NCBI RefSeq assembly: GCF_003852535.1
Contig: NZ_QAJP01000004.1
Coordinates: 62,001 to 126,000, forward strand
From: Herminiimonas sp. KBW02
GTDB taxonomy: Bacteria; Pseudomonadota; Gammaproteobacteria; Burkholderiales; Burkholderiaceae_D
Direction: 5' to 3'
Length of the DNA: 64,000 bases
Part shown: in pieces, positions 1-64,000 of the stretch
How the letters are laid out: each line of letters opens with the position of its first letter
Position numbering within the stretch: position 1 is the first letter of the stretch
Translations under genes and position numbers: made by a program
The notes under the pieces: model-generated
Told to the model about the DNA's origin: nothing
Databases searched by the model: none
The model's input: only the letters and a program-made list of their open reading frames with translations

Positions 1-770
1 AGACGATAGAAGAAGCGCACAAGTACGCGAAGGTGAATGTGGCTGCTTCGTCTGAAGACAAGGGTTTTACCTATGTACCTGCACGTGACACCTGGAAGCT
101 GACGCCGGACGCTGCTTACGTGCATATCTGCACCAACGAAACCATCGGCGGTGTCGAGTTCGACTTTACACCTGACGTTGGTAACGTACCTTTAGTCGCG
201 GATATGTCGTCGAATATCCTGTCGCGCGAAATCGATATTTCCAAGTACGCGGTGATTTACGCTGGCGCACAAAAGAACATCGGCCCGGCCGGTGTAACGA
301 TTGTCATCGTGCGTGACGACATGCTGGGCCACGCATTGCCTATCTGCCCGTCCGCATTCGACTGGAAGCAAGTGGCTGAACATGACTCCATGTTTAATAC
401 GCCACCGACTTATCCTATCTATATCGCCGGCCTGACCTTCCAATGGATGAAGCGCCAGGGTGGCGTAGCTGCGATGGAACAGGTCAATATCGCGAAAGCG
501 AAGTTGATGTATGACTACCTGGATTCGACCGGCTTCTACCTGAACAATGTTCCTGTAGCGAATCGCTCGCGCATGAACGTGCCGTTTTTCCTGAAAGACG
601 AATCGTTGAACGGGAAGTTCATCGCGGAAGCGGACCAGCAAGGTCTGGTGCAACTCAAAGGTCATAGCTCGGTCGGCGGCATGCGTGCGTCGATCTATAA
701 CGCGATGCCGATTGAGGGTGTGCAGGCACTGGTCGCGTTCATGAAAGACTTCGAGAAAAAGTACGGCTGA
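1..770 (+). CDS. serC: Phosphoserine aminotransferase, 3' part (cut by window start)
   Basis: The reading frame is open from base 3, so the true start lies before the window. SerC is a PLP-dependent fold-type I aminotransferase that makes 3-phosphoserine from 3-phosphohydroxypyruvate (serine synthesis) and also acts in pyridoxine synthesis. The visible part carries the PLP-lysine motif [11 protein letters not shown] (about nt 264-296), the CTNETIGG substrate-loop motif near nt 123-152, and the C-terminal [15 protein letters not shown] signature that ends SerC proteins. It is followed 33 bp later by pheA in the same direction, the usual order of the betaproteobacterial serine/aromatic supraoperon. 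Identity is secure; only the N-terminus is missing. Confidence 0.96.
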
Positions 771-803
771 TTTTTATTCAAATAAAAGATTGTTTGCATA
801 ACT

Positions 804-1880
804 ATGACGACCGACGACAAGCTTAAACCACTGCGTGAACAGATCGACGCGATCGACGCGCAAATTCTCGATTTACTGAATCGGCGCGCACGCGTCGCGC
901 AGGAAGTCGGCCATGTGAAGGCGGAGACCAATGCCCCGGTCTTCCGTCCGGAACGCGAAGCGCAGGTTTTGCGCAGCGTGGCAGAACGCAATCCCGGGCC
1001 TTTGCTCGATACCGATATCCAGACCGTCTTCCGCGAAGTGATGTCGGCATGCCGCGCGCTGGAAAAGCGCGTGACGGTCGCTTACCTGGGGCCGGTCGGT
1101 ACTTTTAGCGAGCAGGCTGTGTATCAGCAATTCGGCCGTTCTGTCGATGCGATGCCATGTGCCTCCATTGATGAAGTATTCCGCGCGACCGAGGCCGGTA
1201 CTGCCGATTTCGGCGTTGTGCCTATCGAGAATTCATCGGAAGGCGTAATCAATCGCACGCTGGACTTGCTGCTGCAAACCACGCTGACGATCAGCGGTGA
1301 AGTGTCGATCCAGGTGAATCACAGCCTGATGACGCGTACCGGTTCGATGACAGGTGTAAAGACTATCTGTGCCCATTCGCAGGCACTGGCGCAATGCCAG
1401 GTCTGGCTGAACCAGAATTACCCGAACATCGAGCGCATGGCGGTTGCATCTAATGGTGAAGCGGCACGTCTGGCGGGCGAAGATCCGAGTGTGGCTGCTA
1501 TTGCCAGTGAAATCGCCGGACAAAAATACCAGTTACAAGTCATCAAGGCACACATTCAGGACGATCCGCATAACCGTACCCGCTTTGCGGTCATCGGCCG
1601 TTTGCAAACGTCGGCCAGCGGCAAGGATCAAACCTCGCTGGTACTCTCGGTGCCGAACAAGGCGGGTGCGGTCTACAACCTGCTGGCGCCACTGGCCAAG
1701 CATGGTGTGTCGATGACGCGTTTCGAATCGCGTCCGGCACGCATGGGTACGTGGGAATACTATTTCTACGTCGATGTGGAAGGCCATCTGCAAGACGTCA
1801 AGGTCGAAAACGCCTTGAAAGAACTAAAAGACAACGCAGCATTCTTCAAAGTGCTGGGTTCGTATCCATTCAGTTTGTAA
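804..1880 (+). CDS. pheA: Bifunctional chorismate mutase / prephenate dehydratase (P-protein)
   Basis: A 358-residue fusion that converts chorismate to prephenate and then to phenylpyruvate, the committed route to phenylalanine. Residues 1-90 form an AroQ-type chorismate mutase (helical, starting with LREQIDAIDAQILDLLNRRA). Residues 92-270 form the prephenate dehydratase domain with the catalytic TRF motif at 259-261. Residues 275-358 form an ACT domain with the ESRP phenylalanine-binding motif at 308-311, so feedback inhibition by Phe is expected. The length matches other proteobacterial P-proteins. The ATG start agrees with the family N-terminus, though no strong Shine-Dalgarno is visible. 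Confidence 0.97.
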   Translation: MTTDDKLKPLREQIDAIDAQILDLLNRRARVAQEVGHVKAETNAPVFRPEREAQVLRSVAERNPGPLLDTDIQTVFREVMSACRALEKRVTVAYLGPVGTFSEQAVYQQFGRSVDAMPCASIDEVFRATEAGTADFGVVPIENSSEGVINRTLDLLLQTTLTISGEVSIQVNHSLMTRTGSMTGVKTICAHSQALAQCQVWLNQNYPNIERMAVASNGEAARLAGEDPSVAAIASEIAGQKYQLQVIKAHIQDDPHNRTRFAVIGRLQTSASGKDQTSLVLSVPNKAGAVYNLLAPLAKHGVSMTRFESRPARMGTWEYYFYVDVEGHLQDVKVENALKELKDNAAFFKVLGSYPFSL

Positions 1881-1956
1881 TCTGTTTGTGAAGTATGGCG
1901 GGCGCTGCGTGCGGTGCCCGACTGTACTTCAGACGTGATTTATTTTGGAATCTGCT

Positions 1957-3063
1957 ATGTCAATTAAGTTTGGTCCTGACTACGTTCGTGCGATTGCGCC
2001 TTATCAGGGTGGTCGCCCGATTGCTGAAGTCGCGCGTGAGTTCGGCCTCGATGAAGCAAAAATCGTCAAACTCGCTTCAAATGAAAATCCGCTCGGCATG
2101 CCCGAATCTGCGAAGCAGGCGATGGCTGCAGCGCTGGAGGATGCCGGTCGTTATCCGGACGGTAATGGCTTTGAACTGAAGGCAGCACTGACCGCCAAGT
2201 ATGGTGTGCCTGCTGAATGGATCACGCTGGGTAACGGCAGCAACGACATCCTCGAACTGGCTGCACATGCGTTTGTGCAGCCGGGCCAGTCGGTCATTTA
2301 TGCGCAGTATTCTTTTGCCGTCTATCCATTGGCCGCGCAAGCTGTCGGTGGCCGCTCGCTGGTGATCGCCGCGAAAGATTTTGGTCATGATCTGGATGCG
2401 ATGGCGGATGCGATAGAAGCCGATACGCGTTTGATCTTTGTTGCGAATCCAAACAATCCAACCGGTACCTTTATCCCGGGTGCGCAGATCGAAGCTTTCC
2501 TCAAGCGCGTGCCACCTGAAGTTGTGGTGGTGCTGGATGAAGCTTATACCGAATTCCTTGCGCCGGAACAGCAATACGATTCCATCGCCTGGGTCGCCAA
2601 GTATCCTAATTTGCTGGTGTCGCGCTCCATGTCCAAGGTCTATGGCCTCGCAGGTTTGCGTATCGGTTACGGCATCGCGCAAGCGGGCATTACCGATTTG
2701 CTCAATCGCATACGCCAGCCTTTCAATGTGAATTCGCTGGCGCAAGCAGCTGCGATTGCGGCATTGAATGACCATGCTTTCGTACAAAAAAGCGCGCAAC
2801 TGAATGCGGCCGGTTACCGTCAGCTGACACAGGCTTTTGATGAACTGAAGCTGCGCTATCTGCCGTCTTCCGGTAATTTTGTGATGGTCAAGGTCGGTGA
2901 TGACGACGGTGCTGGTGCACGCGTCAATCTGGCTTTGCTGAAGCAGGGCGTGATCGTGCGTCCGGTCGGTAACTACGGCTTGCCGCAGTGGTTGCGCATT
3001 TCCATCGGACTGGAAGAAGAAAATACAATCTTCATCGCGGCGCTGAAAAAAGCCCTGGCCTGA
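1957..3063 (+). CDS. hisC: Histidinol-phosphate aminotransferase (HisC2 type)
   Basis: A PLP-dependent aminotransferase of 368 residues. HisC2-type enzymes within aromatic operons are thought to act on histidinol phosphate and often also on aromatic amino or keto acids, which fits the place between pheA and tyrA. Motifs seen: SNENPLG (41-47), NPNNPTG (164-170), DEAYTEF (194-200) and SMSKVYGLAG with the PLP lysine at about 227. ATG at 1957 gives the normal N-terminus MSIKFGPDYV; an upstream in-frame TTG would add only four residues. The position suggests a role in the final transamination to Phe and Tyr as well as histidine synthesis; this is inference. Confidence 0.94.
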   Translation: MSIKFGPDYVRAIAPYQGGRPIAEVAREFGLDEAKIVKLASNENPLGMPESAKQAMAAALEDAGRYPDGNGFELKAALTAKYGVPAEWITLGNGSNDILELAAHAFVQPGQSVIYAQYSFAVYPLAAQAVGGRSLVIAAKDFGHDLDAMADAIEADTRLIFVANPNNPTGTFIPGAQIEAFLKRVPPEVVVVLDEAYTEFLAPEQQYDSIAWVAKYPNLLVSRSMSKVYGLAGLRIGYGIAQAGITDLLNRIRQPFNVNSLAQAAAIAALNDHAFVQKSAQLNAAGYRQLTQAFDELKLRYLPSSGNFVMVKVGDDDGAGARVNLALLKQGVIVRPVGNYGLPQWLRISIGLEEENTIFIAALKKALA

Positions 3064-3102
3064 TGTTGTACTAATCCGATCAACTTTAATCCTTACGCTC
3101 TC

Positions 3103-4005
3103 GTGCTAAAAAAAATCGTCATCTTTGGAGTGGGTTTGATAGGCGGATCGTTTGCGCGCGCTTTGCGCCAGGCGGGAGCAGTTGAGCAAATCGTTGGCGT
3201 AGGGCGTACTGCTGCGGTATTACAGCGCGCCAAAGAACTGGGCATCATCGATGTCGCCAGCACTTCAGTGGAAGAAGCTTTGCGCGATGCCGACCTGGTG
3301 TTGCTGGCAGCACCGGTTGCGCAAACCGAAGTGATCCTGAAATCCATCAGACCCTATCTGCAAGCCGGTACGGTAGTGACTGACGCCGGTAGTATCAAAG
3401 GCGAAGTCGTTGCTACTGCGCGTGCAGTACTGGGTGAGAAGATTGCGCAATTCGTGCCGGGTCATCCTATCGCCGGCCTGGAAGCCAACGGCCCGGAAGC
3501 AGCTATTCCCGATCTGTATGTCGGCAAGAAGGTCGTGCTGACACCGCTGGCGGAAAACTCTGCCGCCGATGTCGCATTGGTAGCGCAAGCATGGCAGCAA
3601 TGCGGTGCGATCATCCATCAGTTAACACCAGAAAACCACGATGCAGTATTTGCTGCCGTCAGTCATTTGCCGCACTTGCTGGCGTTTGCACTGGTGGACG
3701 ATATTGCGAACAAGCCGCATGCTGATTTGCTGTTCCAGTATGCGGCCAGCGGCTTTCGTGACTTCACACGGATAGCCGGTTCTTCGCCCGAGATGTGGCG
3801 CGATATCAGTTTGTCGAACCAGGACGCGATCCTGACCGAACTGGACGCCTATATTGCCCAGCTGACGCGCTTCCGCGCGCAATTGGCGGCTGGCGACGGC
3901 GCAGCGATGCAGGCCATGTTTGCGAACGCACAGCAGGCGCGCCAGAATTGGCAGCGCAGCATAGAAACGGCTGAACCTCAGCACCAACCAGATGGCGATA
4001 AATGA
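3103..4005 (+). CDS. tyrA: Prephenate dehydrogenase
   Basis: A 300-residue NAD(P)-dependent dehydrogenase that oxidatively decarboxylates prephenate (or arogenate) to the tyrosine precursor. It opens with the dinucleotide-binding glycine motif [11 protein letters not shown] (residues 7-17) and holds the TyrA signature TDAGSIKG (93-100) and the catalytic GHPIAG segment (120-125). The start is GTG at 3103. There is no chorismate mutase or ACT domain, so this is the short monofunctional form. The last four bases (ATGA) overlap the start of aroA, indicating translational coupling. Confidence 0.95.
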
Positions 4006-5327
4006 AACACTATCCGCATTATCTTGACCTGAAACCGGCGATGCACGCGAAAGGCGTGGTGCGTTTGCCTGGCTCCAAAAGTATTTCCAACCGTACCTTG
4101 CTGTTGGCTGCATTAGCGCAGGGCACGACGCATATCCGTGATTTGCTGGCTTCCGACGATACGCATGTAATGCTGATGGCTTTGCAAAAGCTGGGTGTCA
4201 AATGGGAACAGATAGGCGAGTCGCAGGATTACATCGTGCATGGTGTCGATGGCAGTTTCCCGGTACATCAGGCTGATCTGTTCATGGGTAATGCGGGTAC
4301 CGCGATACGTCCGTTGACAGCGGCGCTGGCAGTGACAGGTGGTGATTACACTTTGCATGGCGTGTCGCGTATGCATGAGCGTCCTATTGGTGATCTGGTC
4401 GATGCCTTGAATGCGATCGGTACACATATTGAATATACCGGCGAGCCGGGTTATCCGCCGCTGCACATTCAGCGTGGTCGCATCCACGCGCATGAGATGT
4501 CGGTGCGCGGCAATGTTTCCAGCCAGTTCCTGACGGCGCTGCTGATGGCTGCTCCTTTGATGGCGCGCGAACAGGATGTGACCATCAATGTGATCGGTGA
4601 GTTGATCTCCAAACCGTATATCGAAATCACGCTAAACCTGATTCAGCGTTTCGGCGTGGAAGTGCAGCGCAGTGGCTGGCAATCGTTCACGGTGAAAGCC
4701 GGACAACGCTATGTCAGTCCGGGCAATATCCATGTTGAAGGTGATGCCTCGTCGGCGTCCTACTTCCTTGCGGCTGGTGCAATTGCTGGTGGTCCGGTTC
4801 GTGTTGAAGGTGTGGGGCAAAACAGTATCCAGGGAGATGTACGTTTTGTTGAGTCGCTGGAACAAATGGGCGCCACCATACGCATGGGCGATAACTGGAT
4901 AGAAGCGGAATCGAATGGCGTGTTACGCGCGATTGATGCCGACTTCAACCATATTCCGGATGCCGCGATGACAATCGCCGTAGTGGCTTTGTATGCCGAC
5001 GGTCCAAGCATCTTGCGCAATATCGGTAGCTGGCGTGTGAAGGAAACCGATCGCATCAGTGCGATGGCGACCGAGCTGCGCAAGCTGGGTGCGATTGTGG
5101 AAGAAGGCGAAGATTATCTGAAGGTGACGCCACCGGCAGAGATACTGTCCGCTGCGATTGATACTTATGACGATCACCGTATGGCGATGTGCTTCTCGCT
5201 GGCGACACTGGATGGCGCCGCGCGTCGTGGCAACAAAGAGCGCATCAATGACCCGCAATGCGTGGCCAAAACCTTCCCTGATTATTTCGAAGCCTTTGCC
5301 AAGGTTACCGAAGAAAGTTTGTTTTAA
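4002..5327 (+). CDS. aroA: 3-phosphoshikimate 1-carboxyvinyltransferase (EPSP synthase)
   Basis: A 441-residue enzyme of the shikimate pathway that transfers enolpyruvate from PEP to shikimate-3-phosphate; it is the target of glyphosate. Motifs: PGSKSISNR at 23-31 (the lysine binds PEP), and [12 protein letters not shown] at 95-106, the class I signature in which the NAGTAxRP sequence marks glyphosate-sensitive enzymes. Later conserved segments include the KETDRI and DDHRMAM stretches near the C-terminus. It overlaps tyrA by 4 bp and precedes cmk by 93 bp, as in related betaproteobacteria. Confidence 0.97.
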
Positions 5328-5420
5328 GGTATAGCGGAATGCGGCAGTATTCCGCTACCTATCCATCCCCTTTATGACTGTGGCTTGAGGCCTCAGTTGT
5401 ATTTTTGACACACTTGTTAA

Positions 5421-6098
5421 ATGACATCCACTCCATCTTCTGCCATTCCGGTCATCGCTATTGATGGTCCGACCGCTTCCGGCAAAGGCACGGTTGCCCA
5501 ACTGGTAGCAACCGAACTCGGTTTCCACTACCTGGATTCGGGCGCTTTGTACCGCCTGACGGCCTTGTCTGCCTTATATCGCGGCATCGCGATTGATGAC
5601 GAGCAAGCTATCGCTAATTCCGTCGAAACCCTCAAATGTGGCTTCAAAGATGGCGACATCTTCCTTGATCGTGAAAATGTCACGATGTCGATCCGGGCGG
5701 AAGAAGTTGGTAATACAGCATCAAAAATTGCTGCTTTGCCTGCAGTGCGCAAGGCGCTGGTCGATTTGCAGCTGCGCTTCCGTGAAGCGCCGGGCCTGAT
5801 TGCCGACGGACGGGATATGGGAACCGTGATTTTCCCGGACGCCGAACTCAAGGTCTTCCTTACCGCCAGTGCCGAGGCGCGCGCCGAAAGACGTTATAAG
5901 CAATTGATTGACAAGGGATTTTCTGCTAATATAGAAGACCTTCTGAAAGATTTGAACGAACGGGATGCACGTGATGCGAATCGCGCCATTGCCCCGCTCA
6001 AACCCGCCGAAGAGGCATATTTGCTGGATACCTCGAATCTGACTGTGCAGCAAGCAGTGGATCAGGTGCTCACCTGGTATGCAGCTGTAAAGGCTTAG
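5421..6098 (+). CDS. cmk: Cytidylate kinase
   Basis: A 225-residue P-loop kinase that phosphorylates (d)CMP to (d)CDP. The phosphate-binding loop GPTASGKG lies at residues 16-23, followed by the YLDSGALYR segment typical of Cmk and the [13 protein letters not shown] motif near the middle. The length is normal for the bacterial family. It stands directly upstream of rpsA, an arrangement conserved across proteobacteria (E. coli cmk-rpsA). The ATG at 5421 follows a 93-bp spacer after aroA in which no terminator was recognised. Confidence 0.96.
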
Positions 6099-6266
6099 GC
6101 TGTAAAGAATTAAGTAGTAAAGCTAGTAGCTGTTTGTAGTACCTGGTGTCTGTCCGGTGCAAAGTCGGGCAGACGTTGAAAAACCTAACCCATAATTCGT
6201 TCCTTTTGCTGTTTTTATATATGGCAAATCGAGTAAAACCGAATTCTGGTCAACTTGTTTAAATCT

Positions 6267-7982
6267 ATGACTACTGTTGTCACCTCCGAAGCAACACCTG
6301 TTGGTATGGAAAGTTTTGCCGCTCTTTTTGAAGAATCGTTGTCACGTCAGGACATGCGTTCTGGTGAAGTGATTTCGGCTGAAGTTGTCCGCCTCGACCA
6401 TAACTTCGTTATCGTCAACGCTGGCTTGAAGTCGGAAGCATTTATTCCAATCGAAGAATTCAAAAACGACAATGGCGAACTCGAAGTCAACGTTGGCGAT
6501 TTTATTTCCGTCGCTATTGAATCCCTCGAAAACGGTTTTGGCGACACTATCCTGTCGCGCGACAAGGCTAAACGCCTGGCATCGTGGCTCTCGCTTGAAA
6601 AAGCGATGGAATCCGGTGAAATCGTTGTCGGTACCGTTAACGGTAAAGTCAAAGGCGGTCTGACCGTTTTGACCAATGGCATCCGCGCATTCTTGCCGGG
6701 TTCGCTGGTTGATACCCGTCCTGTCAAAGACACGACTCCATTCGAAGGCAAAACGCTCGAATTCAAAGTTATCAAACTCGATCGCAAACGTAACAACGTT
6801 GTGCTGTCGCGTCGCGCTGTCATCGAAGCATCGATGGGCGAAGAACGTCAAAAACTGATGGAAACCCTGAAAGAAGGCACCATCGTTACTGGCGTCGTTA
6901 AAAACATCACCGACTACGGCGCGTTCGTGGATCTGGGTGGTATCGATGGTCTGTTGCACATCACCGATCTGGCATGGCGTCGTGTGCGTCACCCATCGGA
7001 AGTACTCACCGTCGGTCAAGAAATCACCGCGAAAGTACTCAAGTACGATCAAGAGAAAAACCGTGTATCGCTGGGCGTCAAACAATTGGGCGACGATCCT
7101 TGGACCGGTTTGTCCCGTCGTTACCCACAAGGCACACGCCTGTTCGGTAAAGTCACCAACCTGACCGACTACGGCTCATTCGTTGAAGTCGAACAAGGTA
7201 TCGAAGGTCTGGTGCACGTTTCCGAAATGGACTGGACCAACAAAAACGTGGCACCAAACAAAGTCGTTCAATTGGGCGATGAAGTTGAAGTCATGGTTCT
7301 GGAAATCGACGAAGAACGTCGTCGTATCAGCCTCGGCATGAAACAATGTAAAGCCAACCCATGGGATGACTTTGCTGTGACCCATAAAAAAGGTGACAAA
7401 GTTCGTGGCGCGATCAAATCGATCACCGACTTCGGCGTGTTCATCGGCCTGGCTGGCAACATCGACGGTCTGGTTCACTTGTCCGACCTGTCCTGGACAG
7501 AAACCGGCGAAGAAGCTGTTCGTCGCTTCAAGAAAGGTGACGAGCTGGAAGCAATCGTGTTGGCTATCGACGTGGAACGTGAACGCGTATCCCTCGGCGT
7601 TAAACAACTCGAAGGCGACCCATTCAACAACTTCGCTGCAATGAACGACAAAGGCGCGTTGGTAACTGGTACCGTTAAATCGGTTGAGCCTAAAGGTGCA
7701 GTGATCCAATTGTCCGATGAAGTTGAAGGCTACTTGCGCGCTTCCGAAATCTCCCGCGATCGCGTGGAAGATGCTGGTACGCACCTGAAAGTCGGCGACA
7801 CAGTTGAAGCTATGGTCATCAACGTTGACCGCAAAGCACGCGGCATCCAACTGTCGATCAAAGCTAAAGACAATGTTGAAACGCAAGAAGCAATGCAAAA
7901 AATGTCGTCGGATTCGAACGCTGCATCCGGTACGACCAGCCTCGGCGCATTGCTCAAAGCTAAGCTCGATAACAAGAACTAA
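6267..7982 (+). CDS. rpsA: 30S ribosomal protein S1
   Basis: A 571-residue RNA-binding protein built from six S1 (OB-fold) repeats; it delivers mRNA to the 30S subunit. The repeat signatures are visible as the [25 protein letters not shown] and [13 protein letters not shown] blocks, with HITDL/HVSEMDW/HLSDLSW partners. ATG at 6267 gives the usual MTT-type N-terminus; an in-frame TTG at 6255 would add four residues. As in many S1 genes, no clear Shine-Dalgarno precedes the start and the upstream region (6099-6266) is AT-rich, consistent with S1 leader autoregulation. Codon use is strongly biased toward highly expressed codons. ihfB follows after 11 bp. Confidence 0.97.
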
Positions 7983-7993
7983 GACCATCGTCA

Positions 7994-8299
7994 ATGACAA
8001 AGTCGGAGCTGATTGCTCGCTTGGCTGAGCGTTATCCGCAACTGGTAGCTAAGGATGCGGATTACGCGGTCAAAACCATCCTTGATGCAATGTCCGATGC
8101 CCTGGCAACCGGACAACGCATCGAGATACGTGGTTTTGGCAGCTTTGCACTCAATAGTCGCCCGCCGCGTATCGGTCGCAACCCGAAGTCGGGTGACAAG
8201 GTGATGGTCCCGGAAAAACGGGTACCACACTTCAAGCCAGGCAAGCAGTTGCGTGAGCGTGTGGATGCGATGGTTGGGCAACCAATCATCGAAGACTGA
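7994..8299 (+). CDS. ihfB: Integration host factor subunit beta
   Basis: A 101-residue HU/IHF-family DNA-bending protein that pairs with IhfA. It begins [15 protein letters not shown] and carries the family signature [18 protein letters not shown] in the middle (DNA-inserting beta arms) and a [12 protein letters not shown]-terminal helix typical of the beta subunit. It lies 11 bp after rpsA, the same linkage as in E. coli, and is followed by a strong rho-independent terminator. Confidence 0.96.
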
Positions 8300-8320
8300 G
8301 TTGTTTGTAACGAAATAAGG

Positions 8321-8347
8321 ACGGCATCTTCGGATGCCGTTTTTTTT
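8321..8347 (+). terminator. Rho-independent terminator after ihfB
   Basis: The stem CGGCATC / GATGCCG closes on a TTCG tetraloop and runs straight into eight T residues. It lies 20 bp after the ihfB stop, ending the cmk-rpsA-ihfB transcription segment before lapA. Confidence 0.92.
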
Positions 8348-8429
8348 CACGTACAATTTCGTTAATCTATTACTGTGCCAAACTGATGGCATGCAGTAGT
8401 CCGGATCAGCTTATAAAGGAACGAACGCC

Positions 8430-8744
8430 ATGAAAATCCTGCTCAGAATTATTGCTGTCCTACTTTTCATCGTGTTCTTTGGTTTCGCCATGAAGAATAC
8501 GCAGGAAGTATCGCTGCAGTTTTTCCTCGGTTACGAAATGCGCGGACCTTTGGTGTTGCTCCTGCTTGGTTTCTTTGTTGGTGGTGCCGCATTGGGCGTA
8601 TTGGCGATGACGCCGACCCTGTTCCGTCACCGCCGTGAACTGGCAAAACACAAGAAGACGATCGCAACAATACAAAAAGAAGTACAAGAACAGGCTTTGG
8701 TGAAATCGCAGCCGCCACAGCCGGATGCCGTGATTCATCTGTGA
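8430..8744 (+). CDS. lapA: Lipopolysaccharide assembly protein A (DUF1049)
   Basis: A 104-residue inner-membrane protein with two hydrophobic segments (about residues 3-23 and 38-60) and a short basic, coiled-coil-prone cytoplasmic tail (LAKHKKTIATIQKEVQEQA). This is the LapA/DUF1049 layout. LapA works with LapB to couple LPS synthesis to FtsH-mediated LpxC turnover in enterobacteria. The adjacency to lapB, 57 bp downstream, supports the call. AAGGAACG just before the ATG is a fair ribosome-binding site. Confidence 0.88.
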   Translation: MKILLRIIAVLLFIVFFGFAMKNTQEVSLQFFLGYEMRGPLVLLLLGFFVGGAALGVLAMTPTLFRHRRELAKHKKTIATIQKEVQEQALVKSQPPQPDAVIHL

Positions 8745-8801
8745 ACCCCATGAGTCGTGCGTCTTTGAATCATTTGATTACTCTCTACAACACAACATTG
8801 C

Positions 8802-9977
8802 ATGGAATTTGAAACTTGGTGGTTGCTTGCCATACCGGCCTTTTTTACCCTGGGCTGGATTGCTGCGCGCGTTGATATCAAACAGTTGGTTTCGGAATCG
8901 CGCAGTCTGCCGCGCGGCTATTTCAAGGGTTTGAATTTTCTGCTGAATGAACAGCCCGATAAGGCGATCGATGCTTTTATCGAAATCGTCAAACTGGATC
9001 CGGAAACCGCAGAGCTGCATTTTGCTCTGGGTAATTTGTTCCGCCGTCGTGGCGAGACCGAGCGCGCAATACGTGTGCACCAGAACTTGCTGGCGCGTCC
9101 TGACTTGCCGCTCGAGCATAAGGTGCATGCACAGTACGAACTGGGGCAGGATTACCTGAATGCCGGTCTGTTGGATCGGGCGGAAGAAACCTTCAATCAG
9201 TTGATCGATACCCAGTATGGCGCACAGGCGCGACGCGCCTTGCTGGAAATTTATCAGCGTGAAAAGGAATGGGAGCGTGCAATTGAGGCTGCCCATGCGC
9301 TGCAGGAATCAGGTGCCGGTGGTCGTCAGAAGGAAATCGCACAGTTCTATTGTGAACTGGCGCAGGATGAATTGGTGCACACGCATCCTGACACCGCGAT
9401 CAGCCTGCTGGAAAAAGCATTGGCGGCAGATCGCACCAGCGTACGGGCGACCATCCTGCTGGGCGATGCGCAACTGGCACAGGGCGATACCGAATCTGCA
9501 TTGCTGACCTGGCGCCGTGTCGAACATCAGAGCGTGCCGCACGTGGCATTGGTGGCACAGCGTCTGATGGATGGTTATCGTGCAGTAGGGCGCGCGCAGG
9601 AAGGCGTGAATCTGCTGAAGTTCTATCTGGCTGAGGCATCCTCGATTGATTTGCTTGAGGTCGTGTTCAAAGCCGTGCTGGAGCTGGAAGGTGTGGACGC
9701 AGCAAACCAAATGGTCAGCGATGAATTGCGTCGTACGCCAACTCTGCTGGGGCTGGATAAGCTGCTGGAAGCGCGGCTGATGGAAGCGCCGCCGGAAATG
9801 CGTTCTGAACTGTCGCTGGTCAAAAACCTGGTGCATGGTTACACGCAAAAACTGGCCCGCTACCAGTGCAGCCATTGCGGCTTCAAGGCGCGTCAGTATT
9901 ACTGGCAATGCCCTGGTTGCAGCAAATGGGAAAGTTACCCGCCACGCCGCACCGAAGAATTAAATGTCATGAATTAA
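8802..9977 (+). CDS. lapB: Lipopolysaccharide assembly protein B (TPR protein)
   Basis: A 391-residue membrane-anchored TPR protein. An N-terminal hydrophobic anchor (about residues 4-22, with WWLLAIPAFFTLGW) is followed by a series of tetratricopeptide repeats. A C-terminal rubredoxin-type metal knuckle has cysteines at 356, 359, 370 and 373 (CSHC...CPGC). This is the complete LapB (YciM) architecture. In E. coli LapB presents LpxC to FtsH and so limits LPS synthesis. It forms a pair with lapA. Confidence 0.95.
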   Translation: MEFETWWLLAIPAFFTLGWIAARVDIKQLVSESRSLPRGYFKGLNFLLNEQPDKAIDAFIEIVKLDPETAELHFALGNLFRRRGETERAIRVHQNLLARPDLPLEHKVHAQYELGQDYLNAGLLDRAEETFNQLIDTQYGAQARRALLEIYQREKEWERAIEAAHALQESGAGGRQKEIAQFYCELAQDELVHTHPDTAISLLEKALAADRTSVRATILLGDAQLAQGDTESALLTWRRVEHQSVPHVALVAQRLMDGYRAVGRAQEGVNLLKFYLAEASSIDLLEVVFKAVLELEGVDAANQMVSDELRRTPTLLGLDKLLEARLMEAPPEMRSELSLVKNLVHGYTQKLARYQCSHCGFKARQYYWQCPGCSKWESYPPRRTEELNVMN

Positions 9978-10202
9978 GATGTCGCAACATCGCCGGCTAA
10001 GCTGCTTTATGCGTAGTTAAATGCGCGCAGGTTAGCCGGTACTCACTTTCCTCTTGCTTCCCCTTTTATGCATTTCCTTTCGGAAATGTCCGATTCAAAT
10101 CCCTTCTTATTTTTTCTACATTCGGCGCTGGGCTAGCGATAAATATGGCTGTCTGACGTCGTTATCTCTGTGCATTTTTACAAACTGAATAGGGAGATTC
10201 AA

Positions 10203-10532
10203 ATGTTGAAAAAAGTGTTTTTCGCACTTGCAGCTGTGTTTTTCTCAATGAACTTTGCCTGGGCACAAGTCGATGTCAATAAGGCGGACCAGGCGGCGCT
10301 GGACAGTATCAAGGGCATTGGTCCGACTACTTCCAGGGCCATACTCGACGAACGCAAGAAAGGTGGGAATTTCAAGGATTGGGATGATTTGCAGAAGCGC
10401 GTCAAAGGCGTGGGTGACAAGAGTGCAGAAAAGCTCTCTCAAGCCGGGCTTACCGTGAACGGCACGCCGAAGTCTGGCGTCGCCAAACCGGCAACAAAAA
10501 AGGTCGCTGCGAAGGCCAAGTCAGAGAAGTAA
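10203..10532 (+). CDS. ComEA-like secreted helix-hairpin-helix protein
   Basis: A 109-residue protein with a signal peptide (residues 1-21, ending FAWAQ) and a tandem helix-hairpin-helix domain of ComEA type: VDVNKADQAALDSIKGIGP and VKGVGDKSAEKL. The C-terminus (90-109) is an Ala/Lys-rich tail. ComEA-family proteins bind double-stranded DNA in the periplasm during natural transformation, but many short proteobacterial members stand alone and are unstudied. AGGGAG about 7 bp before the ATG at 10203 fixes this start rather than the upstream in-frame GTG. No other competence gene is adjacent. Confidence 0.86.
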   Translation: MLKKVFFALAAVFFSMNFAWAQVDVNKADQAALDSIKGIGPTTSRAILDERKKGGNFKDWDDLQKRVKGVGDKSAEKLSQAGLTVNGTPKSGVAKPATKKVAAKAKSEK

Positions 10533-10562
10533 TCGCACCAATTGTTTGTGTATCCCCGCAAA

Positions 10563-10597
10563 AGCCCCGCCCCGGTATAGAGGTGGGGTTTTTTTAT
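10563..10597 (+). terminator. Rho-independent terminator after the ComEA-like gene
   Basis: The stem CCCCGCC / GGTGGGG (one G-U pair) encloses a 10-nt loop and is followed by seven Ts. It ends transcription before cysM. Confidence 0.88.
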
Positions 10598-10685
10598 GCC
10601 TGCATGGTTTTTATCGAGTTCGTACGCGCAAGGGCATCTGCGATTAAAATGGCGTTTTCCCGGAAACACCATACAAGCACTCACT

Positions 10686-11588
10686 ATGCAATATTTGACC
10701 ATCGAAGACACCATCGGCAATACCCCACTGGTACAACTCAAACGACTGGGCGGTGAAGAAGCAGTACGTCGCAACAACGTCATACTCGGCAAGCTGGAAG
10801 GCAATAACCCGGCCGGTTCTGTGAAAGACAGGCCGGCACTATCCATGATCCTGCACGCAGAAGAACGCGGCGTGATCAAGCCGGGCGATACCCTGATCGA
10901 AGCGACCAGTGGCAACACCGGGATTGCGCTGGCGATGGTGGCAGCGATGCGTGGTTACAAGATGGTTTTGCTGATGCCGGAGAACCTGAGTGAAGAGCGG
11001 AGACAGGCGATGGCCGCATATGGTGCGCGCATCGTCCTGACGCCGAAAACCGGCGGCATGGAGTATGCGCGTGATCTGGCCGAGCAAATGCAAAAAAATG
11101 GTGAAGGTTTGATCCTGGATCAGTTCGCCAATCCGGACAATCCGCGTGCACATTATGAAACGACCGGCCCCGAAATCTGGCGCGATACCGGTGGCAAGAT
11201 CACCCACTTCGTCAGCGCGATGGGTACCACCGGCACCATCATCGGCGTATCGCAGTATCTGAAAGAAAAGAACCCGGATATCAAAATCATCGGCGTACAG
11301 CCGGACGAAGGCTCGCAAATCCCTGGCATCCGCAAATGGCCAGAAGCCTATCTGCCAAAAATTTATGACGCCAGCAAAGTTGATCAGCTTGAATACGTCA
11401 GCCAGGCAGTAGCCGAGCAAATGGCTCGTCGTCTGGCGATAGAAGAGGGGATTTTCTGCGGTATTTCAGCGGCGGGCGCATGTGAAGTTGCGCTCAGGAT
11501 TTCTCAGACGGTAGAAAACGCAACGGTGGTCTTCATCGTCTGCGACAGAGGTGATCGTTACTTGTCGACAGGCGTATTCCCGGCCTAA
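10686..11588 (+). CDS. cysM: Cysteine synthase B
   Basis: A 300-residue PLP enzyme of the O-acetylserine sulfhydrylase family. The PLP lysine is in NPAGSVKDRPALSMI (K47), the phosphate/substrate loop SGNTG is at 75-79, and the CysM-type N-terminus is MQYLTIEDTIGNTPLVQL. The length and the GMEYARDLA/RPALSMI wording point to CysM rather than CysK. CysM can use thiosulfate as well as sulfide. ATG at 10686 matches the family N-terminus; the open frame extends upstream through the preceding terminator, which makes earlier starts unlikely. Confidence 0.94.
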   Translation: MQYLTIEDTIGNTPLVQLKRLGGEEAVRRNNVILGKLEGNNPAGSVKDRPALSMILHAEERGVIKPGDTLIEATSGNTGIALAMVAAMRGYKMVLLMPENLSEERRQAMAAYGARIVLTPKTGGMEYARDLAEQMQKNGEGLILDQFANPDNPRAHYETTGPEIWRDTGGKITHFVSAMGTTGTIIGVSQYLKEKNPDIKIIGVQPDEGSQIPGIRKWPEAYLPKIYDASKVDQLEYVSQAVAEQMARRLAIEEGIFCGISAAGACEVALRISQTVENATVVFIVCDRGDRYLSTGVFPA

Positions 11589-11616
11589 GCCGAGAATACT
11601 CTGCGGGTAATGTTCA

Positions 11617-11952
11617 TTACTCTTGCGGCTCGGTAGCGACGCCGCCTTCTTTTGGTTTGAATTGCTTGTCGCTGATACGGAATTTATCGCGACGGTCACC
11701 CATCAGGATACGCAGGTCACGAATACTCAAATCGCTTACTTCGTGCATGCGAATCAGCAGGGATGCGCCTACCGGCAGACGGCGATGGCGGATTTTGCTG
11801 ATGACTGGTGGGGCAACTTCCAGTGCGCGCGACAGAGCTGCATCATTTTTAAGATGCAGTCTTTCAATCAAGGAGTCCAGCAGATGATTGGGGTCGTACG
11901 CAACTTGATCTGCAAGTCGGTTACTTGTGATTTGGCTATCTGGAGTAGTCAT
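11617..11952 (-). CDS. Small helix-turn-helix (XRE/Cro-like) protein
   Basis: A 111-residue soluble protein. Residues about 35-63 (ALSRALEVAPPVISKIRHRR in the core) read as a Cro/CI-type helix-turn-helix, where a canonical 'A-LA--L-V----IS--R' pattern is visible. The C-terminus is charged (KFKPKEGG-type). No partner gene is co-oriented within 300 bp, and the gene ends 28 bp from the convergent cysM. Its upstream region is AT-rich. It is probably an orphan transcription factor; the target is unknown. Similar short HTH proteins appear in Oxalobacteraceae core genomes, so this is not clearly phage-derived. Confidence 0.72.
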   Translation of the reverse strand: MTTPDSQITSNRLADQVAYDPNHLLDSLIERLHLKNDAALSRALEVAPPVISKIRHRRLPVGASLLIRMHEVSDLSIRDLRILMGDRRDKFRISDKQFKPKEGGVATEPQE

Positions 11953-12349
11953 AATGTCTTCGATTTCAAAGTGTCAAACGAGGGATCGGTGAAACGCAAG
12001 GTGACTTGCAGTTTCGTCGGCTACTGATATTGGAGTCTTGTCATATTAGTAAAGTTGCAAACGGTGATGATTTTTTCAGCGTATTACGGGATATATGAAA
12101 AAATTAACTATATGCAATCAATATAGCAAGGAATTTCAAAAAAGCAATTACAACTCAGTGTTCTTTTGGCCTCACATTTAGTCAAGAGTTCCTTCAAACA
12201 ATCTTTTCTTTTTGAGAAAAGTAGCGTTATTGAAATTTTATTCTTTTCTGTCATATTTCACAAAAAAACCTTAAAAATCAATGCTTGGTGTTGTTTTAAG
12301 GAATGATTCTACATGGTAATTCTTACACTTAAATAACACTTGTATGCCG
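11953..12349. other. AT-rich intergenic region, no gene seen
   Basis: A 397-bp stretch markedly richer in A+T than its neighbours. It holds the presumed promoter of the reverse-strand HTH gene. Two inverted repeats are present: CTTTTCT/AGAAAAG (12203-12221) and CCTTAAAA/TTTTAAGG with a 17-nt loop (12269-12301). No credible coding frame or tRNA was recognised. Confidence 0.6.
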
Positions 12350-12952
12350 TTATTTGCACCCTTTCCCGGGTGCGGCCAATTGTAAATTCCGCCATCCCTG
12401 CAAGCCCAACTTACGTAACGTTTCCATATTCTTTTCATAAATTTCCTCTGCTTCGGGGAACGCTTCGACTGCGCGTTCTATGCTCGCCTCGCGCAAAAGA
12501 TGCAAAATTGGATACGGTGAACGATTCGTGTAGTTTTCTATATCGTCTGCTTTGCTGTCTGCAAATTGATAGTCAGGATGGAAACTGGCAATCTGGATTT
12601 CACCATCCAGTTCCAAATCATCAATTGCTTCATCGGCAATATCGAGGAAGTCGTTGTAATCCAGGAAGTCAGCCAGGAGCTCAGGCAGGATTAACAAAGT
12701 GGTATCGATTTCGGCCGGATCGCTCTGATGCAAATGCTGTAACTCCGCACTGAGTTCTTCATATAAGGCATCGGTGTTACGCGCACTGCTGACGACATAG
12801 CGGATTTGTTGTTTGACGTGGACCGCTTTGGCAAAGGGGCAGAGATTCAGGCCGATAACGGCTTTTTCCAACCAGGCCTGGGTAAGGGCGATGACTTCAT
12901 CGGGTGCGGCTGGGGGAGTAGGTGTGTGCATGCAAGCCATCCTGTTGATCAT
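12350..12952 (-). CDS. DUF1415 family protein
   Basis: About 195-200 residues. The protein shows the DUF1415 opening ALTQAWLEKAVIGLNLCPFAK with the conserved N-L-C-P-F-A motif, an acidic middle, and the SPYPILHLLREAS segment toward the C-terminus that is conserved in the family. Function is unknown; the conserved Cys after GLNL suggests a redox or metal role, which is speculation. Three ATGs lie within 22 bp (12952, 12940, 12931). The last follows GGATGG and would give MHTPTPPAAPDE. The gene stands alone, divergent from yaeQ. Confidence 0.85.
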   Translation of the reverse strand: MINRMACMHTPTPPAAPDEVIALTQAWLEKAVIGLNLCPFAKAVHVKQQIRYVVSSARNTDALYEELSAELQHLHQSDPAEIDTTLLILPELLADFLDYNDFLDIADEAIDDLELDGEIQIASFHPDYQFADSKADDIENYTNRSPYPILHLLREASIERAVEAFPEAEEIYEKNMETLRKLGLQGWRNLQLAAPGKGCK

Positions 12953-13114
12953 TCGCTATTTTAAACGTTTGCCGCAATTGGCTTTGGACAGCAGCGATAC
13001 GCAGATGCGTATATGGCGCAAATAAAATTGATCGCGGAGCAGGGCCGGATCGGCTATTCTTGCCACCGTTCCGTCTTGCGCATACGTGCGACATTTTCAT
13101 CAAAGTAGAATTTC

Positions 13115-13669
13115 ATGGCTCTTAAATCCACCATTTTCAAAGCTGACCTGCAAATCGCCGATATGGATCGGCAGTATTACGACGGTCATGCACTGACGAT
13201 AGCGCGCCATCCGTCCGAGACCGATGAGCGCATGATGGTCAGGATACTGGCCTTTGTGCTGCATGCGCATGAGGCGCTGTCCTTTGGCAAAGGTTTGAGT
13301 ACGGACGATGAGCCGGATCTGTGGCAAAAGGATTTAACCGGTGCGATCGAACTTTGGATAGACGTCGGTCAGCCGGATGAGAAGCGCATCATGAAAGCAT
13401 GTGGCCGCTCGAATCAGGTGATGATTTACAGCTATAGCAGCATGAGCAATATCTGGTGGAATCAGATCGCCAGTAAGGTGGACAGAGCGAAGAACTTAAG
13501 CGTGTTCAATTTGCCGGCTGCGACCAGCCAGGCGCTGGCCAAACTTGCGCAACGCAATATGCAATTGCAATGCACGATACAGGACGGCCAGGTCTGGATT
13601 AATGGTGAGGGCGAGTCGATCCAGATTGACCTCGTCCGTCTGAAAGCGCCTGCGGACGCAGTGCGCTGA
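13115..13669 (+). CDS. yaeQ: YaeQ family protein
   Basis: A 184-residue member of the YaeQ family, whose fold resembles PD-(D/E)XK nucleases. Typical wording is present: MALKSTIFKADLQIADMDRQYY at the start, then ARHPSETDERMMVRILAF, and ELWIDVGQPDEKRIMKACGRS in the putative catalytic core (D, E and K residues). The family's biological role is unsettled; the E. coli protein was once linked to RfaH suppression. It stands as a single gene, divergent from the DUF1415 gene and convergent with mltB. Confidence 0.92.
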   Translation: MALKSTIFKADLQIADMDRQYYDGHALTIARHPSETDERMMVRILAFVLHAHEALSFGKGLSTDDEPDLWQKDLTGAIELWIDVGQPDEKRIMKACGRSNQVMIYSYSSMSNIWWNQIASKVDRAKNLSVFNLPAATSQALAKLAQRNMQLQCTIQDGQVWINGEGESIQIDLVRLKAPADAVR

Positions 13670-13671
13670 GT

Positions 13672-13694
13672 GTGGCCGCCGGGCAGGCGGTCAC
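13672..13694. terminator. Hairpin between convergent yaeQ and mltB
   Basis: GTGGCCGCC / GGCGGTCAC (one G-U pair) encloses a 5-nt loop. It lies in the 32-bp gap between two converging genes. There is no T-tract, so intrinsic termination is uncertain. Confidence 0.45.
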
Positions 13695-13701
13695 AGCATG
13701 C

Positions 13702-14820
13702 CTAGAAATTGCGCGCAGCGCGGACTGCGCGGCTCAGGTCTATCACTGACATCGCATAGAAGAAGCTGCGATTGTATTGCGTGATCGCAAAGAAGTTATC
13801 CGCACCCAGCCAGTACTCACTAGGATCAGCGCCATTCTGCAGATCGACCAGGCCGAACAGCATATCGGCTGGTGGCTCGGCTAGCGGCGTCACGCCCGCT
13901 TCCTTCATTTCCTGCAAGCTGAACTTCGCGCTCAGTCCCTGATTGATAAAGCGCTGCCAGTTTTCCGTCATATCCACTTTGGCCGGGAAGACGGTGGGCT
14001 GTCCGCTGCGCCAGCCATGCTGCACCAGGAAGTTGGCGACGCTGCCGATGGCATCGACCGGCGAGTTGCGCAGATCGATATGACCGTTGCCATCGAAATC
14101 AACGGCAAATTTACGTATGCTGCCCGGCATGAATTGCGGCCAGCCTATCGCACCTGCGTAGGAGCCGAGCAGCGAGAATGGATCGATCTGTTCATCACGT
14201 GCAAACAGCAAGGTGTTTTCCAGTTCGCCACGGAAGTAGTTCATGCGTGCTGTGCGATTCGGTGTTTCCGGATAGGCGAAGGCCAGCGTCGTGATGGCAT
14301 CCATCACGCGGAAATTGCCAGTATTACGACCGTATACCGTTTCGACACCGATGATGGCGACGATGATTTCTGCCGGTACGCCATACCTTGCTTCGGCACG
14401 TGCCAGTGCATCGGCATACTGGTTCCAGAAGGCGACGCCGCCATTGATGCGCACCGGTTCAACAAAGCGGGCGCGGTAGGCGGCCCAGTTCTTTGGTTTG
14501 CCAGGTGGCGCCGGCTTCATTAACTGGATCGCACTATCGACGTAGTGAGTCTGGTTCAGTGTGGCTTGCAACTGTTTTTTATTGAAGCCGTTCTTTTCCA
14601 CCATCTGGTCGATGAAGCTGGAGACATCGCTCCATTGCGAGAAGTTGGCGAATTCATCGCCTTGTACCGGTTTGACGACTTTCTTGGCTTTGGCCGCGGT
14701 CTTGTTCGCGGTGGCTGTTTTTTTGCTGGTTTCGCCGGCGGAGGCGCAGCCGCTCAAGGCGAGGATGGAAGAGAGTGCGATTAGCGGCAGGGCTTGTCTG
14801 GAGAGCAGTGGAAATGTCAT
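13702..14820 (-). CDS. mltB: Membrane-bound lytic murein transglycosylase B
   Basis: A 372-residue lipoprotein. A signal sequence ends in the lipobox LSGC (Cys25), followed by an Ala/Lys-rich linker and an SLT family 3 (MltB) domain. The catalytic glutamate is E160 in AIIGVETVYGRNTG, and the SYAGAIGWPQFMPGS segment is the MltB hallmark. It cleaves the MurNAc-GlcNAc bond in peptidoglycan with formation of 1,6-anhydroMurNAc. Its ATG overlaps the stop of the upstream transglutaminase gene by four bases, so it is likely translated with the moxR-DUF58-tgpA operon, a link that is not usual for mltB. Confidence 0.94.
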   Translation of the reverse strand: MTFPLLSRQALPLIALSSILALSGCASAGETSKKTATANKTAAKAKKVVKPVQGDEFANFSQWSDVSSFIDQMVEKNGFNKKQLQATLNQTHYVDSAIQLMKPAPPGKPKNWAAYRARFVEPVRINGGVAFWNQYADALARAEARYGVPAEIIVAIIGVETVYGRNTGNFRVMDAITTLAFAYPETPNRTARMNYFRGELENTLLFARDEQIDPFSLLGSYAGAIGWPQFMPGSIRKFAVDFDGNGHIDLRNSPVDAIGSVANFLVQHGWRSGQPTVFPAKVDMTENWQRFINQGLSAKFSLQEMKEAGVTPLAEPPADMLFGLVDLQNGADPSEYWLGADNFFAITQYNRSFFYAMSVIDLSRAVRAARNF

Positions 14821-16826
14821 CGAATTTGAGTCAGCAGTGATTTGAGTGTGGCAAGTACGTCTGATGGCGATAAATGTTCAACGCGACCATAACGAACTTG
14901 TTCATAAAGCGTTATAAATTTCCCGGCGGCATGTTTGCGTTTTTCTGTCAGCGCAGTATCAGCAGCCAGCAATCGTTGTGCATACGTGCGCGGTCCTTCA
15001 TGCGGATGGCGCGGATAGCCGCGGCGCGTCATCAGTTTGCCAAATTGCACATAGACGGCTGCCAGCGGATCGGTTTTGCGACGCACGCCCGGCAGCAGGG
15101 CGGCAAGTGCAGTCATCACCGTAGCACCCGCGAGCAGTAGCAGCAAGACTAGTGTTTGCCAGTCGATGTTACCGAAGCCAAGTGAACGTAGCAAATTCTT
15201 TTGCTCATCCGGCGTGTAGTTCAGCACCCATTGGTTCCAGCCATTGTTAATCGCTTCCCATTGAAAGCGCATGCTGCGCAACCATGTGGCTGTGCCGCTG
15301 TTTGCAGCGACCAGACCACCCAATACGGGTTCGGCTGCATCCGCAGTAGCTGCATCGCGTGAGATGCGTTCTGGTGCGATCACGGCGGTCGGGTCGATAC
15401 GTACCCAGCCACGCTGCGCCAGCCACACCTCGGTCCAGGCATGCGCATCGGATTGCCTGATGATCATATAGCCGTCGACCGGATTGATTTGGCCGCCTTG
15501 ATAACCTGTCACTACGCGTGAGGGTATGCCCATTGCGCGCATCAGTACGACAAAGGCACTCGCATAATGTTCACAAAAACCTGCGCGTGTAGAAAATAAA
15601 AAATCATCGACGCTATTCACGCCCAGCAGTGGTGGTTCCAGCGTGTAGCGGAAAGGAGCGCTGCGAAAGAGTTGCAGCACGCGCTCGATGGCGGCCTGAT
15701 CGCCGGAAGTGTCGCGCCGGATTTGTGTGGCCAGCGCCAGCGTGCGCGGATTGTAGTTTGGTGGCAGCGACAGCAATTGCTGCAATATGGTGGGATCCGG
15801 CTGCGGCAAGAAGTCAACATGCAGGTGCGATGTGACGTCATAACGTATGCGTTCAGTGATGGGGCGCGCTGCGCGTAATTCATATGCGGACGTATAAGCG
15901 ATGAATTTGCCCGCCAGCTGCGGTGCTGCGGTGGGCATTTCAAGTGCGAACAGCCAGGACTCGGAACTGGCTTCCTGTGTCACCTGATAACCTACCGGAG
16001 TGCCTTGCGTTTGTAGCGGAGTATGGCTGCTTCTGCGGCTGTCTGCTGCTTTGGTCCAGGTGCGACCATCGTACTGATCCAGTACGATGCCGCGCCAGTA
16101 GAGTTGATGGCTGGGCGGGATCTGATCTGTAAATTTAACCCGGAAGGCGACCTCACCAGACAAGGCCAGCTTGGCAATGTTGCCGGGACTCATGCTGCTG
16201 GAGAGCCCGCTACGTGCAGTCTTGCTGTCGTTCGGCATACCCCACAGTGGTCCTTGTATGCGCGGGAACAGCAGAAATAGTACGACCGTCAGCGGCACGG
16301 CCAGCAGCAGGATTTTACCGGCGAGCTGCAGTCGTTTGCGCAAGGAAGGGATGGCATCGGTGTACTGGAATGATAGCTGGGCGGCCAGCATGACGATGAC
16401 GGTGCTGATACTCAGCGCAGCGATAGCCAGCGATTGGGAATTGAGAAAATTCGTCAGCAGTAAGAAGAAACCCAGAAAGATGACTGCAAACAAATCACGG
16501 CTGGCGTGCATCTCCAGTAACTTGAATGTGAGCAGCAAGGTCAGGACGGCGACGCCTGCTTCGCTACCGACAAATGTCCTGAAAGTCAGATAAACGCCGC
16601 CCATCGTCAGCAAGGCGAGTGGCAGCAGCAACCAGCGTGACGGCATGCGATTACCACGGAAAGTGATCCAGCCGCGCCATAGCAGCATCACGCTGCAGGT
16701 GGCGACTACCCACGGTGGCAAATTCAAAACATTGGGTGCCAGCACCAGTGTGCATGCAAACAGCAGGAGCAGGGTATTGGCCTTGTCGCGCGACATCGGT
16801 CGCAGCATGGTTGCGAGTTGCTTCAT
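14817..16826 (-). CDS. Transglutaminase-like TgpA family membrane protein (DUF3488)
   Basis: A 669-residue inner-membrane protein. Residues 15-190 hold about six hydrophobic helices (DUF3488). A periplasmic transglutaminase-like domain follows with a Cys-His-Asp triad: C418 in TRAGFCEHYASAF, H462 in SDAHAWTEVW, D478 in WVRIDPTAV. A further membrane helix lies near residue 555 and a DUF4129-like C-terminal tail follows. P. aeruginosa TgpA is an essential or near-essential periplasmic transglutaminase. ATG at 16826 is chosen because it overlaps the DUF58 stop (ATGA) and starts just before the first helix. The longer open frame upstream lies inside the DUF58 gene. Confidence 0.92.
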   Translation of the reverse strand: MKQLATMLRPMSRDKANTLLLLFACTLVLAPNVLNLPPWVVATCSVMLLWRGWITFRGNRMPSRWLLLPLALLTMGGVYLTFRTFVGSEAGVAVLTLLLTFKLLEMHASRDLFAVIFLGFFLLLTNFLNSQSLAIAALSISTVIVMLAAQLSFQYTDAIPSLRKRLQLAGKILLLAVPLTVVLFLLFPRIQGPLWGMPNDSKTARSGLSSSMSPGNIAKLALSGEVAFRVKFTDQIPPSHQLYWRGIVLDQYDGRTWTKAADSRRSSHTPLQTQGTPVGYQVTQEASSESWLFALEMPTAAPQLAGKFIAYTSAYELRAARPITERIRYDVTSHLHVDFLPQPDPTILQQLLSLPPNYNPRTLALATQIRRDTSGDQAAIERVLQLFRSAPFRYTLEPPLLGVNSVDDFLFSTRAGFCEHYASAFVVLMRAMGIPSRVVTGYQGGQINPVDGYMIIRQSDAHAWTEVWLAQRGWVRIDPTAVIAPERISRDAATADAAEPVLGGLVAANSGTATWLRSMRFQWEAINNGWNQWVLNYTPDEQKNLLRSLGFGNIDWQTLVLLLLLAGATVMTALAALLPGVRRKTDPLAAVYVQFGKLMTRRGYPRHPHEGPRTYAQRLLAADTALTEKRKHAAGKFITLYEQVRYGRVEHLSPSDVLATLKSLLTQIR

Positions 16827-17818
16827 GGTGCGTGCCCGTATAAGGCGAGTACCTGCAGGCAGGCTGCCTGATGTGCCGGGCCGATGGAAGGCGGCAGGTA
16901 CAAATGCGCGAGGTGGAATGCATACGGCAAGCCCTGTGCTTCCGCCATCAATACCCAACTCGTCATGCGTGCCAGCTTGTGTTCCACATCCATGGTTGGC
17001 GGCAGTTTGCTGTAGTCCAGTACCAGTTCACTGGCCGCACCACCTTCAAACTGTTTGCTGACCAGTGCGCCATCGTTGCTGCGCGCAATCTGGCGCCATG
17101 CGAGCTGGCGCATGGAGTCGCCGCTCTGATATGCACGGATGCCAGCGAAGTCGTCATACCCGGCATTGCCGCGACCATCTGTCTGCGTGCCTGCGCTTAA
17201 TGGCAGCGGCGGGCTGTCTGCTTCCGGGCGTGGATAAACCAGCACCTGCATGGCTGGTTGCCAGTAAGCCCATGCTTGCAGCAAACCAAGCGGGAAGGTG
17301 GTTTGCAGGCGTATGCGTGGCGCCGTCAGCCAGCCGCGTTCGCTTGCAGGCGTACTCGGGGTCACATCACTGCTTGCATGCGACGGAATATCGGTAAAGT
17401 GCGGGATGCCGACTGCGCCGTCAGTGATAAAGGCCAGTCGTATCGCGTAGCGTTCATAGCTACGGCGATTATCCAGTTGTACGCTGAACTGTGCGATTTC
17501 TCCGGCGTACACTGGTGACGTGCGTCCCGGTGACAGATGCAAATAGGCGAGGTTGCGAAAGGTCAGGTGCATGCCGACGATGGCGCAACTGGCCAGCAAG
17601 AAAGTCAGCGCAAAGCCCAGGCTCAGGTTGTAGTTGATCGAACATATAAAGAGCACCATCAGCATGAGGCCGAAGATCAGACCCGCGCGCGTCGGCATGA
17701 TAAAGATGCGGCGCTGCTTCAGGAATACGGTGCCTGTCTCGGCCGTGCTTAGTCTGAACAGGCATTTCCCTGTCCATTGCGTGAACATCGTTTGCAGCTG
17801 TGTAGGTATGAGGCGCAC
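16823..17818 (-). CDS. DUF58 domain protein
   Basis: A 331-residue protein with two adjacent hydrophobic segments near residues 45-85 and a C-terminal DUF58 domain. The family motif R-Y-GD--R-I-W---AR is visible as RAYQSGDSMRQLAWRQIARS, and DDFAGIR precedes it. DUF58 proteins contain a VWA-like fold and nearly always accompany MoxR ATPases and transglutaminases. It lies 14 bp after moxR and overlaps tgpA by 4 bp. Its exact role is unknown; the trio is thought to act in envelope protein maturation. Confidence 0.9.
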   Translation of the reverse strand: MRLIPTQLQTMFTQWTGKCLFRLSTAETGTVFLKQRRIFIMPTRAGLIFGLMLMVLFICSINYNLSLGFALTFLLASCAIVGMHLTFRNLAYLHLSPGRTSPVYAGEIAQFSVQLDNRRSYERYAIRLAFITDGAVGIPHFTDIPSHASSDVTPSTPASERGWLTAPRIRLQTTFPLGLLQAWAYWQPAMQVLVYPRPEADSPPLPLSAGTQTDGRGNAGYDDFAGIRAYQSGDSMRQLAWRQIARSNDGALVSKQFEGGAASELVLDYSKLPPTMDVEHKLARMTSWVLMAEAQGLPYAFHLAHLYLPPSIGPAHQAACLQVLALYGHAP

Positions 17819-17832
17819 GCAGTGACCCTGGC

Positions 17833-18753
17833 TCAGACGCTGACCGACCTCATTAATTGCAGCACCAGGTCACGACTGGCGAGAGCACTTGCACTGCCGG
17901 TTTTGAGCGGACGCAGGCGATGTGCGGTGACGGGTACCAGCACCGCTTGTACGTCTTCCGGAATGACATGATTGCGTCCTTCGAGCGCGGCCCAGGCGCG
18001 TGCTGCCTGCAACAGCGCAATCGTCGCGCGCGGGCTCAGACCCTCCGCAAACATGCCGTTTTGCCGTGAAGCTGCGGCCAGTGCCTGGATGTAGTCTATG
18101 AGGGCTGCGGAGACATGTATGTTCTTCAGTTCCGCCTGTGCCGCCAGCAGGTCGCTGGCTTGCATTGCCATCGGCAGTGATTTCAATAGCGTGCGCCTGT
18201 CTTCACCCATCAGCAAGGCGCGTTCCGATGCTGCATCTGGGTAGCCAAGCGACAAGCACATCAGGAAGCGATCGAGTTGTGATTCCGGTAAGGGAAAGGT
18301 GCCGAGCTGATGCGTCGGGTTTTGTGTGGCGATGACAAAAAAAGGCTCGGGTAAAGCGCGGGTGACACCGTCGGAGGTGACTTGTCTTTCTTCCATCGCT
18401 TCGAGCAATGCCGATTGCGCCTTCGGTGTGGCGCGGTTGATTTCATCTGCCAGCAAGACTTGCGTAAAGATAGGACCGGGATGAAACACAAAACCGTTTT
18501 TCTCGCGGTCGAAGATGGAAATGCCGACCACGTCTGCCGGTAACAGGTCGCTGGTGAATTGTTGCCGGTTGAATTGCAGGCCGAGTGAAATTGCCAGTGC
18601 GTGCGCCAATGTCGTTTTGCCGACCCCGGGCAAATCTTCTATCAGCAGGTGACCGCCGGCCAGCAGGCAGACCAGCGCCTGGCGTATCTGTACATCCTTG
18701 CCGACCACGATTTCGCCTACTTGCCTGGCGACTGCATGCACTTTTGCGAACAT
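17833..18753 (-). CDS. MoxR family AAA+ ATPase
   Basis: A 306-residue AAA+ ATPase of the MoxR subfamily. Walker A GVGKTT is at residues 43-48, Walker B LLADEINRA at about 100-108, then the sensor region VIATQNPTHQLGTFPLPESQLDRF, which is the MoxR signature. A C-terminal helical lid follows. MoxR proteins act as chaperone-like ATPases in metal insertion or complex maturation with VWA-domain partners, here the DUF58 protein. It is the first gene of the reverse-strand run moxR-DUF58-tgpA-mltB. Confidence 0.93.
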   Translation of the reverse strand: MFAKVHAVARQVGEIVVGKDVQIRQALVCLLAGGHLLIEDLPGVGKTTLAHALAISLGLQFNRQQFTSDLLPADVVGISIFDREKNGFVFHPGPIFTQVLLADEINRATPKAQSALLEAMEERQVTSDGVTRALPEPFFVIATQNPTHQLGTFPLPESQLDRFLMCLSLGYPDAASERALLMGEDRRTLLKSLPMAMQASDLLAAQAELKNIHVSAALIDYIQALAAASRQNGMFAEGLSPRATIALLQAARAWAALEGRNHVIPEDVQAVLVPVTAHRLRPLKTGSASALASRDLVLQLMRSVSV

Positions 18754-18917
18754 TCGATTTTCCGTCGTTGATAAGCGCCGTAGCGACGCAGTGAGGGCGA
18801 ATTTCAGATTCTATGCGAAATCACTTGCCGGGGCGCAAGTCTTGATGAAGTGTTGTGGTCAGAACTGCACCGATAAATTGAATGAATGTTCGTTTGCAAA
18901 AAAGGATGTGACAGCCG

Positions 18918-19943
18918 TCAATCCTGTTTTTGTTTGCGAATTACCAGCCAGCCGACGATGGCGGTACAGGTAGGTACGATCCCCGCCACTATCCAGAAGC
19001 CGTAAGTGTGTTCGGCAAACGGTATGCCGCCCACGTTCATGCCGAGCAAGCCGGTAATGATATTGATCGGCAGGGCGAGGACGGTCACGATGGTCAGCAC
19101 GTAAAGGCTGCGGTTGTTTTCTTCATTGACCTGCGCCGCGATTTCTTCCTGCAACAGTTTGATGCGCTCCTGGAGTGAGCTCATATCGCTCAGCACGACG
19201 GTAAATTCCTCGGTGGACTGACGTAATTCCTGCGCCGCCAGTTCGGCAACCCAGGTCGGTGGTTTTTGCAGCAAGCGAAACAAGGCGGCCGGTTCCGGTG
19301 CCAGCAAGCGTTGCAGGCGCACCAGGATGCGTCGTAATGCACCGAGGTCGGTGCGTTGTTTATTCACTCTGCCGGAGAGCAGGGTGTCTTCCACTTTATC
19401 GACGCGTGCGACGGCATCGCGCACGATCTTGACCAGCACATCAGCCTGATCGCGCAGCAGGTGTACCAGCAACTCGACCGAGGACTGTATCTGGTCGCCG
19501 TGTTCGACAGCCTGACGCAAACGCTCTATCGATTTCAACGGCGTGCGGCGGGCGCTGATCACGACGTTTTGTGTGACGTTTAGCCACAAGGTGGCGATAT
19601 CGGCTGATTCAAAGGAAAAGCTGTGCAGCACATCATTGACGACGGCAATCAGGGTATTGTCGGCCTGCTCGATACGGGTTGAACGTGAGCCGTCATGCAA
19701 CGCTTCATTGAATTCATCGGCGACCTGCGCGTGCTCGTTCATCCATTTTTCACTGGCCGTATTGCTCAGGTTGAAGTGCAGCCAGATGAATTCCGCCGGG
19801 TCATGTTCCCGTACTCCTTGCAGCCATTCCGCTGCCTCGACTGAATTGATGCGGCTCGCTGTTTGTCCTGGCTTGAAGCGGAAACCCCAAATCAGACCGG
19901 ACGGATCCGAGCCATAGCTGAAACCAGTGACGCCTGTCATCAT
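18918..19943 (-). CDS. zntB: ZntB/CorA-family divalent cation transporter
   Basis: A 341-residue membrane protein with a long cytoplasmic N-terminal domain and a coiled-coil (RIKLLQEEIAAQVNEENNRS). Two C-terminal transmembrane helices enclose the CorA family pore motif GMN (301-303, GLLGMNVGGIPF). The GGIPF-type loop after GMN and the N-terminal GFRFKPG-LIWG wording favour ZntB (zinc) over CorA (magnesium). Two ATGs stand in tandem at the start. It stands alone and is divergent from rbgA across a 330-bp spacer. Confidence 0.88.
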   Translation of the reverse strand: MMTGVTGFSYGSDPSGLIWGFRFKPGQTASRINSVEAAEWLQGVREHDPAEFIWLHFNLSNTASEKWMNEHAQVADEFNEALHDGSRSTRIEQADNTLIAVVNDVLHSFSFESADIATLWLNVTQNVVISARRTPLKSIERLRQAVEHGDQIQSSVELLVHLLRDQADVLVKIVRDAVARVDKVEDTLLSGRVNKQRTDLGALRRILVRLQRLLAPEPAALFRLLQKPPTWVAELAAQELRQSTEEFTVVLSDMSSLQERIKLLQEEIAAQVNEENNRSLYVLTIVTVLALPINIITGLLGMNVGGIPFAEHTYGFWIVAGIVPTCTAIVGWLVIRKQKQD

Positions 19944-20273
19944 TTATCGGGAATACGTGGTGTGAAGTAATTTCTTCGCGTGGCAGATCCAGCCGCGCAA
20001 TAAGTCGGCAGACGGGCCAAGAAGGTGCACGAGAGGTGCGTTTCTTGCAATGTCGGGTAGGGCTGGCAACATTACTCAGGAATTGGTCGGGGCCTTTATG
20101 TGCGCCGGTCCCCGTTAGCGCTAGCGGATGCCAGTGTGCATGCCGGATATGACGCGCGTATGACAATTTCGCCCATTTAATGCGTGGAATATGACGAAAC
20201 CCGGTCTGGCCAGCCGTTGAGGGGGCTGCGAGCAGGTAAAATAGCGGCTTGCTTCCCTCAGATAAAGTCACGC
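19944..20273. other. Divergent intergenic region zntB / rbgA
   Basis: A 330-bp spacer between divergently oriented genes. It presumably carries both promoters. Short open frames cross it but lack start signals or recognisable protein features. No operator, RNA gene or repeat was recognised. Confidence 0.5.
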
Positions 20274-21185
20274 ATGTCCATACAATGGTACCCAGGTCAC
20301 ATGAACGCCGCCCGCAAGAAGGCGGCGGAAGCCATGGAAAAGACCGACATGATCATCGAGGTGCTGGACGCGCGCGTACCGCAGGCCAGCCGTAATCCGA
20401 TGATCGAAGAGCTGCGCACCTTCCGCCAGCGTCCCTGCTTAAAGATACTTAACAAAAGCGACCTGGCCGATCCGGTCGCGACGAAGAAATGGCTGGATTT
20501 TTATAACAGCCAAAAGAATGTGCACGCGGTCGCCCTCAGCTGCAAGAAGCCATCCGACGTGGCCAAGATTCCGAGCCTGTGTTTAAAAATCGCTCCGCAT
20601 CGTGGTACGCCGCTCAAGCCTTTGCGCATCATGATCATGGGCATACCCAACGTCGGTAAATCGACGCTGATGAATGCACTGCTGAAAAAGCGCGTGGCCA
20701 AGGTAGGCGACGAACCGGCGGTCACCAAGACGCAACAGCGCCTGTATCTCGGCAACAATATGGTGCTGACCGATACCCCGGGCATGATGTGGCCCAAGAT
20801 CGAACATCCGAGCGATGGCCTGATGCTGGCAGCCAGCCACGCCATCGGCAGCAATGCCCTGATTGAAGAAGAAGTCGCGACCTTCCTCGCAGACGTGATC
20901 CTGGTGCACTATCCACAGCTGTTGACGGCGCGTTATGGTTTCCCGACCGAGGGGATAGATGGCGTCAGCGTGATCGAAGGCGTCGCCTTGCGTCGTGGTT
21001 TCCGTATCAAGGGTGGAGAACTGGATCTGGAGAAAGCGGCGCACACTTTCCTGCAGGATTACCGCGTCGGCGCAATTGGTCGCGTCAGCCTGGAGACACC
21101 GGAGAGCCGTATTGCCTTGCTCGCCAGTTATAAACCACCGCCATCATTGAGCGATGTGGAAGATGAAGTGGATGAAGAAGAATAA
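20274..21185 (+). CDS. ylqF: Ribosome biogenesis GTPase (RbgA/YlqF, circularly permuted)
   Basis: A 303-residue GTPase with permuted motif order: G4 NKSD (60-63) precedes G1 GIPNVGKS (123-130) and G3 DTPG (167-170). The start MSIQWYPGHMNAARKKAAE is the classic YlqF N-terminus, which fixes ATG at 20274 despite an open frame running 90 bp further upstream. In Bacillus RbgA matures the 50S subunit; proteobacterial homologues are assumed to do the same. It is followed by a strong terminator shared with the convergent groEL. Confidence 0.94.
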   Translation: MSIQWYPGHMNAARKKAAEAMEKTDMIIEVLDARVPQASRNPMIEELRTFRQRPCLKILNKSDLADPVATKKWLDFYNSQKNVHAVALSCKKPSDVAKIPSLCLKIAPHRGTPLKPLRIMIMGIPNVGKSTLMNALLKKRVAKVGDEPAVTKTQQRLYLGNNMVLTDTPGMMWPKIEHPSDGLMLAASHAIGSNALIEEEVATFLADVILVHYPQLLTARYGFPTEGIDGVSVIEGVALRRGFRIKGGELDLEKAAHTFLQDYRVGAIGRVSLETPESRIALLASYKPPPSLSDVEDEVDEEE

Positions 21186-21224
21186 GTGCAGATGTCAGCG
21201 TAATTGATTAGCTGAAGCACAAAC

Positions 21225-21261
21225 AAAAAGCCCGCAAGGCATAAACCTTGCGGGCTTTTTT
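21225..21261. terminator. Bidirectional rho-independent terminator between ylqF and groEL
   Basis: A perfect stem AAGCCCGCAAGG / CCTTGCGGGCTT with a short loop has A's on one side and T's on the other (six Ts on the plus strand, five As before the stem). It can therefore stop both converging transcripts. Confidence 0.92.
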
Positions 21262-21324
21262 GATGTGCGGGAAGCGCATCGGGCTTCGGCATCGTGCAGC
21301 ACGACGCCGAAAGCAGACCGGCAA

Positions 21325-22986
<1,662 letters not shown>

Positions 22987-23077
22987 TTATTCGTTGAGTG
23001 ACTGAATCACTGAATTCCGACTAGGAATGACACCGTTTCGAGCTCTGCGGCACGGCCGCCACGCTCGAGAAACGGAA

Positions 23078-23368
23078 TCACTTTTGTACGATTGCCATGA
23101 TGTCTTCTTCGCGCATCACGAGAACTTCGTTGCCATCAACTTTGACGGTTTGACCAGCATATTTGCCGAACAGAACGCGGTCGCCGACTTTAACGTCGAG
23201 TGGGCGTACTTTGCCGTCTTCGAGGATTTTGCCGTTGCCGATTGCCAGGATTTCACCTTGATCAGGCTTTTCAGCTGCTGCTTCAGGAATGATGAGGCCG
23301 GACGCAGTTTTTGTTTCCTGGTCGAGGCGCTTGACGATGACGCGATCGTGCAAAGGACGAAGGTTCAT
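23078..23368 (-). CDS. groS: Co-chaperonin GroES (Hsp10)
   Basis: A 96-residue co-chaperonin that caps the GroEL ring. It shows [18 protein letters not shown] at the start, the mobile-loop region [18 protein letters not shown], and the conserved [14 protein letters not shown] segment. It is the first gene of groESL, 106 bp before groEL. AAGGAG stands before the ATG. Transcription is predicted to start within the CIRCE operator upstream, so HrcA control is expected. Confidence 0.98.
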
Positions 23369-23479
23369 ACAAACTCCTTAGTTTTCAATAAGTTAGGGTG
23401 ATTTGCGGCATAAGGCTGCAAAGCTAGCTTTACAGTGCATACATGCCGCACTAGAAAGTTGGTCGTACGGGGAAAGTTG

Positions 23480-23506
23480 TTAGCACTCTCGCCAGGCGAG
23501 TGCTAA
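23480..23506 (-). promoter_or_regulatory. CIRCE operator (HrcA binding site) of groESL
   Basis: TTAGCACTC, nine spacer bases, then GAGTGCTAA: both arms match the CIRCE consensus with no mismatch. It overlaps the predicted transcription start of groESL, so binding of the HrcA repressor would block initiation. Confidence 0.96.
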
Positions 23507-23534
23507 GTATATGGATGCTTGTTGGATAATTCAA
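23506..23534 (-). promoter_or_regulatory. Predicted sigma70 promoter of groESL
   Basis: On the reverse strand, TTGAAT (23534-23529) and TATACT (23511-23506) stand 17 bp apart. The -10 abuts the CIRCE element. No sigma32-type promoter was recognised by eye. Confidence 0.65.
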
Positions 23535-23703
23535 GTGATCAATATAGGAATATTGAGTATAGGACCGAGGACTTTGGATTTTTTGGACTTGAATTTAATT
23601 ACTCAGCTTTGGACTAGTGTTGGGGGAAACTACTTATATATTCTAATAGTCTTTTGAAAAAATCGAGGAAGCGCAACTCTATGATTTTGAGAGCCAAAAA
23701 CGA

Positions 23704-23732
23704 TTGTATAATTGCAAGCTGAATTCTATACT
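23704..23732 (+). promoter_or_regulatory. Predicted promoter of the Panacea/cyclase-like pair
   Basis: TTGTAT and TATACT are separated by 17 bp, placing the start near 23739, 25 bp before the DUF4065 ATG. The surrounding 23535-23763 stretch is AT-rich and holds no gene. Weak TTGTA/TACAA arms flank the -10, a possible autoregulatory site. Confidence 0.5.
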
Positions 23733-23763
23733 GTACAAATAAACAGCCCTTTAAGGTGAAAAT

Positions 23764-24225
23764 ATGTCAGCTCCCCTCCAAGTTGCAAGTGAAATAGTCC
23801 GGCAACAGACGGCAGCCGGACGGAGCGCCCCTACAAACTTAGAGTTGCAGAAGTTGCTCTACTTTTGCCATGGTTGGCATTTGGCGCTATTAAAAACACC
23901 GCTTGTAGATGAGTCTTTTGAGGCGTGGAGATATGGACCTGTGTTGCCTAGTGTTTATCAAGCATTCAAGGTGTTTTCGTCTAATCCGATACCAGCAGAT
24001 CATCCATTGATTGCTCAACAACCCGCACTTACTAATGTTGATTCTGCTGCATTGGTGCGCAAAGTATTAGATGTTTATGGCAATCATTCTGGCTACCAAT
24101 TGGTTAATCTTTCTCACCACCCGGATGGCCCTTGGAAGCAAGTATGGAATTCGGGATCCAGTTTTAGCGACACAATAGATGACGCTATGATCCTTAATTA
24201 TTTCTCTAGTTTGGCAAATCACTAA
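23764..24225 (+). CDS. Panacea domain protein (DUF4065, SocA/GepA-like), putative antitoxin
   Basis: A 153-residue protein that reads across its length as a DUF4065/Panacea domain: NLELQKLLYFCHGWHLAL (residues about 26-43), then FEAWRYGPVLPSVYQAFK, and LSHHPDGPWKQVW near the C-terminus. Panacea domains are known as the neutralising part of many type II toxin-antitoxin pairs (PanA) and as the SocA proteolytic adaptor antitoxin. AAGGTG lies before the ATG and a good promoter lies upstream. The next gene starts 3 bp after the stop, so the two are almost certainly co-expressed. Base composition is clearly lower in GC than the flanking groESL and amidase genes, suggesting horizontal gain. Confidence 0.88.
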   Translation: MSAPLQVASEIVRQQTAAGRSAPTNLELQKLLYFCHGWHLALLKTPLVDESFEAWRYGPVLPSVYQAFKVFSSNPIPADHPLIAQQPALTNVDSAALVRKVLDVYGNHSGYQLVNLSHHPDGPWKQVWNSGSSFSDTIDDAMILNYFSSLANH

Positions 24226-24228
24226 ACG

Positions 24229-25164
24229 ATGGCTGATTCGCATGTTATTAAAGGAGAGGTAGTGCCCTCGCTGGATAAAGTCAAATTACCTGAACAGGTG
24301 TCTTCGGAAAGTGGTGGGCTTGTTGAGTTCGCAGATAGCCCGAAAGGCGTGAAATACGAGGAGCGAGTTGTTGCGTTTGTCGATATTCTCGGTTTTAGCG
24401 AAATTATTAGAAAATCTAGAAGCGACCCGGAATTGGTTGCTCGTATTTTTGATGCGTTAGATGTGCGCAATGATGATTGGGCGAAGGTGTACGCTGCAGA
24501 AATTGGGGCAGTCAAGAATCCAGAAGAGTTTGATGAATTCTTTTATTCTTTTTCAGATTTCATAACTATGTCAGTCAAGCCAGAGGCTGAGGATATAGGT
24601 TTATTGATTTATACAATTTTCAAAGTATGTCGTCAGCTGTTAGGACGAGGTTTTGCAAGTCGAGGTGGGATCGCTGAAGGGCAGCTTTTTCACCGGAATG
24701 GAAATGTCGCCGAGGGGAAAGCTAGCGCTGCATCTTCTATGATTTTTGGGCCAGCTTTTATTGATGCGTATCAATTTGAGTCTGCCCATGCAGATGGGCC
24801 TCGTGTGATTTTGCAGGGAAAAGTTTGGCAAAAAATAGAAGATTACAAACGAAAAAATCCAAATACCAAACTCACTAAATTTTTTAAAGTACATATTAAA
24901 AGGGCAGAGGACGGCCCCGCGTTTATTGATTTATTCGCAGATTTTCATACGAATGAATACTATGAAAATCATCGTGATCTTGATTCTGAAATGGATCGTA
25001 TTAAGAATTACATATGCGAGTCATTGGATGAATCAATTGATCGTCCCCTTCATTTTAAAAAGAATGCTCAGCTTGCGAATGAGTTTAATCTAGCTATACG
25101 TACAGCCGAAAAGCATGCACATATGATTCCTGGTTCAAAATTGCCAAAGCGCTCTAACTCTTAA
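24229..25164 (+). CDS. Class III nucleotide-cyclase-like protein, putative Panacea partner
   Basis: A 311-residue soluble protein without close functional label. Residues 47-190 follow the class III adenylate/guanylate cyclase order: AFVDILGFSEII (metal Asp 52), FFYSFSDFITMS (second metal-type Asp 110), FASRGGIAEGQ (145 region), GPAFIDAYQFESA (174-186). In the last block the positions that are Asn and Arg in active cyclases read Ile178 and Gln182, so activity is doubtful. The N-terminal 40 residues are hydrophilic. The C-terminal 110 residues are charged and match nothing I know. The 3-bp gap to the Panacea gene makes it the natural toxin or effector candidate. Low GC as for its partner. Confidence 0.62.
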   Translation: MADSHVIKGEVVPSLDKVKLPEQVSSESGGLVEFADSPKGVKYEERVVAFVDILGFSEIIRKSRSDPELVARIFDALDVRNDDWAKVYAAEIGAVKNPEEFDEFFYSFSDFITMSVKPEAEDIGLLIYTIFKVCRQLLGRGFASRGGIAEGQLFHRNGNVAEGKASAASSMIFGPAFIDAYQFESAHADGPRVILQGKVWQKIEDYKRKNPNTKLTKFFKVHIKRAEDGPAFIDLFADFHTNEYYENHRDLDSEMDRIKNYICESLDESIDRPLHFKKNAQLANEFNLAIRTAEKHAHMIPGSKLPKRSNS

Positions 25165-25478
25165 TAATTTAGTGCATATCCGCTTAGTAATCGAATAGGA
25201 CCATTTCGGTCGGTAGATAGCGTTGCGCCTTACGACATTTCAATAGAAGTACATTTTCTTTGAATGGATATAGGGATATGTCCTCATTTCAGGCAATCAA
25301 AGTTGTGAAAATTTGGTGGTATTAATGGGGAGTTGATCGCAGTCTGATGGCCTACCATCAGAGATGGTGACACCAGAGACCATACGGGTACTGTATGGTG
25401 TAGATGTGGCAGCCTTCCATTCGCTGCATGGCCATGTAGCGTTTCATCCGGTGTCACGATAACTTTCATCCAGACATG
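25165..25478. other. Intergenic region with clustered inverted repeats
   Basis: A 314-bp gap between two converging transcription units. It holds TCTGATGG-CCTA-CCATCAGA (25343-25362) and ACCATAC/GTATGGT (25379-25399). GCAGC/GCTGC (25409-25427) and the palindrome CATGGCCATG (25427-25436) follow. An outer pair TGACACC/GGTGTCA (25368-25374 with 25450-25456) would close the last three into a branched structure. A 61-codon frame on the reverse strand (25469-25284) starts 10 bp after the DUF1116 stop but matches nothing. No T-tract terminator is present. Confidence 0.5.
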
Positions 25479-26603
25479 CTATTTTGCGCGTGCGACCTCG
25501 TTTGGATCCGCAAACAACTCCGTAGACACCTCAAACACCCCACGTCCTATTAAGCCCGCTTCCGCTGCATGATCCAGTATCGCCAGATTGACCATAGGCG
25601 GGCAATCATTGCTCAGTATGCTTTTCAAATCAACGATACCGCTGCGGGAGTTCACGACTTGTGATCTGTGCATGTGCAAGTCTTCCGGCAAATATTGTGC
25701 CCAATCCCGCGCCAGGCTGGGTACGTAAGCGAGCGCTTGTGCGCCCAGTCCCGAGAAATCAATGACGGCGCTGTCGCCTATCGCGCCCAATGCAGTCGTG
25801 AGTTCGTGCCCGACAAAGCGGGTACCTTGTGGTGGCGTGGCGGGTATGGTTTGCCAGATAGACGTATCGCGCAGGCGATAACCGAAGGCGAGGCCGTTAC
25901 CACCTGCAGCGACGATATGACCGGTTTGTTCCAGGCGCAGCGAGCATGCTGCCATCAGCAACGGTAGTACAAAACCGGGGTTGGCGAGTATGACTTGTCT
26001 GTCTCGTGCGTGTAGTGCATCCAGCTGTGCCGCCAGTGCCGCATTGGCACGTGCGGTGAGTGCATGGCATTCTTCGCCGCCTTGCAACGCATAGTGTATG
26101 GCTGGCGACAGTGCGGGTGGATGCGCTTGTACAACTGGTTTTAATACATGCATGCCGAATTGCGACAACAGTTGCAACTGCGCGCGTGTACCGGCTACCG
26201 GTTTGCCGAAGCGCAGTGCGGGCGCAGGTCCTTCCACCAGCGGCGCATAGCGCGTGCTGTCATTGCTACGGACGACGAACAGCGGCATGGAGGCTGATAC
26301 CACTTGTGCCAGTGGCGTGACCAGACCGTGATCCTGCGCCGGGAGCAGCTTGATTTTTTCTTGTGCCAGCAGCTCTGTCGCAGCGCCATGATCGTCAGCA
26401 AGTCCTTCAAACAGGATGGCTTCGATCGCCGCCTGGCGGATCGGGGCTGGTAGCTCACCTGTCAACGGTGGGCCAGCGTGCAGGAGTACATAGTCTGAAA
26501 GATCAGGCAATGCCTGTGTACGTAGCTGAACATCGGTCCAGCGTATGTCGTCGTAGCGGCTGGCTATTTGTACGATTTCTTCATCGAACTTGCTGGTAGT
26601 CAT
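25479..26603 (-). CDS. DUF1116 family protein (AllG/YlbE-like)
   Basis: A 374-residue protein of the DUF1116 family, whose E. coli member AllG (YlbE) belongs to the oxamate carbamoyltransferase gene set. Seen: an N-terminal region DIRWTDVQLRTQALPDLSDY, a mid segment HYALQGGEECHALTARANAAL (catalytic-looking E-E-C-H), and IVAAGGNGLAFGYRLRD with VGHELTTALGAIGDSAVIDFSGLGAQAL, the conserved glycine-rich C-terminal part. ATG at 26603 is used; the longer open frame overlaps the amidase gene. It is the last gene of the reverse-strand catabolic operon, 19 bp after the amidase. The usual partners AllF (FdrA) and AllH are absent here. A carbamoyl-group transfer role is inference. Confidence 0.8.
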   Translation of the reverse strand: MTTSKFDEEIVQIASRYDDIRWTDVQLRTQALPDLSDYVLLHAGPPLTGELPAPIRQAAIEAILFEGLADDHGAATELLAQEKIKLLPAQDHGLVTPLAQVVSASMPLFVVRSNDSTRYAPLVEGPAPALRFGKPVAGTRAQLQLLSQFGMHVLKPVVQAHPPALSPAIHYALQGGEECHALTARANAALAAQLDALHARDRQVILANPGFVLPLLMAACSLRLEQTGHIVAAGGNGLAFGYRLRDTSIWQTIPATPPQGTRFVGHELTTALGAIGDSAVIDFSGLGAQALAYVPSLARDWAQYLPEDLHMHRSQVVNSRSGIVDLKSILSNDCPPMVNLAILDHAAEAGLIGRGVFEVSTELFADPNEVARAK

Positions 26604-26622
26604 GGCTGTTCTCCGTGAGGGT

Positions 26623-27831
26623 TCAATACGCAATACGAGCCTGCAACTGGTGCGCTGCATGCAGCACGATCTCATCGCAACCGCGGCCACCGATGATGGA
26701 CAATCCAACCGGTGCGCCGTTGACCTGTATCCACGGCATGCTGAGTTGCGGTAAGCCTGCCAGTCCTGCGATGCAGAGCAATTGTTGCGAGCGCATACGG
26801 ATGTCATCGACTGCCGCAGCGTCAGCGGCGAGTAGCGGTGCTGGTGTCGGTACGGTCGGGATCACGATGACCTTATGTTGATCATCCAGGATGTGGTTCA
26901 GTGCGCGGATGGCGGCTACCCTGACTTCCTGCGCGCTGCGGACCTGACCTGCAGTGACGCCAGAGGCGATATCGAAGCGACGACGGATATCCTCGCCCAG
27001 TTCTTCTGCATGGCGCGATACCCAGACGCCGTGTTCCATCCATGCTTCTGATGCCTGCAGGATACGGAAGGCGCCAGCCCAGTTGCTTAATTCCAGCGCG
27101 CTCGTTACCGGAACAAAATCTACTTGCTGGCTTTTCAGGTCATTGAAAGCCTGCAGGACGGCCGGATCGAGCAGATTATTGATGACAGCATCGTTGAGTG
27201 CGACGAAGACTGGTTCTGTGTCGGTGGTTTCTGCATGTGCCAGTGCACAGAAAGTTTGCTCCAGATGTTGCAGGTTACGGGCAAACCAGCCGACTGTATC
27301 AAAGCTATGCGCCAGCACCAGGCAACCATGTCCTGACAAGCGGCCATGCGTAGGTCGCATGCCCCACACACCGCAGTAGCTGGCCGGTAGCCGCACCGAG
27401 CCGCCGCAATCCGTGCCCAGCGCAACATCGGCCAGGCCTGCTGCGACTGCTGCGACCGAACCGGATGATGAACCTCCGGGCAGGCGATCCGGGCTGGCCG
27501 GGTTACGTGGTACGCCGTAATGCACATTGATACCAGCGAGGCTGTAGGTGAGTTCGTCTGTCAGTGTTTTACCGACGAAGGTGGCACCGCCGGACAAGAG
27601 GCGTTCGACTGCGGTTGCATGTTTGTTCGCAACCTCATGATCGGAAAACCAGACCGGGTTACCAGCGCCAGTGCGCGTACCGGCGATGTCGAATACATCC
27701 TTGACTGCAAAGCGTATGCCTTCCAGATTGTTGTTGACTGGTCGGTGCGCCTGTAAGGAATAACCATATGCCTCAGTCAGGAAAGCACCGCCGGTATCTG
27801 GTTGTAACTGACTCATGAGCGGGATGTTCAT
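26623..27831 (-). CDS. Amidase (amidase-signature family, AtzE/GatA-like)
   Basis: A 402-residue amidase-signature hydrolase with a Ser-cisSer-Lys triad: K44 in FAVKDVFDIAG, the Gly/Ser loop GGSSSGS at 119-125, and the nucleophile S145 in DCGGSVRLPA. Such enzymes cut carboxamides or ureido groups; members include AtzE, allophanate hydrolase and ureidomalonase. It overlaps the AtzH-like gene by 4 bp (ATGA). The pairing of an amidase with an AtzH-like protein recalls cyanuric acid catabolism, but no cyanuric acid hydrolase is present here, so the substrate is unknown. Confidence 0.9.
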   Translation of the reverse strand: MNIPLMSQLQPDTGGAFLTEAYGYSLQAHRPVNNNLEGIRFAVKDVFDIAGTRTGAGNPVWFSDHEVANKHATAVERLLSGGATFVGKTLTDELTYSLAGINVHYGVPRNPASPDRLPGGSSSGSVAAVAAGLADVALGTDCGGSVRLPASYCGVWGMRPTHGRLSGHGCLVLAHSFDTVGWFARNLQHLEQTFCALAHAETTDTEPVFVALNDAVINNLLDPAVLQAFNDLKSQQVDFVPVTSALELSNWAGAFRILQASEAWMEHGVWVSRHAEELGEDIRRRFDIASGVTAGQVRSAQEVRVAAIRALNHILDDQHKVIVIPTVPTPAPLLAADAAAVDDIRMRSQQLLCIAGLAGLPQLSMPWIQVNGAPVGLSIIGGRGCDEIVLHAAHQLQARIAY

Positions 27832-28211
27832 TTGACGTCCATCCAGCTCACGTGGGCAGCGACGACATGCCAGCCATCCGGGAATTTCACCCAGGTCTGG
27901 GTTTGTCGGCCTATGCGCGTATCGCCGTTTTTACTAAAGGTGATGTTGGCGACCGCACAGTCGGTGCCGAAGGTGGTGACGTGTCGGCTGGTGACCGTTC
28001 GCGCCAGGTTGGCAGCCGGGCGCTGTGAACGGAAATCACGGATGGCGTCGTAGCCGACCAGATTTTCCGTGGCGCCATAGCGCAGCGTGGCGTCGTTGTT
28101 CCAGAATAGTTCGTCCAGTTTGACCACATCGTTACCGACCAGAGCTTGTTCGTAAGCATCGAACGCCAGCTCGACTTCTTGCAGGGTAGGGGCGTGATTG
28201 ATATCCATCAT
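27828..28211 (-). CDS. AtzH-like protein (DUF3225, SnoaL/NTF2 fold)
   Basis: A 127-residue single-domain protein of NTF2-like fold. The DUF3225/AtzH wording is clear: FDAYEQALVGNDVVKLDELFWN, then ATRYG-type RYGATENLVGYDAI, and the C-terminal GRQTQTWVKFPDGWHVVAAHVSWM. AtzH of Pseudomonas sp. ADP is a small decarboxylating amidohydrolase acting on dicarboxyurea. The start at 28211 overlaps the amidohydrolase stop (ATGA), and the 3' end overlaps the amidase start, so the three genes are translationally coupled. A second ATG follows immediately. Confidence 0.87.
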   Translation of the reverse strand: MMDINHAPTLQEVELAFDAYEQALVGNDVVKLDELFWNNDATLRYGATENLVGYDAIRDFRSQRPAANLARTVTSRHVTTFGTDCAVANITFSKNGDTRIGRQTQTWVKFPDGWHVVAAHVSWMDVK

Positions 28212-29473
28212 GCCGCCTTTGCAACGGGAAGTATCGTCGCGTTGGAGTCGAAACGTTCGCCGGCACGGTAGCAGCACACAGGGAACAGCATGCGATCGGT
28301 GATGACTTGTGTGCCTTCGTTATCGTGCAGTGCCCAGCGGCCGCGCTGGTCTTCCATCACGCTGACGTCTGCCACGCCACCGATTTTGAGGGTGCCGATT
28401 TCATCTTCCATGCCTGCCAGTTTGGCGGCATTGCTGGTGACCATGGCGACGACATGATTGAGTGGAAGACCGACCGCCAGCATGCTGCTCATTGCGGAGA
28501 CCAGGCTGAAGCGCTCATTGCCCTTGAAGATGTGCACGCTTTCATCCGGGTGCCAGTTGGGTGTGCCAGCCGGCGGCGGCACGATGGTGTTGTAACCGTG
28601 CATATCTGCACCCAGGGTATCCGGGATGACGCCTGCATCGAGTACGATGCGCGCGGTTTTGAAGCTGAAGTGCGAGCCGTGGCCGACGTCTATCTTCAGG
28701 CCGCGAGCGATCGCTTCTTTCACCATAGGATGGATGGAACCGTTGACTTCCACGAAGCCACCCGGATGACGGCTGAACGGATGGGCGAGGATGTCGCCTG
28801 GTTTCAGCATGTCTACAACCTGATTGAAGATGCTGTCCGGGTTGACTGGCGAGCCACCGTCTTCCGGTTTCGGCCAGAGCTGACCGAAGTGTATATATAC
28901 AGGCAGCGCAGCTTCGCGTCCGATCTGCGACGCGATGCGCATGACATCAACGCCCCAGCGTGCAAAGCCGCCGACTTCTGCATGTGCTTTCAGGCCGCGT
29001 ACGATGTCGCCGTTCTTTTTGGCGGCGGTAACGGTCGCTTCCACGTCGAGGCAATCCGGGCGATATAGCTCAGGATAAAAATGTCCCTCCAGGCCGCCTA
29101 CCAGATAGGCAGACATATAAGACAGCACGCGCGTCTTCGATGGTTCGATTACATATTGGCGGAAGCCGGGCAGGGTAATGCAGCTGGCGCCACCCTGGTC
29201 GACGATGGTGGTAACGCCTGAATACACGCCGCACATATCGGCGTTGAGGCCGAAGCGACCGGTTACGCCCTGGTATACATGGCCATGCGTATCAATCAGG
29301 CCGGGAGTGACCAGTTTGTCGCGGCAATCCACTACTGTCGTTTTACTGTCCGGAGGCGTGATATCGCGTTCTACAGCGGCAATGACATCATCTTTGATCA
29401 ATATATCGAATACACCATCGCGGTTGGCCTTTGGATCAATGACGTGGCCGCCCTTGAGAAGAATATGATTCAT
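28208..29473 (-). CDS. Amidohydrolase/deacetylase-family metallohydrolase
   Basis: A 421-residue TIM-barrel metal-dependent hydrolase. It has the metal-binding HxH in GLIDTHGHVYQG (H63, H65), a SGVTTIVDQGGAS block, further metal-ligand histidines in GLKAHAEVGG and YIHFGQL, and the catalytic aspartate region LGADMHGYN. It groups by wording with the Atu3266-type deacetylase/dihydroorotase-like subfamily. The substrate is probably a cyclic amide, imide or N-acyl compound. AAAGGAG precedes the ATG. It is the first gene of the reverse-strand operon and its promoter carries two copies of the regulon palindrome. Confidence 0.9.
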   Translation of the reverse strand: MNHILLKGGHVIDPKANRDGVFDILIKDDVIAAVERDITPPDSKTTVVDCRDKLVTPGLIDTHGHVYQGVTGRFGLNADMCGVYSGVTTIVDQGGASCITLPGFRQYVIEPSKTRVLSYMSAYLVGGLEGHFYPELYRPDCLDVEATVTAAKKNGDIVRGLKAHAEVGGFARWGVDVMRIASQIGREAALPVYIHFGQLWPKPEDGGSPVNPDSIFNQVVDMLKPGDILAHPFSRHPGGFVEVNGSIHPMVKEAIARGLKIDVGHGSHFSFKTARIVLDAGVIPDTLGADMHGYNTIVPPPAGTPNWHPDESVHIFKGNERFSLVSAMSSMLAVGLPLNHVVAMVTSNAAKLAGMEDEIGTLKIGGVADVSVMEDQRGRWALHDNEGTQVITDRMLFPVCCYRAGERFDSNATILPVAKAA

Positions 29474-29498
29474 GGCAACTCCTTTAAGTTAAAATAAT

Positions 29499-29514
29499 AT
29501 GTGGTGCACCGCAT
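29499..29514. promoter_or_regulatory. Regulon operator copy 1 (ATGTGG-TGCA-CCGCAT)
   Basis: A 16-bp inverted repeat with one mismatched pair. The symmetry extends outwards to 22 bp (29496-29517). It lies 26 bp upstream of the amidohydrolase start and about 38 bp from copy 2. Likely bound by the adjacent MarR-family regulator. Confidence 0.75.
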
Positions 29515-29529
29515 ATTCTATGCCAACTT

Positions 29530-29558
29530 TAAATAAATGTGGTGCACCACATTTGCAA
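29530..29558 (-). promoter_or_regulatory. Predicted promoter of the amidohydrolase operon
   Basis: On the reverse strand TTGCAA (29558-29553) and TATTTA (29535-29530) stand 17 bp apart. Operator copy 2 fills the spacer exactly, so a bound regulator would block RNA polymerase. Confidence 0.42.
29535..29554. promoter_or_regulatory. Regulon operator copy 2, perfect 20-bp palindrome
   Basis: AAATGTGGTGCACCACATTT is fully self-complementary. It is the best of four copies in the cluster and sits between the divergent amidohydrolase operon and the MarR gene. Confidence 0.82.
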
Positions 29559-29653
29559 TCTATTTTTATTGTCGTTTTTGTTGTGGATTCACATATACTT
29601 CTGGTTTGTGGCATACCGGATTCCATCCTGTTCCCTTATATACCCGACCATTC

Positions 29654-30169
29654 ATGAATAAGATTGAAGAAGCAGCTTTTCCCTCTCTGCTGAGCGATAT
29701 GGAGTCAGTGCAGGCACGTTCCCTGTTGTTTACCCGTCCCGGGTTTTTGATACGCCGTCTGCATCAGATTCATAGTGCCTTGTTCACGGAAGAGACGCTG
29801 GAGCACAACATCACGCCTGTGCAATACAGCTTGTTGACTGCACTGGAAGAGTACGGCGAGCTGGATCAAAACTCATTGGCGCACCATATTGGGTTGGAGC
29901 GCACCAGCGTGGCCGAAGTCTTGCCGCGGCTGGAGCAGCGTGAGCTGATCGTGCGCAGCCAGTCGGAACACGACAAGCGCGTGAAGTACGTCAAGCTGTC
30001 TCGTAAGGGGCGTGCGCTGGTCAAGAAGATGCGTCCTGCCGTGCAGCGCGCGCATGACCGCACTATAGAAAACCTGTCGCCGGAAGAGCGCAAGCTGTTC
30101 GTACTCCTGATGGTGCGGCTGGTTGATTCAGAGGCCACTGATCGTGTGCCCTTGCTCAAAGCCCGTTAA
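29654..30169 (+). CDS. MarR family transcriptional regulator
   Basis: A 171-residue winged-helix regulator. Its core reads TPVQYSLLTALEEYGELDQNSLAHHIGLERTSVAEVLPRLEQRELIVRSQ (helix-turn-helix roughly residues 55-105), followed by the wing SEHDKRVKYVKLSRKGRALV and a C-terminal dimerisation helix. ATG at 29654 is chosen because the upstream part of the open frame contains the operator region. MarR proteins usually bind palindromes of 16-20 bp and are released by a phenolic or carboxylate ligand, which fits the four palindromes flanking this gene. It is divergent from the amidohydrolase operon. Confidence 0.9.
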   Translation: MNKIEEAAFPSLLSDMESVQARSLLFTRPGFLIRRLHQIHSALFTEETLEHNITPVQYSLLTALEEYGELDQNSLAHHIGLERTSVAEVLPRLEQRELIVRSQSEHDKRVKYVKLSRKGRALVKKMRPAVQRAHDRTIENLSPEERKLFVLLMVRLVDSEATDRVPLLKAR

Positions 30170-30465
30170 TACTTTTCCGTTTTTTAATTGCGCTGCATTG
30201 CACTGCAGCGTGCAATATCTCATTTGCTTTGAGATGATGATCCACGTCTGTGGTCGTCAAGACTGATCGCAGTGTGATCATGTTGTTGTACTGAAGTTGT
30301 CGTTCGCTGGAAGTTTGAAGAGATACAAAGTAGTGCGCAGATGAAGATGTTGTTGCACCTTTTTGAGACAAAATCTTTCCAATTTGATGCAAAGCGCGTG
30401 ATTTTCATGTACAACAGCAAATATCGGTATTTATTCAAGAACCTTACTTGATTAAAGTCCAATAA

Positions 30466-30481
30466 ATGTGCTGTACCACAC
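30466..30481. promoter_or_regulatory. Regulon operator copy 3 (degenerate)
   Basis: ATGTGC-TGTA-CCACAC keeps 13 of 16 positions of the perfect copy. It lies far (385 bp) upstream of the hydroxylase start, possibly marking a distal regulator site. Confidence 0.5.
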
Positions 30482-30769
30482 AAATTGAAATTTAATATTA
30501 TTTATTAAAATCAATTACTTGACTAACGTTTCGCCTGACATGTCTGCGTAGTTGGCATGGTCGTTGCTAAAGGTATTCGGTAAGTTTGAAGGTTGTGGAC
30601 CTGGCTTGAAAAAGCGCATTTAAGTTGATGTTTGGTATTCAGTATCGCGACAGTTGCATAGTGCCCGGTTGATTGCAGGGACTCTGAAATAAAATCGTAG
30701 TACAGCGCATAGGAGGTGAAAAATAATTCATGCTCGTAACGCAAAAATGAATCACACATAACAACATAA

Positions 30770-30785
30770 ATGTGGTATGCCACAT
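30770..30785. promoter_or_regulatory. Regulon operator copy 4 upstream of the hydroxylase operon
   Basis: ATGTGG-TATG-CCACAT: both 6-bp arms are identical to the perfect copy; only the 4-bp centre differs. It lies 65 bp before the hydroxylase start, a normal position for repression. Confidence 0.72.
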
Positions 30786-30850
30786 AATTATTGGAGATGC
30801 TCGAAGCATGGAATTTTATTTCAGCTTCCGGCAACGTTCAGGAGATATCG

Positions 30851-33250
30851 ATGAATGATCTGGTTATGCCCGATCTGCTCATGCAAGCCGGTACCGATCA
30901 AGGAATTGGTCGCGAAGTACTGCGCAAGGAAGACAAGCGGCTCTTATTAGGCCAGGGTAAATATGTCGGCGATATGCGCATGCCGGATATGCTCGAAGTG
31001 GCATTTGTCCGTTCACCCGTGGCGCATGCCCGTCTCGGCCAAATCGAGAAGCCGTCAGGCATGGAGCATCTGGTCTACACGATGGCGGACATGACTGGTG
31101 TGCGTCCCATCGTCGCGGCATCCTCATTGCCCGGTTTCAAACTCTCAGCACAGTATCCACTCGCACAAGATAAGGTGCGCCACGTCGGTGAACTGGTCGC
31201 GGCTTGCATCGCACCGGACCGTGCGCGTGCAGAAGATATCGCGGCGAGTGTGTTCGTCGATTACCAGGAACTGCCAGTCATGGCAGATATGTACGGCACG
31301 CTGCAAAGCGACACCCGTGTACATGATGACTGGAGCGAAAACGTCTTTGCCGAAACCAATATAGACAAACGCGTCAGCGCGACAGATGAAGAAGTGCACA
31401 CAGTCAGCCGCAAACTGCGCATGGCGCGCCAATGCATGGCACCGATGGAAGGTCGCGCCGTGCTGTGCTTCTGGGATACCCGTGTCGACCAGCTGATCAT
31501 GTACACCGCGGCACAAGTGCCGCATATTAATCGCACCGGCCTGGCTGAATGTCTGGGTCTGGATGAAGGACAGATACGCGTCATCTCGCCGGATGTCGGC
31601 GGCGGCTTTGGTTACAAGGGTATCTTGCTACCGGAAGAAATCTGCTGCGCATGGCTGGCGATGCAATTGAAGCGTCCTATTCGCTGGCTGGAAGACCGAC
31701 GTGAGCAACTGACGGCGAATGCCAACTGCCGTGAACATGGCTATGACCTCACCGTCGATGTGACCAATGAAGGTCGCCTGGCTGGCATACGTTGTGATGC
31801 GGTCGTTGATTCCGGAGCCTATTCATCGTATCCATTCAGCGCCTGCCTCGAAGCTGCGCAGATCGGCTCCATCCTGCCGGGTCCGTATGTGATGGACAGT
31901 TTCGTGTGTCGCACACGTTCCGCCGCTACCAATAAACCTCCTATCCTGCCGTATCGCGGTGTCGCACGTACCGGTGTCTGCTTTGCGCTGGAAGTCATGC
32001 TGGATATCGCCGCACGTGAACTGGGCATAGAGCCGCATGTCTTGCGTGCCAGGAGCCTGGTGCCGGCATCGGCCATGCCTTACGCCAATATCACCAACAA
32101 ACTGTTCGACTCCGGTGACTACACGACATGTATGAATAAGGCTGTCGAAGCGATTGACTGGGACGGTTGCCGCGCACGTCAGAAAGCACGACACGCTGCG
32201 AATGGTAGCGACCCGGCGCAGAAGCGCCTCGGTCTCGGCATGGCAGTCTTCTGTGAACAGGGTGCGCATGGCACTTCCGTTTATCACGGTTGGGGCATCC
32301 CTATGGTGCCGGGCTACGAACAATGTACCGCGCGCTTTACACCGGATGGCGTACTTGAATTGCGCATCGGTGTGCACTCGCACGGGCAGGGGCTGGAAAC
32401 CTCGATGGCGCAGGTGGCGCATACGGTACTCGGTATCGATATCGCCAAGGTACGCGTGATCCACGGCGACACCGGCATGACACCTTACTCTACCGGGACC
32501 TGGGGTTCGCGTTGCGCGGTCATGGCGGGTGGCGCAGTCGGTACCGCCTGCGAACAACTGGCCGAACGCGTCAAGGTGATGGCAGGTGTCTTGCTCGATA
32601 CCGATGCCAGCCTGATTACCCTGAAAGACGGCACGGTCGGTGTGCAGGACAGCGTCAAGCGTTTGTCCTTGTCAGAGATTGCACACACCTGGTATCGCGC
32701 CCCACAAAAACTACCGGTCGGTTCGGTCGATCCGGGTGGCCTGGAAGTGGTGGCCGGTTACAAGATGATGCCGGATGCCGGTACCTTCAGCTATGCCTGC
32801 CATACCTGCCTGGTGGAAGTTGATACCGCTACCGGTCATGTCGCGATACTCGATTACGTTATCTGCGAAGACGGCGGCGTGCTGCTGAATCCGATGATCG
32901 TCGAAGGCCAGATCTATGGCGGACTGGCGCAGGGCATAGGTACAGCACTGTATGAAGAGATGCCTTTCGATAGCGAAGGTCAGCCGCTGGCCTCGACGCT
33001 GCAGGATTATCTGTTGCCGGGTGCTGGTGAAATGCCGCCGCTCAAGATGTTGCATATGGAAACCCCGAGTCCGAACAGCAAGTACGGACAAAAAGGCATA
33101 GGCGAAGGCGGTGCGATTGCACCACCGGCTGCCATCATCAACGGCATCAACGATGCGCTGTATGACATCGGTGCAGAACTTTTGCAGTGCCCGGCCAATC
33201 CGCGTCGCGTGCTGGAAGCCATCGCTGCAGCGAAAGGGGAACACGCATGA
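30851..33250 (+). CDS. Molybdenum hydroxylase large subunit (xanthine dehydrogenase/CoxL family)
   Basis: A 799-residue molybdopterin-binding subunit. Seen: the N-terminal ald_Xan_dh hammerhead (KEDKRLLLGQGKYVGDM), the Mo-cofactor loop GGGFGYKG (near residue 250), PYRGVARTG (near 368), which takes the place of the AYRCSFR loop of true CO dehydrogenases, GQGLETSMAQVAHTVLGI, and the catalytic glutamate in KGIGEGGAIAPPA (near 750). Such enzymes hydroxylate N-heterocycles or aldehydes with water as oxygen donor. AGGAG at 30840-30844 supports ATG at 30851. The FAD gene overlaps by 4 bp. The substrate is unknown. Confidence 0.93.
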   Translation: MNDLVMPDLLMQAGTDQGIGREVLRKEDKRLLLGQGKYVGDMRMPDMLEVAFVRSPVAHARLGQIEKPSGMEHLVYTMADMTGVRPIVAASSLPGFKLSAQYPLAQDKVRHVGELVAACIAPDRARAEDIAASVFVDYQELPVMADMYGTLQSDTRVHDDWSENVFAETNIDKRVSATDEEVHTVSRKLRMARQCMAPMEGRAVLCFWDTRVDQLIMYTAAQVPHINRTGLAECLGLDEGQIRVISPDVGGGFGYKGILLPEEICCAWLAMQLKRPIRWLEDRREQLTANANCREHGYDLTVDVTNEGRLAGIRCDAVVDSGAYSSYPFSACLEAAQIGSILPGPYVMDSFVCRTRSAATNKPPILPYRGVARTGVCFALEVMLDIAARELGIEPHVLRARSLVPASAMPYANITNKLFDSGDYTTCMNKAVEAIDWDGCRARQKARHAANGSDPAQKRLGLGMAVFCEQGAHGTSVYHGWGIPMVPGYEQCTARFTPDGVLELRIGVHSHGQGLETSMAQVAHTVLGIDIAKVRVIHGDTGMTPYSTGTWGSRCAVMAGGAVGTACEQLAERVKVMAGVLLDTDASLITLKDGTVGVQDSVKRLSLSEIAHTWYRAPQKLPVGSVDPGGLEVVAGYKMMPDAGTFSYACHTCLVEVDTATGHVAILDYVICEDGGVLLNPMIVEGQIYGGLAQGIGTALYEEMPFDSEGQPLASTLQDYLLPGAGEMPPLKMLHMETPSPNSKYGQKGIGEGGAIAPPAAIINGINDALYDIGAELLQCPANPRRVLEAIAAAKGEHA

Positions 33251-34065
33251 AGCCTTCCGCTTATAGCCTGATCAAGGCCGACGACCTCGCACAAGCATCC
33301 GCGCAACTCGCCGAAAACGGTTGGGGCAGTAAGCCAGTTGCCGGTTGCCAGTCATTGGGTGCGATGTTGAATCTGCGCCTGGCACAACCAGAAAGCTTGC
33401 TGGATCTCGACGCTTTTGAATCCCTGCGTGCAGTTACCGATACCGGCGCGGCAATTCGCTTTGGCGCGATGACCACCCATGCCGCGATAGAAGACAAGCG
33501 CGTGCCGGATCCCAGTCAGGGCCTGATGCCTTATGTGGCACGCGGCATTGCCTACCGTGCGGTACGCAATCGCGGCACGCTCGGCGGCAGCCTGTGCCAC
33601 GCCGACCCAGCGGCTGACTGGATCAGCGCCATGCCTTTGCTGGGCGCGACGCTGCATGTAATCGGACCATCCGGTCAGCGCGATATCGCGGCACGCGATT
33701 TCATGACCTCCGCTTATGAAACACAACTGGTCGACGGTGAAATCCTGGTCGCCGTCAGTGTTCCTAAGCGTACTAACACTATGCAGTGGTCATATCGCAA
33801 GTTATGCCGCAAGACGGGCGAACTGTCGCATGCGATGACCTCAGGCATACGCGACAGCAGCGACGGTACTGAGCGCATCGTGATCGGTGCATTGGACGGT
33901 GCACCGTGCGTGGTCGAAAGACCGGGCCTGATGACTGAATTGCTGCAAGGCGCAGTACGTGAGCAGATCGTGCGGCAGGCTGCGCCCGAGCTGGAACTTG
34001 ATCGTCGCCACACCTTGATGGAGATGTTGAGGCTGGTGGCATTGGATATGGGGAAAACACGATGA
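33247..34065 (+). CDS. Molybdenum hydroxylase FAD-binding (medium) subunit
   Basis: A 272-residue FAD_binding_5 protein. The two FAD motifs are visible: VAGCQSLGAMLNLRLAQP near residue 35 (here in place of the common AGGQSL form) and RNRGTLGGSLCHADPAADW near residue 112. It passes electrons from the 2Fe-2S subunit to the acceptor. It overlaps the large subunit gene and the 2Fe-2S gene by 4 bp each (ATGA), giving the order L-M-S. Confidence 0.93.
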   Translation: MKPSAYSLIKADDLAQASAQLAENGWGSKPVAGCQSLGAMLNLRLAQPESLLDLDAFESLRAVTDTGAAIRFGAMTTHAAIEDKRVPDPSQGLMPYVARGIAYRAVRNRGTLGGSLCHADPAADWISAMPLLGATLHVIGPSGQRDIAARDFMTSAYETQLVDGEILVAVSVPKRTNTMQWSYRKLCRKTGELSHAMTSGIRDSSDGTERIVIGALDGAPCVVERPGLMTELLQGAVREQIVRQAAPELELDRRHTLMEMLRLVALDMGKTR

Positions 34066-34598
34066 GCGCATTACCAATCGCATTTCCAGCGGTGGAAACC
34101 ACCGAAGTGGAGCTGACTGTCAACGACCGTTGCTACCAGCTGACCCTGCAACCGCGCACACATCTGGCAGATGCCCTGCGTGACCACTGCGGTCTGACTG
34201 CCACGCATGTCGGTTGCGAGCAGGGCGTATGCGGTGCCTGCACCATAGAAGTGGACGGCGCACCACAACGTAGCTGCCTGCAATCGGCGAAACGCTTTGA
34301 AGGCAGGCAGATACGTACGCTGGAAGCCTTCGATGACGACCCTTTGATGGCGCAGCTGCGTGCGGCATTTTCTGCCGAGCACGCATTGCAGTGCGGTTAT
34401 TGCACGCCCGGCATGCTGATGACAGCGCGCGACATCGTATTGCGTTTGCCTGACGCCGACGAGGTCAGGGTATGCGAAGAATTGGCGGGCAATCTGTGCC
34501 GCTGCACCGGTTACTTCGGCATCGTGCGCGCAATCCTGCGTGTGCTGCGCGAACGCGACTCAACAGTTTCATCTCAGGAGATTACTCATGCAGCTTGA
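34062..34598 (+). CDS. Molybdenum hydroxylase 2Fe-2S (small) subunit
   Basis: A 178-residue protein with two iron-sulfur clusters. The plant-ferredoxin type cluster uses C52, C57, C60 and C72 (GCEQGVCGACTIEVDG). The second, helical cluster uses C111, C114, C146 and C148 (CGYCTPGM and LCRCTGY). This is the full CoxS/XdhA pattern. The N-terminus is slightly longer than usual (about 15 residues). The 3' end overlaps the CoxG-like gene by 11 bp. Confidence 0.95.
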   Translation: MSALPIAFPAVETTEVELTVNDRCYQLTLQPRTHLADALRDHCGLTATHVGCEQGVCGACTIEVDGAPQRSCLQSAKRFEGRQIRTLEAFDDDPLMAQLRAAFSAEHALQCGYCTPGMLMTARDIVLRLPDADEVRVCEELAGNLCRCTGYFGIVRAILRVLRERDSTVSSQEITHAA

Positions 34599-35199
34599 AC
34601 AATCCTTTCATATTGCAGCCCCGACCGACGCCGTCTGGAAAGCCTTCCACGATATCGAATTGCTGGTCGATTGCCTGCCAGGTGCTTCTATTAATAAAGA
34701 GGCGACAGCGACCGAAGAAGGATCGATACCCTTGTTGTTCAAGGTCAAGCTCGGCCCCATCGCGGCCAGCTTTGCCGGACAGGGACGCCTGAACCTGGAT
34801 GAAGCCTCGAATACCGGCGCCATTATTGGCACCGCCGTCGATGCGCGCAGCAATAGCCGCGTCAAAGGTGAAGCCAGCTTTACCGTTACTGCAGCCGGCG
34901 ATGGCACTGATGTGCAGGTCAAGGTCGATCACAGCATCACCGGCTCACTCGCGCAGTTCAGTCGTGAAGGCATCGTCCGCGCACTGGCTGAACAGTTGAC
35001 CAAACAATTCGCGGAAAACCTGCAGGCACGCCTGCCGCAACCCGTCAGCGCCGGCGCCGTGCATGGCAGCGGTATCGCCGATATGGCTACGCCGGCTCCG
35101 GCCAAACCGCGTGCAGCACAACGAGATACGTCTTCTATAGACCTCTGGACCCTACTTAAAGCGTGGCTGGCTGGTTTGTTTTCCAGCCGTCGCAATTAA
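34588..35199 (+). CDS. CoxG-like SRPBCC family protein
   Basis: A 203-residue protein. The START/SRPBCC-type CoxG domain covers residues 1-145 (MQLEQSFHIAAPTDAVWKAF, LVDCLPGAS, KVKLGPIAASFAGQG, and the YGDGTDV-like AGDGTDVQVKVDHSITGSLAQFSR). A Pro/Ala linker and a hydrophobic C-terminal segment (LLKAWLAGLFSSRRN) follow, probably a membrane anchor. CoxG anchors CO dehydrogenase to the membrane in Oligotropha, so a similar docking job for this hydroxylase is likely. CAGGAG precedes the ATG at 34588. Confidence 0.88.
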   Translation: MQLEQSFHIAAPTDAVWKAFHDIELLVDCLPGASINKEATATEEGSIPLLFKVKLGPIAASFAGQGRLNLDEASNTGAIIGTAVDARSNSRVKGEASFTVTAAGDGTDVQVKVDHSITGSLAQFSREGIVRALAEQLTKQFAENLQARLPQPVSAGAVHGSGIADMATPAPAKPRAAQRDTSSIDLWTLLKAWLAGLFSSRRN

Positions 35200-35269
35200 T
35201 CGCATAGCACCCACACTCTGAACTGATCAATCAGATATTTACTCACTTCGGACACTAAGGATATTTAAT

Positions 35270-36427
35270 ATGAACTGGCAAATTTCAAAATCACTGGCAG
35301 CCTGTCTGGGCTTCGCCATGTTTACCGCTACCTCTGCTTATGCGCAGGAAACCATCAAGATCGGCGTCAGCGAACCACTGACCGGACCGGTCGCCGCTTC
35401 CGGCACCTATGTCACGAACGGTGCACGCATCGCTGCCGATTACGTCAATCAGAACGGCGGCGTATTGGGCAAGAAGCTGCAACTCGTCATCGAAGACAAC
35501 AAGTCCAATCCACGCGAAGCAGTCAACTCGGTTGAGAAGCTGATTTTGAAAGACAAGGTTCCGGTCCTGATGGGCGCCTGGAGCTCCACCTTCACACTCG
35601 CGGTCATGCCTAAACTGGTCGAATACGGCGTACCGATGGTGGTAGAAACCGCGTCGTCCAGCAAGATCACAACCGCAGGTAATCCATGGATCTTCCGCAC
35701 CAGCCCGACTTCGGCGATGGAAGCCAAGGCGTTTGCCAAACTGATCGACAGCTATAGCCCGGCCATCAAAAAGGTCGATTTCCTCGCGGTCAACAATGAC
35801 TGGGGTCTCGGTGCTGCGGTTGAGTTTAAAAAAATGCTGGAAGCCAAAGGCATCGCTATCGGTCGTACCGAAACCATGACGCCTGACATGACCGATTTGT
35901 CGGCACAACTTGCGGCATTAAAAGGCAGCGGTTCCGATACCGTCATCGTGACTTCGGGTATCGAGCAACTGACACTGGCGATCCGCCAGGCCGGCGAGCA
36001 ACGTTTGCCACAACGCATCATCACCACCGGTGGTTCCTTTCCTGAGCCTTTGCTGAAGACTCCGGGACCTAAAGGTTATGTCAGTCAGCATCTCTTGTTC
36101 TTTGCACCGTGGTCGCCTGAGCGTGCAAAACATCCTGCGGTTGCCAAAGCCTTTATGGACGGCTGGAAAGCACGTGGCCTGGAATTCGCGGGTCAGACTG
36201 AAGGCTTTCGTGGTTTCGACGCGATCCTGACGATCGCTGAAGCAATCCGTATTTCCGGCAAGGCTGAACCTGCAGCGATCCGTGATGCGCTGTGGAAGGT
36301 ACAAGTGCAGGGCGCGAATGGCGATATCGCCTTCGGCAAGGAAGGTCCCGCAGGCAAGGAAAGCGGCCAGGCGGCACCGAATGTCTATGTGGTCGAACTG
36401 AAGGACGGCCAGGTATCGGTTAAATGA
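35270..36427 (+). CDS. Branched-chain-type ABC transporter substrate-binding protein
   Basis: A 385-residue periplasmic binding protein of the Leu/Ile/Val family (Peripla_BP_6). A signal peptide of 25 residues ends SAYAQ. It opens TIKIGVSEPLTGPVAASGTYVTNGARIA and contains VIEDNKSNPREAVNSVEKL. The family also takes up amides, urea and aromatic acids, so the link to the adjacent hydroxylase suggests uptake of the same N-compound. It is the first of five transporter genes in standard order. Confidence 0.93.
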   Translation: MNWQISKSLAACLGFAMFTATSAYAQETIKIGVSEPLTGPVAASGTYVTNGARIAADYVNQNGGVLGKKLQLVIEDNKSNPREAVNSVEKLILKDKVPVLMGAWSSTFTLAVMPKLVEYGVPMVVETASSSKITTAGNPWIFRTSPTSAMEAKAFAKLIDSYSPAIKKVDFLAVNNDWGLGAAVEFKKMLEAKGIAIGRTETMTPDMTDLSAQLAALKGSGSDTVIVTSGIEQLTLAIRQAGEQRLPQRIITTGGSFPEPLLKTPGPKGYVSQHLLFFAPWSPERAKHPAVAKAFMDGWKARGLEFAGQTEGFRGFDAILTIAEAIRISGKAEPAAIRDALWKVQVQGANGDIAFGKEGPAGKESGQAAPNVYVVELKDGQVSVK

Positions 36428-36554
36428 CACGCGTGTACAACGCCGTCGAATAAGACCTAGCGTCCGGGCTGAATGTAGCGGCCCGCATATTTTCCACCTA
36501 TACGCGGGGTGTGCGTGACAGCTTGCTGGGCGCGCACCCTGCCGAAGGATACCT

Positions 36555-37427
36555 ATGGACCAATTATTACAGCATACGTTAAACGCGCTTGTGCTTGGCT
36601 CGACGTACGCCTTGCTCGGGATCGGCCTGACCCTGATCTTCGGGATCATGCGGGTGGTGAACTTTGCGCATGGCGAGCTCTATGCACTCGGTGCGTATGT
36701 CGCTTATGGCGTGGTCGCCATGTTCGGCATGAATTTCTTTGCTTCCTTGCTGGTCGCCGCCGTTGTCGGCTTCCTGTTCGGTACTGCCATCGAATACTTC
36801 CTGCTGCGTCGTCGTGACCTGAAGGCAATCGATGAAGTCATGCTGATCATGATAGGCGTGATGATCATCATGCAGAACGCGGAGTTGCTGATGTGGGGTG
36901 GTGTCGCCAAGTCGGTGCCGTCGCCGTTCAGCCAGGAGCCGATAGTCTGGGGTGCGATTTCAGTATCACCTATCCGCCTGTTCGTACTGGTGACAGCTGT
37001 CGCCTTGCTGGTGATCTTCTATCTGTTGATCGAACGTTCGCGTCTGGGCCTGGCGATGCGCGCCACCTTCCAGGATAAGGATGCAGCCAAGATCGTCGGT
37101 GTGAATGTATCGCATATTTACACGCTGACTTTCGCACTGGGTTCCTGCCTGGCTTCGGTAGCGGGTGCCTTGCTGGCACCGGTGTTCGTGGTGACGCCGA
37201 CCATGGGTGATCTGGCCAGCCTGAAGGCATTTGCCATCGTGATTCTGGGCGGGCTGGGCAATCTGCCGGGCGCAGCGCTGGGCGGTTTCATCCTCGCCAT
37301 CGTGGAAGAGTTTGGCGCCGGGTATATCTCCACTGCTTATCGCGATGCACTGGGCTTCCTCGTCATTCTTGCGGTCATGATTTTCCGTCCACAAGGTTTG
37401 TTCACCATCAGGGAAAGGGTGGGTTGA
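36555..37427 (+). CDS. Branched-chain-type ABC transporter permease (LivH-like)
   Basis: A 290-residue inner-membrane permease with about eight hydrophobic helices. LivH wording: MDQLLQHTLNALVLGSTYALLGIGLTLIFG at the start, then VNFAHGELYALGAY, the cytoplasmic EAA-like loop AMRATFQDKDAAKIVGVN, and ILGGLGNLPGAALGG. It lies 127 bp after the binding-protein gene. LivM follows with a start 3 bp after this stop. Confidence 0.94.
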   Translation: MDQLLQHTLNALVLGSTYALLGIGLTLIFGIMRVVNFAHGELYALGAYVAYGVVAMFGMNFFASLLVAAVVGFLFGTAIEYFLLRRRDLKAIDEVMLIMIGVMIIMQNAELLMWGGVAKSVPSPFSQEPIVWGAISVSPIRLFVLVTAVALLVIFYLLIERSRLGLAMRATFQDKDAAKIVGVNVSHIYTLTFALGSCLASVAGALLAPVFVVTPTMGDLASLKAFAIVILGGLGNLPGAALGGFILAIVEEFGAGYISTAYRDALGFLVILAVMIFRPQGLFTIRERVG

Positions 37428-37429
37428 TC

Positions 37430-38470
37430 ATGAAAAAGAAAATGACTTTTTTCATTTCCGTACTGGCGCTGGCCTTGCTGCCACTGGCGTGGCCGGATCC
37501 GTACATATTATCGGTGGTGGCTTCAGTCGGCATTTTCATCATTGCCGCGATCAGTCTGAATCTGCTGCTGGGTTACACCGGGCAACTGAGTCTCGGTCAT
37601 GTCGCTTTCTTCGGACTGGGTGCTTATACCACCTCGCTGTTGTCGCTGGGCTTTGACGTCACCTTATGGGGAATGACAGAGCCGCTGGTGGTGACGCCGC
37701 AGCCGGTATGGCTGGCTTTCGTTTGCGGCATCGCGTTCGCAGCAATCGCCGGCTGGTTGCTCGGCAAGCTGGCGTTCCGGGTACGCGGCGCTTACTTTGT
37801 GATTGTCACCATCAGCTTTGCTCAGGTGATGCGTATGGTGGCCCTTAACTGGGTAGATCTGACCGAGGGGCCGATGGCCTTGAACAATATCCCGGCATTG
37901 ACGATGTGGGTGCCGGGTGAAGGCGTGATTGATCTCACTACCAAGTTATCGACCTACTGGCTGGTGCTGGCGGTGGCAGTATGCGCGTATCTGCTGGTGG
38001 CTGCACTGGTACATAGTCGTATCGGTCGTGCCATGATCGCCCTGCGTGAAAACGAAGTACTGGCGCGCTCGGTCGGGATCCGGGTCACGCACTACCTGGG
38101 CATTGCCACCATTTTTGCTGCAGGTATCGCGGGTGCGGCAGGCGGACTGTATGCACATACGGTACGGATTATTGATCCGGACGTCTTCATGTTTATGTTC
38201 ACCATCATGATGGTCATCATGGTCATTGTCGGTGGCAAAGGTACGCTGGCCGGGCCGGTGGTTGGCGGCTTGTTGTTTGGTTTGTTGCCGGAAGTGCTGC
38301 GTGGCGTCGTGTCGCCGGAAATCCAGTGGATGATTTACGGCGTGTTGATGATCGCAGTCCTGGTCTTCATGCCTAAAGGTGTGGTGCCGTCAGCCGGTAA
38401 TCTGCTGCGTCGCTATTCTTCCCAGCCCCTGCAAGAGCAAACCCCTGTCGTGCGGAGGAAAGCAGCATGA
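37430..38470 (+). CDS. Branched-chain-type ABC transporter permease (LivM-like)
   Basis: A 346-residue permease with about nine to ten hydrophobic helices. LivM wording: LNLLLGYTGQLSLGHVAFFGLGAYT, GRAMIALRENEVLARSVGI, and IVGGKGTLAGPVVGGLLFGLLPE. ATG at 37430 follows GGGTGGG; a TTG six bases earlier is in frame but less likely. Its end overlaps the ATPase gene by 4 bp. Confidence 0.94.
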   Translation: MKKKMTFFISVLALALLPLAWPDPYILSVVASVGIFIIAAISLNLLLGYTGQLSLGHVAFFGLGAYTTSLLSLGFDVTLWGMTEPLVVTPQPVWLAFVCGIAFAAIAGWLLGKLAFRVRGAYFVIVTISFAQVMRMVALNWVDLTEGPMALNNIPALTMWVPGEGVIDLTTKLSTYWLVLAVAVCAYLLVAALVHSRIGRAMIALRENEVLARSVGIRVTHYLGIATIFAAGIAGAAGGLYAHTVRIIDPDVFMFMFTIMMVIMVIVGGKGTLAGPVVGGLLFGLLPEVLRGVVSPEIQWMIYGVLMIAVLVFMPKGVVPSAGNLLRRYSSQPLQEQTPVVRRKAA

Positions 38471-39261
38471 GCCCAAACAATCAGATACCTGCACTCGAGC
38501 TGGAAGGCGTGACCATGCGCATCGCCGGATTGACGGCGGTGGACAATGCCAGCTTTGCTGTTCCGGCTGGCAAGATCGTCAGCCTGATCGGCCCGAACGG
38601 GGCTGGCAAGACGACTACGTACAACGTGATCTCCGGTTATATGAAACCGACTGCGGGGCGCGTTAAATTATTTGGCCATGACATTACCGGCATGGCACCT
38701 GAGCAAATCTCCGCGCTTGGGCTGGTGCGCAGTTTTCAGCGTACCAGCATTTTTTCAGCGTGTACTGTGGCGGAGAACATACTCACTGCGCTGCATCTGA
38801 AGGGCGAGTGTGGTGTGCTGCAATCGTTGTTGCGCACGCATAAATTCCGCAAGGAAGAAGCGGATTTGCAAGCGCAGGCGCATGAACTGATCGCCTTCCT
38901 CGGCCTGAGTGCCAGGGCAAATACGCTGGCTTCCAATTTGTCCTACGGTGAGCAGCGTTTGCTGGGTGTCGGCCTCGCGCTGGCAGCCAAGCCGAAAGTG
39001 CTGTTGCTGGATGAACCGGCAGCGGGGCTGAATCCGTCGGAAACCGAAGCCTTTAAGGAAATGGTCAGGCGCATCGGGCAGGGTGGCGTCACCGTGCTGC
39101 TGGTCGAGCATGACATGCATATGGTGATGTCGATCTCGGATCACATTGTGGTACTGAACTACGGTCGCCTGATCGCGACCGGCTCGCCATCTGAAATTCA
39201 GAATGACCCTGAAGTCATTCGCGCCTATCTTGGATCGGGGATTGAACATGCTGAAAATTGA
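38467..39261 (+). CDS. ABC transporter ATP-binding protein (LivG-like)
   Basis: A 264-residue ATPase. Walker A GPNGAGKTT is at 42-50; the signature LSYGEQRLLGVGLAL, Walker B VLLLDEPAAGLNP and the switch histidine EHDMHMVM are all present. The C-terminal YLGSG ending is typical for LivG. It overlaps LivM (4 bp) and LivF (14 bp). Confidence 0.95.
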   Translation: MSPNNQIPALELEGVTMRIAGLTAVDNASFAVPAGKIVSLIGPNGAGKTTTYNVISGYMKPTAGRVKLFGHDITGMAPEQISALGLVRSFQRTSIFSACTVAENILTALHLKGECGVLQSLLRTHKFRKEEADLQAQAHELIAFLGLSARANTLASNLSYGEQRLLGVGLALAAKPKVLLLDEPAAGLNPSETEAFKEMVRRIGQGGVTVLLVEHDMHMVMSISDHIVVLNYGRLIATGSPSEIQNDPEVIRAYLGSGIEHAEN

Positions 39262-39952
39262 AGAAATCACCGTGCGCTATGGTGCCACTACCGGCATCAA
39301 CAAAATCTCGCTGGAAGTGAACGAAGGCGAGATCGTTACCTTGATCGGCGCCAATGGTGCCGGCAAGTCGACCACGCTGCGTGCCATCAACGGGCTGGAG
39401 CCGCTGGCGCATGGCAGCATACGCATGGATGGGCATCTGGTCTCCGGGGCTTCTCCGGCCGAAGTGATCGATCACGGCATCTCGCATTGTCCAGAAGGAC
39501 GGCGCGTATTCCCGCAACTGACTGTGCGCGAAAACATGGAAATGGGTGCCTACAGACGCAAGGACAAGCCGCAGGTGCGCGACGATATGGAGCGCATGTT
39601 CGACAAATTCCCGCGTTTGCGTGAGCGGGTACAGCAGGTTGCCGGCACCCTGTCCGGCGGCGAGCAGCAGATGCTCGCCATTGCGCGTGCCTTGATGTCG
39701 CGGCCGCGGCTGGTGATGTTCGACGAACCATCGCTCGGCCTTGCGCCGAATATCGTCGAGCAGATCTTCAGCCTGATCCAGGAAATCAATAAGGAAGGCA
39801 CAACGGTGCTCATCGTCGAACAGAACGCATACGCTGCGCTTGCCATGTGTGATCGTGCTTATTTGCTGGAGAACGGTCACATCGTGACGCAAGGGACGTC
39901 GGCAGAAATGCGATCCAATCCGGAAATTCGTCGCGCTTACCTGGGCGGTTAA
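39248..39952 (+). CDS. ABC transporter ATP-binding protein (LivF-like)
   Basis: A 234-residue ATPase. Walker A GANGAGKST is at 34-42; the signature LSGGEQQMLAIARALM, Walker B LVMFDEPSLGLAPN and the VEQNAYAAL switch region (the LivF Q-N variant) are present. It ends in RRAYLGG. ATG at 39248 is the family start, inside the LivG 3' end. It completes the five-gene uptake system. Confidence 0.95.
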   Translation: MLKIEEITVRYGATTGINKISLEVNEGEIVTLIGANGAGKSTTLRAINGLEPLAHGSIRMDGHLVSGASPAEVIDHGISHCPEGRRVFPQLTVRENMEMGAYRRKDKPQVRDDMERMFDKFPRLRERVQQVAGTLSGGEQQMLAIARALMSRPRLVMFDEPSLGLAPNIVEQIFSLIQEINKEGTTVLIVEQNAYAALAMCDRAYLLENGHIVTQGTSAEMRSNPEIRRAYLGG

Positions 39953-39958
39953 GGAGCC

Positions 39959-40996
39959 ATGATGGAGAACCTAGACCTGATCGTATTGCGCACCTTGCGC
40001 GACTGGCGTTTGCAAGGCAAGCACGCAGTGCTGGCAACCGTGACGCGAACCTGGGGCGCTTCACCGCGTCCGGTCGGCTCGCTGATGGCATTGTGCGAAA
40101 CGGGCAGTGTGGTCGGGTCAGTCTCCGGTGGTTGTATCGAGGACGACCTGATCACGCGCTTCACAAGCAGAGAGGCTTTTGTTACGGATAAAGGGCAGGC
40201 ACGACGTCCGCAATGGGATTGTTATGGCTTATCGGCGGATGAAGCACATCGCTTCGGCCTGCCTTGCGGCGGTACGCTGGAATTGTTGCTGGAGTTCAAT
40301 CCGGATGCACAGTTACTGGAACAACTGGTCAGCCAGCTGGAAGCAGGTGTACTGGTGCAGCGTACAGTGGATTTGGTCAGCGGCGTGGTCGTACTGGCTC
40401 CGGCGGATAGCCCATCGGCCCTGGCCGTTACCAGGTTTGCGATGAAGGCGGTGTTCGGACCGGGTTACCGTATGTTGCTGATCGGTGCCGGACAATTGAC
40501 CGAGTACCTGGCAACGATGGCTGCCTTCAGTGGTTTCTCTGTGACAGTGTGCGATCCGCGTGAGGAATACAGGCGTGGCTGGAGTGTACCGAATGTGCGC
40601 TTTGTTGAAGGAATGCCGGATGATGCTGTACATGAGATGAAGCCGGATCAGCGTACCTGCGTCATCGCCTTGACCCATGATCCCAAGCTGGATGACCTGG
40701 CCTTGATGGAAGCGCTGGTCAGTCCGGCATTCTATGTGGGCGCCATCGGCAGCCGCCGCAACAATGCGGCGCGCCGTGAACGTCTGTCCGAGCATTTCGA
40801 ACTCAGTGGCGAAAGTCTGGCGCGTCTGCACGGCCCGGTTGGTATTTATATAGGCAGTAAAACGCCATCTGAAATAGCCATCAGCATCATGGCTGAAGTG
40901 GTGGCGGCGAAGAACGGCATACAGCGGCCGGATCTGGATGTCGCCGTCAACAAGCGTGTATTTGAGGATGCTGTGCCTGCCATGCACATGTCCTGA
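39959..40996 (+). CDS. xdhC: XdhC family molybdenum hydroxylase maturation factor
   Basis: A 345-residue protein of the XdhC/CoxI family. N-terminal XdhC domain: ATVTRTWGASPRPVGSLMAL and VSGGCIEDDL. C-terminal Rossmann-like domain: MLLIGAGQLTEYLA, VCDPREEY, and TYVGAIGSRRN-type FYVGAIGSRRNNAARRERL. XdhC proteins bind molybdenum cofactor, help its sulfuration and insert it into the hydroxylase. Two ATGs stand in tandem; the second (39962) has the better distance to AAGGAG. It is the last gene of the forward operon, 6 bp after LivF. Confidence 0.93.
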   Translation: MMENLDLIVLRTLRDWRLQGKHAVLATVTRTWGASPRPVGSLMALCETGSVVGSVSGGCIEDDLITRFTSREAFVTDKGQARRPQWDCYGLSADEAHRFGLPCGGTLELLLEFNPDAQLLEQLVSQLEAGVLVQRTVDLVSGVVVLAPADSPSALAVTRFAMKAVFGPGYRMLLIGAGQLTEYLATMAAFSGFSVTVCDPREEYRRGWSVPNVRFVEGMPDDAVHEMKPDQRTCVIALTHDPKLDDLALMEALVSPAFYVGAIGSRRNNAARRERLSEHFELSGESLARLHGPVGIYIGSKTPSEIAISIMAEVVAAKNGIQRPDLDVAVNKRVFEDAVPAMHMS

Positions 40997-41023
40997 AATC
41001 TTTATCACATCATTAGTTTGCAT

Positions 41024-41049
41024 GGCATCCCATAAGTCTATGGGATGCC
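41024..41049 (+). terminator. Stem-loop after xdhC
   Basis: GGCATCCCATA / TATGGGATGCC is a perfect 11-bp stem with an AGTC loop, 27 bp after the stop. It lacks a T-tract on the plus strand, so it may protect the 3' end or need Rho. Confidence 0.55.
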
Positions 41050-41145
41050 GTCCGCATCCCTGCCATTCGCATCTCCCTGATTACCGGTTATATTGACGCT
41101 TGTCAGCAGGAAGGCGTTTCACTATCCATTTCTACAGGAGGTCTC

Positions 41146-42216
41146 ATGGGATTCCGGTTCAGGCGGTGGCGACAATTGACAGCACAGCTGTGCGTACTAG
41201 GCTTGCTGGCAGCACCTATGCATGGCAATGCATGTACGCGCTTCGTTTATCTGGGACAGGACGGCAATGTCGTGACCGCCCGCTCCATGGACTGGAAGTA
41301 CGACATAGGCAGCAATCTCTATATCCTGCCACGGGGCATCGAACGCAACGGTGAGGCCGGCCCCAACTCGCTGCGCTGGACAGCGAAATATGGTTCGGTG
41401 GTGACAACGGCTTACGATGTTTCCACGACCGATGGCGTCAACGAAGCCGGTCTCTATGCCGGCGTCTTGTGGCTGACGGAATCGCAGTATCCGAAGTTTG
41501 AGGCCGGCAGCAAACCGGGTTTGACGATAGCGGCGTGGACGCAGTATGTGCTGGATAACTTTGCCAGCGTGGCGGAAGCGGTGGCAGTACTCAAAAACGA
41601 GCCGTTTACGCTGGTTACCGATAACGTCCCCGGCCAGCAGCGCCTGACTACCTTGCATCTGGCGATCTCTGACGCCAGCGGCGACAGCGCAGTGTTTGAA
41701 TACATCAACGGGAAGCAGGTGATCCATCATGGTCGCCAGTATCAGGTCATGACCAACTCGCCTACCTACGATCAGCAACTCGCGCTCAATGCATACTGGC
41801 AGCAGATAGGCGGTACCGTAATGCTGCCGGGTACCAATCGGGCATCTGACCGTTTTGCGCGCGCATCATTTTATGTCAATGCCATTCCGCAAAAAGCCGC
41901 GCCTGATGAAAGCCTGGCCAGTGTGTTCAGCGTGATCCGCAATGTTTCGGTGCCGCTGGGCATTGCAACGCCGGATCAGCCTGAAATTTCGTCTACCCGC
42001 TGGCGCACCGTCTTTGATCACAAGCGCAAGCTCTATTTCTTTGAATCGGCAATGACGCCCAATACATTCTGGGTCGATATCAGAAAAGTCGATTTCTCCA
42101 AAGAGACGGGGCGAGTGAAGAAACTGGACCTGGGGCCGCATCAATCGCATACATACTCCGGAGAAGTGAGCAGTAGCTTCGTACCGGCCAGGCCTTTTGT
42201 CTTTCAGGGTATATAA
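41146..42216 (+). CDS. Linear amide C-N hydrolase (choloylglycine hydrolase / penicillin V acylase family)
   Basis: A 356-residue Ntn-hydrolase. A 29-residue signal peptide ends HGNA and the next residue is the nucleophile Cys30 (ACTRFVYLG), so cleavage of the signal would expose it as the N-terminal catalytic residue. RSMDWKYD carries the conserved Arg and Asp, and the VNEAGLYAGVLWL block is typical. Periplasmic members of this family in Gram-negative bacteria cut bile acid amides, penicillin V or acyl-homoserine lactones. Which applies cannot be told here. GGAGG before the ATG is a strong ribosome-binding site. It may or may not belong to the preceding catabolic cluster. Confidence 0.88.
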   Translation: MGFRFRRWRQLTAQLCVLGLLAAPMHGNACTRFVYLGQDGNVVTARSMDWKYDIGSNLYILPRGIERNGEAGPNSLRWTAKYGSVVTTAYDVSTTDGVNEAGLYAGVLWLTESQYPKFEAGSKPGLTIAAWTQYVLDNFASVAEAVAVLKNEPFTLVTDNVPGQQRLTTLHLAISDASGDSAVFEYINGKQVIHHGRQYQVMTNSPTYDQQLALNAYWQQIGGTVMLPGTNRASDRFARASFYVNAIPQKAAPDESLASVFSVIRNVSVPLGIATPDQPEISSTRWRTVFDHKRKLYFFESAMTPNTFWVDIRKVDFSKETGRVKKLDLGPHQSHTYSGEVSSSFVPARPFVFQGI

Positions 42217-42225
42217 GTACGACGC

Positions 42226-42909
42226 TCAGACCCGGATCAATGCTTCGGCAAAGAAGCTATAGCCGACATTGCGCGAGGTATTGACCGGCAACGGGATACC
42301 GAGTGTCTCTTCTGCTTTACGCCGCAGGCGTCGTATTTGCGTATCCAGCCGGCGTTGGTCGTAATGCAGGAAGTCTTCGCCCAGTGCCTGCACGATGTGC
42401 TGGCGCGTGACGGTTTCTCCTTGCGCAGCCATTAGGGTATGCAGCACGGTGACATCCTGTCGTGAGAGGGGGATGGCAGACAGCCCCGGTGGCAGCAGGC
42501 GACGACGGCCGACTTCCAGTATCCAACAGCCATTGGCTTCTGGTAGGGCCAGTCGACGTTTCAGTGCCGCCAGGGTAGCGGCGAGTTCGTCGAGGTCGGC
42601 TGTTTTCGCCAGATAGTAATCAGCGCCTTCGTCCAATCCGGCGATTTTGTCCGGCGTGCCGCCGCGTGCAGTCAGGACCACGATGCCGATGCGATGTCCC
42701 AGCTGTCGCAATTCCCTGATCAGATTCATGCCGTCGCCATCCGGCAGGGTCAGATCGAGGACCGCCATTTGATGACTGCTTGCCGAATAAAGCTGACGAA
42801 ATTCGGCCAGAGTGGCGACCGCATCGACTTCGTAACCGAGGTCACCCAGAAATTCGGCTAATTCCTGGCGCAATACGTTTTCGTCTTCGAGCAAAATGAG
42901 CTTATACAT
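42226..42909 (-). CDS. OmpR-family response regulator
   Basis: A 227-residue two-component regulator. The receiver domain (1-115) has the acidic pair at E9-D10, the phosphoacceptor D52 (AVLDLTLPDGDG), VVLTARG and the lysine in YYLAKT. A C-terminal winged helix (125-227) has the sequence DQRRLDTQIRRLRRKAEETLG of the recognition region. ATG at 42909 gives the usual MYKLILLEDE start. It is divergent from the histidine kinase gene, with about 100 bp between starts, and is most likely its partner. Confidence 0.92.
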   Translation of the reverse strand: MYKLILLEDENVLRQELAEFLGDLGYEVDAVATLAEFRQLYSASSHQMAVLDLTLPDGDGMNLIRELRQLGHRIGIVVLTARGGTPDKIAGLDEGADYYLAKTADLDELAATLAALKRRLALPEANGCWILEVGRRRLLPPGLSAIPLSRQDVTVLHTLMAAQGETVTRQHIVQALGEDFLHYDQRRLDTQIRRLRRKAEETLGIPLPVNTSRNVGYSFFAEALIRV

Positions 42910-43006
42910 CGCATAAGCATAGCTGATTCTGGTCGTTCCGGAACTGAGTGTTTCTGAGCGTTTGCAAAAATCAAAAAAAGCGATGCGCATGTTATTCTCG
43001 CCGCCG

Positions 43007-45016
43007 ATGAAACGTCTCTATTTATTCTTACTTTTGTTCAGCCTGCTGCTGCCTGTAGCGGGGTGGGCGCAATCCGCCATTGATTTGCGGGCGACGACAC
43101 ATAAAGCGTCGGGTGGTGGCCATCTGTCCATGCTGCGTGATCCCGACGCGCAGCTGACGCCTGATCAGGCATTGGCGTCCGGGGCCTGGCAGGCGATTCC
43201 CGCCGCTCTTAGCGCTGGATATACCAGCGACGCGATCTGGCTGCGCCTGGTGGTGGTGCGGGCGGCCGATGCGCCGCAGGACTGGTTGGTACGTTTCACG
43301 AATGCCTTGCTGGATGATGTGCGTTTATATCGGCCGGATGGCGCGCATGCATGGCGTGAACAACGCGCAGGGGAAGACACCGGGCGTGCATCCTGGCCAC
43401 TGGATACGCGCAATGTGGTGTTGCCGGTACAGATGGAGACTATCGGTCAGGAAGTATGGTTGATACGCCTGCAGAGCAAGAATGCAATGTCCACCAATGT
43501 GGAAGTCTGGTCTGAAACTGCTTTCGGCGATACGTCACGACGCGAGTATTTGTTTTATGGCTTGTACTTCGGCTGTCTGGCATTGCTGATCATCTTGCAC
43601 GTGTTCTTCTGGCGCATGACGCGGGAGAAGCAGAGTGGCTTGTACCTGCTGTATGTGCTGATGAATACCCTGACCGAATTGATGACGGTCGCACTGCCGC
43701 AGCAAGTTTTGCATATCCCGGTCACTGTGTCCGATCCCTTGTTGGGTTTATCCATGTGCGTCAGCCTGGCGGTAGGCGTGCATTTTTCCCTGCAGCAGCT
43801 GGAACTGCATCCGGTCTGGCCACGCTTTAGTCGCGTGGTGCTGTATGGCGCGCGCGCAGTGGCCTTGCTCAGTGCCTTATTCATATTAAGTGGCCGCTTT
43901 TCTGTCGGCGTGATTCTGATGCAGCAAGTAGCGATGGCCCTGATTGTGGTGTTTATCAGCATCGCCCTATGGTTGTTGGGCCGAGGTCACAAACCAGCAC
44001 GCTTTTTCCTGCTGGTGTTCGGCATCTTTTATGCCGGGGCGGTGGTCAGTTACCTGCGCAATATGGCGGTGGTACCGACGAATTTCTGGACCGATCATGC
44101 GATCGCCATCGGTGCCTTGTTGCACATGATACTGATGAGTTTGCGACTGAATTTGCGCTATGACGGTTTGCGGCGCGATAAGGAAATCGCGCAGGCGGAA
44201 ACGGTCAATGCGATACGCGAGTTGAATGAAGGTCTGGAAGTGCAGGTTGCAAAGCGTACCGCAGCATTGCAACAGGAAATCGCGCAGCGGGTGCAACTGG
44301 AGCAGGAGCTGCGGCAGTCGCTGGAGGCGGAGCGGCGCATCAAGGAAGAGCAGCAGGACTTCGTGGCCATGGTTTCGCACGAGTTCAGGACGCCGCTGGC
44401 CATCATCAATACAACAGCACAACAGATTGCGAAGAACCTGGATGCAGCACGTGAACGTACTTTGCAGCGTTGCCAGAATCTGCGCGATGCCGCGCGCCGG
44501 ATGGCGGCACTGGTCGATGAATACCTGACTGCAGATCGGATGGATGCGAGTACGACGGCATTCCGGCCGGCGCTGTGCGACGCCCGCCAAGTGCTGGATG
44601 CCACCCTGGCTGAATGGCCGGAAGACAGAATCACGCTGGTAACACAGCCGCTGCCATCTTCTTTCTTTTGTGATCGAGGTTTATTGCAGGTGGCTTTACG
44701 CAATTTACTGGCGAATGCAGACCGTCATTCGACGCCGGGACGGGCTATCCATGTCGATGTCGCCTGCGATGAGAGCGGAGCCTTGCATATCGCCGTCAGC
44801 AATCATGGTGAACCCGTACCTGAGGATGAGATCGGGCGTTTGTTCCAGAAGTATTTCCGTGGTCATGCTGCACAACACCAGCCGGGTGCCGGACTGGGTT
44901 TGTACCTGGTGCAGCGCATCGCGGAGATGCATGGCGGCAGCGTGCGTCTGGATAATGATGGCAGCGCAAGACGGGTGACTTTTTCCTTGTGCTTGCCGCC
45001 ATCTGCACCGGCCTGA
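43007..45016 (+). CDS. 7TMR-DISM sensor histidine kinase
   Basis: A 669-residue membrane kinase. A signal peptide (MKRLYLFLLLFSLLLPVAGWAQ) is followed by a periplasmic 7TMR-DISMED2 domain (about 25-175), seven hydrophobic helices (7TMR-DISM_7TM, about 180-385), a coiled-coil, a HisKA domain with H458 in FVAMVSHEFRTPLAI, and an HATPase_c domain (NLLANADRHS N-box, GAGLGLYLV G-box). ATG at 43007 begins the signal peptide directly; ATGs at 42983 and 42989 are in frame. DISM domains often bind carbohydrate-like or hydrophobic ligands. The ligand here is unknown. Confidence 0.9.
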   Translation: MKRLYLFLLLFSLLLPVAGWAQSAIDLRATTHKASGGGHLSMLRDPDAQLTPDQALASGAWQAIPAALSAGYTSDAIWLRLVVVRAADAPQDWLVRFTNALLDDVRLYRPDGAHAWREQRAGEDTGRASWPLDTRNVVLPVQMETIGQEVWLIRLQSKNAMSTNVEVWSETAFGDTSRREYLFYGLYFGCLALLIILHVFFWRMTREKQSGLYLLYVLMNTLTELMTVALPQQVLHIPVTVSDPLLGLSMCVSLAVGVHFSLQQLELHPVWPRFSRVVLYGARAVALLSALFILSGRFSVGVILMQQVAMALIVVFISIALWLLGRGHKPARFFLLVFGIFYAGAVVSYLRNMAVVPTNFWTDHAIAIGALLHMILMSLRLNLRYDGLRRDKEIAQAETVNAIRELNEGLEVQVAKRTAALQQEIAQRVQLEQELRQSLEAERRIKEEQQDFVAMVSHEFRTPLAIINTTAQQIAKNLDAARERTLQRCQNLRDAARRMAALVDEYLTADRMDASTTAFRPALCDARQVLDATLAEWPEDRITLVTQPLPSSFFCDRGLLQVALRNLLANADRHSTPGRAIHVDVACDESGALHIAVSNHGEPVPEDEIGRLFQKYFRGHAAQHQPGAGLGLYLVQRIAEMHGGSVRLDNDGSARRVTFSLCLPPSAPA

Positions 45017-45166
45017 TTGATGGGTGTGCCAGCTTAATTCCGACTTTTTTAGTCTGGTACCGCTCAGATTTGCTCGATTCCGTACGGCAATTTTTCGATA
45101 ACTTCCAGTCTTGGTTTTTTACAAGACATAGCGCGCGTCAGTCGCGTAACAAGGAAGGAAACTATC

Positions 45167-48100
45167 GTGAACAAAGCCTATCGCATCGTCTGGAGCAGAG
45201 CACGCTCGGCATTTATCGTCACCCATGAAAAATCATCCAGCCGGGGCCGTGCATCCACGATCTGTGCTGCAACCATACTCGGAGTGGTGGCGCTTCTGTT
45301 GAATGCGACCCCGGTGTCTGCCGCGGATTTATGTACGAGTAGTCCCACGCTGATCAATGGCGCGACGTCTGGTGACAACTGTGTACTTGGTAGCGGTGCC
45401 AGCGTAGAGGTCGGTGCGAATGGTTCCATTTCCAGTACCGGCGTAGCGGCCATTTACACGAGTAGCGCTATCAATAGCATTACGAATCACGGCAGCATCG
45501 CTTCGGATACCAATATTGGCATCTCTCTCGATTACGCGAGTGTGGCTGGAGATATTCGCAATACCGGCACGCTGACTGCGGTCGCCAATGGCTACAATCT
45601 TTCCAACGGTGCACTGTATGCGACTGGTGCGACCATCAGCGGCTCACTTATCAACGACGGTGGCCAGATTGGCAATACCCTGACTTTGCGTTCCTCCAGC
45701 GTGAACAGCATACGCAATATCAATGGCGGATCGATTGACGTCTCGGGCCAGCAAGTTGCCGGCATCAATCTGGACCGTACGACGATAGCCAACGGCATAC
45801 TGAATGATGTCGGCAGTACTATCCGTGCCGCCAATTACAGGGCCATCAATATGTATGGCGGCAGCATACTGGCTGGCGGGATCGTTAACAACGGCGACAT
45901 TTTCCAGGGTGGCATCACCCTCAATAGCAATGCAACGGTTGCCGGCGGCATCATTAATACCGGACGTATCGAAGACATCGGGACGGTTGCCATAGGCGTG
46001 TACAGCGGTTCCATTCTGAGTGGCGGTATTCACAATACGGGCAGTATTCTCAGCCTGAATACCGGGGTATTGATCGATTACCGGGGGACAGTCAACGGCG
46101 GCCTCAATAATGAGGCCATGCTCAGAGGAACGGACAAAGGAATATTTCTCAATGAGACGGGCATCTTGCGCGACGGACTCACCAATAGCGGCACGATAGC
46201 CGGGACAAACTTTTACGGTATTCAGGCTGCGGCTAACAGCGAAATTGGCGGCGGCATCCGGAACAGCGGGACGATAGAAGGCCAGCGTACTGCAATCAGG
46301 CTGGAAGGTGCTTCTTCGCTGGGTGCCGACACGCATGGCGTCGCGCTTCATAACAGCGGCACGATCCGTGCCAATGCCAGATATGTATGGGACAACAGCG
46401 GTCTCCATCTGCTCACCGGCTCGACGATTAACGGCGATATCGTCAACACGGCGAGCGGAAAAATAGATGGCAACTTCGGTATTAACGTGGCAGGCGCGAG
46501 TCAGATCAACGGCAATATCGTGAATAGCGGCATCATCAGCGGCCACGTGTATTCCGTTTACGTCAGCGATGATTCAACGCTGGGTGGTTTGGGTGCCCAT
46601 GGCAGCTCCGCCGCATATGTAGGCGACGTCTATGCGAAAAACAGCGATTTCACTGTGGCATCCGGTGCCTCGTTTTCACTTGGTAATGCGATGAACCTTC
46701 AAGGTTTCTCGGTTGCTGCTGATGGTCTCTTCAAAATGTCAGAAGGGAACAGTAGTTCGGGCATGCTGGCTTCCGGTATCACAGTAGGTAGCAATGGTTT
46801 TAGCAATGCCGGTACCGTGCAGCTGGCCAGTGGAGTAACGGCGACCATACATGGCAGTTACTCACAAAGCACCACCGGCGTATTGCGTGTCGGTGTCGGC
46901 AGCGATACCAGTTACGGCAAGCTCGTGGTGGATGGCACTGCCAACCTCGCGTCCAATGCAAAAATTGATGTCGATGTCAGTCCACGTGATTACTCCTTCA
47001 GCGTTGATCGTCTGCAAAATATCCTGCGTGCGACGACATTGAATAGTGATGGCACGTTTGCAGTTACCGATAATTCCATCCTGTTTGATTTCTCGGCCGT
47101 CAAGGATGGCAATGCCGTACATCTGACGCTGGCCAAGGCGCCGGTCACAGTGCTCGCGAGTGTCCGGGAAGCGAACAACACGCCGGCACTGGGTGCAGCA
47201 GGCGTACTGGATCAAGTCATTACGGCGCATCCTGGCGGCGCGATAGGCAGCCATTTTGTCGGACTGACCAGCAAGCAGGCGGTGTCGGATGCTGTCACAC
47301 AAACGCTGCCTCTACTCAATGGCGGCTCGATGGCTGCTGCGACGGGATCCATTACGAGCATCAATCGCGTGGTGCAGGCGCGGATAGAAAACAATCGCGG
47401 CTTGTCTTCAGGTGATGACGTGATCGGTGACAAATACGTCTGGTTCAAACCATTCGGTTCATGGGCGCGTCAGGACGACCGCGATGGTCAGTCCGGCTTC
47501 AAGGCGAACAGCACCGGTTTCGTGGCAGGTGCCGATATGGCTGTGAATGAACGTAGTCGTTTGGGAGCAGGCTTTGCCTATGCCAAGTCCAAGGTCGATG
47601 GCAATTCTGCGATTGCGCCACAGCATATGGATGTCGATGTATTCCAATTGTTGGGATACGGTAGCTATACGCTGGATGAAAATACTGAACTGAATTTCCA
47701 GGCAGATATCGGCCAGAACAGTAACAAGGGCAGCCGTCGTATCGCTTTCACAGGTAGTACCGCCAGCGCCGATTACAAGAGTCTGACGGCGCACGTCGGG
47801 CTTGGTATTGGCCGAGTCCTGCCCTTGAATGCGCATACCAGTTTCACGCCGTCGGTGCGCGCTGATTACACCTGGATCAAGGATCAGTCTTATCAGGAAA
47901 GTGGCGCAGGCGCCTTGAACCTGAATGTGGCGGGGCGCAGTGCGAATGAATTGTTGCTGGCGGCCGATGGCAAGCTGGCGCACAAGCTGAACGACAAAAC
48001 GACTTTCCTGGTCAATCTGGGTGCTGCGTATACAGCTGTTAAAGGGAACACGGCCATCATTGCCGCGTTCGCCGGTGCACCGCAGGCAGCGTTTGCGACC

Positions 48101-48256
48101 TATGGCATGGAGCAGCGTCCGTGGACTGTGCGTGGCGGACTGGGGTTGGTGCGCAAGACCGGCAATAACACCGAGATTGCTGTGCGTTATGACGCCGAAG
48201 CACGAAATGGATTTACCAACCAGACTGCTTCTGTGAAAGCACGCTGGGCTTTCTGA
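45167..48256 (+). CDS. Autotransporter adhesin-like protein with extended signal peptide
   Basis: A 1029-residue type Va secretion protein. It starts with an extended signal peptide region (MNKAYRIVWSRARSAFIVT...) and a hydrophobic core ending VSAAD near residue 54. The passenger (about 55-720) is a beta-helix with many repeats of the type GGI-N-G-I (NSGTI, NTGSI, NNGDI) and no protease motif. The C-terminal 270 residues form the beta-barrel (WFKPFGSWARQD, GFVAGADMAV, VKARWAF) with the terminal Phe needed by the Bam machinery. The start is GTG at 45167 after AAGGAAGG. A terminator follows. It is probably a surface adhesin or biofilm factor. Confidence 0.9.
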   Translation: MNKAYRIVWSRARSAFIVTHEKSSSRGRASTICAATILGVVALLLNATPVSAADLCTSSPTLINGATSGDNCVLGSGASVEVGANGSISSTGVAAIYTSSAINSITNHGSIASDTNIGISLDYASVAGDIRNTGTLTAVANGYNLSNGALYATGATISGSLINDGGQIGNTLTLRSSSVNSIRNINGGSIDVSGQQVAGINLDRTTIANGILNDVGSTIRAANYRAINMYGGSILAGGIVNNGDIFQGGITLNSNATVAGGIINTGRIEDIGTVAIGVYSGSILSGGIHNTGSILSLNTGVLIDYRGTVNGGLNNEAMLRGTDKGIFLNETGILRDGLTNSGTIAGTNFYGIQAAANSEIGGGIRNSGTIEGQRTAIRLEGASSLGADTHGVALHNSGTIRANARYVWDNSGLHLLTGSTINGDIVNTASGKIDGNFGINVAGASQINGNIVNSGIISGHVYSVYVSDDSTLGGLGAHGSSAAYVGDVYAKNSDFTVASGASFSLGNAMNLQGFSVAADGLFKMSEGNSSSGMLASGITVGSNGFSNAGTVQLASGVTATIHGSYSQSTTGVLRVGVGSDTSYGKLVVDGTANLASNAKIDVDVSPRDYSFSVDRLQNILRATTLNSDGTFAVTDNSILFDFSAVKDGNAVHLTLAKAPVTVLASVREANNTPALGAAGVLDQVITAHPGGAIGSHFVGLTSKQAVSDAVTQTLPLLNGGSMAAATGSITSINRVVQARIENNRGLSSGDDVIGDKYVWFKPFGSWARQDDRDGQSGFKANSTGFVAGADMAVNERSRLGAGFAYAKSKVDGNSAIAPQHMDVDVFQLLGYGSYTLDENTELNFQADIGQNSNKGSRRIAFTGSTASADYKSLTAHVGLGIGRVLPLNAHTSFTPSVRADYTWIKDQSYQESGAGALNLNVAGRSANELLLAADGKLAHKLNDKTTFLVNLGAAYTAVKGNTAIIAAFAGAPQAAFATYGMEQRPWTVRGGLGLVRKTGNNTEIAVRYDAEARNGFTNQTASVKARWAF

Positions 48257-48280
48257 TCCGATAACAGAAAGAGATCTTTA

Positions 48281-48316
48281 TATCTCCGGAAGTGCATTTG
48301 GCTGCCGGAGATTTTC
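48281..48316 (+). terminator. Rho-independent terminator after the autotransporter gene
   Basis: ATCTCCGG / CCGGAGAT encloses a 15-nt loop and is followed by TTT. It lies 25 bp after the stop codon. Confidence 0.75.
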
Positions 48317-48930
48317 ATTTGTGCAGATGTGAAATGGCCATTATGCGAGGCAAAAATATGACGCTGTTTTTTGCTTCTATTTCCACATGGAAATTAAATT
48401 AATTTCCATGTGGAAATATACGGTGCGAGATCGGTTTTGTTTCATTATTTATTTTGCCGTTTGTTTCCTTTCGGCAAGCATATTTAACATACTTTCCCTG
48501 CGCAAAAAACTGGCGGAGAGCCGCATAAACACTCGATATTTCAATGGTTTTCAATTGCATTTCACAGTGTGTATTTTTGTTGCCATGAATTATCAATTGT
48601 TCACAATGTTTTTCCGCACCTCTGATAAAGTCCGCTCTACTTTTTGAGACTATTCTTTTTGACTTTTTTCACGTGTTTCAGAGTTGTTTTTTGACGCGAA
48701 AAAAAAGCTGCGAAGAAGTTTGCGTAGCGCATATTTTTTATCGCTATGTCGCAATTTTTTATAAGTGAATCCGTGTTGCTATCAGGTTCGTATGAACTCT
48801 ATGTCAACAAAAAAGTCACTTTGTTATTAAATTGGCATATGTTGGCAGCGAGGAGCAATTGCTTGGCGATTCGCTTTTAAAGATGTGTGTTTATTTTTGT
48901 AAATTCACATTCCATTTTTTTAGCGAGCTC
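48317..48930. other. Long AT-rich leader/intergenic region upstream of pga
   Basis: The 614-bp gap after the terminator is far richer in A+T than both neighbours. It carries the double palindrome described separately. One 86-codon frame (48387-48647), Phe/Cys-rich with a hydrophobic stretch, starts inside the palindrome and has no ribosome-binding site; I do not support it as a gene. A long untranslated leader before pgaA is plausible, as known for E. coli pgaABCD. Confidence 0.55.
48380..48416. promoter_or_regulatory. Double palindrome: two TTTCCA-N2-TGGAAA sites in a 37-bp perfect inverted repeat
   Basis: Two 14-bp palindromes, TTTCCACATGGAAA (48380-48393) and TTTCCATGTGGAAA (48403-48416), are centred 23 bp apart. 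They are also reverse complements of each other, so the whole element has 18-bp perfect arms around one base. Spacing of about two helical turns suggests cooperative binding of a dimeric regulator. Confidence 0.65.
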
Positions 48931-51411
48931 ATGAGAAATAAGCGCAATCGTTTGCAAGTAGCAGTATCTGGGATTACATTTTGTTTTTTTGGTTTCGGCT
49001 TGGCAAATCTGGCGCAAGCAGCTATTCCATTGAATGAATATGATGCCGTGATTCTTGCTGCGCGCGACGGTCAGACCGCTGGCGCGATAGCGCAACTGCA
49101 GGCGTGGCATCGTGAGTATCCGCAAAATCAGAAAGTCTTACATGACCTGGTCGTCGTACTCGGATGGGGCGGCGACTTTAATGGTGCACTGGCATACGCA
49201 GATGAATTGAGCGTTGCCGGCACACCTGCTTATGTCCTGAAATCACTCGGGCAATCCGCCCGTTCTGCCGAACGCTGGGCACAGGCTGAACAAATCTACC
49301 GCATGGTGCTGCGTAGCAGCCCCGCTGACATGGAAGCGCGCACCGGCCTGGTCCATGCATTGCTGGGGCAGAAGCAGCCTGATGCCGCTCTCCAGTACGT
49401 GCAAAGTTTCCTTCCCGCTTTCGGTTCTGCATACAAGCGCAGCGACGCGCCCATGGTTACCTTGCTGGGCTTTGTTTACATGCGTCGCGATGAACCTCTG
49501 TATGCAGCGCAGGCTTACCAGGACGCCTTGCGACTGGATCCACAATCGCGTGAAGCTTAGCGTGGCTATGTGTTTGCACTGAATGGTGCGGGCATGCCTT
49601 ATCTGGCAACACGGACTGCGGATAAACGCCTGGACTGGTTCAATAAAGACGAGCGCAGACTGCTTGCCCATACAGTCGCAGGTCATACCATTATTTACGG
49701 CGAAGCCCAGTTGAATGTGGATGTAAAAACACCACGCTTCCAGACTACAGATGTGGCCATCGTTGAAACGGGATCTGTGTTGCAGCGTTTTGAACCACGA
49801 AATGTGACCAGATTTGATCGCATGGTTGCCTTGCGTGACCGGCAGATGATGAAAGCAGTCGTGCAGCTATATGAAGAATTGCTGGCTGCCGATGTCGCGA
49901 TGCCTTCCTATGCAAAAGCGGCTGCTGCTGATGCTTACCTCTATCTGGAACAACCGGAGCGGGCGCGTGATTTATATATCGCCGCCATCACTGATGCGGG
50001 TCGCGGTGATGTCGCGAACGTTGATAGCTGGCGCAACGGCCTGGCGTATGCCTATAGCGAAGCCGAGCAGCACGATGAAGCGCAGGCAGTGGCCGATGGC
50101 GTGATGAAGCTGACGCCGACGCTGGCAAATCGCGGTATTCCTTCGGTCGAAGCGCCGAATGGCGACTACCCGACGGCAACCGTCACACCAGCCTTGATGC
50201 GCATGTATGCAGAGCGCCTGAACGAGGCGGAAAAACATCTGGCTGAGTTGCGCGGGATCGCACCTTTCAACGGGCAAGTCAGACTCGCATGGGCCAGTCT
50301 GCAAAGTTCGCGCGAACATCCGCGTGCCGCGCTGGAAGAATTTACGCTGATGCAAATGGACGATGAAAAGTCCGTAAGTGCAGAGGTAGGGCGCGGCGAA
50401 AGCTTGCTGGCGCTGAATGAATTCGCACAGGCCAAAATTATCTCGCTACCGTTGACGCATGAGTATCCGGAAAACAAGGGCGTGCAAAACCTTGCGCGCA
50501 GGCTGGATATCCATGACCGTCCATTTTTGAGAATCAGCACGACGCTGGGTAAAGGCGGGCAACTGGCCGCAGCAGAGTCGATTTTTGATGCGCAGTTGTA
50601 CTCAGCGCCGTTGACTAATTCGCTGGGTGAGGAATTCCGCGTATTTACCCATCTTTCACGTTCGACCGGCAGTGTCGATCGTCGCCTGCCGACTGAAGCG
50701 AGTGTGCCGCGTAGCCGTATCGGCGTCGGCCTGGATTACCGCGTGCGCGATCTGGAAGTTGAAGGTGAAGTGAATCAGGCCACACAGAACGCGAATAAAA
50801 GCGGCATTGCCCTGCAAGTCGTGAAGTACTTCTCCGATTACTGGCGTATCCGTCTGGCCGCCGACAGCAACGTCAATGATTTGTCGGCTGCTGCATACAA
50901 CGCGAATGTGACTGCTCGTCGCTTGTTGGCGGGCGTGACCTGGCAGCTCAACGAATCGCGCAGCATCGATGCGGCAGTATCGAATACCAAATACAGCGAT
51001 GGCAATGATCGCGATGTATATGGCATCGGATGGACGGAGCGCTGGATCAGTGGCCCGGTCTTCAAACTGGATACGCTGGTCTCACTGGCGACCTCCCGTA
51101 ACAGTGCGCAGGGCGTTGTGTACTTCAATCCTGCCAGTGATCAGGAAGCGACCGTCGCCTTGCTGGGTGAATGGCGTACCTGGCGTCGTTATCGCCGTTC
51201 GATGCTGCAGCAAGTGCAGGTCTATACCGGTCGTTACTCGCAGGAAGGTTTCAACACCGGCACGACTTCTGGTTTGCAGTATGGTCACCTGTGGTCGCTG
51301 GATGATGAGTTCAGCCTCGGTTACGGTCTCGGCGTCAGCATGCACCCGTATGACGGGGTGCGCGAAAAACGTCATTACGGATATATGAATTTGAATTGGG
51401 CGATTAAGTGA
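48931..51411 (+). pseudogene. pgaA: Poly-GlcNAc export porin PgaA, interrupted by an in-frame TAG
   Basis: The frame runs 826 codons with one internal amber codon at 49558-49560, between ...DPQSREA and RGYVFALNGAG.... Both sides are homologous to PgaA/HmsH and share the same frame, so this is a nonsense change and not a frameshift. The N-terminal signal peptide (FGLANLAQA end) and the periplasmic TPR region come before and after it. The C-terminal 300 residues form the outer-membrane barrel, ending YGYMNLNWAIK. PgaA exports the polysaccharide. Translation of the barrel would need suppression or an internal start (GTG near 49570). It overlaps pgaB by 4 bp. A sequencing error is the main alternative. 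Confidence 0.85.
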
Positions 51412-53486
51412 AGAACCTGTTGGCGATAGCGCTGGGCAGTCTGCGCAAATCTGAAAACGCTTTCCGGCACCTGCTATGTGTGCTGGCCGTGACACTATTA
51501 CCCGGACTGGCCTGGTCGCAGACCAGTGTGGAAGTAGAGGTGCCACGCTTGCAGATCGCGACGCAAGGGACGGACCCGGCGCAATCCTATCGCGTGCTGT
51601 GTTATCACGATGTGCGTGACAACGTGCGGGAGAGTTTCAAGGTCTGGCCTGAAGCGACCGCTGTCGACACACGTGATCTGATCGCGCAGCTCAGCTGGCT
51701 GGATCAAAACGGTTATCACCCGGTCAGCCTGCAGCAAATCATCGATGCACGTGCAGGTATAAAGCCGCTGCCTGACAAAGCCATCCTGCTGACTTTTGAT
51801 GATGGTTTCGAAAGCATGTACACCAAGGTGTTTCCTATGCTGAAGCAATTCGGCTTCCCGGCTTTGATCGCCATCGTCGGTGACTGGATACAGACGCCGC
51901 AGGATCAGCCAGTGCAGTTTGGCGATATCAAGGCGCCACGCAATGCATTCGTGAATTGGGATCAGGTACGTGAGATGCAGGCTTCGGGTCTGATCGAAGT
52001 TGCTTCGCATTCGCATAGTCTGCACAAAGGCATTATTGGTAATCCGCAGGGCAATATGATGCCGGCTGCGATTACCCGTTTTTACTGGCCGCAGAATAAG
52101 CAATATGAAAGTGACGAAGACTATGCCAGGCGCATACGTGCAGACCTGGAGCGCAGCGCACGCCTGATCGAGAAGGAAACCGGCAAACGTCCGCGTGCAA
52201 TGGTGTGGCCATATGGTGCGAATAGCCAGATTGCGAACAAGATCGCGGCAGAAGTCGGCATGCCGATTTCGCTTAATCTGGAGCCAGGTCCGAATACGCC
52301 TAAGGATGATCCGAATTACATTCGCCGTACGCTGGTGGTATTTGATACCGAACTCTCAGGTCTGGCCGAGATTTTGCGCCAGCCGGCGAGTTACGATGGC
52401 AGCGAACGTCCATTGGAACGCGTGATCCATATCGACCTCGATTACATTTACGATCCTGATCCGGAAGTACAGGAAGCGAATTTATCGAAATTGCTGGACC
52501 GCATCGTGCGTTTGCGTCCGACTACAGTTTATTTGCAAGCGTATGCCGATCCGGATGGCGACGGCGTCGCCGATGCCTTGTATTTTCCGAATCGTCACAT
52601 GCCGATGCGCGCTGATTTGTTTACACGCGTTTCGTGGCAGTTGCGTACCCGCGGCGGTGTACGCGTGTATGCATGGATGCCGGTAATGGCATTCAAACTG
52701 CCGGACACCAATCCGGCAGCTACGCATCTGGTACAGACCATGCCGGGTGCTCCTGAGTCTGCATCGCAGAATCGCTATTTGCGCCTCTCGCCTTTCGATC
52801 CTTTGGCGCGTCAAACCATTACCGAAATCTACGAAGACCTGGGTAAGCATTCCGCTTTCTACGGTGTGTTATTTCACGATGATGCAACCTTGTCGGATTA
52901 CGAAGACGCCAGCCCGGCCGCGCTGGCGGTGTATCGCGATCAGTGGAAATTGTCCGGCTCGATGGAAGAGATGCGTAATGATCCGCAGATGCGTCGCTTG
53001 TGGGCGCAAAAGAAAACGGCTTACCTGAACGACTTTACTTTGCATCTGGCAGCGACCCTGCGCAAATACCAGCCGGCCTTGATGACGGCGCGCAACATCT
53101 ATGCTGAACCGGTTTTGAACCCGGATTCGGAAGACTGGTTTGCTCAGACTTACACGAGCTTTCTCGCGACTTACGATTACACCGCCATCATGGCCATGCC
53201 CTACATGGAAGGTGCGAAAGATCCTGCAGACTGGCTGGCGCGTCTGATGGAGGCCGTGAAGAAAACACCAGGTGCACTGCGCACCACAGTCTTTGAATTG
53301 CAAAGCAAGGATTGGCGTACCGGCCAGCCGATTCCGTCGGCGACGCTGGCGGCACAGATACGTCAGTTGCGCCTGGCCGGTGCACGCGGTGTCGGTTACT
53401 ACCCTGATGATTTCCACGCTAACCAGCCGGAAGAAGCCATCATTAAGCCTGAAATCTCCGTAGAAACGCATCCGGCGCGGAGATAG
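51408..53486 (+). CDS. pgaB: Poly-beta-1,6-GlcNAc N-deacetylase PgaB
   Basis: A 692-residue periplasmic enzyme with two domains. A polysaccharide deacetylase (NodB-like) domain at about 60-330 has TFDDG at 129-133 and the metal histidines in ASHSHSLH (199-206). A C-terminal glycoside hydrolase (GH153) domain follows at about 340-670. PgaB partially deacetylates poly-GlcNAc and so permits export. The GTG start overlaps the pgaA stop. A signal peptide ending GLAWS-Q is present but no lipobox, unlike the E. coli lipoprotein. Confidence 0.95.
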   Translation: MKNLLAIALGSLRKSENAFRHLLCVLAVTLLPGLAWSQTSVEVEVPRLQIATQGTDPAQSYRVLCYHDVRDNVRESFKVWPEATAVDTRDLIAQLSWLDQNGYHPVSLQQIIDARAGIKPLPDKAILLTFDDGFESMYTKVFPMLKQFGFPALIAIVGDWIQTPQDQPVQFGDIKAPRNAFVNWDQVREMQASGLIEVASHSHSLHKGIIGNPQGNMMPAAITRFYWPQNKQYESDEDYARRIRADLERSARLIEKETGKRPRAMVWPYGANSQIANKIAAEVGMPISLNLEPGPNTPKDDPNYIRRTLVVFDTELSGLAEILRQPASYDGSERPLERVIHIDLDYIYDPDPEVQEANLSKLLDRIVRLRPTTVYLQAYADPDGDGVADALYFPNRHMPMRADLFTRVSWQLRTRGGVRVYAWMPVMAFKLPDTNPAATHLVQTMPGAPESASQNRYLRLSPFDPLARQTITEIYEDLGKHSAFYGVLFHDDATLSDYEDASPAALAVYRDQWKLSGSMEEMRNDPQMRRLWAQKKTAYLNDFTLHLAATLRKYQPALMTARNIYAEPVLNPDSEDWFAQTYTSFLATYDYTAIMAMPYMEGAKDPADWLARLMEAVKKTPGALRTTVFELQSKDWRTGQPIPSATLAAQIRQLRLAGARGVGYYPDDFHANQPEEAIIKPEISVETHPARR

Positions 53487-53488
53487 TC

Positions 53489-54814
53489 ATGACATTTGAA
53501 AACGTCCTCTTCGGTTTTACTTTTTACTATCCTTTGTTCATGGCCTATGTCTGGATCATCGGTGGTATTACGTATTACCTGCGGTATGAGCGGACCAGTC
53601 TGCATGACCTGAATCCACTGACGGAACTGAAGTCGACGCCGCCGGTTTCAGTGGTCGTGCCTTGCTTTAACGAGGGCGACAATATACGCAGCGTGGTGGA
53701 TGCCTTGTCGCGCCTGAATTATCCGGACTATGAAATCATTTGCGTCAATGATGGCAGCAAGGACAACACCGGCGCCATTCTCGACGAATTGATCGCGACC
53801 TATCCCAAGCTGCGCGTCGTGCACCAGGCGCGCAATCAGGGCAAGGCAGTGGCCCTGAATACGGCGGCTCTGATTGCCAAGAGTGAATTCCTGATGTGTA
53901 TCGATGGTGATGCCATCCTTGATCCGGATTCGATACCGTGGCTGCTCAAGCATTTTGAAACCGGCCCGCGCCTCGGCGCAGTGACCGGCAATCCGCGTAT
54001 CCGTACGCGTTCGACTTTGCTGGGACGTTTGCAGGTCGGTGAGTTTTCTTCGATTGTCGGTCTCATCAAACGTACACAACGTATTTATGGTCGCTTGTTC
54101 ACCGTCTCCGGCGTGGTCGTGATGTTCCGTCGCCGCGCCTTGCTGGACGTCGGCTTCTGGAGCCCGGAAATGCTGACCGAAGATATCGATATCAGCTGGA
54201 AGCTGCAGGCCAATCACTGGGATGTCCGTTTCGAGCCGCGTGCACTGTGCTGGATCCTGATGCCGGAAACCGTCAAGGGTTTGTGGAAGCAGCGCCTGCG
54301 CTGGGCGATGGGCGGGGTGCAGGCGATTTTCAAATACGCTTACATCTTCCGTCACTGGCATCTGCGTCGCTTGTGGCTGGTGTACATCGAGTACAACCTT
54401 TCGGTACTGTGGGCTTACACCATGGTCACAGTACTGGTGCTGTACGTCCTTAGTTTGTTTATCTACATACCGCCGCTGTGGCGTGTAGAGATTTTCCCGA
54501 GCTGGCACGGCGTGTTGATCGGCACCACCTGCCTGTTGCAGGTATTGGTCGGCATGATCCTGGATCGGCACTACGACAAAAAAGTTTATCGCCATTACTT
54601 CTGGATGATCTGGTATCCGGTTTTTTACTGGATGCTGAATATGTGCACCACCGTCTGGTCGGTACCCAAAGTGCTGTTTCGCAAGAGCGGACGCCGTGCC
54701 GTCTGGGTCAGCCCGGATCGCGGCGTCGGTTCGGCTGATGGCGTGCACGTAAAAGCATTACAGCCGGTCCCGAATGAAGCTGTATCACAGCCGCATCGAG
54801 GTAATCATGACTAG
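53489..54814 (+). CDS. pgaC: Poly-beta-1,6-GlcNAc synthase PgaC
   Basis: A 441-residue membrane glycosyltransferase of family GT2 that polymerises UDP-GlcNAc. Motifs: VNDGSKDN (87-93), DGD (139-141), TED (230-232) and QRLRW (268-272), the D, DxD, TED and QxxRW set of processive synthases. Hydrophobic helices lie at about 8-30 and in three segments after residue 290. Activity needs PgaD and c-di-GMP in E. coli. It starts 2 bp after pgaB. Confidence 0.97.
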   Translation: MTFENVLFGFTFYYPLFMAYVWIIGGITYYLRYERTSLHDLNPLTELKSTPPVSVVVPCFNEGDNIRSVVDALSRLNYPDYEIICVNDGSKDNTGAILDELIATYPKLRVVHQARNQGKAVALNTAALIAKSEFLMCIDGDAILDPDSIPWLLKHFETGPRLGAVTGNPRIRTRSTLLGRLQVGEFSSIVGLIKRTQRIYGRLFTVSGVVVMFRRRALLDVGFWSPEMLTEDIDISWKLQANHWDVRFEPRALCWILMPETVKGLWKQRLRWAMGGVQAIFKYAYIFRHWHLRRLWLVYIEYNLSVLWAYTMVTVLVLYVLSLFIYIPPLWRVEIFPSWHGVLIGTTCLLQVLVGMILDRHYDKKVYRHYFWMIWYPVFYWMLNMCTTVWSVPKVLFRKSGRRAVWVSPDRGVGSADGVHVKALQPVPNEAVSQPHRGNHD

Positions 54815-55343
54815 TGATCTGCAAGAGGAAACCAATCCACTCATCCTCAACAAACCGCATCTGGTCGCGCCGCTGACCAAGGTCGTCAGTGCATTGGTCA
54901 CCATCGTGTTCTGGGGTTTTTTCGTGTATCTGTGGTGGCCTTTGCTTACTCTGGTGGCGGGGATGCTGGGTTATCACTCGATTAATGAACTGACCTACGC
55001 GGCAGATATGCTCAATGTGCGCCATCTGACGGTTTCCTACGCGCTGATCGTGATGGCCTTATCGGGTTCCTTGCTGCTGTGGGCTACAGTTGAGTATTTC
55101 CGTTTCCGTAACCTGAACCGTCGGCGCTGGCCCAATGCGGTCGAAGTGGCCGATCTCGCTTCCTATTCCAGCTTGCCGGAATCTGATTTGAAGCAATTGC
55201 AAACCGAGCGTCGCATGGTCGCCCATCATGATGATCATGGCGGCGTGATGGAGTTTGAAAGTACGCAGCACGAGGAGCCTGTGGCGGGCGATAAAACCGC
55301 GGACTTTGCACTTCACTCGCGGTTGTTGGGTTATCCGACCTGA
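54807..55343 (+). CDS. pgaD: Poly-beta-1,6-GlcNAc biosynthesis protein PgaD
   Basis: A 178-residue inner-membrane protein with two hydrophobic segments (about 28-55 and 78-98), an N-terminal LILNKPHLVAPLTK block and a charged C-terminal cytoplasmic tail. This is the PgaD layout. PgaD pairs with PgaC to form the c-di-GMP-sensing synthase. AGGTAA before ATG 54807 favours that start over one 33 bp earlier inside pgaC. It overlaps pgaC by 8 bp. The tail is longer than in E. coli PgaD (137 residues). Confidence 0.88.
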   Translation: MTSDLQEETNPLILNKPHLVAPLTKVVSALVTIVFWGFFVYLWWPLLTLVAGMLGYHSINELTYAADMLNVRHLTVSYALIVMALSGSLLLWATVEYFRFRNLNRRRWPNAVEVADLASYSSLPESDLKQLQTERRMVAHHDDHGGVMEFESTQHEEPVAGDKTADFALHSRLLGYPT

Positions 55344-55690
55344 TCCTGACAGCCATCCTGGCAACCCAACTGAGAGAGCCTGCAACGCGGTTCTTCATCC
55401 GGTTTTTACGGTTTTCCCTCACATTTACCCGCATATCTGCACAGGTAATGTACGCAAAGTGCGTCTGGATAAGCTTTTAGTACTTATCAAAAATCAATAA
55501 AAATTCACATACATGCACTTAATTTCTGTTAATGATAATCATTATCGATTAAAATAGTCGCGTCTTGGTAGGTGCCCATAAGATGCCGTGATTGCGGATT
55601 CCAACAATACGGTCGCCTGCTACAAACAGATGAGCGTCAATGAAGTCGCGCCGTGTCGGCTGCGCATTCAATTCAAATGATTTCAAGCAG
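55344..55690. other. Intergenic region pgaD / iron-uptake operon
   Basis: A 347-bp gap. It contains the Fur box at 55528-55546. No gene and no clear terminator for pgaABCD was seen. An in-frame extension upstream of the DUF3649 gene to 55640 is possible. Confidence 0.5.
55528..55546. promoter_or_regulatory. Fur box of the DUF3649-PepSY-DUF3325 operon
   Basis: GTTAATGATAATCATTATC matches the 19-bp Fur consensus GATAATGATAATCATTATC at 18 positions. It lies 163 bp before the DUF3649 ATG. Iron-dependent repression of the three-gene operon is expected. Confidence 0.9.
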
Positions 55691-55981
55691 ATGAAACTGA
55701 ACCAGGAATTGCAATACCGCTTAGGCGTTGCCTCACGTGCCATAGCTGCCATCCTCGGCGGCTATGTCGTGACGGCGCTCGCGACCGCCTTGCTGGCGCT
55801 GATCCTGCCTATGGTAAGGATAGACGCCGTGCTGACGGCAACCTTGTTATCTTTTACCGTCTATACCTGCGCGGTGTTGTGGGTGTTTGCCGCACGTAGT
55901 GCCTTCCGTGCCTGGATAGGCATTGTATTACCTGCCGCTATCCTGGGATTGGGTTTGCTGGCACAACGGAGTTTCGCATGA
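55691..55981 (+). CDS. DUF3649 family small membrane protein
   Basis: A 96-residue protein with three hydrophobic helices (about 18-40, 45-65, 70-92), matching the iron-transport-associated DUF3649 family by size and context. The ATG at 55691 directly precedes the hydrophobic part; an in-frame ATG at 55640 would add 17 residues. It overlaps the PepSY gene by 4 bp. A Fur box lies upstream. Its molecular role is unknown; such proteins go with siderophore receptors. Confidence 0.82.
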   Translation: MKLNQELQYRLGVASRAIAAILGGYVVTALATALLALILPMVRIDAVLTATLLSFTVYTCAVLWVFAARSAFRAWIGIVLPAAILGLGLLAQRSFA

Positions 55982-57615
55982 AAGAAGGATTCCGCCAGTC
56001 GATGGCGTGGCTGCATACCTGGTCAGGTTTGCTGGTTTGCTGGATTTTGTTCCTGGTGTTTTTCGCCGGGACGGCTTCGTATTTCCGTGATGAGATCAGC
56101 CTGTGGATGAAGCCCGAGCTGCATGCTTCTGCAGCGGCACCGGTACCGGCGGCGCAAGCGATAGACAAGGCCGTGCACATGCTGGAAAAAGACGGTGCAG
56201 GTGCGTCACGCTGGTTTATTACCTTGCCGGATGAACGTAATCAGGCAGTAGGCGTAACGTGGATCGCGCAACCTGAACCTGGTAAAAAGGGCAGGGGCAA
56301 ACTCGAGCGCGCGCAATTGAATCCTGCGACAGGTGAGCGTCTGGCGGAAGTACGCGAGACGCGCGGCGGCGATTTCATTTATCGCCTGCACTACGATTTG
56401 CATTACATGCCGGCGATCTGGGCGCGCTGGATTATCGGTTTCTGCGCCATGTTCATGCTGGTTGCCATCGTCAGCGGTGTGATCACGCACAAGCGTATCT
56501 TCAAGGACTTCTTTACCTTTCGCCCGAAAAAAGGCCAGCGTTCCTGGCTGGATGCACATAACGCGGTGGCAGTACTCGCCTTGCCGTATCACCTGATGAT
56601 TACCTACACGGGTCTGGTGACGCTGATGTTTATGTACATGCCGTTCGGCATACAGGCCGCCTACAAGGGTGATGACAAAGCATTTACTGCCGAAGCCTTC
56701 CGTCAGGCGGAGAACAAAAAACCTGCCCACATTGCCGCACCGCTGGCGCCGCTTGCGCCTATGCTGGCGCAAGCCGAGAAGCATTGGAACGGCGGCGCTA
56801 TCGGTCGGGTGACGATCAATAATCCGGGGGATGCAAACGCCACCATCCAGATCACACGCGAGCAGGAAAAGAAGCTGTCGAATTCACGTCAGTCCATGCA
56901 GTTTGACGGCGTTAGCGGTGCTTATATTTCATCTATCGGTGACGAAACCAGTACTGCAGTCGAAGCACGCGGTGTGCTGTACGGTTTGCATATAGCGAAC
57001 TTCGCCAATCCTCTATTGCGCACCTTGTTTTTCCTGTGCGGCCTCGCGGGGTGTGCGATGGTCGCGACCGGTGCCTTGCTGTGGGCGGTCAAGAAACGAC
57101 AGGGTTATGCCAAGGAGCTGGCCAAGGGTGGCCGCATCGGTTTTGGTTTGCGCCTGGTTGACGGCCTGAACATAGGCGCGATTGCAGGCTTGCCAATTGC
57201 ACTGGCTGCATATTTCTGGGCGAATCGCTTGCTGGCGGTTGGTATCGAAAAACGGATAGAAACTGAAATCAGCTGGTTCTTCATTGCATGGGGTACGGCT
57301 GCCGTGCTGGCGCATATCCGCCCGAATCGCCGCATGTGGCAGTGGCAACTGGCGGCAGGCGGCTTGTTGTTTGCGTTGATACCGGTGCTGAATGTATTCA
57401 CTACCAATTCGCATTTGGGTGTGACCCTGCTGCAGGGCAAAGGTCCGTGGGCAGTGGCTGGTTTTGATCTGGTCGCGCTCGCCTTTGGCTTAAGCCTGCT
57501 CTATGCAGCGAAGCGACTGGGACAAAAGAAAGCAGTGGCCAAGGCAAAAGCAGTCGACAAGCCGGCAGAGCAAAACAGGGGCGACATTGAGCGCCCTATG
57601 CAGGAGGCAGTATGA
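55978..57615 (+). CDS. PepSY-associated TM protein (PiuB-like, iron uptake)
   Basis: A 545-residue inner-membrane protein. A PepSY_TM pattern is present: MAWLHTWSGLLVCWILFLVFFAGTAS at the start, the periplasmic PepSY-like segment, HYDLHYMPAIWARWIIG, DAHNAVAVLALPYHLMITYTGLV, and later helices. Histidines in the helices could bind heme or iron. Members are Fur-controlled and proposed to act as ferric-siderophore reductases. Coupled by ATGA to both neighbours. Confidence 0.88.
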   Translation: MKEGFRQSMAWLHTWSGLLVCWILFLVFFAGTASYFRDEISLWMKPELHASAAAPVPAAQAIDKAVHMLEKDGAGASRWFITLPDERNQAVGVTWIAQPEPGKKGRGKLERAQLNPATGERLAEVRETRGGDFIYRLHYDLHYMPAIWARWIIGFCAMFMLVAIVSGVITHKRIFKDFFTFRPKKGQRSWLDAHNAVAVLALPYHLMITYTGLVTLMFMYMPFGIQAAYKGDDKAFTAEAFRQAENKKPAHIAAPLAPLAPMLAQAEKHWNGGAIGRVTINNPGDANATIQITREQEKKLSNSRQSMQFDGVSGAYISSIGDETSTAVEARGVLYGLHIANFANPLLRTLFFLCGLAGCAMVATGALLWAVKKRQGYAKELAKGGRIGFGLRLVDGLNIGAIAGLPIALAAYFWANRLLAVGIEKRIETEISWFFIAWGTAAVLAHIRPNRRMWQWQLAAGGLLFALIPVLNVFTTNSHLGVTLLQGKGPWAVAGFDLVALAFGLSLLYAAKRLGQKKAVAKAKAVDKPAEQNRGDIERPMQEAV

Positions 57616-57965
57616 GCGCGTTCGGATTCATAGCAGCGCTGGCGTGGGCGTATGGTGGCTGGACCGCACTTAGCCTGGGCATGGATCGGCATTACGCCGA
57701 CATCCACGGGCGCGGCAAGGAACCGCAGCAGAGCGAGCGCAATCTGTATCGCATGCTGGGAACGCTGGCCTTGCTGGCGACATATGCCATCAGCGTCAAG
57801 CTGCAAGGCTGGACCGTTGGTTCGGTGTTGTGCCTGGGCACCATGACGGCAGGTGCTTTGCTACTGGTTCTGTTGCTGACCTATGCGCCGCAACGTACCG
57901 TATTCGCAGGCAAGCTCGCTGTCGGCCTCGCTATTCTGCTGGGCGCGGTGTGGTTGTTTAACTAG
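57612..57965 (+). CDS. DUF3325 family small membrane protein
   Basis: A 117-residue protein with about four hydrophobic helices and the DUF3325 start wording WAYGGWTALSLGMDRHYADIHGRG. It completes the DUF3649-PepSY-DUF3325 set often seen beside TonB-dependent siderophore receptors. No receptor gene follows here. The role is unknown. Confidence 0.85.
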   Translation: MSAFGFIAALAWAYGGWTALSLGMDRHYADIHGRGKEPQQSERNLYRMLGTLALLATYAISVKLQGWTVGSVLCLGTMTAGALLLVLLLTYAPQRTVFAGKLAVGLAILLGAVWLFN

Positions 57966-57987
57966 TATTAGTTTGTTGCTTTATTTT

Positions 57988-58015
57988 GAATACGGCCGCA
58001 TATGCGGCCGTATTC
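57988..58015. terminator. Perfect 28-bp palindrome between converging genes
   Basis: Arms of 14 bp (GAATACGGCCGCAT and its exact complement) meet without a spacer, between the DUF3325 gene and the reverse-strand GFA gene. It could form a hairpin in either transcript. T-tracts are short (TATTC), so termination is only probable. Confidence 0.6.
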
Positions 58016-58048
58016 ATTGCTGTTGGTGTGTCGTTAGGATGGGTTGTT

Positions 58049-58435
58049 TCAGACGGCGCCCTCTATCTTCCACCAGGCAGCACAGCCATCCACATAGGAA
58101 TGCGACACCGGTCGCAATTCCGGCAAATCACCGTCATCAAAACTTCCCGTCACCAGGGCCACCGTCGGTTCATCATCGATAGCCCCCAGCGTACTGCCGC
58201 AATGTGGGCAAAAGGAACGGCTGGAATAATCCGATGAGCGATACACCGCAGGAGTACCACCAGTACCCGTCCACTCTACAGCGTCGCGTGGAAACTCGAC
58301 CCAGCATAAGCTGGGCGCGCCTGAATGCTTCTGACAATTGGAGCAGGAGCAGCTATGAGGATTAGCTGCTACGCCATGTGCAGTAAAACGGATATGGCCG
58401 CAGAGGCAGCCGCCTGAGTACTGTTTGCCTTTCAT
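58049..58435 (-). CDS. GFA family (CENP-V/glutathione-dependent formaldehyde-activating) protein
   Basis: A 128-residue zinc-binding protein. The Cys pattern of the GFA/Mss4-like fold is intact: GGCLCGHIRF (C10, C12), CSCSNCQKHSG (C29, C31, C34), and FCPHCGST. ATG at 58435 gives MKGKQYSGGC, the usual start; an earlier in-frame ATG adds 9 residues. The family is abundant and mostly unstudied; Gfa of Paracoccus speeds S-hydroxymethylglutathione formation, but that activity is disputed. Confidence 0.88.
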   Translation of the reverse strand: MKGKQYSGGCLCGHIRFTAHGVAANPHSCSCSNCQKHSGAPSLCWVEFPRDAVEWTGTGGTPAVYRSSDYSSRSFCPHCGSTLGAIDDEPTVALVTGSFDDGDLPELRPVSHSYVDGCAAWWKIEGAV

Positions 58436-58471
58436 ACCAATTTCCTTGTTTGCTGTGAGCATCAGCAGATA

Positions 58472-58863
58472 TCAAAGCCGTGAGAAGAATTCGCCTTGTA
58501 TTGTAGTGTGTTCGATCCTGGCACCAGGAACGATGTACACATTCACCCGGCTAAAAGGTTGAGTAAGCTCTAGTTGGTCGGGACTTTCGCCTGGAAATGT
58601 CAGCAAGATCCACATGTCATGTTTGGGGAACATGGCCGTACGAAATTCGACGCTGTTGCCTGGAGCCATGCTGAACTTGCTCGTATCGTGATTATCATTA
58701 AAAAAACGCGGATACTATCGGTAGCGTCTTTTGAGTAATGAAGCGATACAACCGGGGAGAACGTACCCCATAGTGCGATGCCGGTCCACAGTACGGCAGG
58801 CACGAAAAATACGATGCCGCAGAATTTCAGCAGGCCACGCATTGCATCTCTCCGTTTAGTCAC
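58472..58863 (-). pseudogene. Small membrane-anchored protein gene, split by a frameshift in an A7 run
   Basis: Two reverse-strand frames join at the homopolymer 58700-58706 (T7 on the coding strand). The upstream one gives MRGLLKFCGIVFFVPAVLWTG (a membrane helix) and continues to ...DSIRVF. With one extra T the frame would read on as FNDNHDTSKF into the 65-codon downstream frame (MAPGNSVEFRTAMFPKHDMW...). The combined product would be 130 residues. No family was recognised. Real loss of function, slippage or sequence error cannot be told apart. Confidence 0.6.
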
Positions 58864-59104
58864 TGGTGCAGGAAAATTCGATGCATGTGATTATATTTGC
58901 CTGCAACACTTAATTTATGCATGTGGATCTGAGCTTGTTCCCAAATATCGTTGAATATGGCAAACGCCGGATCGTCAGTCCAGGGCATGTTATTGCTCAG
59001 GGTTGGGATGGCATAATGTGATCATCAGTCGCCAGTAATCAGGTGGCTGGACTACCTTTATTGATTTACCTTTATCCAATTAACCAGGTCGGAAGAAGCA
59101 CTGC

Positions 59105-60007
59105 ATGATCAATCTTGAACAGATGGACTTAATTCTGGAGGCTCTGCCGGACCCGGCCTTCATCCTGTCCCGCAGTGGTAAATACGTCGCGGTGTTTGGT
59201 GGGCGTGATACGCGCTATTACCACGACGGTACCGGCCTGATCGGCTTGTATATTGCCGACGTGATCAAGCCAGAAAAGGCCAACTGGTTTCTCGAACAGA
59301 TAGCCAGGGCGCTGGAATCGCGCAAGCTGGTGGTCGAAGAATACGAACTGAGCAACCGGGACGTAAAAGGCCTGGACGATGACGGCCCCAAGGATCCGAT
59401 CTGGTTTGAAGGGCGCATCCAGGCGCTGAGTTTCCTGGTGGACGAAGAAGAAGTGGTGCTTTGGGTCGCGAGTAATATTTCAGAGCGCCATATGCTGGAG
59501 GGCAAGCTGAGGGAGCTCAGCGATACCGATCAGCTCACTGGCCTGTTCAACCGCAGGAAACTCGAGCACGACCTGGCGCTGCACTACGAATCATGGCTGC
59601 GGTATGCGGTGCCGACTTCGATCTTTATCTTTGATCTGGATAACCTCAAGAAAATCAATGACACCAACGGACATCACGCTGGTGATGAAATCATCCAGGC
59701 GGTAGCCAACATCTGCCGTACAACGATACGGAAAGCGGATACTGCAAGCCGTTACGGTGGCGATGAATTTGTTGTTGCCTTACCCAATACCGGACATGAG
59801 CAAGCCATGCAGTTCGCCCGGCGTTTACATGAACGCATCCGGGAAGAACTAAGCCATTTTTCAGTGGAAGGTACTTTCGTCACGGCGAGCATAGGTGTGA
59901 CCACCATGCTGGCGGAAGATCGATCGTATGAGGACACACTGAAGCGGGCGGATCGTGCGTTGTATGACGCTAAAAGCTTGGGTAAGGACAGGATAGTTTT
60001 GGTTTGA
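59105..60007 (+). CDS. PAS-GGDEF diguanylate cyclase
   Basis: A 300-residue soluble protein. An N-terminal PAS domain (about 5-130: LILEALPDPAFILSRSGKYVAVFG, ending LWVASNISERHMLEGKL) is followed by a GGDEF domain (140-300) starting SDTDQLTGLFNRRKLEHDL. The active site is intact (GGDEF at 218-222), and the inhibitory I-site RxxD (RKAD, 209-212) lies exactly five residues before it. It makes c-di-GMP from two GTP with product feedback. No membrane segment. The closeness to pgaCD (4 kb) makes it a candidate activator of poly-GlcNAc synthesis; this is inference. Confidence 0.93.
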   Translation: MINLEQMDLILEALPDPAFILSRSGKYVAVFGGRDTRYYHDGTGLIGLYIADVIKPEKANWFLEQIARALESRKLVVEEYELSNRDVKGLDDDGPKDPIWFEGRIQALSFLVDEEEVVLWVASNISERHMLEGKLRELSDTDQLTGLFNRRKLEHDLALHYESWLRYAVPTSIFIFDLDNLKKINDTNGHHAGDEIIQAVANICRTTIRKADTASRYGGDEFVVALPNTGHEQAMQFARRLHERIREELSHFSVEGTFVTASIGVTTMLAEDRSYEDTLKRADRALYDAKSLGKDRIVLV

Positions 60008-60153
60008 TTGCCTAGACTATGAGAGTGTTTTTTCTACTTAAAGCGAACATTCAATGGATACATATATCCGGTTTTTTACAAGCAGTTTCTGCTATTGATA
60101 TCAGAGACTTAGTGGCCCGTTGCTGCGTATATAAGTAACCGAATGGATGTAGA

Positions 60154-61134
60154 TCAACCCCATATCGAAGTAGTACTGGCATCGAAGAAGTCAACATGTT
60201 TTCCTGCTGCACCTAAGAACGCCAATGCATTTGCTTTTAGTCGTCGATTTTCGTCGCTGTTCTCATCCCCGAAAACACTAACGAAGATTTGGCGCGTGTC
60301 CGATTTTCGAATAGCCTCAAAGATATGAGCATCGTTCTCATCCATTGAGTGCCCGAGGATGAAGACGGACGCTGTATTCGTTTCAAGTTTTCGTAGGCAA
60401 AAGGTCAGGTACGGGCTCCGACTGATTCGCTGTTTCTTCTGTTGATGAGTGGGTTCGGCAACAAACAATGGAAATCGCGGAGGAGTCATGTCTAGATTAG
60501 CGCGTACTTGATCAACGATTCCTCCACCGACTTCTCCCGTGTATGCATGTTTGAGTGCTCCAGACGATCCTTCGTAAAGATGGAGTCCACCGTGCAGAAA
60601 ATGAACCATTTGTTCGGTTCCATATCCCTCCCACCGTCGTTGTGCTCGAAATCCGTCATCAGTGCGCCACACGGGCTCAAGATTCTGATTTCGAGCCCAA
60701 TACATAAGAAGGTCGTAGTTAACGGTGAATATCTGACTAAAACGTCTTAAGAACGCACGTACGGATTGATACTGAGCAGTTGCGAGATCACTCGGAAGCC
60801 GAGGATGATTATCTGAAATGGCAGTTAAAAGGGCTTGCTTCAGAATCTCTTGGTCCCTCTTGATATTGTCAATGATCGGTTGTTCAACCGCGTGAACCTC
60901 TGCGACAGTTTGTGCCGCAAGGAGCGCCCGCATGACGGCCTCAAAGTCCCAGGTATTCAGCCGTTTAAATAGTTCTCGTATCTGATTTTCACGGTCCTCA
61001 AAGTTTGCGACTTCAAGTAGACTTGCGTAATCGAAGATGACCGGATTCCAGGCTTGGGAAAAACCATTTCCGAGCAAAATTACTGGTTCAATATCTGCAG
61101 CAAGGGCTGCGAAGGCTTCATCGAGGGTGAGCAT
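60154..61134 (-). CDS. DUF4917 family SIR2-like protein
   Basis: A 326-residue soluble protein with SIR2-fold features: LLGNGFSQAW near the N-terminus (residues 20-29, in place of the GAGxS loop), IFTVNYDLLMYW (135-146), HGGLHLYEG (181-189), and LGHSMDENDAHIFEAI (near 255-270). These follow the DUF4917/SIR2_2 order. Related SIR2-like proteins in defence systems (ThsA, DSR, AVAST) break down NAD during infection. No partner gene is adjacent and the gene is lower in GC than its neighbours. It is a plausible lone immunity effector, but no activity can be claimed. Confidence 0.72.
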   Translation of the reverse strand: MLTLDEAFAALAADIEPVILLGNGFSQAWNPVIFDYASLLEVANFEDRENQIRELFKRLNTWDFEAVMRALLAAQTVAEVHAVEQPIIDNIKRDQEILKQALLTAISDNHPRLPSDLATAQYQSVRAFLRRFSQIFTVNYDLLMYWARNQNLEPVWRTDDGFRAQRRWEGYGTEQMVHFLHGGLHLYEGSSGALKHAYTGEVGGGIVDQVRANLDMTPPRFPLFVAEPTHQQKKQRISRSPYLTFCLRKLETNTASVFILGHSMDENDAHIFEAIRKSDTRQIFVSVFGDENSDENRRLKANALAFLGAAGKHVDFFDASTTSIWG

Positions 61135-61382
61135 GCAAGAACTGTTAGATTGATGAATTGAAACCGCTTTTATTAGCCCTGTAGCCGTATGGCGGGACTA
61201 GTTCTTAGGTATTTTCTACAATTTCATACTGACATAAGTTTACACCCGAGGATCGTAAATTTTTTCTTCTTTACCTGCCCCTGATTTCTTAGACTTAACA
61301 AGAAAAGCCAGATCAACTGAATGTCAGATTCTGGTCATTGGCAGACATACCCATAGGTTACATCAGCAGCTAAGCACACTCA

Positions 61383-62483
61383 TCAAAACCGCACCATCTC
61401 CCCATGCTCCAGCGCGACAAAATCCGCCGCCGGTATATGCGCCTTTTTCAATTCCTCCGCCAAAGCCTTGGGCGGTTCATCCAGCGCTTCATCAGTCAGT
61501 TCAAACGTGCCCCAGTGGATACCGATAGAACGTTTGGCTTGCACGTTCTGATGAATTTTCACCGCTTCGCCCGGATCAACGTGCTGTGCTTTCATGAACC
61601 AGCGCGGTGCGTAGGCGCCTATTGGTAACAGCGCCAGGTCGAACGGTGCAAAGCGTTTTCCTATGTCTTCAAAATCTTTGGAGTAACCGGTATCTCCGGC
61701 AAAGAAGAATGATTGCGCCTGCTTTACATCAGCCGCTGTCGTGACTGCCCAGCCACCCCACAAGGTCTGGAAGCGGTCATTCAGTGTGCGTGCCGACCAA
61801 TGCTGGACTGGCACGAAGTTGAAGGCGAGGCCGCCTACATCTGTTTTATCCCACCAGCCCAGTTCCTGCACATTGGTAATGCCGATGTCTGCCATCCATT
61901 GTTTGATGCCCAGCGGTACCAGGAATAATGGCGCGCCACCTGTTTGCTGGTTCAGCTTGAGTACAGTGTCTTTATCCAGGTGGTCGTAGTGATTGTGCGA
62001 GATCAGCACGACGTCTATGTGCGGCAGTTGTGCATAGTCGAGTGCGGGTGGCACTTTGCGTTGCGGGCCCATGAAGGTGAACGGCGACGCACGTTCCGAC
62101 CAGATCGGGTCGGTGAGTATGTTGAGGCCGCGCATTTGTACCAGCACGGTGGCGTGGCCTATCCAGGTCGCGGTCGAGACTGTTTTATTCGCTTGCAACC
62201 AGGCTGCATCTGCCTTGACGATCGGGAAGTGATAGCCGTTGGCTGGTGGTTTGGGCAAGCCTTGTGTCAGACGTTCCCATTGCCATTTCAGGAAGGAGCC
62301 GCCGATGTCGCCTTGCAGGTAGTTGTTTTTGTAGAGCGGTGGCGCGGGACTGACGTAGGCGCGGTAGCAACCGTAGCTCGCCATGAGCAGAGTGGCCAGT
62401 AAAGCCCATCGAAGACGACGCCGCGTCTTCGATGGTGGTGTCTGGGCAGATGAAACTGTCGGGGATGGTTCCGTACTGCTCAT
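61383..62483 (-). CDS. MBL-fold metallo-hydrolase (NAPE-PLD/UlaG-like)
   Basis: A 366-residue protein anchored by an N-terminal hydrophobic segment (about 26-40). The metallo-beta-lactamase motif SHNHYDHLDK (H163, H165, D167, H168) is present, with WIGHATVLVQMRGLNILTDPIWS before it and FFAGDTGYSKDF after it, the RomA/NAPE-PLD-like wording. A C-terminal SIGIHWGTFELTDE block completes the metal site. The family includes phospholipase D-like enzymes acting on N-acyl-phosphatidylethanolamine. The substrate here is unknown. It ends 248 bp from the SIR2-like gene; that gap shows no feature. Confidence 0.87.
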   Translation of the reverse strand: MSSTEPSPTVSSAQTPPSKTRRRLRWALLATLLMASYGCYRAYVSPAPPLYKNNYLQGDIGGSFLKWQWERLTQGLPKPPANGYHFPIVKADAAWLQANKTVSTATWIGHATVLVQMRGLNILTDPIWSERASPFTFMGPQRKVPPALDYAQLPHIDVVLISHNHYDHLDKDTVLKLNQQTGGAPLFLVPLGIKQWMADIGITNVQELGWWDKTDVGGLAFNFVPVQHWSARTLNDRFQTLWGGWAVTTAADVKQAQSFFFAGDTGYSKDFEDIGKRFAPFDLALLPIGAYAPRWFMKAQHVDPGEAVKIHQNVQAKRSIGIHWGTFELTDEALDEPPKALAEELKKAHIPAADFVALEHGEMVRF

Positions 62484-62496
62484 GACTTTGCTTTAT

Positions 62497-64000
62497 CTAT
62501 TTTTTCGGGCTGAGCGTGGTCGCTTTGATTTTCGATTCCAGCGCCTTGCCTTTGCGTGCACGTTTGCCGATGTGGATGCCGAGGCCGGCTGCAGACAACT
62601 CTACTTCCTGTGCCTTGCCGCCGCGTCCGGCACCAGCGACGATGACGCCGCGCTGGCTGATCGGTTGTGCTGCCAGCAGTTTTTCGTTCTTTTCCAGATC
62701 CATCAGGATCACGCCGCGACCACCTGCGGTGAGTGTCTTGATTTCATCAATGCCGAATACCAGCAGGCGTCCTTTTTCCGACAGGCAGGCAATTGCACTG
62801 GCACCTTCGATCACAGGGCGTGGTGGCAATGGTTCATCGCCGTCGTCCAGTGTGATGAAGGCTTTGCCGCCACGTGTACGGCTGACCATGTCGCCGGATT
62901 TGGCGGTGAAGCCGTAACCAGCGGTTGACGCCAGCAGCAGCGTGACATCAGCCGGGCCTGCGTAGTAATGCAGGATGCGGGTGCCGCTCGCCAGTTCAAC
63001 CAGCGTGGTGATAGGTACGCCATCGCCACGTGCGCCGGGCAGGGCAGAGACCGGCACCGAGTAGATGCGGCCGTTCGAACCGAATACCAGCAGCGAATCG
63101 ACGGTGCGGCATTCGAAGGTGTTGTACAGCGTGTCGCCTGCCTTGAAGGTGAACTGTGCTGCATCGTGGCCGTGGCCGGTACGTGCACGGACCCAGCCTT
63201 TTTGCGAGATGACGACTGTCACAGGCTCATCGATGACTTTGGTTTCGACCGAGGCTTTTTCTGCCACTTCGATCAGGGTGCGACGTGCGTCACCAAACTG
63301 TTTCTCATCTGCTTCGATTTCCTTGATGACCAGGCGCTTCATCGACGATGGATTGTCGAGCAGGTCTTGCAGGGTGGTTTTTTCGTTGCGCAGTTCGGCC
63401 AGTTCTTGCTGGATCTTGATGGTTTCCAGTCGCGCCAATTGTCGCAAGCGGATTTCCAGGATGTCGTCAGCCTGACGTTCTGACAAGCGGAAGGCATCCA
63501 TCAGTGCCGGTTTCGGTTCGTCCGATTCGCGGATGATTTTGATGACTTTATCGATATTCAGCAGGATGGCTTCGCGGCCTTCGAGGATATGGATGCGGTC
63601 GTCAACTTTTTGCAGGCGGAATTGGGTACGGCGGGTAATCGTGGTGAAGCGGAACTCGACCCATTCGCGCAGGATGTCGGCCAGCGACTTCTGGCGTGGA
63701 CGTCCGTCACCACCTATCATCACCAGATTGATGGAGACGCTGGTTTCCAGTGAGGTGTGCGCCAGTAGCAGATTGGTGAATTCGGTCTGGTCCTGGTTTT
63801 TTGATTTCGGTTCGAATACCAGACGTACCGGTGCATCGCGGCCTGATTCGTCGCGTACCGTATCCAGCATGGAGAGTACCGTTTGCTTGAGCGCCAGTTG
63901 TTCCGGTGACAGCGATTTCTTGCCCAGCTTGATCTTCGGATTGGTCAGCTCTTCGATTTCTTCCAGTACTTTTTGCGACGAAGTACCATGCGGCAGTTCG
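62497..64000 (-). CDS. parC: DNA topoisomerase IV subunit A, C-terminal part (cut by window end)
   Basis: The frame is open to the end of the window, so the N-terminal catalytic half with the active tyrosine lies outside. The visible 500 residues hold the tower/coiled-coil region (RLSERQADDILEIRLRQLARLE, typical of GyrA/ParC) and a C-terminal beta-pinwheel domain. GyrA-box residues are degenerate as expected for ParC. The GKKSLSPEQLALKQ stretch and the KGWVRARTGHGHD block favour ParC over GyrA. Topoisomerase IV separates linked daughter chromosomes. Confidence 0.9.
   Translation of the reverse strand, partial: ELPHGTSSQKVLEEIEELTNPKIKLGKKSLSPEQLALKQTVLSMLDTVRDESGRDAPVRLVFEPKSKNQDQTEFTNLLLAHTSLETSVSINLVMIGGDGRPRQKSLADILREWVEFRFTTITRRTQFRLQKVDDRIHILEGREAILLNIDKVIKIIRESDEPKPALMDAFRLSERQADDILEIRLRQLARLETIKIQQELAELRNEKTTLQDLLDNPSSMKRLVIKEIEADEKQFGDARRTLIEVAEKASVETKVIDEPVTVVISQKGWVRARTGHGHDAAQFTFKAGDTLYNTFECRTVDSLLVFGSNGRIYSVPVSALPGARGDGVPITTLVELASGTRILHYYAGPADVTLLLASTAGYGFTAKSGDMVSRTRGGKAFITLDDGDEPLPPRPVIEGASAIACLSEKGRLLVFGIDEIKTLTAGGRGVILMDLEKNEKLLAAQPISQRGVIVAGAGRGGKAQEVELSAAGLGIHIGKRARKGKALESKIKATTLSPKK

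What the first reader, a model, noticed from the sequence alone, without database searches (positions are those of the whole stretch)
23704..25164. Panacea-domain protein paired with a class III cyclase-like protein: candidate new toxin-antitoxin or defence module
The sequence shows a DUF4065/Panacea gene and, 3 bp after its stop, a 311-residue gene whose conserved blocks follow the class III nucleotide cyclase order. A promoter (TTGTAT-17-TATACT) lies just upstream, and the unit is AT-richer than groESL and the amidase operon around it. Panacea domains are known antitoxin modules that pair with many unrelated toxins. A cyclase-like partner is not one I can name from the described sets. It would link a known antitoxin fold to cyclic-nucleotide signalling as in Pycsar. 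The role is inference.
Basis: partly seen in the sequence, partly recalled or inferred. Interest (0 to 1): 0.78.

Follow-up and report, generated by a model that had tools for sequence, protein, structure and literature searches.

The report
Panacea antitoxin with cyclase-fold partner
Two neighbouring bacterial genes look like a toxin-antitoxin pair in which a Panacea-domain antitoxin restrains a toxin shaped like a nucleotide cyclase, a kind of pair already demonstrated once in a Burkholderia prophage and found here as a mobile unit in several unrelated places.

The parts
23557..25504 (.). variable segment between the groES upstream region and the AllG-like gene; GC 0.418; not found by DNA search in the 12 other genomes held of the genus
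   Evidence: similarity to the nearest genome (G1115) stops at query base 586 and resumes at 2533; about 3.0 kb with an inverse-autotransporter gene and a 194-aa ORF fills its slot
23704..23732 (+). weak promoter-like hexamer pair TTGTAT-17-TATACT
   Evidence: present; no excess of promoter-like sites over shuffles
23753..23759 (+). AAGGTGA, ribosome-binding-like, 4 bp before the first ATG
23764..24225 (+). PanA-like antitoxin: 153 aa, one Panacea (SocA/DUF4065) domain at residues 28-125, no significant Pfam match to an extra domain
   Evidence: Pfam PF13274 E 1.6e-19; NCBIfam NF047745 118.7 bits, below its equivalog cut-off of 190
24229..25164 (+). PanT-like putative toxin: 311 aa, low-confidence N-terminal extension of about 42 aa, class III cyclase-like domain (about residues 39-241), two C-terminal helices
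24382..24384 (+). codon of D52, first predicted metal-binding Asp (FVDILGF)
   Evidence: 64 of 64 rows of alignment A9; codon place
24556..24558 (+). codon of D110, second predicted metal-binding Asp (FSD)
   Evidence: 64 of 64 rows of alignment A9; codon place; assignment by motif order

Best explanation
A horizontally acquired type II toxin-antitoxin module of the PanAT kind. The upstream Panacea protein binds and silences the downstream cyclase-fold protein; when the antitoxin is lost, or senses a trigger such as phage infection, the toxin acts on a nucleoside triphosphate through a two-metal site (D52, D110) and stops growth, probably by shutting down transcription and translation. Shown here: domain, predicted fold, gene order, recurrence, clade, variable insertion site. 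Inferred: toxicity, neutralisation, enzymatic activity, product, trigger, and any role against phages.
For: Panacea domain by Pfam in 6 of 6 partners. Pair recurs, Panacea upstream on the same strand, from a 4-bp overlap to a 13-bp gap, in six places. The six cyclase-like proteins are one side of a branch: SH-aLRT 94 with 113 rows, 100/92 with 56 rows. Among adjacent same-strand ORFs, Panacea is the only family found beside more than two of the 114 loci. Distances of the two partners correlate (Mantel r 0.69, 24 of 720 permutations as high). Paired proteins carry 36-63 residues before the conserved Tyr (unpaired median 7; 3 of 58 rows with 30 or more), and R135 and A231 are in 6 of 6 paired and 0 of 58 unpaired rows: candidate antitoxin contacts. 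Fold. Variable slot. Two copies lie beside phage head and terminase genes. Precedent: PMC8832971 validated a Panacea plus putative nucleotide-cyclase pair by neutralisation and pull-down (passages).
Against: No experiment on this pair. The Asn and Arg positions of canonical class III cyclases are not kept (I178, Q182 here), so enzymatic activity is uncertain. Foldseek TM-scores are modest (0.32-0.40 by the model's length, 0.20-0.64 by the target's). The broader family lives without Panacea (108 of 114 loci), so the cyclase-like protein need not be toxic by nature. The fused antitoxin-toxin model gave pTM 0.64 and no interface score, which says nothing about binding. The distance correlation rests on six pairs. 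Relatives were sampled through short conserved patterns and capped lists (one search kept 80 of 168).
Confidence: 0.72

Rival explanations
1. A Pycsar-like signalling pair: the cyclase makes a cyclic nucleotide on infection and a separate receptor kills the cell; Panacea only controls the cyclase.
For: Class III cyclase fold with two conserved Asp; a 258-aa ORF with hydrophobic stretches follows the pair in Neptunomonas L060, and a GGDEF-EAL gene comes after it.
Against: No Pfam cyclic-nucleotide-binding domain in the 16 flanking proteins scanned from the six loci. Canonical Asn and Arg positions are not kept. No PADLOC hit for this protein; among 67 members four PADLOC models each hit one member weakly, best E 3.4e-4, none described as a cyclase.
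Confidence: 0.1
2. A toxin that is a pseudo-cyclase: it binds nucleotides or a host target with the cyclase fold but does no cyclase chemistry.
For: Asn and Arg positions replaced; the tested Burkholderia prophage toxin left ATP unchanged and GTP only slightly lower (passage of PMC8832971).
Against: D52, D110, R145, E184 and K278 are invariant in 64 of 64 rows, which suggests a kept active site.
Confidence: 0.12
3. Not a toxin-antitoxin pair: an ordinary two-gene regulatory or metabolic unit.
For: Most sampled relatives of the second gene stand without Panacea.
Against: Scattered, AT-rich distribution, variable insertion slot, prophage cargo positions and Panacea linkage in one clade.
Confidence: 0.06

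Closest known systems
PanA-PanT of Burkholderia prophage phi52237 (Kurata et al. 2022, PMC8832971)
   Same: Panacea antitoxin with a partner that has no CDD hit and that HHpred likens to adenylate/guanylate cyclase; prophage-borne, as is L044 here, a P2-like prophage
   Different: That pair was tested; this one was not. No direct sequence comparison was made. tblastn with two members of the clade found nothing in the phages collection (window at E up to 0.01; L044 at E up to 10). L044 scores 698 bits against PHROG 21097, so PHROGs holds a close phage copy, but its members are not named
Pycsar pyrimidine cyclases (PycC; passages of PMC11224242)
   Same: class III cyclase fold and two catalytic Asp
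   Different: Panacea partner and no cyclic-nucleotide-binding protein among the flanking genes scanned; not compared by sequence
SocAB (SocA antitoxin, NCBIfam NF047745)
   Same: Panacea-type antitoxin domain
   Different: below the SocA equivalog cut-off (118.7 of 190 bits); SocB is recalled and was not compared
PHROG 21097 and PHROG 23933 (unknown function)
   Same: 21097 matches the six paired proteins, E 1.9e-35 to 2.7e-210
   Different: the four unpaired proteins tested (two of them identical) fit 23933 better and match 21097 more weakly, E 3.3e-10 to 6.4e-19; no function assigned to either

Membership tests
PanAT type II toxin-antitoxin systems | antitoxin gene with a Panacea (DUF4065) domain | tested here: met
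   PF13274 E 1.6e-19 here, 6 of 6 partners
PanAT type II toxin-antitoxin systems | conserved two-gene unit in unrelated genomes | tested here: met
   six places, same order and strand
PanAT type II toxin-antitoxin systems | partner is toxic and Panacea neutralises it by direct binding | not testable with these tools
   needs expression and pull-down; fused model inconclusive
PanAT with putative nucleotide-cyclase toxin (phi52237 type) | toxin homologous to the validated PanT | not tested
class III nucleotide cyclase fold | cyclase homology domain fold | tested here: met
class III nucleotide cyclase (active, canonical) | two metal-binding Asp | tested here: met
   D52 and D110 in 64 of 64 rows; D110 is assigned by motif order and fold, as hhalign did not align that region reliably
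class III nucleotide cyclase (active, canonical) | transition-state Asn and Arg (roles recalled) | tested here: not met
   hhalign places them at 178 (I29 V22 N8 L4 H1 of 64) and 182 (R in 8 of 64, none of the 6 paired)
Guanylate_cyc PF00211 | Pfam profile match | tested here: not met
   no family at E up to 1 for this protein; not among the 25 of 29 families listed for 67 relatives; no PF00211 match at E up to 0.001 in the whole genome
Pycsar | neighbouring receptor with cyclic-nucleotide-binding domain | tested here: not met
   none in 16 flanking proteins: 4 of the window, 2 of L006, 4 of L058, 3 of L059, 2 of L060, 1 of L044

The most novel reading that the evidence does not exclude
A widespread, unnamed family of cyclase-fold proteins, which keeps two conserved Asp but has its own invariant set (R145, E184, K278) in place of the usual Asn and Arg, performs a chemistry other than 3',5'-cyclisation, and one clade was captured once by Panacea and made into a toxin whose product poisons transcription.
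Probability: 0.2. Interest if true: 0.72.

Novelty: new member of a known kind. Interest (0 to 1): 0.42.

Why it matters
The 2022 study rested on a single cyclase-like PanT of unknown chemistry. If the six pairs described here are its relatives, they give a clade, candidate antitoxin-contact residues and candidate active-site residues, so that the open question of what this toxin makes or attacks becomes testable with sequences from other bacteria.

Tried and rejected
The first genome-contig scan and the first two viral-contig scans found no relatives with the patterns the tool chose; later scans did. Nucleotide search for the module in plasmids: no match. phmmer against PDB sequences: none; with a 67-row profile the first cyclase had E 0.57, not significant, behind a designed helical bundle at 0.25. 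Viral structure library: two matches at E up to 0.001, one unnamed, one a 'response regulator' of a giant virus. Fused antitoxin-toxin model: inconclusive. E. coli phage PhiR47_1 is annotated PanA-PanT but its PanT gene encodes only 182 aa (not compared by sequence). Pycsar PycC does not appear in the structure rows shown, which is no exclusion. The promoter argument was dropped. An earlier wording that Panacea is the only shared neighbour was mended: L100 and L132, of different bacteria, also share an upstream ORF family.

Full report
1. The observation. The window holds two genes on the + strand, 23764-24225 (153 aa) and 24229-25164 (311 aa), three bases apart. The first has a Pfam Panacea domain (E 1.6e-19) and matches NCBIfam's SocA model below its cut-off. 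The second has no match in Pfam, NCBIfam or PADLOC at E up to 1, nor in PDB sequences. The quoted promoter letters are present but weak and not in excess of chance. The module is AT-rich (GC 0.422; window 0.539). Its neighbours are groES and groEL on one side and an AllG-like gene, then an amidase gene, on the other (Pfam).

3. Active-site residues. Alignment A9 holds 64 rows (62 different sequences), chosen by length, score and completeness out of 119 loci with the gene; rows from the plasmid collection and long, short or odd rows were left out. In it F50, D52, G55, F56, S109, D110, R145, G146, G174, E184 and K278 are invariant; R192 and D228 are kept in 62, H155 in 61. D52 (FVDILGF) sits at the first metal-binding Asp by alignment; D110 (FSD) is assigned to the second by motif order and fold, since the profile alignment is unreliable there. 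The positions of the canonical Asn (178) and Arg (182) are not conserved: N in 8 of 64 and R in 8 of 64; among the six paired proteins N in 2 and R in none. Recalled knowledge: these two residues stabilise the transition state in class III cyclases. The chemistry is therefore an open question.

4. Recurrence of the pair. Relatives were collected from samples of the order (7 of 399 genomes), class (6 of 369) and phylum (6 of 398), own genome counted each time; from plasmids (4 records), viral contigs (13 loci; the L044 place again) and genome contigs (168 relatives carrying one of two short patterns, the best 80 kept; the other 88 were not seen). Of 119 loci with the cyclase-like gene, ten also hold a Panacea gene (own profile, E up to 0.001); these are six places: the window; G232, between a tyrosyl-tRNA synthetase and a YchF-type GTPase gene; IMG/VR L044; Novispirillum itersonii L058; Achromobacter sp. 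L059; Neptunomonas marina L060. After dropping five repeated loci, 114 remain: 6 with Panacea and 108 without, two of the 108 being identical copies of others (106 different). 101 of the 108 hold at least 500 bases on both sides. Of the 80 genome-contig loci, the three with Panacea have the three best E-values. Panacea lies directly upstream on the same strand each time, from a 4-bp overlap to a 13-bp gap (ORF coordinates). Pfam confirms Panacea in 6 of 6. A search of 389 genomes of the order with PHROG 21097 found 2 at E up to 1e-15, the own genome and G232, both paired. Among ORFs directly beside the 114 genes on the same strand, Panacea is the only family seen more than twice.

5. One clade. 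With 113 rows (110 different) the six paired proteins are one side of a branch, SH-aLRT 94, against a shuffled mean of 5.9 changes (0 of 500 as low). With 56 rows (6 paired and the 50 nearest unpaired, after leaving out 13 long or short loci) support is 100/92. Partner distances correlate (Mantel r 0.69, 24 of 720). The paired proteins have 36-63 residues before the conserved Tyr43 column against a median of 7 in 58 unpaired rows (3 of 58 have 30 or more), and R135 and A231 are in 6 of 6 paired and 0 of 58 unpaired rows. I read these as candidate antitoxin contacts (inference).

6. Mobility. With DNA from groES to the AllG-like gene as query, the groES-side flank is found in 12 of 13 genomes of the genus, own included, and the module only in the own genome. 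In the nearest genome (G1115) the slot between groES and the AllG-like gene, about 3.0 kb, holds an inverse-autotransporter gene and a 194-aa ORF without Pfam match. Eleven slots were read; one genome had no match, and a second groES-like place in G1122 was not read. In each of the six places the module has lower GC than the locus or window held. L044 lies next to portal and terminase genes of a P2-like prophage 85-86% identical to Burkholderia phages Milagro, Musica and KL3; in KL3 the place beyond the portal gene holds HNH, EcoRII-type restriction-modification and Vsr genes, that is, defence cargo. L058 lies between a phage head-to-tail connector gene and a terminase small-subunit gene.

7. 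What is known. Kurata et al. 2022 (PMC8832971; passages seen) named DUF4065 Panacea and validated nine pairs. [quoted passage not shown] The 2023 follow-up (PMC10440598; passages seen) finds Panacea neutralising either directly or through added domains; the protein here shows no added Pfam domain. In the open PMC library 'Panacea domain' with antitoxin and cyclase gave these two papers, DUF4065 with cyclase only the first, and phi52237 with Panacea only the first.

8. Is it the same toxin family? Not tested directly (referred). The six paired proteins match PHROG 21097, E 1.9e-35 to 2.7e-210; L044 scores 698 bits over 311 residues, so PHROGs holds a close phage copy. The four unpaired proteins tested (L018, L062, L013, L061; the first two identical) fit PHROG 23933 better but also match 21097 (E 3.3e-10 to 6.4e-19). 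tblastn of the window protein (E up to 0.01) and of the L044 protein (E up to 10) found nothing in the phages collection, so that collection seems to lack the record behind the PHROG. Since phi52237 is, by recall, a P2-like Burkholderia phage, membership is likely but unproven.

9. Verdict. A new member of a known kind: a mobile PanAT toxin-antitoxin unit with a class III cyclase-fold toxin, confidence about 0.7. A role in phage defence is plausible from the prophage cargo positions but not shown.

Noticed in passing
window 23480-23506: Perfect CIRCE-type inverted repeat TTAGCACTC-N9-GAGTGCTAA upstream of groES (name recalled); one match in the window, none in 100 shuffles.
   Followed up: yes
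family of window 24229-25164 in L002-L137: A large family of cyclase-fold proteins in several bacterial phyla and one archaeal bin has no Pfam family: in 67 members no family at E up to 1 matched more than two (25 of 29 families shown). It keeps two Asp but not the usual Asn and Arg.
   Followed up: partly
L002 259-4843 and L003 1141-4747: Unpaired relatives on Agrobacterium plasmids lie next to a Dsr1 defence sirtuin gene and near AbiEii-type and PP2C genes, which hints at a defence setting for the wider family.
   Followed up: no
L174 2223-6911 (Burkholderia phage KL3): The place beyond the portal gene, where L044 carries the Panacea pair, holds HNH, EcoRII-type restriction-modification and Vsr genes in KL3.
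   Followed up: partly
L060 4887-5663: A 258-aa ORF with hydrophobic stretches (by reading) and no Pfam match starts 31 bp after the pair in Neptunomonas.
   Followed up: no
L100 3450-3941 and L132 306-773: Two unpaired relatives in different bacteria share an upstream ORF family of about 160 aa.
   Followed up: no
L033/L042 (G045 contig 93): Two Panacea genes in tandem, about 1 kb start to start.
   Followed up: no
own genome G000: No PF00211 match at E up to 0.001 in the whole genome and only one Panacea gene.
   Followed up: yes
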